From the NCBI GenBank assembly GCA_948567375.1, contig OX419756.1, forward strand, positions 35,912,333 through 35,976,332: a stretch of DNA of 64,000 nucleotides, given 5' to 3'. The notes under the pieces were generated by a model. That model was not told the origin of the DNA, did no database searches, and saw nothing but the letters and a program-made list of their open reading frames with translations. Below are positions 1 to 64,000 of this stretch, piece after piece. Position numbers and translations under genes: made by a program. The stretch's first letter is position 1. Every line of letters starts with the position of its first letter. Source of the stretch: Lunularia cruciata (taxonomy: Eukaryota; Streptophyta; Marchantiopsida; Lunulariales; Lunulariaceae).

Positions 1-1529
1 AATGTGTCCAACCAATGTAACAAGGCCAACAACCAAAAACTGAGTGGACTCCTTCAACCACTCCCCATTCCATCTACTCAATAGGAACATGTGAGCTTGG
101 ATCTCATCACATCCTTGCCCAAGATGAAGCAAGGTCACATAACAATTGTGGTGTTTGTGGATATGTTTAATAATCAAATCCATTTGACACCAACCTTTGA
201 TACCATAGATGCTCCAATATTGGTGTAGATCAACTTCAACGTTGTCTTCCAGCATCATGGAATACCTTGTGTACTCATTTCCAATTGTGATTGTTGATTG
301 AATAGGAAATTTTGGAAAACACTCTTCCATATACTTGGCAACAAGCTTGCTCTGTCCACAGCCTATCATCCTCAAATCAATGGACAATCTAAACGTGCCA
401 ATCGCACCTTAGAGGATATGCTTTGTGCCTTTCTCAACATCCACCATACCAATTAAGATGAATGTCTTGCAATTAAGGAGTTTGCATACAATAATTCCAA
501 ACATGCAACCATCAGATTCTCTCCTTTCATCCTCAATTTTGGCCAAGATTCACTTGTTCCAGATTCCCTTCTTGCTCCTCTCCCTCTCATTTCCCTCATA
601 CTTCCACCTTCTTGACCACCATATCTCAATCCATCCAACAAGCCAAATCTCATCTACTTGTTGCTCAAAATCGTCAAAAATAATATGCGGACCACCATCA
701 TTGTGATCTCACCTTTCACGTTGGTGATAGGGTCATGCTCTCCTCTAGTAACCTGCTCTTCTCACTTGATAATCAAGTTTGTAAACTTGCCCTTAATTGG
801 ATAGGACTCTTTGATGTCACCCATATCATCTTTCCTATTGCTTATCAACTTGCCTTGCCTTGTCATATGCGCATCCACCCTATCTTTCATGTTTCCAAGT
901 TGAAACCCTTTGTTTCTAATCTATCTTCTTTACATATCACCACATTCAACAAGGCCATCAACAACATAAGGAGTACAAGGTCCTTTGGAAAGGGCATTCC
1001 CTTCATGATGGCACATGGGAACCTCTTTCTCATTTCTAGAATGCACAAATTGCCATCCAAAAGTTTGAAGCTTCAATGATGATGAAGATGTCACTAATTA
1101 GCGGTGGGAGAATATGTAACAATATGGAGTTTAGTGACAAAGTTAGTTAGGGCTAAGAAGTAGCAAAGAATAGGCCAAATTAGCCTAGAATATTGTAGAA
1201 AAATCTAGGAAGCTTCTTGGGAAGCTTCTCAACTAACTTAGCTTGCATCCCAATTAGGTAGCTTCTAGAAGCTTCCAACTAGCTTAACTTACATGCCAAG
1301 TAGGTGGCTTCTAAAAGGAAGCTTCTTGAGAAGCTTCTTGGTTAACTTGGCTTGCACTCCAAGAAAGCGGCTCAAGGAAGCTTCTTGAGAAGTTTCTCAA
1401 GAGCCTTGTATGCTCCCTATAAATACCAAACCCAAATCTCATGCTAGGCATTTAGAGTTTTCCCATACTCAAGTGTCTCAATGTGACCTTCCATTCTCCT
1501 ATTTCTCTCCTTGGTCTTGGTCTTTTACA
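1..1529 (+). mobile_element. 3' part of a fossil Ty3/Gypsy chromovirus (family A)
   Basis: The left edge of the window cuts this element. Positions 1-420 read as the catalytic core of a Gypsy integrase, including the stretch around the conserved HHG and the downstream AYHPQ(T/I)NGQ-type motif. About 420-900 covers the integrase C-terminal part, and about 940-1040 reads as a chromodomain-like end of the type W-x-P-L-S. A purine-rich tract at about 1100-1114 directly precedes the 3' LTR. The element is broken in many places. It belongs to the same family as the whole-length element at 45804-51946, which has the same integrase, chromodomain, polypurine tract and LTR. Moderately old, judged by eye only. 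Confidence 0.85.
1115..1529 (+). repeat. 3' LTR, family A
   Basis: The LTR starts TGTAACAATATGGAG and ends CTTTTACA, so it has TG...CA ends. It carries repeated AAGCTTCTTGGGAAGCTTC-like words that can form many small hairpins. A TATA-like CTATAAATACC at about 1419 is followed some 100 bases later by the LTR end. The same LTR occurs at 18386-18811 (solo), 45804-46293 and 50872-51946. Confidence 0.85.
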
Positions 1530-2900
1530 TTTGTAGTCTTTGTCCAAGATAAGCCACACAAGCCTTCACTTGAGCTAGACTACTCTCATTCTCCTCTACC
1601 TTAACATGTGCACTCTCACACCTCTCCATAGCAAATGCTAACTCTCATGTCTGATTCTGTAATTGGACCCTATAATCCTCCACCATGGCAGTGGCACATA
1701 GGATGCCCAAGTCCAAGTCAGCTAATCTCTGCTCTCTCTCTCCATCTCATAAGTAATAAAGTTCATATGCCTCTTCTCCTTTGTAGCAAGAGTATCCTCT
1801 TGCTCACCAAGGAGTCTCTCTCTCAACTAACAATCTATCATGCTCTTCAAGTTCTCCAATCACCTCTTGCACTCAAGCACTAATCTCTCTTGCTCCTTGG
1901 TGCTCTCCAATTGCCTCTTGTGCTCAAACACTAATCTCTATCACTCCTCTACACTCTCTAATCTACTCTCATGCTCAACCAAAAGTCTCTTTCCCTCCTC
2001 AGCCACTCAAACACAATCATCTAAAACATGTGTGATGTCAACAAAACAAGAAGAGGATGAAGGTACTCTCAACTGCATAGAATGAGGTGCCTCCTCCACA
2101 AATGGAGAGAGAAGAGAAGGGGAAGAAAAGGGAGATGGAGTGTTTGCAAAGGATGAAGATGGAGAAGGAACTCTCCCTAAAACTATCACTCAATAACCTC
2201 ACTATTGGTAAGGCATGTGTCTCAACACAAATATGTTGAACACATGTTCACAAGTAGTACATATATTCATCCATCAAGTAAAATTCACTTTTGAATCAAG
2301 TAGATACACAAGTTCATTAATTAAAGCATTTTAAATTAACTCATTTATTACATCTGGTAATGGTATATACAACCATTGCATGTTTTCAAACAATGAAAAC
2401 ATACAAATATATGTGCCAAAAAGAAAATCTAATCAGTCACTCACCATCCTTATAATCAGCACTCATGTCCTTGTCTTCACTCTCTACATCCTCATGATCA
2501 TCATCATTCTCCTCTTCATCATGTATAATCTTCTCCTCTCCATCACTCAAGTGCATCATTTCCTCCTTAGGAATGAAACCTCTCTCCACAAAGAAGTGAG
2601 TGAGTATCTACCCAAGGAAGGTGACTCTGAACCTACACTCCTTAGGTCTCCTCAATTGGCTTTGCAAACTACCCACCTCTGCAATGATAGCTCAAAATGC
2701 TACTCCTCCCAATCATAATCCTCCACACCAAATCTCCTTAACTTTGTCTTGGTGTTGAGAACCAAATGCCCATGTACAATCTTGGGCCACAAAGTTGGTG
2801 CAACAAGTGCACCCATCAAGTAGAAGAAAGTCCTGAAAGCTGGATACACACATTGTCTTGTCAAATACCTCTTTGCAACCCTATCTCTTTGTGGAAACCA
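1530..2900 (-). pseudogene. Decayed gene relic with acidic and coiled-coil segments, family not recognised
   Basis: Read on the minus strand, about 2900-2690 holds an open stretch of some 70 codons rich in aromatic and basic residues (for example SDWFPQRDRV and FYLMGALVAPTLWP). It is followed by a run of Glu/Asp codons at about 2540-2445. Further along, 2000-1740 encodes degenerate heptad-like repeats rich in Leu, Glu, Lys and Gln, seen on the plus strand as CTCT-rich repeats. The order is plausible for one gene, a globular part, then an acidic linker, then a coiled coil, but it has several stops and no splice model was found. It could be a TE-borne or captured gene. I do not recognise the family, and the pyrimidine-rich repeats alone could also be simple sequence. 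Confidence 0.3.
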
Positions 2901-2914
2901 ATCTGAAACAATTG

Positions 2915-3590
2915 TGTAAGGAATTGTCTTATAACACTCATTTGTACATGTGTGTAGTATTGTGATATTTATTTTGGTAATAAAAGTACTTGAGAGATAT
3001 TATTTATATAGAGACAAAGGATGGTTCTACATTAATCATGAATAATTAAAGTTAGTCATAGCTAAGATAGAGAGGACCTTACTTAAGAGGAACTAGAAAA
3101 GATGAACACTACTATTGTGGATTTTAGTGTATTGACTTGGTATCATTCCTAGGTGTTTGGTTTTGAGGAAAGAGTTGAGAACTCTTGGGCCCACAAGTCT
3201 ATTTATTTTGGATTCTTCTATAGTCCAAGGATAGCCCATGTGAAGAAATGCTTGACTTAGTGGTTGGGTCAAGATAAGACCACATCATTAGGAGAATATT
3301 CCTATGAGTATGGATATTCCTTTAGATTTTTTACTTTATTTGACTTTTAGCTTAGTAACTTGAGTTACTCCAGTAACTAGTAACTTTGGTGCGTAACTAT
3401 TTCACAAGTATATAAAATAGGGATGATGAGGTACTCATCATCCATTCATTTGCAACTATCTCTCTCTCATTGAGTTCTCTAGTGAGCAATGTCTTGAGTC
3501 TTGGAATGTTAGCCTTGGAGGAGTATGATGGAGTTGGAGTTCTTTGCCTTCTTAGTCCATGGTGCACTACCATAATAGCTATCAGAGGTT
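2915..3590 (+). repeat. Possible LTR with a degenerate primer-binding site
   Basis: The stretch has a TATA-like GTATATAAAATAG at about 3408, a following leader-like CT-rich part, and at about 3575-3590 the words GCTATCAGAGG. These resemble the initiator-tRNA-Met primer site TGGTATCAGAGC used by plant LTR elements. No second copy is visible in the window, so both ends and the family are guesses. It could equally be unrelated promoter-like sequence. Confidence 0.3.
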
Positions 3591-3879
3591 CATCTTGAGA
3601 GAGAAAGGTCGGCCCACAATCCTCCTCCTTGGCATTGCAAGTGCATCTCTAACTATATCCATTGTCAATTGAAATTGCCTCCCCTTGACCAAAATAGTGC
3701 AAGAGTTCTTGTCCCAAGTACCCACAAACTTAATACATAGAAGAACCTGCAAAAACAACCAACAAAAAAACTATTATTTCAATGAAGACATTGGTCATTG
3801 CGTGGTGATGCCCCGGTATAGGAAAAAGAAGCCAAAAGCTGCAAGATGCTGCTCATGGCCGCTTTAAGACAAGAAAAAC

Positions 3880-5530
3880 AAGAAAGATTGCCCTAAGGTA
3901 ATGCCCGGTGGCAGTAGCAGACAAGGTGTTATAACACTAAGCATAGAGTGGGGAACCCGTAGAGCGTGAGGTGGTGCTAAGTGACACAAGTTGGTGCACA
4001 CTTGTGCTACCGGGCAAGTGTAGCAGTGCCTAGCACTATTGCAAGGAAATGCTAAAAACAAAGGAGTCGGCGCCAAGTGACACTTGTCAGTGTTGCTAGA
4101 CAGATAAGGAGTTTGGGGTTTAGCAAGTCAATGCTTGATGATCCAAGGTGGTACAAGGAGGCACTACAAGACAAACCCAATCTGTGTTGGGTGGCACACG
4201 TAGGTGCTAAACATTGAGACTCTAAAAGTGAAAGAAAAAATAGAAATGGAGATGAAATTTTGAAAACTAGAGAAAAAATGGAGAAGATAATTGAGGAAAG
4301 AAAGAGATACCTATAGACGTGGGTATGTAGGCCAAGGGTGATTTTGGGTCCAATTACATTGAGATCAGCCTCCCTTATTCCAACTATCTCTATTCAAATT
4401 TGATGTTTGTCCATTTAGCACTATTTGATGAAGTTTATTGGGTGTTGAATGGTATGGAATCCGATAAGCCAATCTCCTTCTTGAGTATTCTTCATGTACT
4501 CACCGTAGACAATCTTCTTGTAACCCTAGATTTTTTCCATGGAGAATATAGGAAATGTAGGAACTCAAATGAAAGAATTTGATTGATAAAATTCTTGGGT
4601 TTTCTGCTCCTTGCTTTCCTCTCACCTTTCACTACTATTCAGAAACTAATATTTAGAATGTACTACTTCTACTCTCATGAAATGGCTCCCAAACCCTCTC
4701 CTAAATCCTTCTGCTTAGTTTCAAATCCTGGTCTTGAAAAAAAATCATGAAATCTTATCTTGAAATGAAAATCTCACTTGAATCCCTCCACTCTCAAACC
4801 TTGTTATTCTGCACAAAAACTCAAACATCACTCAAACCCGAACAGTACACCCTTTCAAATCTGCAAATTGCTTAACTCTTTTAAATATCACCCTCGTCCT
4901 TTGAACTGCTAAGTTGAATTGCTCCCAAAAACTTCCCAAACTACTCAAATGTGAAATATATCAATAAGGAGGAGTGCTTATATAGCCCCCCTACATTGAC
5001 AAATTATTGATATAAATTGCACTCACTAAATTAATATTTCATGAGTAAGAACCACAATTTGATGATAAAATCAAATCAAATCTTGAACATCAACCAATGC
5101 CAACATTCAGCATGCCATGTCACCAACCAATGGCCCTGATGCACCTAACCATTACATAAGAGGAGCACCTTTGAGTGCCTCTAAGCACCATCACGTGGCA
5201 ACAAGATGGGTGTTGTTTAGCACAGATATTTGATATCCAAATATATACAATGTGTCGAGCGGCTCCCAACTCCCTCCAGCATCTAAGGGTGAGCATCAGC
5301 CAGCATCACCCTTACCAACCACTATGCCAAAGCACACTAGCATCCCCCAATACCATCCAGCAACTTTTCCATAGCACATTGGGCATCAGCCAGCACCATC
5401 CAGTGACTTTGAGTGCTCTAGCCATTAACCAATGGCATCTAGCACCTTCAAGTTTACATTGGGCGTCATCAAGCACCACCAAGTGTCACCAAGCATCCCT
5501 AAGCGCATTCTTGCATTCTTACATAAGATC
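3880..5530. mobile_element. Candidate non-autonomous DNA element with inverted subterminal repeats
   Basis: About 3900-4220 is dense in words such as GGTGCTAAGTGACAC and GGCAAGTG. About 5090-5530 is dense in their reverse complements (CACCAAGTGTCACCAAGCA, AGCACCATC, AGCACCTTC). Short repeats clustered in opposite orientation at two ends are typical of CACTA or other foldback DNA elements. A CACTACAAGAC word occurs at 4162 but no partner was found, so the exact termini are not settled. The middle (4220-5090) shows no coding frame I can recognise. Confidence 0.4.
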
Positions 5531-5769
5531 CCTGAATGGAGCAACATGATTTTTTTAAACTTGGTGTTTGTCAATGCAACAACATATGATAATGTTTTTA
5601 AAACTATGGAAAAATACTATACATTTACAAGAAATGCAAGATTAGAAGAATGATATTTTTATTGTAGAGAAATGATGATGATCTCATGATCTCATTTCAT
5701 TCCAATATATCATTGACATGATGAGCAAGGCATTGTTGCATCACCCTTGACTTCCTTTCTTCTCTATCA

Positions 5770-6830
5770 AGCTTTATTCCATTAAAAGATATTTTTCAAT
5801 GTGTTTGAGTTTCCTCTATAAATCGGCAATCGTCTTCTAACCAAATGTCAAAACTATTGATTGAAAGTTTATGTAAAATAATACAACCTCAAACCCACTT
5901 TAACAAATATGCATTTCTACTATTATCTTTAAGTTGCACTCTAAGCTCACAAAGAGAATACCATCTAGCATTCAATACTCCTATACAATGCTCATTTATC
6001 AGCCTCGCCTCTGACAAATATTTTTTGAACTCTTGCTTGTCCTTTGTTTGGGCCTGCTTGAATGCGGGAACTAGGTGATCCGTGGGTGCATAACCAGAAT
6101 CACCTAAAAGGTACTCTTTAGACTCAAAATTGCAACGCCCCCTCTTTTGTTCAAGTCATTCCAAACAAGTCATAATTTTTTCAAACAAGTCATGTTGTGA
6201 CATGATTTTAGTATTCCTTCAGATAAACAAACCAACCACAAACCTTTGATACAAAGAGTAGCACCAGTGAAATGAACTAAACAAGGGAACAAAACAAAAT
6301 ATAGAACATTTATATCTGTAAAATGTATAATTCTCCTTTTGTTGTCAAAAATCACTTGACCATTTATTGAATATGAGCTCTTTGGCTGAAATAGATTTCT
6401 CCATCCACCATGGGTCAAGTGGCAAGAGAAACAATGTTCCATCTACCAAAATAACACAACCAAGGAAACCTTTTTGTGCAAAAACAACGTATTTCCTCCT
6501 CTCTCCTTGTGCTCAGGTCATGCAACTTGACTCCTCATCAAATCTAATATAGCAATCATAACTTGGTCAATAAAGGCAATTGTTAAACCTGCACTAATGC
6601 CCCAAATATTTAACCCCCTTGCAACACAAGCTCTATTATTATGATGCCCAAATCTATCAAGAGCTAGAGCTACTTGGAGCCACATTGGTGTTTGCTTCCA
6701 TTGGTAGTTTTTTTCAAAAATAGAGTGCGCTCTTATCAAATCTACTAATGTTGAAAAGGAATTAACATCCATTCTAGTAAGATGGAAAAAGGCCTTTGGC
6801 TCTAGATTTCTAAAATACTTTATCACAAAT
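5770..6830 (-). pseudogene. PIF/Harbinger (HARBI1-like) transposase, decayed
   Basis: On the minus strand, 6826-6521 encodes the N-terminal region typical of Harbinger transposases (FRNLEPKAFF, then QLAVAL-like and cysteine/glycine-rich HTH-type text). The DDE-type catalytic region follows. A VDGTLF block (first Asp) lies at about 6440-6450, a GDSGY block (second Asp) at about 6090, and an NEHCIGVLNARW block (Glu) at about 5990-5960. The family catalyses cut-and-paste transposition and usually has a second Myb-like ORF, which I do not see. The gene is split into at least three frames with stops, for example between the N-terminal ORF and the first Asp block, so it is not functional. No terminal inverted repeats or TTA target duplication were located. 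Confidence 0.8.
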
Positions 6831-8020
6831 TTTTGACTACAAGGATAAGTAACTCATGGTTCCAAGTATCTATGCGTATGTGCAAACTTCCACCCTCTAA
6901 TCCATCATTCTAGCATATCTAAATCTCCTTCTCCATCTTCATCTTCTAGTCTTTGCAAATCTAATCCAAATCTCCAAATCTAATTGTATACACCATTGTA
7001 TACATTTCCTAATGTTTCTAGTTAGTTCTCCACGAGTGCTCCTTCTCAACATGTTATACTAGACTCTATTCTCCTTGATTCTTGAATCACCAAAAATAAC
7101 ACTTGATCGGCATGCTCTACTCTTTTCACTTCAATGATGTTACCTGCACAATGAACAAGCTTGTAAGATAAGAAACACATTTTGAGCTAGTTGAACAAGG
7201 AATTTCTAAACAGTGAAATTGAGGATTCAAACAAAATTCACTCCCCCTCTTCCCACCTTCACACAACCCGCACTAATCTTCACACTTTGCAGTCAATTTT
7301 CTCCTTCTTGTCCTCTAGTTTGGTTCATCTTGTTGTCATACATCACATACCTTTGCACTTCTTTGGTTGCCACCTTCACCCTAACCTAAACTAGGCATTT
7401 TATTAACCCTAACGTGTAATTAATGCATTATGGTGTGACAACAAAAATCTCCATATCCCTTATTTCCTACAAGCCACCTCTTATGGATTTTGCTAATAAT
7501 AAGGAACTTGATTGAAACTCTGTAGCAAGACTCATTCTTCCTCCTGCCCGCACCCAATACCAATTTACTCAACGCTTTGTAGTAAGTTATATGAAAATAT
7601 ACAAAGCTTTGTAAAACTATTTCTGAAGCCCTCTATTATATGAGAACACCTCCACCCCTCTACCCATAGATTATTTTTATGGATACATTATAGGATATTG
7701 ATGGGAAGTGTGTAAAACTGAAATGCACTAATGTAAGGAGTTCATACTTAGATCTCGTGTACTATGAAGAATAGTAATCCAACAATTTCCTTTTTGTTTT
7801 GATCAATCGAGTAATAGCTATACCAAGTTACCACATGGAGTTGGTGAGCCTATACAAATTCATCCATAAGTATATCATAGGAAGTAAGTGGAGAATCTTT
7901 GTTCATTCCATGAAAAATACTATAGCTATTACAAGAATGGGTCTGTACCCTATATTATATCCAAAGAATAAAATTTATTCATTCACACCACTCCTCTAGT
8001 TGTAGTAGCCCCATCTTGTC
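6831..8020. other. AT-rich stretch, no gene recognised
   Basis: Only short unconvincing frames occur here. It may include the remaining flank of the Harbinger element on its left. No repeat shared with other parts of the window was noticed. Confidence 0.4.
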
Positions 8021-8027
8021 GAAGTAT

Positions 8028-8069
8028 CCTTCTATGTCCCATAGGAAGAGTCCTATGGGACATAGAAGG
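8028..8069. repeat. Perfect 19-bp inverted repeat with a 4-base loop
   Basis: The left arm (8028-8046) CCTTCTATGTCCCATAGGA and the right arm (8051-8069) are exact reverse complements, separated by AGAG. Such a hairpin can be a folded-back duplication, a head-to-head pair of transposon ends or a hairpin RNA source. Nothing on either side decides between these. Confidence 0.9.
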
Positions 8070-8229
8070 CACGTAATAAGGGGTTTCATGAATGAGTGGT
8101 AAAGAACGATCACTACCGTAATGCTCCCATAAATATTTGGCAGAGGTCTGGTACCTCAAATCTAGTTTGTTTTTGAATACTCTCGTAAAGTTTGAAGGTT
8201 TCAGATAAATTTTCAGAGGATTTGATTTC

Positions 8230-8815
8230 GGGCTGAACTTCCGTTATTTAGTATACGGGAGTGCCCTTAGCCCGTAAAAATGTGCGGGTCTCAAAAAACA
8301 CATCCCGTAAATCTTTCTATGGCTACGGGAGAAATCCCGTAAGTCTAGTTATCCACTCCCGCACCCATAAAAAGTGGAGGGACCTCCCGTACCTGCAGGT
8401 ACATGTGAAGAAATGCCGAAAAGAGCAGCATGTGCTAGAGAACCAGGTGTAAACTTTACGGGATCTCTATGGGAACCCAAAAGCGATTCTTGAAACCCCC
8501 TAACGTAGAAAGCACTCTGCAGGGACCATCTGGATATAATCTTGAGGGCGAGGACTCACGGTGTTTTTAAGTTAGAAGTGGGAAATGATAATAAGAGTTT
8601 GGCACGCAACAACCCGCAATGGTGGAGAAGTTTGAGATATATTTTGACAGGAACGGGGATATGTTCGCCATCATATATAATTAGCCAATATTATGGCAAA
8701 GGTAAGTAACATCACATATATTAGCTAGCGTGTTAGGGTCTAATTATGTTAGGAAGCAGCCCAAACTTAGGTGGGCTGCGGACCTCAAACTCGTACGGGA
8801 CGTTATTTAGTATAA
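8230..8815. repeat. Cluster of TACGGGA/TCCCGTA words
   Basis: The 7-mer TACGGGA occurs at 8254, 8324, 8457 and 8794, and its reverse complement TCCCGTA at 8303, 8335 and 8385. The 14-mer CGTTATTTAGTATA is repeated directly at 8242 and 8801. No convincing coding frame explains it. This is denser than expected in AT-rich DNA and suggests subterminal repeats of a mobile element or protein-binding sites. Confidence 0.55.
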
Positions 8816-10640
8816 ATGATTAAGAATTTAGGTCAGAAGGCGGGAAATCATTCCTTCAATTGTAGGAGTTTTATTTATACTTCTCATTTTAAGCTCCTAC
8901 ATTATTTCTCCTATCTTGAAAAGTAATACTCTTGACTAAGGTTAGGATATGGTGTTTGTACTTTTGTTGCTTGAAACTGCACGCTTTCTCATATACACCA
9001 AAAGATAACGTTCCTGTTTTTCCTACCCATCACAAAAAATATCCATAGTTGAGATTAACTACAAGAATATAGTTTGCAAAAGACATATGTGTTCACTCAA
9101 CATTTGTAACACGTCCAAACATGCACTAACATAGTTAAAATATAACTTCAGAAATAAATTTTGTGGAGATTGTCTCCAAGAATCAAGTGCATTTAATAAC
9201 TGCATTTGCTACATTTCTTTGATCTAATTTTTTTCATATACTTTCATACTCTCTTTTTTCCAGCAAATGGGACAATTCTACTCGCCGAATTCTTAGTAGA
9301 GTATTTTTCTCATACTCCAAAGACTTTGCTTTGAACAATTTATGACCTGTGATACCGTAGTCCTCATGATTTGTCTTTCTTTTTCATTATAAGTATCTTC
9401 AAGGTTTCAAAACAACACGTAACTTGTAAACATATCTAAATCTTGGGATGTCAACATTGATGTAGCGACCGCTTGAATTAGAATCTCCAAGTTATTTTAT
9501 AAGCTTTATCTAACATGACAAAAAGAAATACTTTGAGTACATGATAATTCACCCCCTTCATACATACAAGTATGGACTAACTATTTATATATAAAATTAA
9601 ATTTCTATGTAAGAGATACAACAAAATATCCGCTTTTCATTACTATCATTTATTTATTTATTTATATAATCTAATAATTTCATGGGAAAAATCCTTTCAC
9701 TCAGATTCAATCTTATTCAGTATTCACAAACCATTTGTCTTTAAATAAAAGAATCCCAACAAATATGGCATAATAGGTTTATTTTTCATGTTAATTACAT
9801 GGATATACATGTTTATAATATATAAGAAAACAATTTAACATTACATCCCTTATATCTTGATAGCATAACAAATTTCTTTAAATTTATGAAATATAAGACA
9901 ATGATTTTTTTTTGCTCTCATGAAATCATTTAAATAATGATAAAAATAAAATTTGGTGGATTATTATTATTGACAAACAGTCCAAACATTATTGTTTAGA
10001 TGTGCAGCTTCTAGTAAAATCTGCTTAAATCTTGCTTAATACATGATAATGGACAAACTAAAACATGTTACTTGTTCTTGATTCATATACACAAACTGAT
10101 TACTTGAATTATATTTTAACTATTTTAGTATTCATTTTACGTTATGTACAATATGCACATAATCCCTATTTTGCTTGTAGAAGATCTATAAATAGTTCTT
10201 AATTGAATAAAGAATAAAAATAAACAGTAAATTTGATATTTATAAAATATACATAGATAAACAGGAAAATAAATCTTTTAGTATTTTTTATTCATGATAA
10301 AATAAAGATGTGATATATGGTTTCTCCAAATAGAAAATAAATTATGAAAAATCATATTGAAATCCAAGTGATTGAATGGTCATTTCTTTATCCATATATA
10401 TGCTCAACAAGAAGAGATAAACCATATTATTATATACCTTTTAATATTATGAAGTAAATATTTCTGTGGGACATTATCAGATTATTATGACCTATTGATA
10501 AAATCTGGATATTTCTTATCACCATTCCACGTGGTTATCCATTACTCTGAGATTCTAGAGGCATCACATACTTTTGACCACCAAGCCTGACCAATTATAT
10601 ATTTTTTATTTCAAAACCTCGCGACACAACCCAATATATG
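8816..10640. other. AT-rich intergenic DNA, nothing recognised
   Basis: Very AT-rich sequence with no frame longer than a few tens of codons. Simple (ATTT)n sequence occurs at about 9648-9665. Confidence 0.5.
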
Positions 10641-10649
10641 TATTTTGTA

Positions 10650-10975
10650 GCTTATGTAGGATGCATCTGTGGTTCTGAACCCGAACCCAAGAAGGGGGGC
10701 AGGCATGTGACTCTCGATGATTAAACTTTACAACGAGAAATATTGGGGTTGGGGGCCGTTGCAGCGTATGAGCGGTAATGTTCACGTACGGGTTCGGTGA
10801 GAAGGGTTGGGGACGGAAATGGCGCTTCGGTCTTATGCAAAACAGGTTTAGTCGAACCTACAATATCACCGTTATGAACGGTGCATTTGGACCAATTAAA
10901 CTATAAGCCCTGGATTCGCTATGCGAATCAAGCCTCCTTGCGGCCTTGTGAAGCAGAGAACGAATCTAAATAGCA
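10650..10975 (+). other. Candidate organellar insert with group II intron domain V-like hairpin
   Basis: This island is richer in G and C than its surroundings. At 10759-10795 it contains a sequence that folds like group II intron domain V. There is an AGC-G start, a six-pair upper stem TGAGCG/TGTTCA closed by a GTAA (GNRA) loop, a CG bulge, and a lower GTA/TAC stem leading into GGGTTC. Domain V is normally about 34 nt with these landmarks, and the lower stem here is imperfect. Downstream, three more stem-loops occur in a row (AGGTT...AACCT near 10850, CACCGTT/AACGGTG near 10868, GATTCGC/GCGAATC near 10912). The simplest reading is a nuclear copy of mitochondrial or plastid DNA. A stand-alone structured RNA is the alternative. 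Confidence 0.45.
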
Positions 10976-10999
10976 AAGAATTTTTTTATAAAACTCTAG

Positions 11000-13900
11000 A
11001 TTAAATACTCTCAAGAGGAAAAAATTCTATTAAAAAATTTTCTGAGCTTCATTTCGTGTTTTTATTTAAGTAATGTCAAATTATGAGGTATTTAAAAAAC
11101 AAATTAAAATAAAATAATTTACCTGTTAAAATAAAAATCAACAATCAAGTCACACGCCGCAATTAACAAACATTACCTCCCTTTACCCTTTTAATTGATA
11201 TAAGCAAACATCTTCCTAATGCACTTGATAATTTGGTTTTGTCGGAACCATCCCAAACGTTTAGCCATGTACTAAATTACCTTGTTATCGTTGACTAGCT
11301 AGCTAGCTTGGCTAGCTCAGTGACCTTCTTGTCATTGTTGAACACTAACTTTAATGATACGTTCTCTCACAACATTTTAATTGTAGCTACCAATTCACAT
11401 TGCATGGAAAGTTGGTAAATCTTTTTCAATTTTTGGATTTGGTTCAGCAAAGTTTTAACCATCAAAGTCTATCTCAATCTTTTTAGCTAAGTTCTTTGGA
11501 AATGTTATGAGCTAACTTCTCAAACTTTATCTTTAGGTTTTGGTAAAATTTTCTATGCAAAGGGACAACTTTGTCATTGATGCTCCGTGAGGCATAATGT
11601 AGAATGTCGGTTAAGTTTGCCAAGCTTCTTTTAAATGTCAACAACATCAGTAAATAAGAAGGATAACTTCAATGAATATGGAACATGTTGTACGATAAAG
11701 AAGAAAAAACTTAATAACTATCAATTATTAAGTTTAGATAAAGAAACCTTATCATTGGATGATCCATTGATGAACCCTACTTTGTACGATATAAATTGTC
11801 ATCCAACCTAGTTTAACTCTATTTTTCACTCTATTTCAGCAAGGAGCAAAGTACACCCATAGAGCGTTTTGAGCTTAGTCTTTAACATCATAGGTTGATG
11901 AGCATATGTTAAGCAGTCAATATCTACATTGAGGGGATATGAATAAAACTCCAATATAGATATCTGCATGCACAATATAACCTTTGTCTTGTCTCTTGAA
12001 GGAAGAAATATTTCCAAATGTACATACATAAGAAATACATATTCATATTTATATTTTAAATACTTTTGAATTTTTATTTTATAATTTTCAATGTTTATGC
12101 CTTGGCCATTAACATTTGACAAATGCTCAAAAAGAAAGAAGCACATGTTTTCTTTCCTTGCCTATTTTTTCCTTCTTATGCCTTTAAGGAGAGACTCTTA
12201 AAATACTTTCCATAGCACCTACCATCACACAAGTAAAACTTGGAAGCATCATCCATCTTCTTCACCTTTTGCAAACAATTATCAACATTTATCCCTATCT
12301 CCAAAGGTGAAAAAATGACACATTGCAAATAAATTGTGTAGATGCATGTTTGGCATACATTGGTTAAGATTCTTAATAAGCAAAGAATTATTGTCATGAA
12401 AAATTCCACATCAACCCATGATCATATGCTAATGTAAGACTTTTAGCCCAAGTAGCTCACCTCCATCTATGATGTTCCAACCAAAAAAATTTAATATATT
12501 GAATATGGACAAAGCTAAGAAAACCTTAATTTTATCAAACACATTACTTATCATGATACAATAACCTAGGAAGCATGGAGAAACAATACCTTTTAGAAGG
12601 ACAAAAGTTATAGTTTCTTGATTAAATTATGGCAAAGTAGCAAATCAGAAACCATGCTAGGATTTCATTGGGCCTTGCATTTGAGCTGTAGTGCACATGC
12701 AATGCTATTATGATGCATATACAATACTTTATAGCATACATACATATGCCATACTTCTTGACCAAACATGTAGTGTTACTCTTTATCTAAACAATTTAAA
12801 GTAAATTAGCACTTGGAGAGTGTTTCACTTTTGGCCACTAAAGGTAATACAACATCAAAAAGTATTTCCATATTTCACAATGATGTATCAACTTCATCCA
12901 AAAGAATGACTTCAAGTCCAAATCTAACACCTTCTTTAGTATTATGCACCAATGAGGTATGGTTTCTTTGAATCAATTACCTCATTAATTTATGTAAGGA
13001 TGCCACAATATCTCCATGTTTTAATCATCTTTGGTATGAAATTTATAAATGGAGATATATCAACCAGAAGTTATGATCATATAAATGTGCATCAAATGTG
13101 TTCCAATTTTATTTGCATGATAAGAAACCTCAAATGTTATCTAAGTCTTATTTTTGTCTTAACTATGCCAATCAAATAAAGCCTTGAGCAAGGACCATGG
13201 AAAATATTTAAAATTAAGGCCATGGCTCTTGGCAGATGCTTGACCAACAAAATGTAAATAATAAATCAACTTAAACTTAAAGTCTAGTTAATCTTGAGAT
13301 GATGTCAAAATCAAACTAGTTACTTTCCCTTTCTTTTCCTTGTGAGCATGGTACTAAACATTTGTGGATACTTGCTACAACTTACAACAACAACAATGAA
13401 CAACAAACAATGAAATATAAAATAGAGAAGACCCAAAGAGTCAAAAGGCTTAAAACATAATACAAATTATATGTTATTTTACAATGTCAAATAATCAACT
13501 TCTATTTATGTGAGCATTCAGTCACCATTATACAAGGTTTGATGTAGTTCTTGGTTGCTATAACTAGAGTATTGAGAATGAAGAGCTTAGGGATCATCTA
13601 TATTGTTTTGCAACCAACTCCCAGTAGTCCTTTTTCTTTCACATTTGAACATACTTTGACCATCATATGCACATATTACTTTATAGATAGCTAGGTAAGT
13701 CATGTGCAAATAGTGTCTAGAAGGTAATAGATATGAAGGAACAACATTGAACAATCTTAACTTATAAGCAACTGAGAAAACTACTATTTTGTTAGAGTTC
13801 ATGCAAAGATAATCTGAGATATTATCAACATTTTTTTTCCTTTGGAGTGTAAGTACAAGAAGGCTAATTTTGAGTATTTTTGGTTCCTGAAAATGATAGA

Positions 13901-16010
13901 TAAAGAAACTGAAAGTTTAGGTACTCAAGTAGACTAACATATCTATAGAAACTTATCTTGTACTCCCTCTTTGTTCCAACTTTGCTAATGTGGTGATTTT
14001 TCTTGTCCATAACTGCACTTGTTAGCACAATCCATCCAAAATAGAGAATATTATTTTTGGAAATTTGTGCATCATCAAAAGGAGGTGCTTCTTTTATTGA
14101 TAATGCACCAAATACTTCAAATACAACATCATTATCGTAGCTATTAGGAACACAAGTCCCTCAATGATGCTCAAAATTTGAAAGCTTAACCTATGCTAGA
14201 ACACTTAAGTCTATCATACATAGTGCCAAGTCATACAATGAGACTAACAATGGATCCCGCTTAGCTAGCCAAGATATAATCTAACAAAATTTACTCTTGG
14301 GACATATGTGTGTTAGGTACTTGGTGTTAGTTATGCCTTAAGTCATATTTTGGATGCAAAAGATACTATAAGTATTACCACCTTGAAGACTCCAATAAGC
14401 AATGTCTATTAGAAGATCAAGATTGAAAACACTTGATAATTGGATATCTTGGGATGAATTGATTGTTTGTTGATGAGAAGTGTAGAAGAGAAAAGACCAA
14501 AACAACAAGATATTGTTGTCTCCAAATCATAACTCACCATTTTATAATATGAATAAATTCCACTAAATACAAGCAAAAGGGAAATCATTAGATAGAACAT
14601 CTTATCAAAATGATACATCTGGGTGAAAAGTGAATATGAATATGAATATGAATATTGATTTGAAGTGAGAGAGAATGTAAATGTGATTATTCATGGAAAT
14701 ATCTAAACAAAAACAAGGTCTTGAATACAATAAATTCATGATTGAGTGCATGATAAATCTATATGTAAAATATTTTCCACAAGAAAAGTGGTATTACATA
14801 TGAATGCCATTTAATGTCAATTTCTATCCAAAAAACTGGTAACTTGGAACAAAACTTGTAACTTGGAACAACCTCACATAACAAGCAAGGAGAAAACAAA
14901 GAAATTAGTATTAAGTCAAGGTTTAATTCCCAATGTTCAATATGTCCATTATGAATAGACCAGAAGAATTGATTATTAGATTATTCTTAATTCTTGTACT
15001 ATACTTAATTGATATAAAATTGCACCAACCAATACAAAAATCTACAACATCATACATTGATCATTGAAGGCACGTCCAATCCATTCTAGTTATTCAATCT
15101 CTTCTCAATAAGAAAAAACTAGTCATTAATGTTGAAGTAAGTTCACAATGCCAAGTTTCTTTACTGTAAGAAGTTGTATTGATCAAAACCATCATATATG
15201 CCAATATATACTACTAAAGTTCAATAGGGTAGAAAAGTAAAGACAAGCATCTTTCATGCATTTCAAAAAAGCTTCTATACATGAAGCCTTTTTGTTCACT
15301 TTTCTTTTAGATTCTTGCTATGGCTCTTTGAGAAAAAAAACCTCTTCCATATACCCTATAGTCTAGTTCTACTCTTGTATTGGCAGCTTCTCTAGTTTCT
15401 TCCAAGCAATTGGTACTTTAATTGTTATTGATTCTACCAATTTTTGCATATTTATTGTATCTATAGGAGGATTTTTTCCATTACTTAGGATATTATAGCT
15501 GGAGTTGCTCCAATTGTGAATATCCTTTGGATATTCTTATGGATATTGGTTTTTTTGTTGTAACATGTCTTTCAAGCCGATCATTCTATAAGAAGTAATC
15601 ACATATATTTAAACATAAAAGAGATACAACTACATCTAGTTTGCTAATCACAAAACAAAGAAACACTATCTTCCTTCTACATTCAAAGTGGTGGCTTCCA
15701 AAGCTCATTTAAAAAACCATCAATGTCCACATTATTGTTTGTAAACCTGCCAGTTTGTAAATTTATTTCTTGTACTATTTTCAAAAATTACTCCCTTGTC
15801 ATCTCCTCTAAAACGATGGGCCCGAGTCTCTTGAACACAAAAACATGTGTTTTGCATTAGTAACAAAACGCGGTGTGAGAGTAAGAAGGATAGAAAGAAG
15901 GATCCCATCAAGATATCAGAACTATGCAAGTCGATTGGTTCTGTACTAAGGGAATGCAACTTAGATCTTTGTGGGAGTGTTTGGCTCATTTTGCCTTTGA
16001 TCTGAGTGGC
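11000..16010. other. AT-rich, gene-poor stretch with unassigned TE-like debris
   Basis: Several minus-strand frames of 60-110 codons occur (12146-11826, 12409-12176, 13802-13587, 14618-14409). One contains a CDGRCYGKYFKS-like run that faintly recalls Helitron helicase text (C-x-D-G-x-C-x-K-x-F), but the neighbouring frames do not confirm it. A (TATGAA)n microsatellite sits at about 14634-14655. I cannot support a gene here. Confidence 0.4.
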
Positions 16011-16106
16011 AAGGATCAAGAGAAAAAGGCAACTACGTAGGAAAAAGAAAGGATGAGAAGACCCCATCAAGCCGTACAAGGGAAAGAAAAAAAAGGTAAC
16101 ATGGTG

Positions 16107-16823
16107 CTAAGCCCCAATAGAGTATATATGAGAAATTTGCCCTACCGCACCTAAGATATCCAAGCTATGCAAGTCGTACGATCTACACACAACTGGAGCA
16201 TCCAAAGAAACATCAACTAATGTGATTGCTCTCCTATAGATTGCACCAACCACTACCCTCTGTAGAGCAATAGACACATGTTGTCTAAAATATGCTACAA
16301 AGTATGAGAGTGAGAGGGGTACCCCTTGATGCTTAACATGATAAACTCTCATGCACTCCTTGAAAAATGTGTCAAATGCCGTGTCCATCACTCCATATAA
16401 CTCCAAGGCTAGAGGAACAAAGAGGCGACCTCGCTGCATGCCCCTATACTTGGAGACCTTACGACCTGCTACTGCACTTGCCGCCCATCCAAGGGGATGG
16501 GTAATCACTCCTTTTGAAATTGTATCCCATGTAGGGTCCATAACCACGACATCCGCTATTGTCACTTGATCATCTTGGACCAAGTATAAGTCTACCTTGA
16601 AACGTGTTGTCTGCAAAGCATATGAATGCTCCCTCCAAACCAAGTATCCACTCTTTTGTACCATAGCAAACACTATGTCCCTAATGGCATCATGAGTAGC
16701 TATCCTTTGTCCTCCAAAAAGACACCGTGTCATGTGGACCGTTGTTGCATCTTGTGTAGAACCACACTCACAAGTGAGTAATGAAGATATAGATGTGTGG
16801 ACAAAACCTAGGCAAAACCTCAT
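16107..16823 (-). CDS. LINE ORF C-terminal part: Cys/His knuckle and PD-(D/E)XK-type endonuclease
   Basis: This open frame of 238 codons is downstream of the RT. Near its start a C-x-C-G...H-x4-C pattern (CECGS ... HMTRC) resembles the zinc knuckle after the RT of R2/CRE/NeSL-type LINEs. The THDAIRDIVFAM block, WREHSYAL, and R-x-KVDLYLV...IADVVVMDP follow. This spacing fits the restriction-like endonuclease that nicks target DNA in these elements. The frame is intact, but the element as a whole is interrupted elsewhere. Assignment to the RLE class rests on motif order, not on a profile search. Confidence 0.7.
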   Translation of the reverse strand: MRFCLGFVHTSISSLLTCECGSTQDATTVHMTRCLFGGQRIATHDAIRDIVFAMVQKSGYLVWREHSYALQTTRFKVDLYLVQDDQVTIADVVVMDPTWDTISKGVITHPLGWAASAVAGRKVSKYRGMQRGRLFVPLALELYGVMDTAFDTFFKECMRVYHVKHQGVPLSLSYFVAYFRQHVSIALQRVVVGAIYRRAITLVDVSLDAPVVCRSYDLHSLDILGAVGQISHIYSIGA

Positions 16824-17087
16824 TGTTGTAGAGAAAGTAGCTGGTGCAAGTCGGAATGCCCTAATGCATGGTCAAACTAGGATCCAAGAGCTTGCACCCT
16901 TGCCAGAGCAAGAGCAAAGATGTGCTCTAGTAGCCTGAGGAATGGACAAGTTGACTAAGAGAGAATATAGTGTATGCTCATACTGTCGCTCAATCAAGGA
17001 AGAATGTAAACCTCTAGTCCAATCTAATAATAGTGAAGCAAAAGGTGGAAAATCCTCTTGTGCTCATGGGGATAGACTATCTCTTGT

Positions 17088-18272
17088 CTACCGCAATAAC
17101 ACTTGGAAAGAATAGGATCCTCCCTCCACCTTTGTCACATAAGTCTCCAAAACCAACCTATCAACAACCACAAAACGGGAGGAAAGTAGGGGTGCCAAGA
17201 GAGCCCAACTACCCAAAACTGCTATAGGTGTTGTCTCCTCCATAGAAAGCAAGCCAACCTCACCACATGAGATCAGCAGAGCAGTCTGTCTACGTGCTAA
17301 ATCCCCTATCACACACTCAAAAGTCCATGGTCCAATAATATCACCAAAGACTCCCATAATCTTCCTATCAAATACTCCCAAACATGATAGGAAGGACGGT
17401 GAGGGAGGAGCTGTACAAATGAGGTAGGATGGTCGACGAGCAATATTGGAAGAAAATATACCAAATGCCACTTGCGGATCTCCTAGTAATAGAAGGTCAT
17501 TTACATGGAGAACATCCTCTGCAAGGGCAGCATCTAGGAAGCGTGTGATAAACTCCTTTGATCCTACTGGCACTCCAAGAACACGAAGTCCATCTGTGGA
17601 TGTGATACACCCCTCTAGAAGCCCAAGGTGGAGAGGGATACCTAAAAGGGACCATGCCCTACACTTTGACACCTTGACTCTCAAGCCTACTAGATGGAGC
17701 TCGATAGTCAAGTAGTCAAAGGCCTACCTAATCTGATCTACGGGGCCTACAATGTGTGTATCATCTGCCAAGGAGGAAAACACACAACCTGACATGGCCA
17801 AAGTAGTAGATAGGAGAGCTCTAAAGTAAGCCATGGCAAATAAGAGCCCTCCCAAAGGATCTCCTTGACGTGTACCAACAGTTGACTCCAAGACAATGAC
17901 TCCTTCTTGTGAACCACCATGTTGGTAGTAAAGAGAAGCAGGAGAGCCATAAAAAGACCACACAAAAGGAATGAGACTCGCCAAGGACCCACCAGCCTCC
18001 CTAAGCACTCTAAAGATGGATGCTCGTGAGACGCTATTAAAAGCATTCTCAACATCCACCTGTAGGATGACCCACTCCGGATGGTTTTTTAGGAGTGCTC
18101 TAATGCCCAAAGATATAGCCTCACATCCACTAGGTGTAGCTACTCCAAACTGATGCAGACTAAGGTGTTGTTGAAAGTGAGAACAATGTTGAAGGATAAT
18201 GATACGAATAACCAAACGCAAAAAGATCTCTCCAATAGCAATGGGTCTAATGCCTCCCATGTCCTTCTCCAT
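17088..18272 (-). pseudogene. LINE reverse transcriptase (left copy)
   Basis: The upstream frame (18272-17724) carries the RT palm. It has an entry block GGIRPIAIGEIF, an AFNSVSRASIF block with the first Asp in QVDVENAF, a GTRQGDPLGG block, and the SLADDTHIVG active-site pair of Asp residues. The second frame (17711-17088) carries the thumb and linker (KVSKCRAWS, VLGVPVGS, PQVAFGI). The two are in different frames, so one indel near 17712-17723 breaks the ORF. The 5' end of this domain continues to about 18380, where the solo LTR is inserted. Confidence 0.9.
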
Positions 18273-18385
18273 TGCAAAAAGTCAACTAGCACCTAATACC
18301 CAACTAACAGACATAAGAATATCTCCTCTCACTATTGCTATAGCCACCTAAAACAACTTGGTAAAACCACTAGAAGGATCATCTG

Positions 18386-18811
18386 TGTAACAATATGGAG
18401 TTTAGCAATGAAGTTAGTTGGGCTTACAAAGTAACACATAAGACAAATTAGCCTAGAATATTCTGGAAGTATCTAGGAAGCTTCTTGGGAAGCTTCCTAG
18501 CTAGTTTAGCTTGCACTTCAAGTAAGTAGCTTCAAGAAGGAAGCTTTTAGAAGCTTCCAACTAGCTTAACTTGCACGCCAAGTAGGCGGCTTCTAGAAGG
18601 AAGCTTCTTGAGAAGCTTCCTAGTTAACTTGGCTTGCACTCTAAGAAAGCGGCTTGAGGAGGCTTCTTGAGAAGCTTCTTGAAGGCCTTGTATGCTACCT
18701 ATAAATACCAAAGCCAAAGCTCATGCTAGGCATTCGGAGTTTTCACTCATTCAAGTGTCCCAATGTGAGTTTCCATTCTCCTATTTTTCTCCTTGGATTT
18801 GGTCTTTTACA
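18386..18811 (+). repeat. Solo LTR, family A, inserted in the left LINE copy
   Basis: It runs from TGTAACAATATGGAG to CTTTTACA, with the same AAGCTTC-rich middle and CTATAAATACC TATA-like box as the LTR at 1115-1529. Flanks are ATCTG (left) and ATTTT (right), a weak 5-bp target duplication. Alignment with the right LINE copy shows LINE sequence continuing on both sides, so the LTR landed after the LINE. Confidence 0.85.
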
Positions 18812-19549
18812 ATTTTCTTGGAAGCAATCTCTAAGGTGCTCATAAACCATCCTTGACAAGCCTCTTGAGAGAAGGCAAGGGGCAATGCACAATGCTTGTG
18901 AAAATAGCGACCTATCAAGACATAAAGGCTACTCAGGCTTATAATCTAAGACCTCTAGTGGTAGTACCTCTATTGCTATAGGATGTAGTGAGCGTAAGGA
19001 AGAGATATTCTCATCAGTAGGACTCGCTATAGACAAAGGATGTAGTGCTCATGTTGCTCTACTAAACTCTCTTGCTTGACCCAATGTCCTACATTGTCGT
19101 AATCGAGTGGAGTCTGTGGTATCTTGTGGTGATGCTTGTCTCCTAAATTGTGTAGCCCTAACAGACTCCTCTTGAAGGGCCACCTAATCCTCCACTTGGA
19201 ATTGAAAAAATCTAGCAGCCACTTCTCTATGCCCTGCACGTCCCCCTCTAGCATAACGAAGACACCATCAAGGGAGTAAGAGGTATAGAAACCATGCTAA
19301 CTCGTCCAAGGGATCACGTGCCAAATGATCAAGTGGTAGGCAAAAAGCCTGTCTAGCCTCATCATGGAGTGTGCGGGATAGCCTATTGAATAGACGTGGA
19401 CGTGGAAAACTAGTCTCAAATAACTACAAAATGCAACCCACCTGAGAAGCTTACCACTCTCATGACTCAATCGATATCCCTGGAATGATCAACAAAGGGA
19501 TAGAAGAAGCGTGTGTAATCTCGAGTGTCACTACTATTGATGTGGTTGC

Positions 19550-19792
19550 TCATCTCACGTGGGCATCCCAAGTGGTCCAATCATAGTCCTTGTGCATCAT
19601 TCTCACATGGGTCTTTACCCCTTGTGAGGTAAAGCGTCGATGACACACCGGGCATGGTGTATCCTGACCCGCTCTAGGCAATCCCACATAGGAAGGTGTA
19701 ACCATGGCTAGCACTAAAATAATGATAGTAACACATATTGCTCCTTTCCATATCTCTCCATATCTGCAAAACCACAACACTTCACATTCCAA
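19550..19792 (-). CDS. LINE N-terminal C2H2 zinc-finger fragment (left copy)
   Basis: The 80-codon frame includes CPVCHRRFTSQGVKTH...H, a classical C2H2 finger, preceded by a hydrophobic run. RLE-type LINEs carry such fingers at the N-terminus for target-DNA binding. The start Met at 19792 matches the start at 20617 of the opposite copy. Confidence 0.75.
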   Translation of the reverse strand: MECEVLWFCRYGEIWKGAICVTIIILVLAMVTPSYVGLPRAGQDTPCPVCHRRFTSQGVKTHVRMMHKDYDWTTWDAHVR

Positions 19793-20101
19793 CTCACATA
19801 AGAAAATAATCTCTCCAAACCCTAAAATCTATAACTCTCATAACTTTCAATTTTCATCTCTACAATTTTCAACCTAGATTCCCATGGAAATTAATCATGA
19901 AAACCAATAGATTGAAAATGAAAATTCCAGACCCATCACTCTCAATATATAATAATCACTCTAAACCCTAAAAAAATATAAATTTTCATAACTTTCTACT
20001 CTATTCTCCATAATCTTCAATCTAGGTACCAAGGAAACCAAAATTAAAAGATGAAGAGAATCGACTATTTACTCAAGTGCTACTTGCTAGAGAACCCTCA
20101 A

Positions 20102-20308
20102 AAAATAAAGACACCGTCAACCGTCCCACCTCCACCCTCTCTCGCAACTTCCAAAATTCCAAAATTGAGAAGAGTAGAACCCCTATTAAGGATCTAAACC
20201 CTATAACTCTTGAGTAGTTCTAGTGATGGGTCGCAAATGTGGAGCTACGGGAGAGTGTGGAGACGGGAGAGGAGAGGGAGAGATGTGAGACAATATCTAT
20301 AATTTCTG
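20102..20308. other. Spacer between the two inverted LINE copies
   Basis: About 207 bases separate the symmetric ends CTAGAGAACCCTC (left, ends near 20101) and GAGGGCTCTCTAG (right, starts near 20309). The left half is C/T-rich and the right half G/A-rich (GGAGAGGAGAGGGAGAG), but they are not mirror copies of each other beyond the LINE ends. No gene is seen. Confidence 0.6.
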
Positions 20309-20616
20309 AGGGCTCTCTAGTATGTAGCATTCGAGTGAATAGTTGATTCTCTTCATTTTTCAATTTTGGTTCTATTGGTACCTAGATTGAAGACTATGGA
20401 GAATGGAGTAGAAAGTTATGGGGACTTTTAGCTTTTTTAGGGTTTAGAGTGATCATTATACATTGAGAGTGATGGGTTGGGAATTTTCATTTCCAATCTC
20501 TTTGTTTTCATGATCAAGTTCCATGGGAATTTAGTTTGAAAATTTTGGAGATGGAAATTGAAAGTTATGAGAGCTTATAGATTTTAGGGTTTTGAGAGAT
20601 CGTTTTCTTATGTGAG

Positions 20617-20949
20617 TTGGGATGTGAGGGGTTGTGGTTTTGCAGAGATGGGGAGATATGGAGAGTAGCAGCATGTGTTACTATCATTATTCTTGTGCTA
20701 GCCATGACTACACCTTCCCATGTGGGGTCGTCAAGAGCGGGTCGGGATACACCATGCCCGGTGTGTCACCAACGCTTCACCTCGCAAGGGGTAAAGACCC
20801 ATGTGGGAAGGACGCACAAGGACTATGATTGGACCACTTGGGATGCCCATGTGAGACAAGTGACCACATTGACAACTGTGACACTCAGGATTACGCACGC
20901 TTCTTCTATACCATCGTTGATTGTTCTAGGGATACCGATCGAGTCGTAG
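20617..20949 (+). CDS. LINE N-terminal C2H2 zinc-finger fragment (right copy)
   Basis: This frame of 110 codons contains CPVCHQRFTSQGVKTH...H. The residues match the left copy closely (DYDWTTWDAHVR follows the finger in both). It is the N-terminal part of the LINE ORF, now separated from the RT by stops. Confidence 0.75.
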   Translation: MGCEGLWFCRDGEIWRVAACVTIIILVLAMTTPSHVGSSRAGRDTPCPVCHQRFTSQGVKTHVGRTHKDYDWTTWDAHVRQVTTLTTVTLRITHASSIPSLIVLGIPIES

Positions 20950-21693
20950 GAGTGGTTAGCTTCTCAAGCGGGTTGCATTTTGGGGTTATTTGAGACTAGT
21001 TTTCCATGTCCACGTCTATTCCATAGGCTATCCCGCACACTCCATAATGAGGCTAGACAGGCTTTTTGCCTACCACTTGATCGTTTGGCACGTGATCCCT
21101 TGGACGAGTTAGCATGGTTCCTATTCCTCTTACTCCCTTGACGGTGTCTTCGTTATGCTAGAGAAGGACGTGCGGGGCATAGAGAGGTGGCTGCTAGATT
21201 TTTTTGATTCCAAGCAGGGGATTGGGCAGCCCTTCAAGAGGAGTCTATTAGGGCTACACGATTTAGGAGATGGCATCGCTACAAGATACCATAGATTCCA
21301 CTCGATTACAACGATGTAGGACATTGGGTCAGGCGGGAGAGTTTAGTAGAGCAGCACGAGCGCTACACCCTTTGTCTATAGTGAGTCCTACTGATGAGAC
21401 CATCTCTTCCTTACGCTCACTGCATCCTATAGCAGTAGAGGGACTACCACTAGAGGTCTTAGCCTGAGTAGCCTTTATGTCTTGATAGGTTGCTATTTGC
21501 ACAAGCATTGTGCACTGCCACTCGCCTTTCCTCAGGAGGCTTGTCAGGGATGGTTTATGAGCACCTTAGAGATTGCTTCCAGGCAAATGATCCTTCTAGT
21601 GGTTTTATTGAGTTGTTTCAGGTGGCTACAGCGGTATCGAGAGGAGACATTCTTATGTCTATTAGTCGGGTGTTAGGTGCTAGTTGACTTCTC

Positions 21694-22866
21694 GTGATGG
21701 AGAAGGACACGGAAGGCATTAGACCGATTGCTATTGGAGAGATCTTTTTGCGTGTGGTCAGTCGTACCATTGTCCTTCAGCATTGTTCTCACTTGCAACA
21801 ACACCTTAGTCCACATCAGTTTGGAGTAGCTACACATGGAGGATGTGAGGTTATATCTCTAGGCATTAGAGCACTCCTGGATATCCATCCGGAGTAGATC
21901 GTCCTACAGGTGGATGTTGAGAACGCTTTTAATTGCGTCTCACGTGCATCCATCTTTAGAGAGCTTAGGGAGGCTGGTGGATCCTTGGCGAGTCTCATTC
22001 CTTTTGTGCGGTCTTTTTATGGCTCTCCTGCTTCTCTTTACTACCAGCATGGTGGTTCACAAGAAGGAGTCACCGTCTTGGAGTCAACTGTTGGTACACG
22101 TCAAGGAGATCCTTTGGGGGAGCTCTTATTTGCCATGGCTCACTTTAGAGCTCTCCTATCTACTACTTTGGCCATGTCAAGTTGTTTATTTTCCTCCTTG
22201 GCAGATGATACACACATCGTAGGCCCTATAGATCAGATTAGGCAGGTCTTTGACTACTTGACTACCGAGCTACATCTAGTAGGCTTGAGAGTCAAGGTAT
22301 CAAAGTGTAGGGCATGGTCTCCTTTAGGTATCCCTCCCCACCTTGAGCTTCCAAAGGGGTGTATCACATCCACAGATGGACCTTGTGTTCTTGGAGTGCC
22401 AATAAGATCGGAGGATTTTGTCACATGCTTCTTAGACGCTGCTCTTGCAAAGGATGTTCTCCATGTAGATGACTTTCCATTACTAGGAGATCTGCAAGTG
22501 GCATTTGGTATACTCTCTTCCAATATTGCTTGTCGGCCATCCTACCTCATCCGTATAGTTCCCCCCTCACCGTCCTTCCTATCACGTTTGAGAGCATTTG
22601 ATAGGAGGATTATGGGAGTCTTTGGTGATATTATTGGACCAAGGACCTTTGAGTGTGTGACAGAGGATTTGGCATGTAGACAGACGGCTCTGCCAATCTC
22701 ATGTGGTGGGGTTGGCTTGCTTTCTATGGAGGAGATGACACCTATAGCATTTTTGGGTAGTTTAGCTCTCTTTGCACCCCTACTTTGCTCTCGTTTTGTG
22801 GTTGCTAATAGGCCGGTTTTGGAGACTTATGTGATAGAGGTGGAGGGAGGATCCTTTTCTCTCTAG
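21694..22866 (+). pseudogene. LINE reverse transcriptase (right copy)
   Basis: The first frame (21694-21897) has GIRPIAIGEIF and HQFGVAT. A stop follows, and the long frame 21910-22866 (318 codons) has DVENAFNCVSRASIF, GTRQGDPLGE, SLADDTHIVG and the thumb region. The catalytic Asp residues are present in the text, but the stop at about 21896 and upstream breaks make the copy inactive. Confidence 0.9.
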
Positions 22867-22938
22867 ACGTTATTGCGGAAGACAAGAGATAGTCTATCCC
22901 CATGAGCACGAGAGGATTTTCCACCGTTTGCTTCACTA

Positions 22939-23692
22939 TTGTCAGATTGGACTAGAGGTTTACAGTCTTCCTTGATGGAGCGACAGTGTGAGCATACGCT
23001 ACATTCTCTCTTAGTCGACTCGTCCATTCCTCAGGCTACTAGATCACGTCTACGCTCTTGCTCCGGCAAGGGTGCATGCTCTTGGATCCTAGCTCGACGG
23101 TGCATTAGGGCTTTCCGTCTCGCACCAGCTACTTTCTCTACAGCAATGAGGTTTCGCTTAGGGTTTGGTCCACCCATCTGCATCTTCATTACTCACTTGT
23201 GAGTGTGGCTCTACACTAGATGCAGCAGCGGTCCACATGACACGGTGTCCTTTTGGAGGATAGAGGATAGCTATCCATGATGCCATTAGAGGCATAGTGT
23301 TTGCTATGGCACGAGAGAGTGGATACTTGGCTTGGAGGGAGCGTTTGCATGCCTTGCAGACGACACGTATCAGGGAAGACTTATACTTGGTCAGAGATGA
23401 CCAGGTGACAATAACGGATGTCGTGGTTACGGACCTTACGCGGGATACAGTTTTGGAGGGAGTGATTACCCATCCTCCTGGATGGATGGCGAGTGCAACA
23501 ACAGGTCGCAAGGTCTCCAAGTATAGGGGCATGCAACGAGGTCACCTCTTTGTTCCTCTAGCCTTGGAGTTATATGGAGCGATGGACACGAGAGGGAGTG
23601 CGATGATGGACACGAGAGGGAGTGTTAGGGAGTGCACGAGAGCTTATCATGTTAGGCGTCAGGGGTACCACTCTCACTCTCATACTTTGTAA
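22939..23692 (+). pseudogene. LINE knuckle and endonuclease part (right copy)
   Basis: Frame 22939-23202 matches the linker before the knuckle. Frame 23297-23692 matches the endonuclease (FAMARESGYLAWRERLHAL, DLYLVRDDQVTI, DVVVTDLTRD). A short direct duplication near 23580-23620 (GATGGACACGAGAGGGAGTG twice) adds residues that are absent from the left copy. The Cys/His knuckle lies in a shifted frame at about 23190-23240. Confidence 0.7.
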
Positions 23693-23959
23693 TATATTTT
23701 AGACAGCGTGTGTCTATTGCTCTACAAAGTGCAATGGTTGGTGCAATCCATATGAGAGCAATCACATTAGGTGAAGTTTCTTCATATACTCCCGTTGTGT
23801 GTAGACTGTGTCTTAGGTGTGATAATGCAGATTTCTCCTAATGACTCTATTGGGGCTTAGCCCCATGTTACCTTTTTTTTTTTTTTTGTCTCTCCCTTGT
23901 GCGGCTTGATGAGGTCTTCCCATCCTTCGTTTTTCCTACGCGGTAGCCTTTTTCCTATA

Positions 23960-25892
23960 ACTCTTTAAGCTATCTCAACTGCTCTGTACTGGTACTAGTA
24001 CACCAACCCTTTCGTCTTTCATACCCCTAAACTCGTTCCGTGCGAAAATGTCGCTTCACTTGCAGTAAGGCACGGATGAAAGTGAATCTTTGCGTGAGCT
24101 TCTTCACAGTACACTACGGTAATCGTTTCGTGTGGATGTCAAATGTCGGCAGGAAGTGAGTCCAAGGCCGGTCAGTGTAGCTGGCACCTGCCTACGCGAC
24201 AAACCATGATTTCAGTCAAGTACTTAGTGTAAGTTACGTGGTCAGTATCCATTTCTGAGAATGACACCTGCGGCTCTTTAGCTTTCCTGTTTCTTAACTG
24301 ACGTTATATACCGGATTCCACCAGAATGGCACGAACACTTGGATACAACAGACTTGGTGCTGACAAGTCACTTTTGTACCGGGTAGCCGAATACCGGCGT
24401 GGATGAAGGGGGCCTTTCCGGGGACTAGAGGGCTGGGGAACTGTGCAGGTAAACGAGGCGCCTCTACGGGGAGTTGGAGATTCAAGGCGGGCCGAAAGGA
24501 GGCAAGACGCGTAAGCTACAATTCGGGAAAGCACGGCGGGTGATGGAGATAAGTAGGTCTCCACGCTGGCAGAACTGTATGCCACGTGAGATGATGCACA
24601 AAGACGCCCGCGTATATACAGACGGAGACTGGTCACGGCCGGTAGTCCTGTAGCGTCTTGCTGTCCGAGGCGCGCCTAGAAGCGGAAGAACGATGAACCA
24701 AGAGCGGGTGAAGTGAGACGCCGAAGGGCTGTGGAAGCCATTTATCCGCAGAGCCTTGGGAGCTGGATGTGAGCAAGAAAAAGCTGAGATCGGATCGCTG
24801 GCGCATGGCGATTGTATTGGTGAGTGCATGAGACGTTTGCTTGCTGTGATTGAGTAGGAATTAAGTAAAAATCGAGATTGTTTGAAGCAGTCAGTCTGTC
24901 AGGCAATCAACCAATTAATCAATTTTGACAGAGACGAGATCCATCCATGTATATAATAGCAGCCTCGAAACGGGATGATATCGGTATTTTTCTTACAGAT
25001 CGGGGAAGTGTGGTTACAATAATAATGTCAGGGGGTTGAGGTTGCATCTATGCTAATTTTTGTTGCGGTGGACATTGCTGCCTGGGGCTAGATGTGTGAG
25101 TTTCTGTCTCTACGTTGGGCTGATGGTGCGACTTCACGCAAAAAGAAGAGAACATGTTCGTTCGTGGTCGTGTTCTTAGTCTTGTTGCTGCAAATTTAAG
25201 TGCCTTGAAAGAGAGGAGTGGTTTCTGTAGTGGTTTCTGAGCAATACGTAACCAAATTATGAAGCTATTTCAGTTGGTCCAAAATTGTTTTCCAAACATG
25301 CCGTTGCTGACAGCCTTCGTTTCCGGGACAGGTTATGAGCTCCAGAAAGAAGTCAGTAACCTTAGATATTGCGCAATTAGAATTTTTTGCACGAACATGG
25401 CATAGCTGACATCCTTACTAGGCGCGCGAATTTGGATGAATTAGGAGCTAGCGATCTCTTTCCTGATCAGGGCTGAAGGTAATGACGACCGTTGATGGCT
25501 GATTCAGTGATATTTGGTGATTGATTCAGGAAGTATAAGCTCAATCATGGGAGGTGGAATTCTGCGCACCAGCAGAGAGTTTTAACGCTGCAAGAAGAGT
25601 TTTTTTGACGGAGAGAAACCCGGATGATGGTAATAAAGCTAAATCTGCACATCTGGTGAAGGAGCTCAATCTGCACAAGATTACTAAGAGCAACACCGTG
25701 GGACGTTTGAGAGAAGAAGGTCTAGTTGCTATGATGCAGCTGTATTGATCGATTTAGATTATACAACAAATACATGTTTATTCGAGAAGTGTAGTTGTTC
25801 CTGCAGATTGACATCTGTGTCAATTCGCTGCCGTTCCAAGGGATTCCGGGTATTGAATAAAGAGGGAACTCGAAATCCCGTTTAGCAGCAAA
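23960..25892 (+). promoter_or_regulatory. Upstream region of the CRAL-TRIO gene, with a GC-rich segment
   Basis: Base composition changes sharply just after the LINE ends. About 24380-24830 is GC- and CpG-rich and shows only chance frames on both strands. This fits the promoter or 5' untranslated region of the gene starting at 25893, possibly with a 5' UTR intron. No TATA box or transcript start could be fixed. Confidence 0.4.
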
Positions 25893-28800
25893 ATGGCAAC
25901 ACCAACAGATGCTCAAATCTGCGGAGGTGACGATACTTCCCCCAACGGAAGCATACGAAGTTCTGAAATGAGTACATCGCCGAGAATGGCCAGTTCGCCG
26001 ACAGATAGAGACGACCACGATTTGGAGTCGTCTCTCGAGTGGGATCACGCGCAACAGAGGTCGTTCACAGAGAAAAGACGATTATCACATTTCGCAAAGG
26101 ATCGCAACCTGAGTCTAAAAATCACTACTCCTTCTCCCTCACTTTCAGACTACGAGTCCGAGAGTGAACTCACACCTGGTGGCACTCCGACATCCGATTC
26201 CAAACGTTGGAAGTCTTTCAAGATTGGGTCGTTATTCAGTCGATTTCAGCGACAACACACCATGCCCAATCGAGCTAGGACCCCCGACTCGCCAAGTTTT
26301 GCCTCACCAGGGTCTGCTAGGTCAGGTTCGTTTCTCGGGATACAAGCCGTTGTCGAGGCTAATCTGGATCTGATTACTCTCAGACCCATCAATTCTTTCT
26401 CTTGGGTCTGTCCAGTTGCATTTCGGGAAATTTGTTCTAAGTCCTTAACTCAGGTTCACCGTAGAATATTCTCGTATTCAAGCTGAAAGGGTTTTAAGTA
26501 TTAAAGGATTACGTCCCCACCTGCTCGTGCAGAATTTAGCAGACCACATGAAGACATCTTTGCTGCGCGGGAGAGTAGGTCCTTCATGGTGCCATATGAC
26601 TCGGTCGATTCTGATTTACAAGTGGCATCACCTAAGAAGATTATTTCGATCAGAGGCCTGATCAAGGTTTGCGGCCGAGATTCTTGCGGGCGACCCATAG
26701 GTTAGCGAAAGTTAGGTTGAAGATACTGCACGTTGGTTGAAATACGTGAAGTAGTGAGTTGAAGCTGATAAATATTTGTACTGTTTGTGCGCTGGAAAGA
26801 GGTTAATTTGTATTGGTTGTTCTGCAGTCGTCATTGATACAAGTTATTGTCCACCTGCATACATGAGATTTGCAGCCCTGGGGCACATTCGAGGTATGCC
26901 ATCTAAGTTGAATGGAAACGATTTTGGTTTGACTGTTTATCACTATGCAGTCAAACGTCGTTCTGACTTGACTGTAATTTGCAGAAAAAATGGAACCAAT
27001 TGTGGAGGCTGGAGAATATAACTTGGTTTTCGTGATGTCGCCTAATCCAAGTAAAGGAACTGCTCATAAAGAGGTACTAATTGGTTATGTCAGCTTGCTT
27101 CTCCTAGTATATTCAGTACTTGGTTAAGGGGTTCAGATTCTGGACAATCTCCCTTCTCCAGAATGCTTAGTTACGTGTTTGAGGATTTGAGCTGCTCGTT
27201 TAAATTCCTCCGGGGTGGACGCTTGCTGGCGCTCTCTTTACCCTGGAAAGTGTCCCGATGGATCACTTATAGTTGGAAGGTCTGTTGTCAATGTGCAGGT
27301 CCCAACGATGTGGTGCTTGGATGTTTACCGCAAGCTACCGTACGCCTATAAGAAAAATGTGCAACGCGTTGTCTTCATACATCCCACTTTTTTTGTAAAT
27401 GTATGTTATAGCTTTCTCCTCACCTTTTGATTGTGAAGTGAGTGACCGTCATCTATTTATCTAGAGCGCAAAGCTCACACTCGAATTTATCCTTACGTTT
27501 GAGTGAATGAAAACGGTTCAGACTTCATTGATTTGTAAGCACTGTTTTATTCTCTATCGTTAACTTTAAATGCCGATGTATCGTACCCGATGCATGAGAA
27601 GGGAGTCCGCTGCTTTTGCCTCAATTAAAGAGTACCCTGATTGTGACTCTGTGGTCTGTTACCCTGAAGGAAAAGAACTAGTATTCCTGACACTTGAATC
27701 ATCGTAGAACCTGGTTATGTGTTTGTAGCAGTTGGGCAATCCGTTCAAAATACATATTCTTGATAACAACTGAAACAACCGAAGCGCTCACCATTCACGT
27801 GTTGATTTCGTAGTTTCCACAAGTTCATACGTGATTTTTGTGTTCCTCCACCTAAAACTCTCCAATGCTGCAATTCTCGTTTCTGACATCGGCCTTGAGG
27901 ACATTCTTTATGTTGGAATTGGTTTAGACCTTGGAGGATAAGCAGGCAATGTTAGAATTAGCGGTGTGAGTTTTGAAACTGAACTTGCGACATGGACTGA
28001 CGTGGACGTGCATGTGGTTCGCACTTGCAGCTAGTTTTGAACATCCTCCGACCGTTCATGAGCGGAAAGGCTCATGAGAAGATAGTAAGAGTTCATCAAT
28101 TGGTAAGAGTGCACACCTATCTCACATGACGAATCAAAGTCTGTCCCTAAGAAGAAATTATCTCATGTAAAGACGTTTGAGCTTTTGAACAGAAACTCGG
28201 TACGAGGGGTACTGGCATTCAGTTAATTCGCCACTGCGTTAGGCACTGACGAAGTCGTTTGTGCTTTCGTGGAGGCTTACTATACCGCCTTTCTGCTTCC
28301 TTCAGTGTTTAGTGTTTTAGGACTCATGCGTTCATGGTGCATGCTGCACTCATCCCTCATATCCAGTCCTCTCACGCTTCGCTCCGAGCCAGCCAAGACA
28401 CCATCGACTCCTTTCCCACTTTGGTCCACTCCTCAACGTCTTCAACTAACGCTTTGTAAATTATTCTTAGCTCGATGTTCTGTCTGTTTCAGGGTTCCTA
28501 CCCGACTTCCTACTTCAGATATTTAATCGGTCGCGTCTTGCTTGTGGTTACATGATGTATACTGAGTTCTCTGCATGTGTTGCTCATGAGATGTTTCAAT
28601 TATATTTTTACTTCGACTGACCTTTGTATTGTTAGATTCACTTGATCTGGATTTCCTGAGTTGGTGTTCATTTCGATTTGCACACATCATGCTTATATTT
28701 CATCTGCACTTCATATGCACTTCATGGGTTCTGGATCTCCCGTTCATCGACCGGCTTCTGCTCTCATTTTCCATATGTAAAGACGTTTGATTTCGTGCAA

Positions 28801-29090
28801 TAGTTCGGAAGTCAAATCACTTGAGATTTGGAGAGGAAGCTTCTGTAGAATTCAACGAGATATACTGCGATCAAACTAGGCTGTTTCTACCCATATTAAT
28901 TGACTGTTAAAACATCTCAGGGATAAATTTCTAAAGCTAGTTGCCTTTTTCGTGGGTTGTGCAGTCTGATCTTGAAAAAGCCAGCGACGGCGATATAACT
29001 TTGGATAAGCTGTACCTTGCATCACATGTATATTTGCATGACAAATCGCTAGCAGCAGCGGAGAACCCCGAGGATTATGCGTATGAGTGA
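25893..29090 (+). CDS. Protein with a divergent CRAL-TRIO (SEC14-like) domain
   Basis: This is a multi-exon gene. Exons with consistent phases and GT/AG borders are 25893-26325, 26533-26700, 26828-26893, 26985-27073, 27299-27400 and 28031-28102. A likely last exon is 28965-29090, ending in TGA. The first about 150 residues are Ser/Thr/Pro-rich and probably disordered. Exons 2-6 (residues about 175-310) follow the divergent CRAL-TRIO domain seen in p50RhoGAP/BCH proteins: CGRDSCGRPIVVIDT, then VEAGEYNLVFVMSP, AYKKNVQRVVFIHPTFFV and LVLNILRPFMSGKAHEKIV. These domains bind lipids or small GTPases. I see no RhoGAP or macro domain. The part between 28102 and 28965 is unsettled. A piece at 28493-28546 (FLPDFLLQIFNRSR) may be an exon, possibly joined through a 7-base exon at 28193-28199, but its 3' phase does not fit the last exon. 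Confidence 0.7.
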
Positions 29091-30590
29091 ACTAGGCAAA
29101 ATCCCTCTTCAAATTATGCTAACGCTTTGTATAGAGAATCCTTCCTTCATCAAGTGGTTTCGAGTGTATATTACCTACAGAACACAGTCACTTTACTCTT
29201 CTCAAAAAAATTCACAAACCTTTCAATCGTTGCTTGTTCCATATCGAAATGAATTATTCCACGAAGAAGCTTCAACGTTGAGATCATCAGGTCACGTCAG
29301 GTCAGGTTGCGTTTTAGCTGGTAATGAAATTCAGTTCCATAGCGGTGTGAAGCTCGATCACAATATACTATTCATTAGTTCTATTATCTACGATTAATCC
29401 TTGTTCACGTCTCTGAACGGTGTAACAGCTTCTCAGTTGCCTTACTCTACAGTAGTTCAGAAGCTTGTACTGTCGAAGCCACCCTGAAAGATCTGTGCAT
29501 ATTAACTGAAATCAAAATTGAGTTTGTTTCAAGATTTTTCTCTTATTGGGTTGGATTACGTAGACTTCTACTACCGTAGTAGACTATAGAGTGTAAATTT
29601 TCAGGTTTAGAAGTTATGGCCGCCGTCCCCCCTCGTGTTTAGTTTTGCACCCACTACCAGGTTCTCCCTGACCACGGGTTGGTCTCTCTGTTTTATGGGA
29701 ACCCAGTTTAGGTCATCTATCTTTTCGAATCAATGCAGTAGAATGAACTATGTGCAATCTACACAGGTTTACAAGGTCGTAGAGTTCTTGCTACGTCTCA
29801 AACCTTCTCCATTATGACTGGACAAGTACGTCACAGGACAAGTTCAAGTCCCGGACTTTATAACGATTGACAGAGGAGCAGGTTTCCGATCTGAAAGATA
29901 ATATACAGCACAATCGTGTAGGGCCTTTTCACGGGCTCTGCTTCTCTTACTGATTGTCGCAGCACCCATTGGTTTGGTCCAGGCATCGAATTATGAATCA
30001 TGTTCTGATCTGAAGAGTCGGTGAGAAAATTCTCAACCTATGTGGTCTTCTTCCCGCTACCCCGTCGTTCTCAAGGCCCACTAAGGAGAAGTTTTATACA
30101 TATGTGATCGCTGATTTGAGCATCTTTCCATCCACTGATTCGAAATCCAGCCACGAATAAGCAATTTGTGAAGCAAGGCCGCGGGGTCGAAATCAAGATA
30201 ACAGTGACCGAAGATTGAAATTCTTTTGCTATCAGGCAAAGGTATCTGATCCAACACCTTCAGGGCCCTGAAACTTCGCCGAGGATAATTAAACGGTTGT
30301 GTCCTTTCCCCTGAGAGCGGCCCCTAGTAGTTCATTGTGCTTAGAGGCATATCAACCTTGTAAAGTGCATGAGTTGATTGAGAGTCAACTGCATCCGCAT
30401 GGATCTGAACGACCGAACGGTAAGCCAATTCTTAGAGTGCCCTGGATTAGTTGCCAGGATGCCAGGACTTGCGTAAGAAACTTTTGAAATTTTTGATTGT
30501 AGCTTCATGTGTATGGAATATATATGGACTGAGAAATCAGCGATTATCGCGCTGCCGGTTAACAATCAACCAATTTTGTCATCATCCAAG
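29091..30590. other. Intergenic region between the two plus-strand genes
   Basis: This holds the 3' flank of the CRAL-TRIO gene and the promoter side of the next gene. Frames found here (for example 29077-29397) are short and have no recognisable motifs. Confidence 0.5.
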
Positions 30591-31867
30591 ATGGTGGACA
30601 TCGTAGAGAAGAAACGGGGTCCATCACCGCCGAAAGGTCCGGCAATTGGCAGAGGATCCCCAGGAGGTGGGATCGGAATCGACGAAGTATCTGCAAATCG
30701 AATATGGAAAGAACATTGTTCTAAGGTGGAGGCTATGATCACGATGCCTGGCGACTTCCAATTCAACCCTATAACTAGTAAAGATTCTTTCCTCAAGGGT
30801 GAATACTCACTAGGATATTAGTACCGCTGTGCCCGGTTCCTCGGAGAGCCTTTCGTGACATATATGTGTGAGATACCTAGTCCGGCAAGAACCCCAAAGA
30901 GTAAGACGTGGTGGTTGTTTTCGTCTGCAGTGTATGCAATCACTGAGAAACCGACGAATTTTATCGCTTCCACCATAGGTAAACTCTTTGAACCCTATTG
31001 AGTCTCACCTGGCAATTCACGTTGTAACTCGGATTACGCATATGTTAAGAGTGAGTTTTTCCTAGGACGCCCTGAAATTCATCAATTGCCCTGTTGACAG
31101 CCGGATTTAGGGGGCTCACATCAGTGTAGGCTTCACCATGTCTTTCTCCGGGTACTTATTTCTGTCTTTAGGGTTGTTAACCTCTTCTGAACAGTGGATA
31201 AACCTCTTTCACATCTGTAGTAGCAACGATAAACGTTCTCCCCGATTTTCTGTCTCATCGTGAAATTCCAGTTTGAAAATCCAGTATCGAAGGATGAGTA
31301 TACTCAAGCTCAAGGATATGTGGAGCGCTACTCGATGATAAAAGCAGCGCAGATGACACCTCCAGAAAAATATGACCTTCCGCAGACAACGTCTCAAGAT
31401 TATGGCTGGGAAGCCCTTGCGTTGGTTTGCCCTGATTGGCCTATCACCTACTTTTAATGTCTCCTTGCTGTCTGTCGTGCTCTACTTTGTTGCCTAATCT
31501 GTTTCATCGAGAGTTTCTCGTCTTCGTTTATTTGTAGCTCTAACGTCATAACATGAAGATAGCCGGAGAAAGCTGTTTCTATCTGTCTTACAGTACAGGA
31601 TGTAGTTGAGTTCCAACAGCAAGGCACTAAGAGGACTCGATGTTGTGTTGCGGGTTCCTGAATCAGATGCCGAAAAATCCACTGTTCAATTACAACAACA
31701 ACTCCTGCGAAATAACTCAATATGCTGCCAACTACTTCTCCCTGATGCATGTGACGCCTTTCACTAAAAAGAAGCCCGTTGCTGATCTCCTGAGAAGCTT
31801 GAAGGCGCCACCTCTGAAAGCAGCAGCAGCTGATGCCGCGAAACAAACTCCTGCTCCTCCCTCGTAG
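30591..31867 (+). CDS. CFAP144: FAM183/CFAP144-like axonemal (ciliary) protein
   Basis: Four exons, 30591-30777, 30931-30978, 31285-31424 and 31667-31867, join in phase into 191 codons plus stop. All introns are GT...AG. Landmarks follow the FAM183/CFAP144 family in order: IWKEH near the N-terminus, FQFNPIT, EKPTNF, MIKAAQMTPPEKYDLPQTTSQDYGW, and FNYNNNSCEITQYAANYF. A Pro/Ala-rich tail follows. The human protein (about 134 residues) has NPLRK, RKPMSW, a PRKKY...GQEIGWD block and NDITLY at matching places. The family is a ciliary microtubule inner protein, so in a plant it should act in sperm flagella. Start ATG 30591 (MVDIVEKKRG) was chosen over an upstream in-frame ATG at 30507 because the family begins close to the WKEH block. 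The exon 3/4 junction is the least certain. Confidence 0.65.
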
Positions 31868-32830
31868 CCTCCCCCAACAGCTTCAGCTCCAGTCACCACA
31901 CCTTGATTAGCCAGAAAAAACGCACATATCAACGTCATGTGTACATAGGGCAAAAAACAGTGAAGCTTCGGGCACTCCGTTTTAATTTGCAGGATTCTCT
32001 GACCACGGGATATCATCTAAGAAATATGATATCAGTTGTACATTGCGCACAGATCAGGGAAGCTTCAGGCACTGGGTTTCGATGCTAGGCTTCTCTGAGT
32101 ATACATGTCATCTTAGAGACATGGTTTCTATTTATTCGGAACAATTCATCATTTGCCGTTCGGTTGCAACTCTTATATTACTGTCTTATTATGCTATGTA
32201 ACAGTGCATGTATATTCGTATTCCTGTGGGGGATGTTATTCCCAACAGAAGTAGTTTCCACTCCTCGTGAAGTCATATTTTGAGACAAATACCAGCCAAA
32301 TAGACAATAACTTTCTCATCCGGACATATTAGGTGTGAGCTCTCCCACATTAGTGCTGACCTACACGCCAAAGAAGCTGAATTGAAGTGATCATGGTGGG
32401 CATGATTTTATTCACCAAACTAGTTAGCAATTTATGAAGTCAAAATCGCACCAAGACAACTGCTCTCAAGATTAAGGAACATTGGTACAAAGTTCATCTG
32501 TTCCGCACATGTTCTATTGCCCGAGCAGAGTCCCAGGAATTAATTCTGGGTGGGATGAACGAAGCTCGTTTCTTGGGGTCTCGTCTTCGAAGGAGCTTCA
32601 TTTCTGGGAGACGTGAATTAATATTCTCGTCTCATACAGAAAGAAAACATGTAACAAAACTGGGGAATCCGCTGGCAGTAGCTTCAGCCGGAATCGCTGC
32701 CTCTTCTTCACTGCCCCTTCTGCAGTTTCGTAGTCACGCTCTACAATGGAAGTTTCACAGATCTTCTGCCGCTGAAAAGTTCATAGAATTGTTGAATGTT
32801 ACAGGAACTGGCCTCTCTCGAGGGGCTTGC
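31868..32830. other. Convergent intergenic region
   Basis: This is 963 bases between the stop codons of the ciliary gene (plus) and TRM4 (minus). It must hold both 3' untranslated regions. AT-rich parts near 32150-32230 could carry polyadenylation signals, but none was fixed. No further gene is seen. Confidence 0.5.
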
Positions 32831-35800
32831 CTACTCATTCACCACAGCTGGTGGTGAGATACTGTCTTCTTGTTTTTCTGCTGTTTCAGTTTCTGATTGC
32901 GTTTCCATTTGCTCAACTTGGGGAGTCGATTCCACTACAGCTCCTTGTTCGTCTGCAGTTTTCGAGTCTGGCTTGATATTGTCTACATTCTCAGCGGTAG
33001 GCTCTATTACTGCGTCTACTGCCGTCTTTGGTTGTTCGTCAACAAGTGAAAGCCTTTGGAGCATTTGCCCGGCCTCTGCTTTTGTGATGAGAAGACTGAC
33101 ATTGCTTCTTCCTCGCCAACATCCAACTGCAGTTGAGCGAGTCAGGTCTACTTCTCCATTTTCGTTCTCTGTGAAGTCCAGCACGGGATTAAGAATCTGA
33201 GATTGCACCTTATAACTAACAGAAGCTTAACCAAGCTAGTCAACTATTCACTCAGGAAAAGAAGTAAACTGAGTGCGAAAAGTACCCAGGAACAGCTGAT
33301 TATTCGCAACATACCAACAACCATTCTTTAGTCTCAACCACAAAGCATCTAACCAACTACAGAAAATCATAAAGTTCAAGCGAGTTAGGACTACGAACGA
33401 TCAGAGTGGAAATACGTACTCTCTGGAAGAACGACAACACAGCACCCTGGGAGGAGACTTTGAAGGGCATCAACAAACTCGCGTTGTTTAAACGCATGAA
33501 AAGGGACAGCCTTCCCACTCAGCAGAAGCTTAAAGTCCGCACTAGTTGTGTGTACTATTTGCTTGGTCATGTGTGGCAACATGACCGGGAGCCCCTCTGA
33601 GGCTATTCTGAAAGCACAAAGCGCGACAGTTTCTCTTGGTGCCTGTCTTTCCTGCGATCCAATTAAGTTCAAGGCGTAAGACACTACGTGTGCTTCATCT
33701 CAAAAGTACTTCACGAGAACGAATACTCTTGTCACCTAGATACCATCCGAAATCAGAACGAGAGACGTAACATCTGAGCCTGGAAATTCATACTTTGCTC
33801 GCATTCCAAACTAAACAAAGAGACAAAAATAAACCAAGAGCAAGTTCTGCTCGTTTGGACCCTTACAAATATTTTTAGGCCTGCCGAGGTTATTTTCAGG
33901 TGTTGTCCGGCCCGAAAATTGAGTTTGATAACATCGCTGGCTGAATTGGAAACATAGTAGATCCTCTTCAATCGAGAGGTATCTTCACTTCGTGTCACAA
34001 GGTGACCTCGCAAAGGGAAAGTAACTTTGATTCCGTAGTAGGAAATGAGGCTCTGGATGACCTGTTCATCCTCCAAAAAGAGAACAGGATCCACCCCTTT
34101 CCATCTACCCTGTTGCTGCAGCTTCTTTTCACCATTTTCTTCAGATACTTTGCTCTCAGACCCATTCAGCGCTTGGGCTTCATCCGCCAGGTGCTCCTCA
34201 TTCTGGTCCAGGCTACTGACAGCCTGCGCAGCTGCTTCACCTTCACGTACACTTTCAAGCTGCTTTTCAGTTGGATCTACTGGTGTAGAAGCAGAAACAG
34301 CAACAGAAGAATTGGCATCAACCATTTCTGTGTCATGCACTGAATCTGGAGAGGAGCTATGTACTGGAACGTGTTGGACATTGTCAGCTTGACCATCCGA
34401 CTGTCCTGCCGACTGCTTCAACTTTTGACGCTTGTCAATCTTCTGCTCTTTCGGGTGAACTGCACGGAGAAATGTAACGCATCAATGAAATGAGGTCCTC
34501 CATGATCCGCGGACGCAGTGATCAAAGGATCAAAATCCGATTTTTCACAGTGGAAGTTTCTAAGTTAAGTTCCGATTAGTTCTTAAAGAAAAGGAAGAGC
34601 TCTGAAGAAGGCTGTGATCAGAGAAAAGAGAGGAAGGACGAAATAGCTATCACCATATAGTTTCTGTGCGGATGTGATAGGGCATGCACAAAACATATTT
34701 CGGAGAACAAAGGAACAATAGGTAGTCAGTCCGTTATCGCCGTGACAGTAACATCGCTGGAAACAGCATGAAGGGAAAACATGGATGTCTCAAAGAGAGG
34801 TGCTGAAAGATACCCTTGAATGGAGCAACTTTCCGAAAAACTGCGATGAAAAATCCACCACTGTTCTGGTCGTGTGGAAGAATACGCATGCATCGCTCTA
34901 GTGGAAGGCTTGCCACTTCAGGTTCGGATGCAATTTCATCTTCGACTTCTACTTCTTCGAGTTCATCCTCCTTCCCTTTACCTTCATTTACATCTTCTCC
35001 AGTTGCACCTTCGATTACCTCTCCCACAGCTGGGTCCGTGCCATAAATAATGCTCCGTGACTCCCCTTCCTGGTCCCAGCCTTTACCAGACGGGAACATA
35101 CTCGGAACTATTACTCCAGCACGATGACGGTCAACTTCAGAAGCTGAGCAAATCCATTTCCGCTTATCTCTGACCTGCAAGATGGGATAGCCATTAAAAA
35201 GAGGTTTGATAATTTATCCGGCCAGATCTCTACAACGCACGATTGTCAGCAAAGAGAAGATGCTAAGGAAACATACTCGGCACTGGAAAACTCAAAAGTA
35301 CTCGGAAGTAAAAACCCATCCTGTGGAGCTAATCGCGCTTGCTGTTTCTTAGATGAGGGATAAACCAAAACTTCAGACAACTACAGTTTGTGCATATTTG
35401 AAGTAGACCGCAGTGGATATAAGCACCATAAAGATAACTTGGGAACCTCGGCCATTCTCATAGTGCTGCGTCAAATGGACTTATTGAGAAGAACATTGAT
35501 TGCAGCTATCTTAAAAACCTACACTGGTAAATAGTAAGAATCATCACTTACCAGCCATGATCTTAAACCTGGCCTGCATTTCAGACCGGGAAGCTCATTT
35601 GATACGTCAAGAAGTTCCAAGCTACCACCAGCCTGACGCAACATCTATAGGTTCAAACGTAAAAGCTTCCATAAGACGCTAGTTACGGATGCCACCACGG
35701 CTATTTGAGACTTGATTCCCGGAAAATACTTAAGAATGGATGTCAAGGAATAGATCAATTCAATGTCAATTAACTGACGCACCTCGCCCACCACAGCTTC

Positions 35801-38800
35801 ATCTTCCACAGGATTTAGTGAGCATGTAGAATATACTAATCTGCCACCTACTTTCAGAAGGGCCACCCCTGCATTTCGTACAAGATCGACATGAATGCTA
35901 TGTCAAAATCAACTCCTCATACAGAGCTAAACCAAGGACTAAAGCCAAAGGGCTACCAAATCTATGATGTCGTATTGCAGGGAGACATGAAAAACCTAAG
36001 ACAAGTAGCTTTACTACATCACATGTCTCTCTCCAAGTTTATAAACCCAGTGGAAATTTGCACTCTCAATCAAGAACCTTCGTAACTCTGCGGGATCGGC
36101 ATCCATGAAGGGGACTCCATGCACATACACTTGCAAAGTCGGTTGTCTTAAATTTGCGGATTACAATGTAATACCTCTCATTGCAATTTGAATTTGCATG
36201 GTATGAATCCCGTTACCAAGTCCGCAATGCCTGCTCATAAGGCAGAATATTCAAGTCATGTTATCAAGCATACGCATTTAGACGTAGGGGTCTGCTCAAT
36301 CCACGACGCATCCAATCATGAACAAATAGATCTACGCTATTTATTGCATATCTATTGTCGTACACAAGAAGTGCAGAAAAACAAAATCTGTTATGATTTC
36401 TATCCACTTTTAGAGACAAAGAGTGAAGGATATACCACTTCTTCCAGATATCAGGGGCCTTGCGGATGGTACCATCACCACTGCATGGTACATCACAAAG
36501 AATGCGATCAAAAAATAAACCCATTTCCTCCTCTGGTACTCCATCCCCTGTTCTAATTTCCTCAGGAATATTATTTCCCCCATCAATGCTCTTCAATAGA
36601 TGACTGAGGTCTCTTCCTTTCTTCTTTAACCCTGGGAAGTGCTGGGCTTCATGATTGGTAACCAAAATATTTGGACTGCACATCCGTTTGGTCTGATGAA
36701 TCAGCAAATGACACCTTTGCACATCGAGGTCATTGGCTATAACCTGAGACAGAGGAAGCAGTGGATCAGTCCTATCATAGTGAAGCAGACCCCAATATAT
36801 AGCTGCTAACATATCACACACAATCAAGTGTGTCAAGTTCAAGATTCTCCGGTCATCGAGTCTACAACTGGAGCTACGATAGTACCCGATTTTCCAAACT
36901 ATCAGCGACAGAAGACATAAACTCACCAGGCCTTCTGGCGAACATCCTGGTTTATCATCCTTGTGAATCATCTCCAAAAGCTGGAAGGTTTTTGACCCAG
37001 GAGCTGCACACACTGTACAGCATGAAGAAGAACAAGATTCAGAAACGCTCTACAGAGAACAATCCTCCCAATATGCTCCCCAGGTCAAGTAAGATTCTTG
37101 TAGAGCCACTTCCAAAGCAGTAGAACCAGTGCTAGACAATCCACACGGCTGATTCTGCTTATACAACATAATATGAAGAAATGCTTATAACTTATACGCT
37201 GCACAAATAGCTTTCTCGCTCCTTTGAACTCGATTCTTACTTCTTTAAACCTACAAATACACCATGAGGATGACGTAACTAGGGTGGTCTGATCTGAAAG
37301 CGACATAAAAAATTTGTAATTTTTATACTGGCGTACCACCTACCTACGCATGCAAGTGCCTGTTGGAGCGGACAAGCTTACTGTCAAGGACCCGATGATG
37401 AGGTTGCACGTTCAAAAGTAGAGGTGGTAGCTGCACAATCAAAAACATCCACAGTATCCACAGTTTAAAGTCAATCCTCGGCGGTATCAAATCCTCCATT
37501 TGGCAGGATAAGGCCGCTGTCGATGCGGCGTAAACGTTGTAATGAACAAGTTCAGGTACGGAATTGAATTTAAGCAAACAAAAGTTTTACAAAGAAAAAG
37601 CTCAGCTTGCCAGGACGGAATGACAGTTTTGTGCTCTACTTGTCTGGGGCTGGCTTCTTTTATGAAGACCGAAGCTTCAGCTAAATCCAGCCAACCCATG
37701 AGGACTTCGTACATATATATACTAAAATATATACACATATGCTAAAATTTAAGATCTGCATTTAGAATGTTACTCACCATGCTTACGGCCTCCTGTCTAG
37801 TAATACTCCCAATTTCGTTCTCTTGTTTCAGAAACTCATGAATTCTGCGCACAGTAATAACTTTGGTTTGATCCTCTTGACCAAACCACGCAGTACAAAA
37901 GGGATGGCATACAACGGAAATATTGACAATTCACAAACAGTTTAATTACATCAAAAGACTGCACTCACCTCTCAAGAATCGGCATCTTCCGAAGCTGCAT
38001 CCTTGAGAAACTCAAGGTCCAAGCAAGTTTGTCGGGGTACCAGTCGAGGGGTTTGATCGGGTCGAGCATCTCTCCATCAACCTTGGCACGCAGAAAAACT
38101 TATCATAAACAAGTCTCCAAAAGCATGTGCAGCCAGACCACGTCAACTGGCTTTGAACGCAATGACAACAACCTTCTATGGGAATGCGTGATGCGGCTAC
38201 TTCTAGAGGTAGATTGGAATAGTTAATGAAGCGTTAATTGAACATGGCCCACTTGAGAAGTTCAATGGTTTGTGCCTTCACGGTAAGCTAAATTTCGTCT
38301 GTCTTCGAGAGTAATATCTCTCTGGTTTCCAGTCTGCGGAAAGAATGTCACGAAATCCGCCAAAGAAAAATTGATGATATGTTACCTCCACGCCCTCTTT
38401 CAAGTAATCAAAGAAATCATGTTGCATTTGATCCCTGATATCCTGCGCAAATTGCCCACTGAGGTGGGAACGCACAAGCACACACAGCGTTAAGGTAACG
38501 TCGAGGTACAAATCCATACAGAACCAGTGTCATATCATCAACTATAAGTATCGGCACGAGATTAGAAAATTCGGTAAATTCGCATTTAGACTATAAACCT
38601 CATTCTTGCAACGCTCAGCATTACATAAAGTCGTCGAAGTGCAAAAGCTCAAATTAATCAGTACCTTCCATTGATGCGAAAGCAAGTCGGCAATGGTTTA
38701 CGAAGAGTTTCGATGAAGATGTCCCATTCTTCAGGAGGTACAACACCCTGCTTCTGCTCAACCATTGCATCCAGACCAAAAAGTGAGCAACAAATAGAAC

Positions 38801-39157
38801 ATCATAAACCCAGGAGAAACGAAATTTATTTATAACAGCACAATGTGAACATATGTCACACGGAAATTCAACAAGCACGAGGTTGATCTATAATATTATC
38901 CAGAGGCAAAATCCAGCACGGAAACGGAAACAAACCTTGTAGTACTTTTCATAGGCTTGACTCTCACAAACGAAAGGCTGCCAACCACTCTCTCGATCAC
39001 CGGGAGGGCCAACCTCCCCCTCTGGCCGAGGTTTCTTCCACACATTCGGACGCCCGTCCTTAAAATCGCGTCTCTGAGTGCGACCTCTCTTATTCCCTCC
39101 CCGGTAGCCTCCTCTCCCTCTTCCCCCCATATCTCTTCTCCCTCCGTATCCTTTCAA
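32831..39157 (-). CDS. TRM4: TRM4/NSUN2-type RNA cytosine-5 methyltransferase
   Basis: This S-adenosylmethionine-dependent enzyme makes m5C in tRNAs and mRNAs in the nucleus. Fifteen exons were read on the minus strand: 39157-38936, 38753-38665, 38458-38386, 38081-37969, 37844-37778, 37430-37382, 37012-36927, 36743-36436, 36230-36175, 35868-35783, 35644-35552, 35174-34814, 34459-33867, 33651-33420 and about 33196-32831. All but the last junction are in phase with GT/AG borders; a small exon between 33420 and 33196 may be missing. The product is about 931 residues, longer than Arabidopsis TRM4B (about 800). The N-terminus is Gly/Arg-rich, then EEWDIFIETLRKPLP, the SAM loop MCAAPGSKTF at about residue 205, and PCSGDG with Cys320. 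The catalytic Cys370 lies in YSTCS, 50 residues on, the same gap as Cys271/Cys321 of human NSUN2. The C-terminal half has an acidic linker and the PUA-like part (GRWKGVDPVLFL, GHLVTR). A second Met at 39130 (MGGRGRGG) also fits as the start. Confidence 0.93.
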
Positions 39158-40410
39158 ACAATCAATTCCTCCTCTGCTTCACTTCGAAGCCAATTTTCCA
39201 ACGAGAAAAAGAGGATCCTGTGAGTTGTGTGTAGGGTTTTTAGTAGCAAAACCACGGCCTCCGCCCCTTAACCCCACCTGCTTCCTTCAGCTGCTTAAAT
39301 TTTTGAACTTGGAGCACTCAAGAAAGACAGGAAACTCGTCTTTCCCAACGAGGGGGCCGGGCCTCCACTATGCTGTACTGTGCTGCTGCGGTTACAGACG
39401 GTGAACTGCGAAGTTAACGGGTCCTGCGGACTCCACTTTCCATACAGTCTGCATCCGGTATTGTGAAGCTTTGGTTCTTGTTTGGCAGATATCGGGCTAC
39501 TTATGCTCGACCGGGTCGGTACTCCATATTGTCAAACCAATATCATCATCTCGCTATCTAAGCGAGATGTATATTTCTTGACGTGACCAGCTTTTATCGG
39601 AGATGACGATAGCGGAAAACCAACAGCAAAATATACCAATCATAAGTCAATTTCATGTTTCTACTCATGAGAGAGTCTCTTCGGAGATTCAACTTAATGA
39701 ACTTCAATTCCATGTAAGATGGTTTAATGAATTCATTCAAAAGATAATGAATTGTTTATAAACATGAAGGAGTATACTTTATCAATAACATTTATCTACA
39801 AGTAGAATTTTTGAATTATTTAAATTTTAAAGAAAAATTATTGAAATCATGTAGAATATTTTTTCACCTTGTATCAAAGATATATATATAAATTTTAGAA
39901 GAAGTTACTAAACGAAGTTGAATGCAAATAAGGAAAATTGCATTTCAAATAGGAATAATGATATTACTATTATAAAAAAAATATTAAACATTAAAGTCAA
40001 AGGAAGCTCATGCACATAAAACATTATACACGGAAGTATAATATAAACACTATGAAAGGTTTAAACATAACCTCCGTACAAGAAAAAAAATCAAGACAAA
40101 AAATTCATAAATAAAGGAAGCTTTATTAAGGGAATATATATATATATAATAGTCTTAATATAGAAGTCTTAAATAGTCTTATAGTCTTAAATAGTCTTAT
40201 AGTCTTAAATAGAAGGATAAAAAATAAACTTTATATAAGCTCTTTTTTTATATATGCCAATCAATACAGGATTAATAGCAAAATAAGCATATAAGTTCTT
40301 GAAATATAGTCCAAATAGAGTATATTAATATAATAGTGCTATTGATTGGCTTATCTATTGTTCATTATTTAATTAAAGTAGAATAGCAAAATATATCACT
40401 AAAAGTTTAC
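39158..40410. other. TRM4 upstream region and transition to repeat-rich DNA
   Basis: The first about 400 bases are gene-like in composition and probably hold the TRM4 promoter and 5' UTR. From about 39600 the sequence turns AT-rich. It contains an 18-bp tandem repeat (AGTCTTAAATAGTCTTAT) at about 40165-40215 just left of the LTR element. No gene is seen. Confidence 0.5.
40165..40215. repeat. Short tandem repeat, 18-bp unit
   Basis: About two and a half to three copies of AGTCTTAAATAGTCTTAT occur in a row, preceded by a (TA)n run at 40136-40147. Confidence 0.8.
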
Positions 40411-41006
40411 TGTAATATTCCAGGACATTAGAACTCCCAAGAAAAAGACCAAAAAAGAAACAAAAAGCTTTACACTCAATATTTTGATGCCCCAAATGAA
40501 CAACTTGTTTTTATTATATAACAAAGAGGATCCACTCAAGGGAAGTTCCATCCTTAGATAAGATACATGGATTGGTGATATATCATAGAGCTTCACCCTT
40601 AGATTAAGTGTATGGATGGATGACATGTAGGTCCTTGTACTATCTAGTTTATCAAACAAGTTTGACCAAAAAGAATCTTAAAGAATCTTCTTGTACAAAA
40701 CTCAAAATCGCATGGGTGAGGCATTGGTGCAAAGTTCTCAACAAGACAAACCAAATAGAGGAAAGGCAAGCCCCATTTCCTAAAATGCACAATTTTTTTT
40801 ATTTTTGAGGCCTAATTCATCCTTTTAGACCTTTGACATTGGCTTTGAAATTTTCTATGTGTTTTTGACTCATACCCTATTAGTAGAAGTAGTTTTTTTG
40901 GTGACATCTCGATCTAATCTACTTAGTCCCGCATATATAACATCCTTCTAGATGTCACCAAGCAAATTTTCACCTTTGGATAATATGTCTAACAATTGGT
41001 ATTACA
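40411..41006 (-). repeat. 3' LTR of the family-B element
   Basis: On the minus strand it starts TGTAATACCAATTG and ends GGAATATTACA. An AAAAGGGAGGAAG purine tract abuts its start (plus positions 41008-41021). It has a TATA-type TATATAATAAAAAC sequence about 100 bases before its end. Family-B LTRs occur seven more times in the window. Confidence 0.85.
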
Positions 41007-42096
41007 AACTTCCTCCCTTTTAAGATGCAACGTCCTCGTTGCGATGTGTTACTCAAAAGATTGCACTAACACCGGTGCATGGATCAAGTTGGTTGCTAGC
41101 TCCCATGTTGCCTCATACAATGTGTACCCTTTCCAATGTACAAGATATTCCACACGTTGATGGTGGGATACCACAAATACATTTTTGGAGAATTCATTTG
41201 ACTTCATATTCCTTCATGCCATCGATGAGTGTTGGACAAGGTCCAGCTTCTTATATGGAAGGAAAGTGGGGCGGTCAAGGTGCATATCTACATAGTAAAG
41301 AAATATAGAACATTAGATAAATCTTCATGTTTGGCAGTAGCTTGAGATGATAGGTCACTGTGCCAATTCAACAAAGGATGAAAAAAGGCCCACTAAAATG
41401 AGGTTTGAGCTTTCAAGGGCCAGCTAGCATGAGATTATGGATAACCAGACTTGATTCTCCTACATTGAACTCTATGTGCCGGTGATGTGCATCTGCATAT
41501 TGTTTTTGTTGATTTTAGGCAATTTGCACATATGCTTGGTGTTCTCCACACCTTATTGGATTCTAGAAACAAAAGTGTTGACAACATCAACTTTAGTAAC
41601 CACTGATCAGATCTTCATCAAGCTCAAAGGTGTGAAAGGATGCTCTCCATACATGAGGAAGAATGGGGTGACCTATATGGATGCATTCACTAAATTGTTG
41701 TAGGGAAATTCCACCAATGGAAGTAAGGTGTCCACCTATCTTGCTCATCTAAGTGAAGCCCTAGAGCATGTCCTCAATAATGTGATTAGCCCGCTCTATT
41801 TATCCATCAATTTGTGGATGGTAAGTTATGGACATGGCCAATTTGGTTTTGAAGATGTCAAAGAGTGTTTTCCAAAACAAACTAGTGAAGTGAGTACCTC
41901 TATCAATGATGAGCACTCGAGACAAGCCATGATGAGAAAAGACTATAATTAAGTATAATTGAGCTAATTATGGAGTAGCTACATCCTTGGTGGTAGGACA
42001 CACATGAATCATTTTGATGAGTTGGTTGATAAAGACTAAGATGGAGTCAAACCTTGAGGTGGTCTTGGGCAATTCACAAATTGGATCCATACTTAT

Positions 42097-42717
42097 CTAC
42101 AATAGAATTAGCTAGACATATTACCTAGAGGTGAAATTTGGCTTGATAACATCTCAAAGGATTTCATATATGATAGACTAAGTAGATCAGATAGAAGTGT
42201 CACCAAAAGAGTACTTTCACTAATAGAGCAAGAGTCAAAAACATCTTGAAAACTTTATAGCCAGTTTTGGAGGCCTAAACCAATGAATTAGGCCTAAAAA
42301 TGGAGACATTCCTCACCCTTCTAATGCAAAAGGCATGGCTTTTCCCCCAACTTCTTGTCTCATCAAGAAATTTCTAATGGTATATCATCCATGCAATTCT
42401 AAGCTTCTTACAAGAAGATTCCCTAAAGATTCTCTTTAGTCAAACTTGTTTGACCAACCAAATAGGACAAGAACCAACATGTCACCCATCCTTACAACTA
42501 ATCTAAGGGTGGAACTTGTTGACATATTACCAATCTATGTATTTGATCCAAGGGTTTAAGGTTTAGGGTTTCTTAGAGCTTCATTTAAGAATATCCTCTT
42601 TGCTATATAATAAAGACAAGGTGCTCTTTTGGAGCACCGGAGAGTTATTGAGTGTGAAGCTTTGTGTTTCTTCTCTTATGTTTCTCTTGAGGGTTCTCCT
42701 ATCCTTGGAATATTACA
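42097..42717 (+). repeat. Solo LTR, family B, inside the integrase region
   Basis: It starts near a degenerate form of TGTAATACCAATAGCTAG and ends GGAATATTACA. It interrupts minus-strand integrase text between the zinc-binding and core parts. The left boundary is uncertain by a few bases. Confidence 0.75.
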
Positions 42718-42937
42718 TTACTTGTTCCCAACATTGTGTAGTAGTAGAGAGCGGTTGAAGGAGTCATACAAGAGCTTAATTAGAAGCTTTTTTGTTGACA
42801 AAGCAGATAGCTTTGAATATACTCTGTCACATCATTGCTCATCTTGGGCTATTAGTAATGGAATTTGATTGCATTGAAGGTCTTGTCCACTCCAACATGA
42901 CCTACAATAGAGTAATCATGACATTTTGCTAGGATGG

Positions 42938-43642
42938 TGTATTACCAATAGCTAGACAAATGATCTAGAGATGAAATTTGGTTTGGTAACATAGAGAAGG
43001 ATGTTATACATGATGGAATAAGTAGATCAAATAGAGGTATCACCAAAAAGGTACTTCTACTAATAGGCCAAAAACCAAAACATGTTTGGACACTTTAGAA
43101 TCAATAGTTAGGCATATGATCTAGAGGTGAAACTTGGGGTGGTGACATTTGGAAGGATGTTACACATGATGAAGAAAGTAGATCAGATAGAGAAATCACC
43201 AAAAGAGCACTTCTACTAATAGGGAAGAAGCCAAAATAGGCTTGAAAACTTTAGAGGCAATTTCAAAGGCCTAAACGGATGAATTAGGCCTAAAAAATGT
43301 GCAAATCCCCCCTCCCATCAAAGGATGGGCTGGCCTTGCCTACCCCCATGGTTTGTCTCACTAAGATCTTTCCAATGGTACCTCACCTACATTTTGAGAT
43401 TTTGAGATTCATACAAGAAGATTCCCTAAAAGATTCCATTCAGTCAAAGCTTGCTTGACAAACCAGATGGGACCAAGACGGCATGTCACCTATCCATATA
43501 CCTAATCCTGTGGTGGAGCCTCCTTGGAGGAGATCTTCTTTGGCTATATAATAAAGAGAAGGTGCTCCTTTGGGGCATCCCAGTTTGAGTGTGGAATTTG
43601 TATTTTCTCTATATTGTATTTCTTTATCCTTGGAATATTAAA
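42938..43642 (+). repeat. Solo LTR, family B, long variant with internal duplication
   Basis: It starts TGTATTACCAATAGCTAG. Flanks GATGG and AATGG match in 4 of 5 positions. The first about 170 bases are repeated in tandem inside it (second copy from about 43115). It is opposite in strand to the host element. Confidence 0.8.
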
Positions 43643-45006
43643 AATGGTGGTTCTTATGTTTGTAGCACTTGAGATCCATAACTTGCCATCATGAAAGGTG
43701 AGTCCTTGGGTATTGGTTATGCCTTTGGATGATTGAGCTCCTACAATCTATGAATCAATTTTTGTAGTAGTAAGAATCCTTGGCCAGAATTCTAGATTCA
43801 TCTTGACCTCTACCACTATATTGTTTATCATAGGCATCTGAGTGAATGCATCTGCAAGTTGCTTCTTACCTTCCACATATATGATCATCATGTTGAATTG
43901 TTGTCTCCACTCTATCTACCAAATCTATCAACGAGGTAGATCTTTATGTGTCTCAAGGTAGACTACAGGTTTGTGGTCTATCTCCACTACAAATCCACTA
44001 CAAATGCCTTCTTGCCAAGATAGTGCTTCCAATAATTTTTTGCATGGACAATGGCCAACTCTTCTGATGAGTTTAGTGCTCATTGCTTGAGCTTAATTTT
44101 GAGTATAAAATTTGTGTTTGTGAGTGGTGGAGAATTTTGAATTGCAAGTCAATAAGTTTGTCATTTGGTGTGATAGTTATATTCTACCAATAGTAAATTT
44201 TGAGAGAAATATACAATTGGGTGTCATCATTCCATTCTTATTGTAGGACTTCTCCCATTGCACCCATAACCAACTTGATTGGATGTTTTGGGTCATACCA
44301 TTTCAAGATTGATGTATGTAGTAATGCATCTTTCAATTCTTGAAAGTCCAATTCTTGTGTGGTTCCCTATATCCACCTCTTCTCCTTGCCAAGTAGTCCC
44401 ATTAGAGGTTGTGTGACCTTAGAGAAATCCTTGACAAATCAATGATAGGACCTCATCAATCCAAGAAACTCTTGAGTTGAGTTTGATCTTCTAGAGCACC
44501 TCATTTGTAAATGATCTCTATTTTATTTGTTAACACTTGGATACCTTCTGAACTTACTCTATGCCCCAAGTAGTCTACTTCATACTTGCAAAACTCACAC
44601 TTTGAGATTTTGTCATAGAATTTAGAGGACTTCTTGTAGATGTTGCTTGTGCTCCATTGTCATCTTGCTATAGACTAAGATGTCATCCAAGAAAATAATA
44701 ATAAATTTATCCAAGTATAGACAAATATATCATTCATAAAACTCATGAAAGTGATTGGTGTGTTGGTGATGCCAAACAACATCACCAAGTACTCAAAGTG
44801 ACCGTACCTTGTTCAAAAGGTAGTTTTGTATACGTCTTCTTCCATAATCCTAATTTGGTTATAATTGCTTTGTAGATCAATTTTGGTGAAATGTTTTTCC
44901 TCCTTGAGTTGATCAAAAAGGTCATCCATGCAAGGTATTGGGTATTTGTTCTTCATCATTTATTGATTTAGGCCCCGTAATCAATGCACATGTGTATTGT
45001 ACCATT

Positions 45007-45749
45007 TGTAATACCAAGAGCTAGCCATATGATCTAGATGTGAAATTAAGTTTGGTAAAATCTTGAATGATATTATACAAGATGGAAAAAATAGATCAAA
45101 TGGAAGTATCACCAAAAGAGTACTTCTACAATTAGGGCAAAAACCAAAATAGACTTAAAAACCTTAGAACCAATAGCTAGAGATATGATTTAAAGGTGAG
45201 AATTGGTTTGGTAACATCTGGAAGGATGTTACACATGATAGACTAAATAGATTAGAAAGAGGTGTTACCAAAATTGGACTTCTACTAATAGAGTAGGAAC
45301 CAAAATATGCATGAAATCTTTGAAGGCAATTGTGGAGACCTAAACAGATGAATTAGGCCTAAAAAATGTGCAGATTCCCCACCCAATGAGCAAATAGCTA
45401 TCCTTCCTCCTCCCTGCTTTGTCTCATCAAGAGCTTTCCAATGGTACCTCACCCACATGATTATAAGATTCCTACAAGAAGATTCCTTAAAATATTCTCT
45501 CTGGTCAAAGCTTGTTTGACCAACCAAATAGGACCAATACCAACATGTCACCCATCCAAGTAAGTAATCCAAGGGTGGAGCTTGTTGACATGTCACCTAT
45601 TTGTGTGCCTAATCCTATGGTAGAGATTCCTTGGAGTAGATCCTCTTTGTCTATATAATGAAGAGAAGGTGCTCCTTTGGGCATTGGAGTTTGAGTGTGA
45701 AACTTATGTTTGTGTTTCTATGTTTCCATGCTATCCTTGCAATATTACA
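45007..45749 (+). repeat. Solo LTR, family B, long variant with internal duplication
   Basis: It runs from TGTAATACCAAGAGC to CAATATTACA. Flanks CCATT and CCATC match in 4 of 5 positions. As in 42938-43642, the first about 170 bases are duplicated (second copy from about 45170). It sits in the RT region of the minus-strand element. Confidence 0.85.
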
Positions 45750-45803
45750 CCATCCTAAGTTGGATAACCCCTTTTTATAGCATCTACTCAATTTGAGACT
45801 TAC

Positions 45804-46293
45804 TATAAAAAAATGGAATTTACCAACAAGTTAGTCAAGAATAATGAAGTAGCAAATAAGCCAAATTAGCCAAGAATTATAAAAATATTCTAGAAGTATC
45901 TAGGAAGCTACTTGGTATCTTCTAAGTATTGGGTAATATGCATACCAAGTGGTGAATTCTAAGAGGAAGCTTCTTGGGAAGTTCCCTTTCTAGCTTACCT
46001 TGCATGCCAAATAGGTGGCTACTTGAAAGAAGTTTCTTGGGAAACTTCCCAACTAGCTTAGCTTGCACACCAAATAGTCGGCTTTTTGAGAAGCTTCTCA
46101 ATTAATTTAGCTTGCATTCTAAGAAGGCAACTTTTAGGAAGCTTCTTGAGAAGCTTCTCAAGAGCCTTGTATGCTTCCCTATAAATACCAAAGCCTTAGC
46201 TCATGCTAAGCATTCGGATTTTCCTTCACCCAAGAGTCCCAATAGGACCCTAAACCCCTTCCTTTGTCCTATTTCTTTTCTTGGTCTTCTACA
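45804..46293 (+). repeat. 5' LTR, family A
   Basis: It starts with a degenerate TGTAACAATATGG and ends TCTTCTACA directly before the primer site. It has AAGCTTC-rich hairpin words and a CTATAAATACC TATA-like box at about 46180. Confidence 0.85.
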
Positions 46294-46294
46294 T

Positions 46295-46306
46295 TGGTAT
46301 CAGAGC
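46295..46306 (+). other. Primer-binding site complementary to initiator tRNA-Met
   Basis: TGGTATCAGAGC lies two bases after the LTR end. This is the standard primer site of plant Gypsy and Copia elements. Confidence 0.9.
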
Positions 46307-49300
46307 AAGAATGAGATGGATGGAATTTATGGATCACCATATCTATTTTCACCAAAATTATTGGGATTTTTGTGTCCATGTACTACCCAAGCATCATTTC
46401 ATGCAATTCATCATCTCATGCTTTGGGTAATGTTTTTGAATGCAATCACCTTGTCCGATGAACCCTTAGTACTTCAGATTGTGACTTGTAGAGAACTATG
46501 GACGTGTTGTATCTATATATTAACTTAGATAATTGTAGGTATTTTGATAGAGTAGTAGTCATGGTGGCAATGCTCAAAGTTATCATTACTATGAAATAAT
46601 AGATCAAGCACCTTACTTGATTTTTGGATGAGAAGGAAAAGAGTGAATTTGATTTCCAAAATGCAAGGTATTTGAAGGCAAGAATCTCTTGGGTGCAATG
46701 GAGAATTTTGTACTTGATTGCAAATTTTATTTTGAAGTTGCAAATCTTCAAGATAAATGGAGACAAATTCTTTTGGCTTCAAGCCAATTGGATGGAGTGG
46801 CAAAGCTATAGTGACAATTCCAAGTGGAGCAAATTGAATGACAATTTGTTGAACCAATCTTGACATGAGAAGGATTCAAGAGTGCAATAATTTGGTGATT
46901 CCAAGCTATAAATACCACACAATTGGCACGAGATAGATTAGTTTTATGAGAAGCTATATCACTCAATTCTAGAACACTATAACGTAGATTCTAGATATAC
47001 TAGAAGGTGGAGCTCTAGATTGAATTATGAGGGGTTTAGAGTTATGTACTAAATTACAAGTGACCATACGGGAGCCCAAACACTTGGAAGAAGCCATGCA
47101 ATTGGTCAAGCACTTTGATTCCTTGGTTGCAACAATTTGATCTTGACTTTGACCTTCATAGAACCTACCAACACACTACACATAGGTGGAGGAGCCGGCA
47201 CCAATGGAGATTGATGCCATCCAATAGAGATCACTTGGCATTATAGATAAGGAAAGATTGCAAAAAATGGTGGTTGCTTTTATTGTTGCCAAATTGGACA
47301 TTGCATTGTTGATGTCCACTCAAGAATAGACAACCCTAATAAATTGCCCAAATAGAGTTTGTGGAGCATGATGATCAAGGAAACAAAAAATCCTAGTAAG
47401 AGAATTCAAGCCTTGCAATAAGAACCTGATCAGTTCTAATGGGGATTGAAGGCCGAACTTATGCAAGTTTACTTCACTTGGAAGGTATGATATCTGATTG
47501 TGATTGTAAGATTTTAGTTGATTTTGGAAGTTTAGAGAATTGCATATCTATACAATTAGCAAAGAAATTAGATATTCCTATCTAGCCAATTATTAGAAAT
47601 AGATTGATAATACGGATGGTAAAAACAGTTTTGCATTCCGTACCTCATATCTTGTTACATTCAAGATTGATGAGTATTTGGATTGTATGAGAGTTGTAGT
47701 GGCACCTTTATACTATGATGCCATTTTAGGTTTGTCTTGGCTTGAACGTCATAAGGTTCAATTTGACTAGATCCGATGATAAATTCAATTACAACACCAA
47801 GGTAAAAATTACCAATTAGGTTGTCTAGCACCTTTGAGTAAGATATCTAAGAATAGTTAGGACCAAGATGGGAATTTTATAGATAAAGTAGCCATAAAGC
47901 AAGCTTTGGAGGAAAATATTCTTATTTTTGTGATGTGGATCAAGCCAATTGTGCATGGAGAATTTAATGAGGATCAAAAGCCGCATCAAGCAATGGTTGA
48001 TCAAAGAGTTCATGAGTTTGTAAATGTGCTTCTAGATGATCTATGAAAGGGATTCTTTTGATTGTGGCATGCACTTCAAGATTGAGTCATTGCCAAGAAG
48101 TATTCCAATGAGTAGACCAATCTATTGGCTCATCAATGGAGTTGGATGAGCTTTGAACAACAATGATGAAGTTGTTGGAGAAGGATTTAAATGAGATAGT
48201 ACATCTCCTTGGGGAGCACTTGTTCCAAAGAAGGATAGGGGACTTTGCTTCTATATTGACTATTGTGGCTTCAATAAAATAAAGTAAAGAATGCATATCC
48301 CTTGTCACAAATTGATGACTTGCTTGATCAATTGAGTGGAGCATGATACTTTTTCAAGTTGGATCTCCAAAATGGCTATTGGGAAATTCCTATTGATGGA
48401 GAGGATGTGCAAAACAATACCTTTTGCACAAGGTATGGGCATTTTGAATAGAGAGTTTTACCTTTGGGGCTCACTAAGGCTCCAATAGTCTTCATGGATC
48501 AAATGCATCAGGTGTTCGATGGGCTATTAGATTGGTATGTGATGGTGTTCTTGGGTGATATTTTTAATTTGTAGCAAGAAGGAGGTAGAACATGCATATT
48601 ACATTTGAGAAGTTCTAAGATGATTACATTAATGGAAGTTTTATTGCAAGAAATCAAAGTGTTCCTTTTGGCAAAAAGAAGTTACCTTCTTGGGTCATAA
48701 GATCTCATTAGAGGAGATCAAGTTGAAAGAGGAGAAAATCAAGGCCATTATTGATTAACCTACTCCAAATGATACCACAAAAATGCATGCATTTAATGGA
48801 TTAGCAAGTTTTTACCAATGATTACCCATTATTATGCTCATATGGTTGCACCATTGGTCAACCTTTTCCAAAAGACCTCAAGCTTTAAGTGGACCACCAA
48901 GCATGAAGAAGCATTCTAAAATCTAAAATATTTGGTGTCTTCAAGATCCATTCTTCAACCATATGATCCTCAACTACCTTGTGTGGTTGATTTTGATGCT
49001 TCTAACTTTATCATTGGAGTTGTGTTGCGACAAGAATTTCCATATGGGTTACATCCTATTGCCTTTACGTCTCACCAACTAACTCCTTCAAAAAAGAGTT
49101 ACTCTACTTGATATCAAGAACTAAAAATAGTATATGCTACCAAGGTATGGAGGCATTATCTCATGGAGAAAAAAATGCTCATGCAAATTGATCACAAACC
49201 CTTATAGACATTACATTTGGAGCACATGAAGAGTCAACATCATCAATAGGAGAAACAAATACAATTGTTTAACATCAAATCTGAGTATAAACCCAATAAG

Positions 49301-50871
49301 TTCATGTCATCTTTGATGCACTATCACAACAACTTGATTTGAAATGTCTTCCTCTCATCATAATAGTAATTAGTGTCAATAGATTCAAAAGTCCAAATCA
49401 AGTTTAGGACAACTTTACAACAAGATCCCATCTTTTAGATGGTACAAGGTCATATTGTAACACACAATAAGGAATATAAGACCTTCTCCTTCAAGGAAAG
49501 CCGTTTATTATGTGACAACTAGATCTATGTTCCAATTAAGAGTTATCTATGACTTGTGTGCCTTCAAAAAGTCCATGACATACCAATTATTGGTCACATC
49601 AATGTGGACAAGACATTGGATACCGTACACGCAAATGGTTGTGGTCCAACATGGCATAAGATGTTTGAGAGTTTGTCTAATCTTATGAGAGTTGCCAATG
49701 CAACAAGGCTAGCAACCAAAATTGAGTGGACTCCTTCAACCAATTCTCATCCCATCTGCTTGATAGGAACATGTGAGCTTAGATCTCATCACATCCTTGC
49801 CCACGACAAAACAAAGGCACACAACAGTTGTGATGTTTGTTGATAAGCTTAGTAAGAAAATCAATTTAGCACCAACCTTTGATACAAAGGATGCTCCAAA
49901 ATTTTCTCAAATCTACTTCAAAAACATCTTCATGTATCATGGAATGCCTTGCATACTCATTTTTTTCCATGATCCTTGATTCACCAAAAAAAATTCCAAG
50001 CATTCTTCTAGCTAATCGGCACCAAGCTTGCTTTATCCATGGCCTATGATCCTTAAACTAATGGACAAGCTAAACGTGAGAATCACATCTTGGGAGATAT
50101 GCTTTGTGCTTTCACCATACCAATTGGAATAGATGACTTGCAATTGTTGAGTTTACCCACAATAATTCCAAACAGGCAAGCATTGGATTCTCTCCCTTCT
50201 TTCTTAATTTTGGCCAAGACCCACTTGTTTCAGGTTCTTTCCTTGCTCCTCCTCCTCTCATGTCCCTCATACTTCCACCTTCTTTACCACAATATCCCAA
50301 TCCCTACAACAAGCCCAATCTTATTTCCTTGTTGCTCAAAATTGTTTAAAAAAAACATGGACGTCAACATCATCATGATCTTACCTTTCAACTTGATGAT
50401 AAGATCATGCTTTATTTTAGTAACCTATCCCTCCACCTTGATACCCAACTTAATAAACTTGCTCTTAATTAAATAATTCCCTTTGATATCATTCAAATTG
50501 TTTCTCTTGTTGCTTATTGACTTGCCTTGCCTTGACATATGCAAATCCGCTTTATCTTTCATATTTCTAAGTTGAAACTCTTTGTTTCTAATCAATCTTC
50601 CTTTTCCTCTCATGTCCAACCCCTCTTCTTCCTATCCCTTTCCCATCCCCATCAACAATCATAAGGATTATGATGTTGATTGTATCCTTGCACGTCACCA
50701 CATTCAACATGGCCGCCAACAACATATGAAGTACAAAGTCCTTTGGAAAAGGTATCCACTTCATGATGCCACTTGGGAGCCTCTTTCTCATCTCCAAAAT
50801 GAAAAATAGCCATCCATGAGTTTGAAGCTTTTATTGTGATGAGGATGTCTTCAACTAGCGGTGGGGGAATA

Positions 50872-51946
50872 TGTAACAATATGGAATATATTGACAAGTT
50901 AGGCGAGGCTAAAAAGTAGCAAATATGCCAATTTAACCAAGAATTATAAAATTATTCTAAAAGTATCAAGGAAGCTACTTGGTACCTCTAAGTATTGGGT
51001 AATGTGCATGCCAAGTTGTGACTTCTAGGAGGAAACTTCTTGGGAAGCTTCCTAGCTAGTTTAGCTTGCACACCAAGTAGGTGGCTTCTTAGGAAGCTTT
51101 AATACTAATAGCTAGATATATTATCTAGAGGTGAAAATTGGTTTGATAACATTTGGAAGGATATTATATGTGATGGACTAAGTAGATCAAATAGATGTAT
51201 CACCAAAAGAGTACTTCTACTAATAGGGTAGAAGTTGAAAATAGTCTAAAAATTCTTAAGCCAATTTTGGAAGCTTGAACAGATAAATTAGGCCTCCAAA
51301 ATATGAAAATTGTCCCCTTTTGCAATAGAAAAGGTTGGTCTTCCCCGCTCCTTGTTTGTCTTATCAAGAGCTTTCTAATGGTACCTTACCCATATGACTT
51401 TGAGACTCTTACAAGAAGATTCTCTAAAGATTCCCTTTGGTCAAAGCTTAGTTGACCAACTAAATAGGACCAAAATCTATATGTCACCCATACATGCAAC
51501 TAATCTAAGGATAGAGATTGCTAACATGTCACCAATCTATGTAGTTAATCCAAGGATGGAGCTTCCTTTGAGGGAATCCGCTTTGTTATATAATAAAAAC
51601 AAGGTGCTCCTTTGGGGCATCAAAATTTTGAGTGTAAAAGCTTTGTGTTTCTTCTTTTGAGTTTCCTCTTGGAGGTTCTCCTTTCCTTGAAATATTACAA
51701 AAGCTTCCCAGCTAGCTTAGCTTGCACGCCAAGTACACAACTTCTAGAAGGAAGTTTCTTGGTTAGCTTGGCTTGCACTCTAAGAAGGTGGCTTATACAA
51801 AGCTTCTCAAGAGCCTTATATGCTTCACTATAACTACCAAAGCTTAAGCCCATGCTAGGCATTTGGAGTTTCCTTCATTCAAGAGTCCTAGTGTGATCTT
51901 TCATTTTAATCTTCCATTCTCTTATTTCTCTCCTTGGTCTTTTACA
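50872..51946 (+). repeat. 3' LTR, family A, interrupted by a solo LTR
   Basis: It starts TGTAACAATATGG after the GCGGTGGGGGAATA purine tract and ends CTTTTACA. Without the nested insert (51098-51699) it is about 470 bases, matching the 5' LTR length. Confidence 0.85.
51098..51699 (+). repeat. Solo LTR, family B, nested in the 3' LTR of the family-A element
   Basis: It runs from a degenerate TGTAATACTAATAGCTAG to GAAATATTACA. Flanks GAAGC and AAAGC match in 4 of 5 positions. It carries the GGTGCTCCTTTGGGGCATC and TATATAATAAAAAC words shared by all family-B LTRs. It is the youngest layer of this stack. Confidence 0.85.
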
Positions 51947-54360
51947 CTTATATTCCTCCAACTCATGAGGTGATAGTCAATATGGAGCCTTAAAAGGAGG
52001 TTTCTTCCTTGAAAGTATGTAGATTTTATGATCTACTATCCTTTTTGGTGGTAATCTTGAGTAAATCATCCAGAAAGATATCTTGAAACTCATTGACCAC
52101 ATCTTTCAAATTCTCAAGAATTTGTACATTGAGTTGTAGATTCTAGACTTCTCATATTAGACCTATGCAATAACTATCTATCTTATTGATAGTTGTTCCT
52201 ATGACATAAAGATATAATTCTTGCCTTTGTGATCTTTCTTTAACCTTAATGATCTTCTATTGGCTAGTTCTCACTATTTTCTTTCTTTAGTTAACCGTGG
52301 GGTTGTAGTGCTCCATCTATAACATGCTTAAGATCATATCATAATGAGCTTACCGTATCACTTACCACTCAACTTCTTCTTGATACTCTCCTACAAAGAG
52401 TGCCACCTTTCTAGGTAATGACGCAATCATCTCTGTTTGACTATTTGGTAACTCTACTTCTTCATTCCCCTTCTCTAGTTCTATCTCCAACCTTATTGCA
52501 ACAATGCAAGACAAAAAATTATTTATTGCTCTAGGATCTATCAATACTCTCACCTTATTTCTTTCTATGATTCCATTTATAATAACCAATCATGTGTTTA
52601 TCTTCCTCAATTGCACACTTGTCCTCTTCCTCTCTCCACTTTTCTCTTCTCTATTGAGCCAATAAGATCACAAGGTCCATTTATGGGTAATCATTGTTTT
52701 TCAATGTGATTTAAACATCCTCCTCTTCAATTCATCTATCCATGTTGTTCAAAGGTCACTTGTATGGAGGCCAAGGGCCTCTAGGAAGACAAGCATGACA
52801 GTTGATGGCTATGTGCCTAACTTAGCTACAATTTTAACACCGTTGTTGTTTTGCTCAAGCTTCTTCTCCTCATGGGATTCCATCCTTCCTTTCTTTGACC
52901 TATCTCCATTCTCCTTGGAGCCCTTATTGTCCTTGGTCTTCATATCAAATGTTGCCTAATTCCATAAGAATCCCTAAAATGGAGCATCTCAACCTGATAT
53001 TGTTGCATCAAGACTACCCCTTTGCCTCTTCCAAGTGCCATGGTATTCTTTGAGCACATGCAATGGCTTCAAAAACAATGTGAGGATTTTGTACCATTAC
53101 TTCTTGACAAATTTTCTCTTTCAATCCTTGTTTGCAATTGCCGAGAGATTTTTTGGACTCATATTAGTTATCACGACTTGCAAATCAAGAAATGTCTCTA
53201 TGTACTCTTGTATGTTGTTCTTCTACTTCAACCCTTAGAGTCGGGTTTGGACCATTTGCAAAAGATCTACTGGAAATTATTTAGCAACCCTTCTTACATT
53301 GCCATCCAAGTGATCTCTCTTCATACCAACAATGATTGTTCCCAAGCAGCATACCAAAAGCAAGCTTTATCATTGAAGTACCCTCATGCAAACACGCTTG
53401 TAGAATGATCAATGATCTTAATTGAATAATCAAAAGTATTAATTCATTCTTGAAATCTAGTTGTCCATAGAAGATTATCCCTTGTTAGGCTTGATGTTGC
53501 ATGTCTTCTTCATCCATAGTAACAATGTGGCTTCATTGTTGACCGAGGTCAATATCATCAACATGAATGACTCTCTAGGTATTTTGGCCATTGGTTTTGG
53601 ATTTTGGGGTGGTTCCTCTTCTTGCATTAGTTGAGCATTCCTAAAGGTATGTACTTGACTTTATAATGCTTCCATTTTCATCATGATCTCCCAAAAATTG
53701 TTCAACATCCCTTACATCCCTTGCATTAGATCTTGCAATTGTAGCTCCATGATTTGTAAACACAATAAACACTCAATTGCTACTTCCTACTTCAATAGAG
53801 GGTTAATATGATCACTCATGAGGAAGCACAAACTATTGAGACTACCATTGGGACCTCAGAGGCTATCACTTGTTGATAATATTTCTCACCAAAATTGCAG
53901 ACTGCAAAATCCTTAAACATCACTTTTGGTCTAACCATATAATGGATTTATACTTGCATGTTGAAAGGGAGAGGATTTGGTATATTCAAATCCATTGCAT
54001 CATACCAAAATGTAAATTTTCAAATCCCACTCTCTATTGTATATCACCATAGGTAAAATCACCAAGTTTGGTGAATTTATCATTATGTCCATGAACTCTA
54101 CTCCAAAATGATAAACAATATATACTCTTACTTGTTCACACTTGATGTACGTAATCTTGATGTAGAATGGATTCAAAAATAAAAGTGGAGTGTAGAAAAT
54201 TGTCTTCCAGGTGTCTCCATTTTATCCTCTCTTTAAAACACTCTTAATCTATCAATTGCACTACATTTTTTTCACTTCCAAATTGCTTAGTCTTAATAGC
54301 CCCTGTTCCTCCAGGACAGGTGATCCATTATCTAAGATTAAAAAATTGCTCTAATGCTAT

Positions 54361-54922
54361 TGTAATATTCTGAGGATAGGAGAACTCCCAAGAGAAACAC
54401 AAGAAAAGAAACACAAAGTTTCCATACTCAATACTTTGATGCCCCAAAGGAGCACCTTGTCTTTATCATAATAAAGACAAAGAGGATACCCACAAGCAAA
54501 GCTCCATCCTTGGATAAGATATTTGGATTGGTGACATATCAACAAGCTCCACCTTTTGATTAGTTGCATGGATAGGTGACATGTTGATCATTGTCCTATT
54601 TGATTGGTAAAACAAGTTTGACTAGAGAGAATCTTCCTTTAAGAAATTCTGAATTGTATGGGTGAAGTACCATTGGAAAACTCTTCATGAGTCAAAAAGT
54701 TGGGAGAGTCAAATTTTTATTTTCAAGGCCTAATTCATTTATTTAGGCCTTTGAAATTGGATTTGAAGTTTCACGGTGTTTTTGGATCCTGCCTTATTGA
54801 TAGAAATATTCTTTTGGTGACACCTCTATCTGATCTATTTAACTCTTCATATATAACATCCTTCTAGATGTTACCAAGCTAATTTCCACCTCTAGATAAT
54901 ATGTCTAGCTATTGGTATTACA
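54361..54922 (-). repeat. 5' LTR, family B
   Basis: On the minus strand it runs from TGTAATACCAATAGC to GAATATTACA. The words ATAGCATTAGAGC follow, a degenerate match to TGGTATCAGAGC, which marks it as a 5' LTR with its primer site to the left. Confidence 0.75.
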
Positions 54923-56092
54923 CCTATCTTTCGGATATTAAATATGCTTGAGTGATGTGATTTCAATGAAAACAATTTATTTCATTGTATAGAACAAAAA
55001 ATCTAGACAAGAATATATACATGATCCATGCATATAGAATAAATAATATTTTTGGTTTGTTTCTAAAATAATAATATTATTTATTATTTCTTTGTTTCTT
55101 TAAAACTGATTAGATCAAGATGCCTACTATAAAGTGTTGAAAGTTAAGGTTATATATGTTGGACTCTTATCCAATATAAATTACCCTAACTTTTGAACAC
55201 TTTATAGTAACAAGATTATGACAAGATTGGACCTTCAATAATGCATATTGGTGACTGTCCAATTCAGTAATACACCAATTATGCATGCACCATGGTCTAC
55301 ACAAGAGAATATGTTGTTCACGTCATTGAGGCTACGTTCACATGAACACACAATTAACATTACTAGTGATCAGACTTATGTGTCATTAAGAGTTGTAATA
55401 CTCTAAGGACAAGAGAAATTTTGAAGAGAGATACAAGAGAGAAACACAAGTTTCACACTCAATACTCCAATACTCCAATACTCCAATACTCCAAAGGAGC
55501 ACATTCTCTTTATTCTATAACAAAGAGGATCCCCTCAAAGGAAGCTCTACCTTTGGATCAGATACATGGATTGGTGACCTATCAATCAGCTCCATCCTTG
55601 GATTAGTTGTTTGGATGGATGACATGTCAATCCTTCTCCTATCTAGTTGGTCAAATGGGTTTGACCAAAGGAAATCTTCCTATAGGGAGCTCAAAATTGC
55701 ATAGGTGAGGTACCATTGGAAAAATCTTGATATGAGAAATCATACGGGAAGAGAAGGCAAACCTATTCTTGGGGGAAGGAATACATCTATTTTTGAAACC
55801 TAATTCATCTGTTTAGGCCTCCAAAATTGGCTTTAAAGTTTTCAAGCTATTTTGGATTTTGCCTTATTAGTAGACGTACTCTTTTGGTGATACCTCTGTC
55901 TGATCTTCCTAGCCCATTGTATACAACATCCTTCTAAATTATACCAAGCCAATTTTCACCTCCAAATAATATGTCTAGCTACTTGTATTACCAGAGCTTC
56001 TACTAGCTTGCACATATAATAGTCCAATCATAGACTAATTAATCACAATCATACTAACTTGAGTTACTCAAGACTTGAGGTAACTCCTAACA
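54923..56092 (-). repeat. Probable 3' LTR of a Ty1/Copia element, interrupted
   Basis: On the minus strand, CAAGGGGGAGAT (a Copia-type purine tract, plus positions 56093-56104) is followed by TGTTAGGAGTTACC, the likely LTR start at 56092. The LTR runs left, is interrupted by the solo family-B LTR at 55394-55992, and continues to somewhere right of 54923. Its far end could not be fixed. Confidence 0.55.
55394..55992 (-). repeat. Solo LTR, family B, inside the Copia LTR
   Basis: Both ends fit the family-B LTR. Flanks AGAGT (left) and AGAGC (right) match in 4 of 5 positions. It contains an 8-bp tandem repeat (AATACTCC, about four copies) at about 55462-55494 near its TATA-side end. Confidence 0.8.
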
Positions 56093-56369
56093 ATCTCCCC
56101 CTTGACTCATGTCTTGGGGTCCTTAACCTCTATAACTATATAATTTCCCTACGGGAAGTCATGGAAGGAAGCCTAACATAGGTCCCTTTGTAAACTAGAG
56201 TTAACTAGAACTAAGCCATAACATAAACAAGATAGAGTAAAATCATATATAAAGATAACACAACTGCTAGTCTACTTTACTTGTGCCCATATGCAACAAA
56301 TGCAGTTTGATACAATGTCTCTCAAAACTTTCAAAAGAAATCACTTGTAAAAGCATCAACAAGATTGCA

Positions 56370-57170
56370 TTTACCGTCAATCATTGATTAGCTCAATCAT
56401 TTTATCAAACATAGCTTGTTTGAGAAAATGATACCTAATGTCAATATGTTTCACTCTATTGTCCATTACTTGATTTATAACTAGATGTAATGCACTCTTG
56501 CTATCACAATGCACATTCACAATTTCATGAGTCAATCCCATCTCTGTGATAAGCCTATCCAACAAGATTGCTTCCTTTGCTACTCTATACTCAACTTTTG
56601 TAGTAGACTAAGCTACGTACTTTTGCAATGTAGATCTCCAACTTATGCATCCATCTCTAAGTATGAACACATACTCAAACATAGATTTACTCCCCTCTAG
56701 ATCTTTGTCCATAGTCAACATCTACATAACCGATAAGTGATTTGGCATTGTAAGATTTAGCATCAAACACAAGGCCAAAATCCAATGCACTATTGAGATA
56801 TTTGAGGATCCACTTCATAACTTCCCAATATATCCTCCCTAGATTTGACATGCATTTGCTAGTCTTGCCCATACTAGAGCAATGTCAGGCCTAGTACTGA
56901 TCATAAAAAACATGAGACTTCCCGGTGCCTTGTCATAGGGGATCTTGGACATCAAAGCTTTCTCCATGGCATCTGTTGGACAAAGAGCTGATGAAAGCTT
57001 GAAGTGAAGAGCCAAAGGAGTACTCACAGACTTGCAATTCTCTATATTAAATCTTGCAAGTACCTTTCTATCATACTTCCCTTGAGGTAACCACAACTTC
57101 CCATCCTCCAAGTTTCTTTAGATCTCTATCTCCAAAATCCTCCTTCTTGTACCAAGTGTCACGCCATTTG
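56370..57170 (-). mobile_element. Fossil Ty1/Copia pol, RT end and RNase H
   Basis: On the minus strand, about 57170-56840 reads as the Copia RT 3' end (KLWLPQGKYDRKVL, PGSLMF, RPDIALV). About 56870-56690 covers the linker with WILKYLNSALDFGLVF and GYVDVDYG. About 56565-56377 carries the RNase H end with HCDSKSALHLV and HIDIRYHFL. The 5' part of the element is absent. It is broken in several places. The purine tract and LTR follow at 56104. Confidence 0.85.
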
Positions 57171-58890
57171 TAGCATCATACCTAGATTGCTCAAACTTTA
57201 GAGAAGTAGTGTTAGTAGTCAAGAGTATTTTGGTAGTTACTCATAGACTACTTGTTGATGGTCAAATTTCATATTTAGGGTACTGACTATATGGTGGGGC
57301 CCATTGTTACTTTCACTATTCATATCATTGGGTGTGTCGTCAACAAAACCGTTAGGGTTTGAGACGTAGCTTGAGTCCAAGGGGGATACTTTTGAAGTGT
57401 AGCTCTAGAGAGCTCACTTCTTTGATGTTGAGCCTTTGAGTTATTGGCTATAGTGGATAGAGGCCAATGAGCATCACTTGGATTCTCTTAGCTAGAGTGG
57501 GTGTGACTTGACTGTAATCAATGCACAATTGTTGGTAGATTATTGAGTGACAGATCAAGTATTGATCTGATTGAGTGTGATTCAAGTTGTATAAACAAAT
57601 TGATTACATCAAAGAAGTGAGGTCAAGGGGAAATTGGGTGCAAGAATTGAGAATGTTGATGGTATCTCCAAGACTTGTAGATCATTGGTAGCTTGATCAA
57701 AGTTTTGATTTTCCCTAGTATGCAAAAGTTTGTTTGATTGATACACATTTGGAAATGAAGCAAATGGTATGCAGAAGTGTTGGCCAAATTTTGAGAAGCA
57801 ATTTTCAAGCAATAATTGTGATTTTGAGCTCATGAGGTGAAAGTAGGACCAATTTGGTGCAAGGTTAAGCTCAAAAAGTGAAATTGAAGGTGAAGTTAGG
57901 AACCCATCCCATGAATTTGTGATTTGGAGAAACTTGTCATTTCAATTTGGCTCAAGTGGAGAGTTATTGGAGGATTTGATGGTTGGCTAACTTTAGGGAT
58001 TTATGTCAGATCTTACATCAAATTTTTGCTAGAGTTTACATTAGATTTTTGCCAGATTTGGAGGAGTTTCACTTGTTGGCCAAATTTGGAGGAGTTTTGC
58101 TTGAGTTGGAGAAGTTTTGCCAAATTTAGAGAGGGCTTCAAAGTGGAAAAAAGAAAGGCCTTATTTGGCATGTAGAAGCTTCAAGGCATAGAGCTATGGG
58201 CTATGAGAGGCTACAAAGGCCAACTTGTTGGCATGAGGCTAGCTAGTTTAGAGTAGATTTTGGTCATTGTTTGGCAAAATCTGCCCACTTTGCTAGATTG
58301 TGCGCAATAGGATTTGATTCCTTGACCTTTGGTTCCTAGACTAGTGCTCTAGCCAACTGGTCCACCTTCACTTGTTGTCCAAGTGATTGTTCTATTGTTA
58401 TCTATACACTTGTAGCTTTAGCTAGGAGAGACAATTTGATCCCATTCTTGGTGATCTTGGTAGCTTAGGAAGTAAATAACCCATATTATATCAAATGCCA
58501 AAGAGTGGCAGAGTCAGTCCAATGTTAACTTATGAGATAGAGTGCTTTTGTTTAGATTTCTTGTGATTGGACCTCCTCCATTCTCTGATTCCTATTTGTG
58601 TACCATGTTTGTGTGAGGTGCCTTGACTTTAGAGCATTGGTGCTCTAGTGTGCTCTTGGTAGTGAGGCTGGAGTGATGACCAATCAAACTACCTATGTTT
58701 CTCTTTGGTGAAGCAAGAATTGATGACTTGTAGAGAGTGCGTGTTGTGATGGTAGGTTATGAGTTGCCCTTTTGCTTAGTGTAGTTGTCCTAGTTAGAGC
58801 TACATTAGTTGGTGATGTATAGTTGGTGGTGTTGGCACTTGGAGGTGTTGGCACTTGGTGGTGATTTTTGGTAGGGTACTTGTGGTGGTT
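57171..58890. other. Unassigned repeat-like region before the methyltransferase-bearing Gypsy element
   Basis: It has no convincing gene. About 57930-58150 contains repeated GGAG(A/G)AGTTTTGC words. It could include the 5' LTR and leader of the element that follows, but no LTR pair can be shown because the 3' end is outside the window. Confidence 0.35.
58296..58366 (-). pseudogene. tRNA-derived sequence (tRNA pseudogene or SINE head)
   Basis: On the minus strand it begins GGTGGACCAGTTGGCTAGAG, with an A-box-like TGGACCAGTTGG. It continues to a B-box-like GGAATCAAATCC at tRNA spacing, within GGTCAAGGAATCAAATCC. Acceptor and anticodon stems do not pair well, so this is not a working tRNA and the isotype cannot be assigned. 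Confidence 0.5.
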
Positions 58891-61009
58891 TTGGTTATGG
58901 GATGTAGTTCTTGGTTACTTTGTCAAGACTGAGTTCTTTGGGGATTCCAAAGGAGACAACACTGCAACTTGTAGTGGGTTTACTCAAAGTGGTGTTTGAT
59001 TTCAACTTGTATCTCAAAGTCCCAATGAGGGAGGAGATTGACTTTGAATCGGAGTTTGATATAGGAGCTGATTCAATTGAGAGTGCACTTGGTGTGTCTG
59101 CACCATTATTGTGGGATATGGACAAGATTTATGGGGTCTCCAAAGGTCCCAAGCATTACTCTGGTATAATAGGTACTATTGAGTTGGATGACTTCATCCA
59201 AGAGTTTGATAGTTGGTGTGATTTGCAATAGATGCAAAACCCAACTTTGTTCACACCCTTCATGGGCATGGAAAGGGTTGTTTCAACATTTGGAGGGTCC
59301 ACCGATGGACGACTACCATGAGTTTAGGAGAGCTCACTTGGAGGAGATTTAGCTATGGATATAGTATTGGTCTCCAAACTATATCTCCATTACTTCAGGC
59401 TTCTTTTTTAGGGGTAGGTTGGTAGTACCCATGAGTTCTAGCTCTAGTATCATTGGTGGATCTCTTGGAGATGGTGGTACTACTACAAGAGGGTGGTGTA
59501 GTACCGAGGTTTAAATCCATGGTGGAGTTCTTCTAATCTTTGAGGTTGAACTACTAGGGAGTGTGGACTGACAAGCTAAAGAGCTTGCAAGAGTTCTAGC
59601 GGAAGGCTAGAGAGAGCCTACGCAAGGTATACACTTGCATGAGATGGCTGATCAATTTTACTTAGGGAGTTATTGAGGCCCAAGCAGTCTAGTTTTGGTA
59701 TGGGATATTGGACAAGGAGTTGCAATGTAGAGTTCTTGATGCTATGTTGCTACAGGCTACTTTGGCAATGGTCTTTGGTTTGGCCGTGTATTGAGATCAA
59801 CATGGTGAAGGAGAGAGTGGTGAAATTTGGATTTTGTAAGGAGACCTCATCTACAACTATTACTTCTTCTAGAGTGCACCATGCCATGTTGGTTTCCAAG
59901 GATAGGATAGCCTAGATCCTATAAGTGAGTGGAAGGCCTAGTGTTGCAAGATCCTTACCTTCATTTTTAGGTCAGTAGTAGCCAGTGAGTGGTGGTGTTG
60001 GACTTGTGGTGAACCTCATCACAAGAGAGAGTGCACTTAGAGCAACAGACTTGATATCTCTAGTGCATCACAGCCAACATAGAGACAATGTGAGCATTGC
60101 CATAGATTTGGTCACACTAGTGACCAATGCTTTGACTTACATCCAAAGTTACAAAGTGGTAAAGTTGCTAGTATGGTAGGTAGTAGAGGTGGTGGTAGAA
60201 GATCCACACCTAGTAGAGATGTAGTACCTGCCTTTACTTCTGATACAACCATGGCTACTCAAATTTAGCAATTGGAGCAAAGATTTGCTAGCATGGTCAT
60301 AGCTCAAAGGAGATCAAATTCAGATGCTCAGGCTTCTATCTCACATGCAAGTGATAGAGACATCTTAAACTTCATGTGCGGAGCAACATAGGTAGATGCA
60401 TCTATTGTAGTGACTAAGAGTGAAATACATGCTCCAAAGCCTAGAGGAGCATCAGTGGAGTTAGACCCATAGAGAGGAGAGGTTGGTAGATAGCTTCTCC
60501 AATCTTTTACACTCTCTGAGGCATTACATACAACATCCATGGCTCCTGGACGTCCTAGTTCAGGTGTGGTAGGTGGTGATAGGATGCATGATGGACTACT
60601 TACTAGTCAGCCACCTACTAGTACACAAATTGAGTCTAGCACAAGGTTGAGGATGACTCAACTAAAACTACACCTTCCATTATTCTCAACCAGTGACATG
60701 TATATATTGGGAGTTGACCCAACCATGGTGTTTTGGTTGGCTGCCATGTTTTGTGATAGTAGGGATGATGTGGTTCTTACAACTCAATCAAAGGTAGTTG
60801 ATAGTGGAGTTGACTTGGTCAATGAGCATGGGATCCATTCAATGACGTATGGTTTGTGGCAGGTAGTAGCGGGTAAATTGGAGGAGTTACCAACTAGATT
60901 GGCCTTTGAGCAAGCAAGGTTAACACTTAGAGTTGTCTATTGGATAACTAGAGGGGGATTTTTCATTTGGTGGGACCTTCAAGGAAGGTATATTCACCAC
61001 AGAGGGTCT

Positions 61010-61400
61010 TACTAGACTCTGGTCTGTAGCTCCTTATGTTGGAAAAGGCTGCAATTGTTGGTTGAGAGTTATGGAAGACTGATTTAGAGAGGTGTCCATT
61101 TCAAATCCAAAAATCTCTAGGTGGTGGTTCTACACAATACATCATATGTAGAGAACTTGTTGTTTAGATTCAGCCCAATCATCTCACTAATAGCTTTGTG
61201 GTGAGAGCTCAAGCCATTGCAATAATGGCTAAGTCATATGATGTGTTAGTCAGAGGAGTAGTGTTATACCTCATGGGTTTCAATATTGACTATTGGGAGG
61301 AGATAGCCTCTTATAGACCAGGTTGGTAGTCAGGTGAGGGATGGGTATGTTGCCTATCTATACGCTTTAGTAGTGATAGTTCACTAGAGTTTGGGACCAT
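61010..61400 (+). pseudogene. Aspartic protease-like segment of the methyltransferase-bearing element
   Basis: This part reads like the retropepsin region of its Gypsy lineage. An LLDSG-type active-site block is recognisable near 61012. A YDVLV..VVLYPMGF block and a WEE..SYRPGW block follow at about 61240-61330. Fossil. Confidence 0.6.
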
Positions 61401-61709
61401 GGCAACATCAATTTTAGGTCAATGGTTCTGCTACTTGGCCCGGGGATTTATTGAAGAGGAATGCCCATGTAGAAGATACTCTAGTACTAGAGGAGATCAC
61501 TCAAATTTGGAGTATGAGTGGGATCATTCATCCACCTTGGATGTTCCTTTGTGGAGTTTAGAGGAGGCATTGCAACAACATGAAGATCAATTGGTGCAAC
61601 ATGCTTGGAGTGGAGCCTTTGTACCACTAGGCGACCAATGTGAGGATAAGGCTCTAGAGTCAATAACCTTGACACATCTGGATACCACACTCAATGCTTG
61701 GTAGTATCA

Positions 61710-62640
61710 AGTAGAAGAAATATGTTTATTGGAGTTGTTTGGTGAGATTAGTACTAGACTAGCTACGGTATTACATGCGGGTATACGAGTATAGAGATAC
61801 TTGTATGTGGAGAGAGATTAGACTACTAGGCAAGTCTCTCTACATCATGTGGCACACTTGGCCTATTGGTATCCTAAGTTATTATTGATGTCAACAATCA
61901 AGGATTACCAAAACACCTTACCAGCAAACATTTCCTTGTTGGGGGCATAGGATCTCGAGAGACATGGTCCTATTCATTTGGTGATTTTTGGATGGCCAGG
62001 TGAGGGACATACACGCACTTGTTGAGCTTTGGGTCTTTAGGATCCTTGTTTTGGTGTGTTTTGGGAGATGTTATGGATACTATGACATCTTTAGGTTCAT
62101 CAGTCTATTTCTCCAGCTTACATGCTAGAGAATGTCCCTTTGATGGGTGATTCTTGCACCAAGGTAGTGGTGAGCACACATTAGGTCCATTCTTGGATGG
62201 GACTTGTTGTGTTGTTGGATGCAGCCAAAGTGGGATCACATGCTCATTGTCTTTGTCTTTGGTGGACAAACCTCTTATCTAGAGAATTTCTATAGTGCAC
62301 TTATGATAGGATTCAATGACCACATCATTGTTAATGACATCTTGGATGTTAGGCGTTAGGTAGTAGTGGCTGATAGGTCATCTATAGCAATGGTGAACCT
62401 AGTTAGATAGCCTCAAGCCACTTTTCCCACATTTATGAGTTTCCTAAGCTCCCATGCTTTTTGAGAAGGAGGTCTTGGAATGGTTTGGGACTCACAATTA
62501 TAGTAGTTGGTGGAGCCCAACACCGATGAGAGATAGTGGGTGATGGTTTTTGCATTGGTATTACCATTATTCCAAAAGTGTAAGAGGCATCCGAGCATCA
62601 AGTGTTAGGTCAAGCTATGGACTTGAACTGTTTGACCTAG
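61710..62640 (+). pseudogene. C5 cytosine DNA methyltransferase-like segment inside Gypsy pol
   Basis: The segment starts with a CLLELFG.IST...TVLHAGIRV block, the form of SAM-binding motif I of C5 methyltransferases. HHVAHLA, IKDYQNTLPANISLLGA and HGPIHLVIFGWPG (the motif IV region) follow at about 61960-62000. MLENVPLMGDS (motif VI, ENV) is at about 62125, and an LWWTNLLSRE block (motif VIII region) at about 62260. AMDLNCLT is near 62620, ahead of the RT linker. C5 methyltransferases methylate DNA cytosine. Retroelement-borne copies have been described in the charophyte Klebsormidium and in dinoflagellates. Here it is a fossil. The motif order and spacing make chance unlikely, but no profile search was run. 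Confidence 0.65.
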
Positions 62641-63219
62641 ATTGTGAGCCTTGGCCTGGTAGAGTAGCATAGGATGCGCTTGATAGGCATCACCACCCAG
62701 ACACTTGTGAGCTTTGTGCTTATCAAGACAATTCAGGCTCATGTTGGGAGCAATAGACCAAGTGGACAAGGTATTCTTAAAACACAGCCAGTGGCTACTA
62801 GGGAGAGTGGTCTACTTGGAGTCCATCCAAGTGAGCATGGTCTACTTAAATTACACCCTTGGTATACTTGGGATGCAACTAGAGGATGTATGAAGCTTGC
62901 AGCCAGAGTAGAGGGAGTTTTTCACACTAAGATTGGGACCTCTAGTGCTTGGGAGCATGACACTATTGCTCCCAAAGGCCCGGTGTAGCAGCCAATCAGT
63001 ATTCCATTGTCTTCCACTCCTACAACAATTATAGAGGATACTTGGGAACCAGATCTAGGACCTAAGCTTACAAGAGGGGAAAGACAAAGAGTTTGGAGTT
63101 TCTTGAAGAGCTTACAGTTGTTCTACTTCAATATGAAGGATTTGGCTGCTTTGAAAAGACTTGGTATTTGGACTAAGTTGCCTAGTGATACACCAATTTT
63201 TTGACATCCCTATCAATAT

Positions 63220-64000
63220 AGTGACATGGAGAGAGCATTGATTCAGAGCTAGAGTAATGACCTTTTTGAGGCTAGTTTGGTGGAGATTTCACATGGAGAT
63301 TATGCATCAGCTACAATGATGCCAACCAAGAAGGATATGCATGGCAACTACATAGACAGGTAGATGTGTGCAGATTCCTATCCTATTGACCAATAGACTA
63401 GGGTTGATTGGTATGCCATGTCTACACCAGAGGAGATCTTTGATCAATTGGGCATGCAAAAGTCTTCAGCACTTTGGATTTTCAAGCAAGATATCATCAA
63501 TTGTTGATCAAAGAGGAAGATAAGTCCAAGATAACATTTTGGGCTATTGATCCTCATGAAAAAGATGTGTTATATCAATGGAGTTTCTTACCATTTGGGT
63601 TAAAGAACGCTCTTGTTGAGGTCTAGAGGGTCATGGATAGGATCCTAGCTGGATTGGGTTTTGTTTGGTGCTATGACATTTTGGTCTATAGTAGTATAGT
63701 GGAGGAGCATGAGAAACATTTGTTGGAGGTGTTTGAGAGGTTGAGATCTCATGGACTCAAATTACATCTTGGAGGTGTAGGTTTTTCCATGAGCAGGTTG
63801 AGCATTTGGGTCACACTATCTACATTGGAAGACTTGGTGTTCAACAGACCAATTGTTCAACAGACCATCTTGGAGGCTATTGCACATATTTCTTAGCCTA
63901 TGGATGTGAGCAGAGTGGAAGCATTCCTTGGGTTGGTAAACTTCTATTGCCGCTATGTTAGAGGATTTAGTGTCATTGCCAAGGCCTTGATGAAGCTTAC
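63220..64000 (+). pseudogene. Gypsy reverse transcriptase (partial, runs off the window)
   Basis: The RT entry region lies at about 63220-63360 (DYASATMMPTKKDMHGNY). The palm follows, with the LPFG-type block near 63590-63600 and the region around the catalytic Asp pair near 63680. The VEAFLGLVNFY block marks the connection to RNase H at about 63918-63960. Fossil. Confidence 0.85.

Follow-up and report, generated by a model that had tools for sequence, protein, structure and literature searches.

A DNMT3-type methyltransferase domain carried by a numerous Ty3/Gypsy-type retroelement family in the liverwort Lunularia cruciata

The locus described here raises the question of whether a Ty3/Gypsy retroelement of a land plant carries a cytosine methyltransferase of its own, and of what use such an enzyme would be to the element. 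The window, which is the whole stretch of 64,000 nucleotides that was analysed, corresponds to C2:35912333-35976332 of the 566-Mb Lunularia cruciata assembly, in which eight contigs of 60-85 Mb account for 558 Mb. A first-pass annotation had placed a C5 methyltransferase segment at 61710-62640, between protease-like text and a Ty3-type reverse transcriptase on the plus strand. This assignment was borne out by a DNMT3 profile and by the match to a relative, L017; the place was right and the domain slightly longer, a decayed DNMT3-type cytosine methyltransferase occupying 61720-62727 of the plus strand inside a Ty3/Gypsy polyprotein. Such a domain is found as a regular component of a Ty3/Gypsy-type family that has very many members in this land plant.

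The 5' part of the element (57157..64000) lies within the window and the element continues for 2920 bases beyond it to C2:35979252. All parts of the element are recognisable in this copy, and were located as follows.

57157 to C2:35979252, plus strand: whole Ty3/Gypsy element, a complete insertion of 9764 bp (alignment to L020, remainder in L049)
57153..57156, plus strand: target site duplication (TSD) CAAG, 4 bp (second copy after repeat B2 in L049, 2921-2924)
57157..57606, plus strand: terminal repeat A1 (76.7% to the A1 of L020, E 2e-90)
57607..58843, plus strand: 5' leader (alignment to L020)
58844..60079, plus strand: gag-like region (79% nucleotide identity to a relative; zf-CCHC only E 0.27)
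about 59996-60037, plus strand: first zinc-knuckle-like stretch, within the gag-like region
60081..61719, plus strand: second knuckle, protease-like region and linker (alignment to L020)
60089..60130, plus strand: second zinc knuckle CEHCHRFGHTSDQC (pattern match in the window; same motif in ORF1 of L017)
61009-61023, plus strand: protease motif LLDSG (motif reading)
61720..62727, plus strand: DNMT3-type domain, decayed (profile, alignments, motifs)
61726-61752, plus strand: DNMT motif I (read in the window)
61966-62010, plus strand: DNMT motif IV (read in the window)
62125-62151, plus strand: DNMT motif VI (read in the window)
62242-62271, plus strand: DNMT motif VIII (read in the window)
62605-62628, plus strand: DNMT motif X-like block (read in the window)
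62986..62988, plus strand: ORF1 stop TAG, followed by CAG CCA, a TAG-CAR-YYA leaky-type context (sequence)
63185..64000, plus strand: 5' part of the reverse transcriptase, Ty3 type (RVT_1 and 4ol8 matches)

The motif numbers I, IV, VI, VIII and X follow the usage of the C5-methyltransferase literature. The four motifs I, IV, VI and VIII that had been claimed in the right order were all read at 61726-62271, and the motif reading and the alignments together gave an unrearranged order of the DNMT3 type. In a Pfam search of the raw window text RVT_1 passed its cut-off, and EAL and zf-CCHC fell short; in the pol frame the RVT_1 match covered 63501-63998 (E 1.8e-8), and the Ty3 reverse transcriptase 4ol8 was the best solved structure for this region (E 4.8e-11). 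The protease-like region of the window gave no Pfam protease match.

Other features were noted elsewhere in the window. The minus strand contains a host NSUN2-like tRNA cytosine methyltransferase gene of several exons at 32834-37049, with RsmB/F, pre-PUA and PUA domains, and an Rfam tRNA match of 32.4 bits, without an ARAGORN call, at 10834-10910. An element bearing a reverse transcriptase occurs twice in inverted orientation at 16022-18385 and 21584-23954 (87% identity; RVT_1 within 21898-22863), and what is left of a further Gypsy-like element, including a Tf2-1-like SH3 domain, lies on the plus strand at 684-1076, with related DNA at 49695-50603. A dispersed repeat of approximately 600 bp is found at about seven places and in both orientations between 40408 and 55991; the repeats are mostly 71-76% identical, and two contain a 156-bp tandem unit.

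The DNMT3 profile consisted of 115 aligned stretches from proteins of at least 250 residues, animal wherever named, drawn from the best 120 of 1529 matches to a query of DNMT3A and the fossil; the fossil itself was kept out of the profile. When the whole window was cut into 858 six-frame tiles, tile 61651-62550 of the plus strand ranked first with an E of 1.7e-5, the tiles ranked second and third overlapped it (E 0.92 and 1.0), and the best unrelated tile had an E of 3. A frameshift-tolerant alignment of the domain scored 54.8, which was reached by none of 200 dinucleotide shuffles (best 44.2), and the best other place in the window scored 45.0. The signal in this alignment was carried by the first half of the domain only, the C-terminal half alone being not significant (23 of 200 shuffles reached its score). 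Plain alignment to DNMT3A gave a score of 61, reached by 0 of 2000 shuffles, with low-scoring places elsewhere in the window of up to 56. When 200 residues of the fossil were searched against the PDB, DNMT3A accounted for 10 of the 11 matches, collinear over residues 6-188 and each with an E of 0.22 or worse, and C-terminal pieces gave no matches. Pfam returned no methyltransferase match for the fossil, whether 60400-62802 was translated in all six frames (E up to 1) or the pol frame was searched (E up to 10). Structure prediction for the read-through fossil without an alignment gave a worthless model, with a mean pLDDT of 34.9. Two frameshifts considered for the domain proved unneeded, as tblastn aligned the fossil in one frame with gaps.

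The identity of the domain is decided by a relative. All 341 residues of the L017 domain aligned with the fossil at 59% identity (tblastn, E 1e-109), and this full-length match is decisive because the L017 domain is itself positive both for PF00145 (E 1.5e-7, covering profile positions 48-120 of 324 only) and for DNMT3A (E 1.2e-8). The PF00145 match that had been looked for in the raw translation was absent from the fossil, and was found above the gathering cut-off in its relatives L016, L017 and L019. A chance resemblance, or an unrelated insertion in one copy, is so improbable that it can be dismissed: Pfam is silent on the fossil and the single PDB matches are weak, but the 59% full-length match is to a PF00145- and DNMT3A-positive domain whose position within the element is the same in a very large number of copies across the genome.

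Searches of the genome with the L017 domain (13698 first-look candidates) gave at least 118 scored domains, all 96-100% identical to it across 340 or more of the 341 residues. PF00145 gave at least 123 scored places among 2161 first-look candidates, comprising host genes and many long open reading frames that reach 1428 codons. With up to three mismatches allowed, 3963 places in the genome carry a 27-base piece from around motif IV and 4979 carry a 27-base piece of the PHD finger, each with 0 in its reversed control. The larger number for the PHD piece leaves room for relatives that have no DNMT or for unequal decay. Twenty copies (L014-L033, 10 kb each) were fetched from the PF00145 matches, mostly chosen for long open frames, so they are DNMT-bearing by construction and lean young; having been fetched for their DNMT matches, the closely studied copies cannot show that all copies carry the domain. 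One of them, L023, adjoins or lies within what appears by eye to be another retroelement, with an open frame of 807 codons.

The fetched copies have the order A1, leader, ORF1 (gag, protease motif, DNMT), TAG-CAR-YYA, ORF2 (reverse transcriptase, RNase H, DDE integrase, PHD), B1, A2, B2. ORF1 reaches 1428 codons and ORF2 has 1037 codons in L017 and L019, while one or both frames are broken in other fetched copies. ORF1 of L017 contains two CCHC-like knuckles, the LLDSG protease motif and the methyltransferase; the gag and protease of the relatives were identified by motifs only, with no Pfam support above threshold. ORF2 of L017 matched RVT_1 (3e-31), RNase H (4e-35), the integrase zinc domain (3e-18), rve (1e-12) and a C-terminal PHD finger (2e-10), the end of which is present in 19 of the 20 fetched copies. 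No Pfam match to a tyrosine recombinase was obtained in ORF1 of L016 or in either frame of L017, which has rve instead.

An arrangement with A1 and A2 as simple LTRs was considered and rejected, the repeats being split. Repeat A, of 449 bp in the fetched copies, opens the element and recurs near its 3' end, where the second A is flanked on both sides by repeat B of about 106 bp, giving the order A-coding-B-A-B; the window copy is organised likewise. The element starts with TGTC and ends with GACA, and a 4-bp TSD was present in all five fetched copies with the 5' flank in hand as well as in the window copy. Divergence between A1 and A2, measured in 16 of the 20 fetched copies, was 0.002-0.034 (K2P) in 15 of them and 0.108 in L019. 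At the B1-A2 junction, just before position 9350, a GACA-GC-TGTC palindrome was observed in five of seven copies compared (L014, L016, L017, L020 and L026). This palindrome resembles joined element ends and may have been left by a circular intermediate.

Divergence and damage set the window copy apart from these relatives. Its A1 and A2 differ by a K2P of 0.224 against a median of 0.023 in the fetched copies, approximately ten times as much. Motif IV reads GWPGEG in the fossil as against GWPCQG in L017, so that the catalytic cysteine is lost, and the methyltransferase contains many stops; of the 18 stops gained in the DNMT segment relative to L020, 10 are changes of CAG to TAG. The window copy is therefore dead, having lost the cysteine, acquired many stops and diverged in its terminal repeats. 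Its description as a fossil is correct for this copy and does not extend to the family, whose members include relatives with long open frames and near-identical terminal repeats.

Comparison with L020 over six segments gave plus-strand cytosines changed to T in the window copy at 53% of CG, 40% of CHG and 13% of CHH positions, and corresponding changes of G to A at 34, 36 and 12%, respectively. The CpG observed/expected ratio was 0.11 at 58300-64000 compared to 0.42-0.47 in the 20 fetched copies. In ORF2 of 19 fetched copies (L032 was excluded because of its low identity), C-to-T or G-to-A singletons numbered 0.42 per CG site, 0.34 per CHG site and 0.05 per CHH site. Because of this excess in CG and CHG and the low CpG of the window copy, the host very probably methylates the elements in CG and CHG contexts, and the copies die by deamination.

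Constraint on the domain was measured from 34 distinct element domains, of which 29 aligned without indels and 19 of these were free of stops; L010, L025, L032, L033 and L047 were left out, and L034 is the same place as L017. In the 29 copies the pooled pairwise dN/dS was 0.38. Singleton variants had a pN/pS of 0.57 (44 synonymous, 77 nonsynonymous), and variants found in at least five copies a pN/pS of 0.09 (18 variants, 14 synonymous and four not). For variants in at least three of up to 20 copies, pN/pS was 0.17 in the DNMT, 0.09 in the reverse transcriptase and RNase H, 0.11 in the C-terminal part, 0.26 in the protease-linker, 0.14 in the PHD finger (three variants only) and 0.75 in the integrase (seven variants only); gag, with two copies, was omitted from this comparison. 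As the shared variants are strongly purifying, the DNMT is clearly constrained in the transposing lineage, to a degree comparable with the reverse transcriptase though looser. Motif I is intact in 26 of the 29 copies and motif IV (GWPCQG), with its cysteine, in 28, for which reason catalysis seems to be needed.

The methyltransferase is separated from the reverse transcriptase by an in-frame stop. The end codon of ORF1 is TAG in all 20 fetched copies and is followed by CAR YYA in 19, L030 being different. Throughout the genome 1060 places match the flanks of the stop and 933 of them (88%) read TAG-CAR-YYA, with 0 for reversed patterns. The first 100 of the 1060 places listed include 15 exceptions, in which CAG after the stop has become TAG (nine), the stop is TAA (two), the third codon is another (one) or the stop is lost (three). 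In the literature on SIRE1 and tobamovirus, UAG followed by CAR YYA is described as the essential context for readthrough in TMV (PMC2194720, PMC2754532), and we infer that the TAG of the element mRNA is read through in the same way. RNA structure 3' of the stop was no better than chance (z -0.44).

These features can be combined into a single explanation, a DNMT3-bearing Gypsy family with the following mechanism, which as a whole we regard as reasonably probable. Readthrough of the TAG would yield much Gag-PR-DNMT and little RT-IN, so that the methyltransferase, lying on the Gag side of the leaky stop, would be packaged in large amounts and come into contact with the cDNA. Restoration of the split repeats would follow the DIRS scheme and be guided by the B1-A2 junction. 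New cDNA would be methylated de novo by the packaged enzyme, and would then enter the nucleus resembling host DNA, or land in a tolerated silent state. Integration would be carried out by the DDE integrase, with the PHD finger steering or tethering it to chromatin. Chromodomains in other Gypsy elements sit after the integrase, where the PHD finger sits here, and this finger may guide integration. The host would then silence the copies through CG and CHG methylation, and deamination would destroy them, as may be seen in the window copy.

For the methyltransferase itself, the preferred main role is self-methylation of the cDNA, to which we would give a chance approaching even. The domain might have been kept for another role, such as methylating RNA, binding nucleic acid within the particle or shielding the cDNA from deaminases. 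Its location in the Gag-side ORF is consistent with this, as is the lack of DNA methylation by the KnitGypsy-Dnmt3 domain in yeast, a result judged inconclusive in the main text of its authors' paper (PMC5890265), but the catalytic motif IV and its cysteine are kept in 28 of 29 copies, and such a role is somewhat unlikely. It is a shade less probable that the DNMT restrains the element for the benefit of the host, marking new copies for silencing with less transposition and a longer-lived lineage, an idea raised in the text of de Mendoza et al. (PMC5890265). In favour of restraint, the changes in young copies point to heavy methylation at CG and CHG, but the family is very numerous, has recent members and so does not seem restrained. 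Nor does the CHG/CG spectrum single out the enzyme of the element, because CHG sites are normally methylated by host CMT enzymes. A family with so many copies, some of them recent, in a land plant that methylates CG and CHG allows the use of the enzyme to the element to be put to the test, and the leaky-type stop and PHD finger suggest how the element could dose the enzyme and choose its target.

The host has cytosine methyltransferase genes from which such a domain could have been taken. A DNMT3 gene with two matching exons was found at C7:31989049-31990154, together with two DRM genes; L009 (C1:51668693) was noted as a second host DNMT3-like gene or remnant besides the C7 gene. The genome has one LEAFY gene, which marks the host as a land plant and in which the two type-defining positions are H and R, as in 2vy1 (Arabidopsis); they differ from D and C in the best-matched 4bhk (moss), and from Q and C in 9g19 and 9fwy. 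This LEAFY type, taken with the eight large contigs, is in keeping with a liverwort. In a tree the element domains formed one clade on a very long branch (4.3), apart from animal DNMT3, host DNMT3 and DRM; 12 of its 19 inner branches were without resolution, and the source of the domain was left unplaced. Two regions of the fossil polyprotein, searched against 5.8 billion protein sequences, had no match at E 0.01. Klebsormidium sequence was absent from those protein searches and from the best 120 of the 1529 matches to DNMT3A and the fossil. Scans of IMG/VR and GTDB confirmed no relative, and none of five IMG/VR loci found from a DNA pattern had a DNMT3 profile match (best E 0.83).

Capture of the domain from a plant DNMT3 or DRM, independently of KnitGypsy-Dnmt3, is unlikely. 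The host has its own genes of both kinds, but the element domain is far from them in the tree, the DRM order is rearranged where that of the element is not, and the A-coding-B-A-B plan and the Gypsy domains are common to the Klebsormidium element. Shared ancestry with that element is instead likely on the basis of the shared architecture, the unrearranged DNMT3-type domain and the A-coding-B-A-B plan making a link to the charophyte element likelier than a separate novelty. It is possible, if doubtful, that a streptophyte retrotransposon lineage extending from an alga to land plants writes methylation by means of a packaged DNMT3 acting on cDNA before integration, reads histones by means of a PHD finger, and recently reached thousands of copies in a liverwort.

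The precedents named in the first-pass annotation, in a charophyte alga and in dinoflagellates, are KnitGypsy-Dnmt3 of Klebsormidium nitens and SymbioDIRS-Dnmt3 of Symbiodinium, and the land-plant host together with the repeat plan extends and probably links that history (PMC5890265). In the main text of that paper the K. nitens element is a Gypsy element with a DNMT3 and A-coding-B-A-B repeats, and the DIRS-type Symbiodinium DNMT3s methylate CG de novo in yeast. DNMT3s in streptophyte retrotransposons were mentioned again in 2025, in a text citing the 2018 work (PMC12344493). Among the matches listed in a search of literature titles and abstract openings, a scope that leaves most subscription journals outside, there was no land-plant element of this kind, and the available text of PMC9033089, PMC9477723 and PMC10952607 has nothing on a land-plant DNMT3 element.

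The Lunularia element resembles KnitGypsy-Dnmt3, as described in the main text of PMC5890265, in its Gypsy reverse transcriptase, RNase H and DDE integrase, its unrearranged DNMT3-related methyltransferase, its lack of introns, its DIRS-like A-coding-B-A-B repeats and purifying selection on the DNMT. It differs in having a land-plant host and in its thousands of DNMT-motif places, K. nitens having fewer copies in contrast to Symbiodinium. The Lunularia DNMT lies in ORF1 before the leaky-type stop, on the Gag side; that of KnitGypsy-Dnmt3 lies within the Pol ORF, which may amount to a difference, depending on whether the algal frame contains a stop of this kind. The Lunularia element also has a C-terminal PHD finger, a word absent from the main text of the KnitGypsy-Dnmt3 paper (PMC5890265). 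SymbioDIRS-Dnmt3 likewise combines a retroelement DNMT3 with A-coding-B-A-B repeats, but has a tyrosine recombinase according to the same text (PMC5890265), where the Lunularia element has a DDE integrase and a 4-bp TSD; DIRS elements in general have such a recombinase, to which ORF1 of L016 and both frames of L017 gave no Pfam match. Plant DRM and host DNMT3 are also C5 methyltransferases by sequence, but are host genes and far away in the tree, and in DRM motifs VI-X precede I-V. In the available text on SIRE1 and tobamovirus an in-frame stop lies between two frames, as it does here (PMC2194720, PMC2754532); unlike these, the Lunularia stop, a candidate for readthrough, parts Gag-PR-DNMT from the reverse transcriptase. 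Gypsy elements with a DNMT3 and DIRS-like repeats are thus known already in Klebsormidium, and the apparently new features of the Lunularia family are its land-plant host, its copy number, the leaky-type stop that follows the DNMT and the PHD finger at the C terminus.
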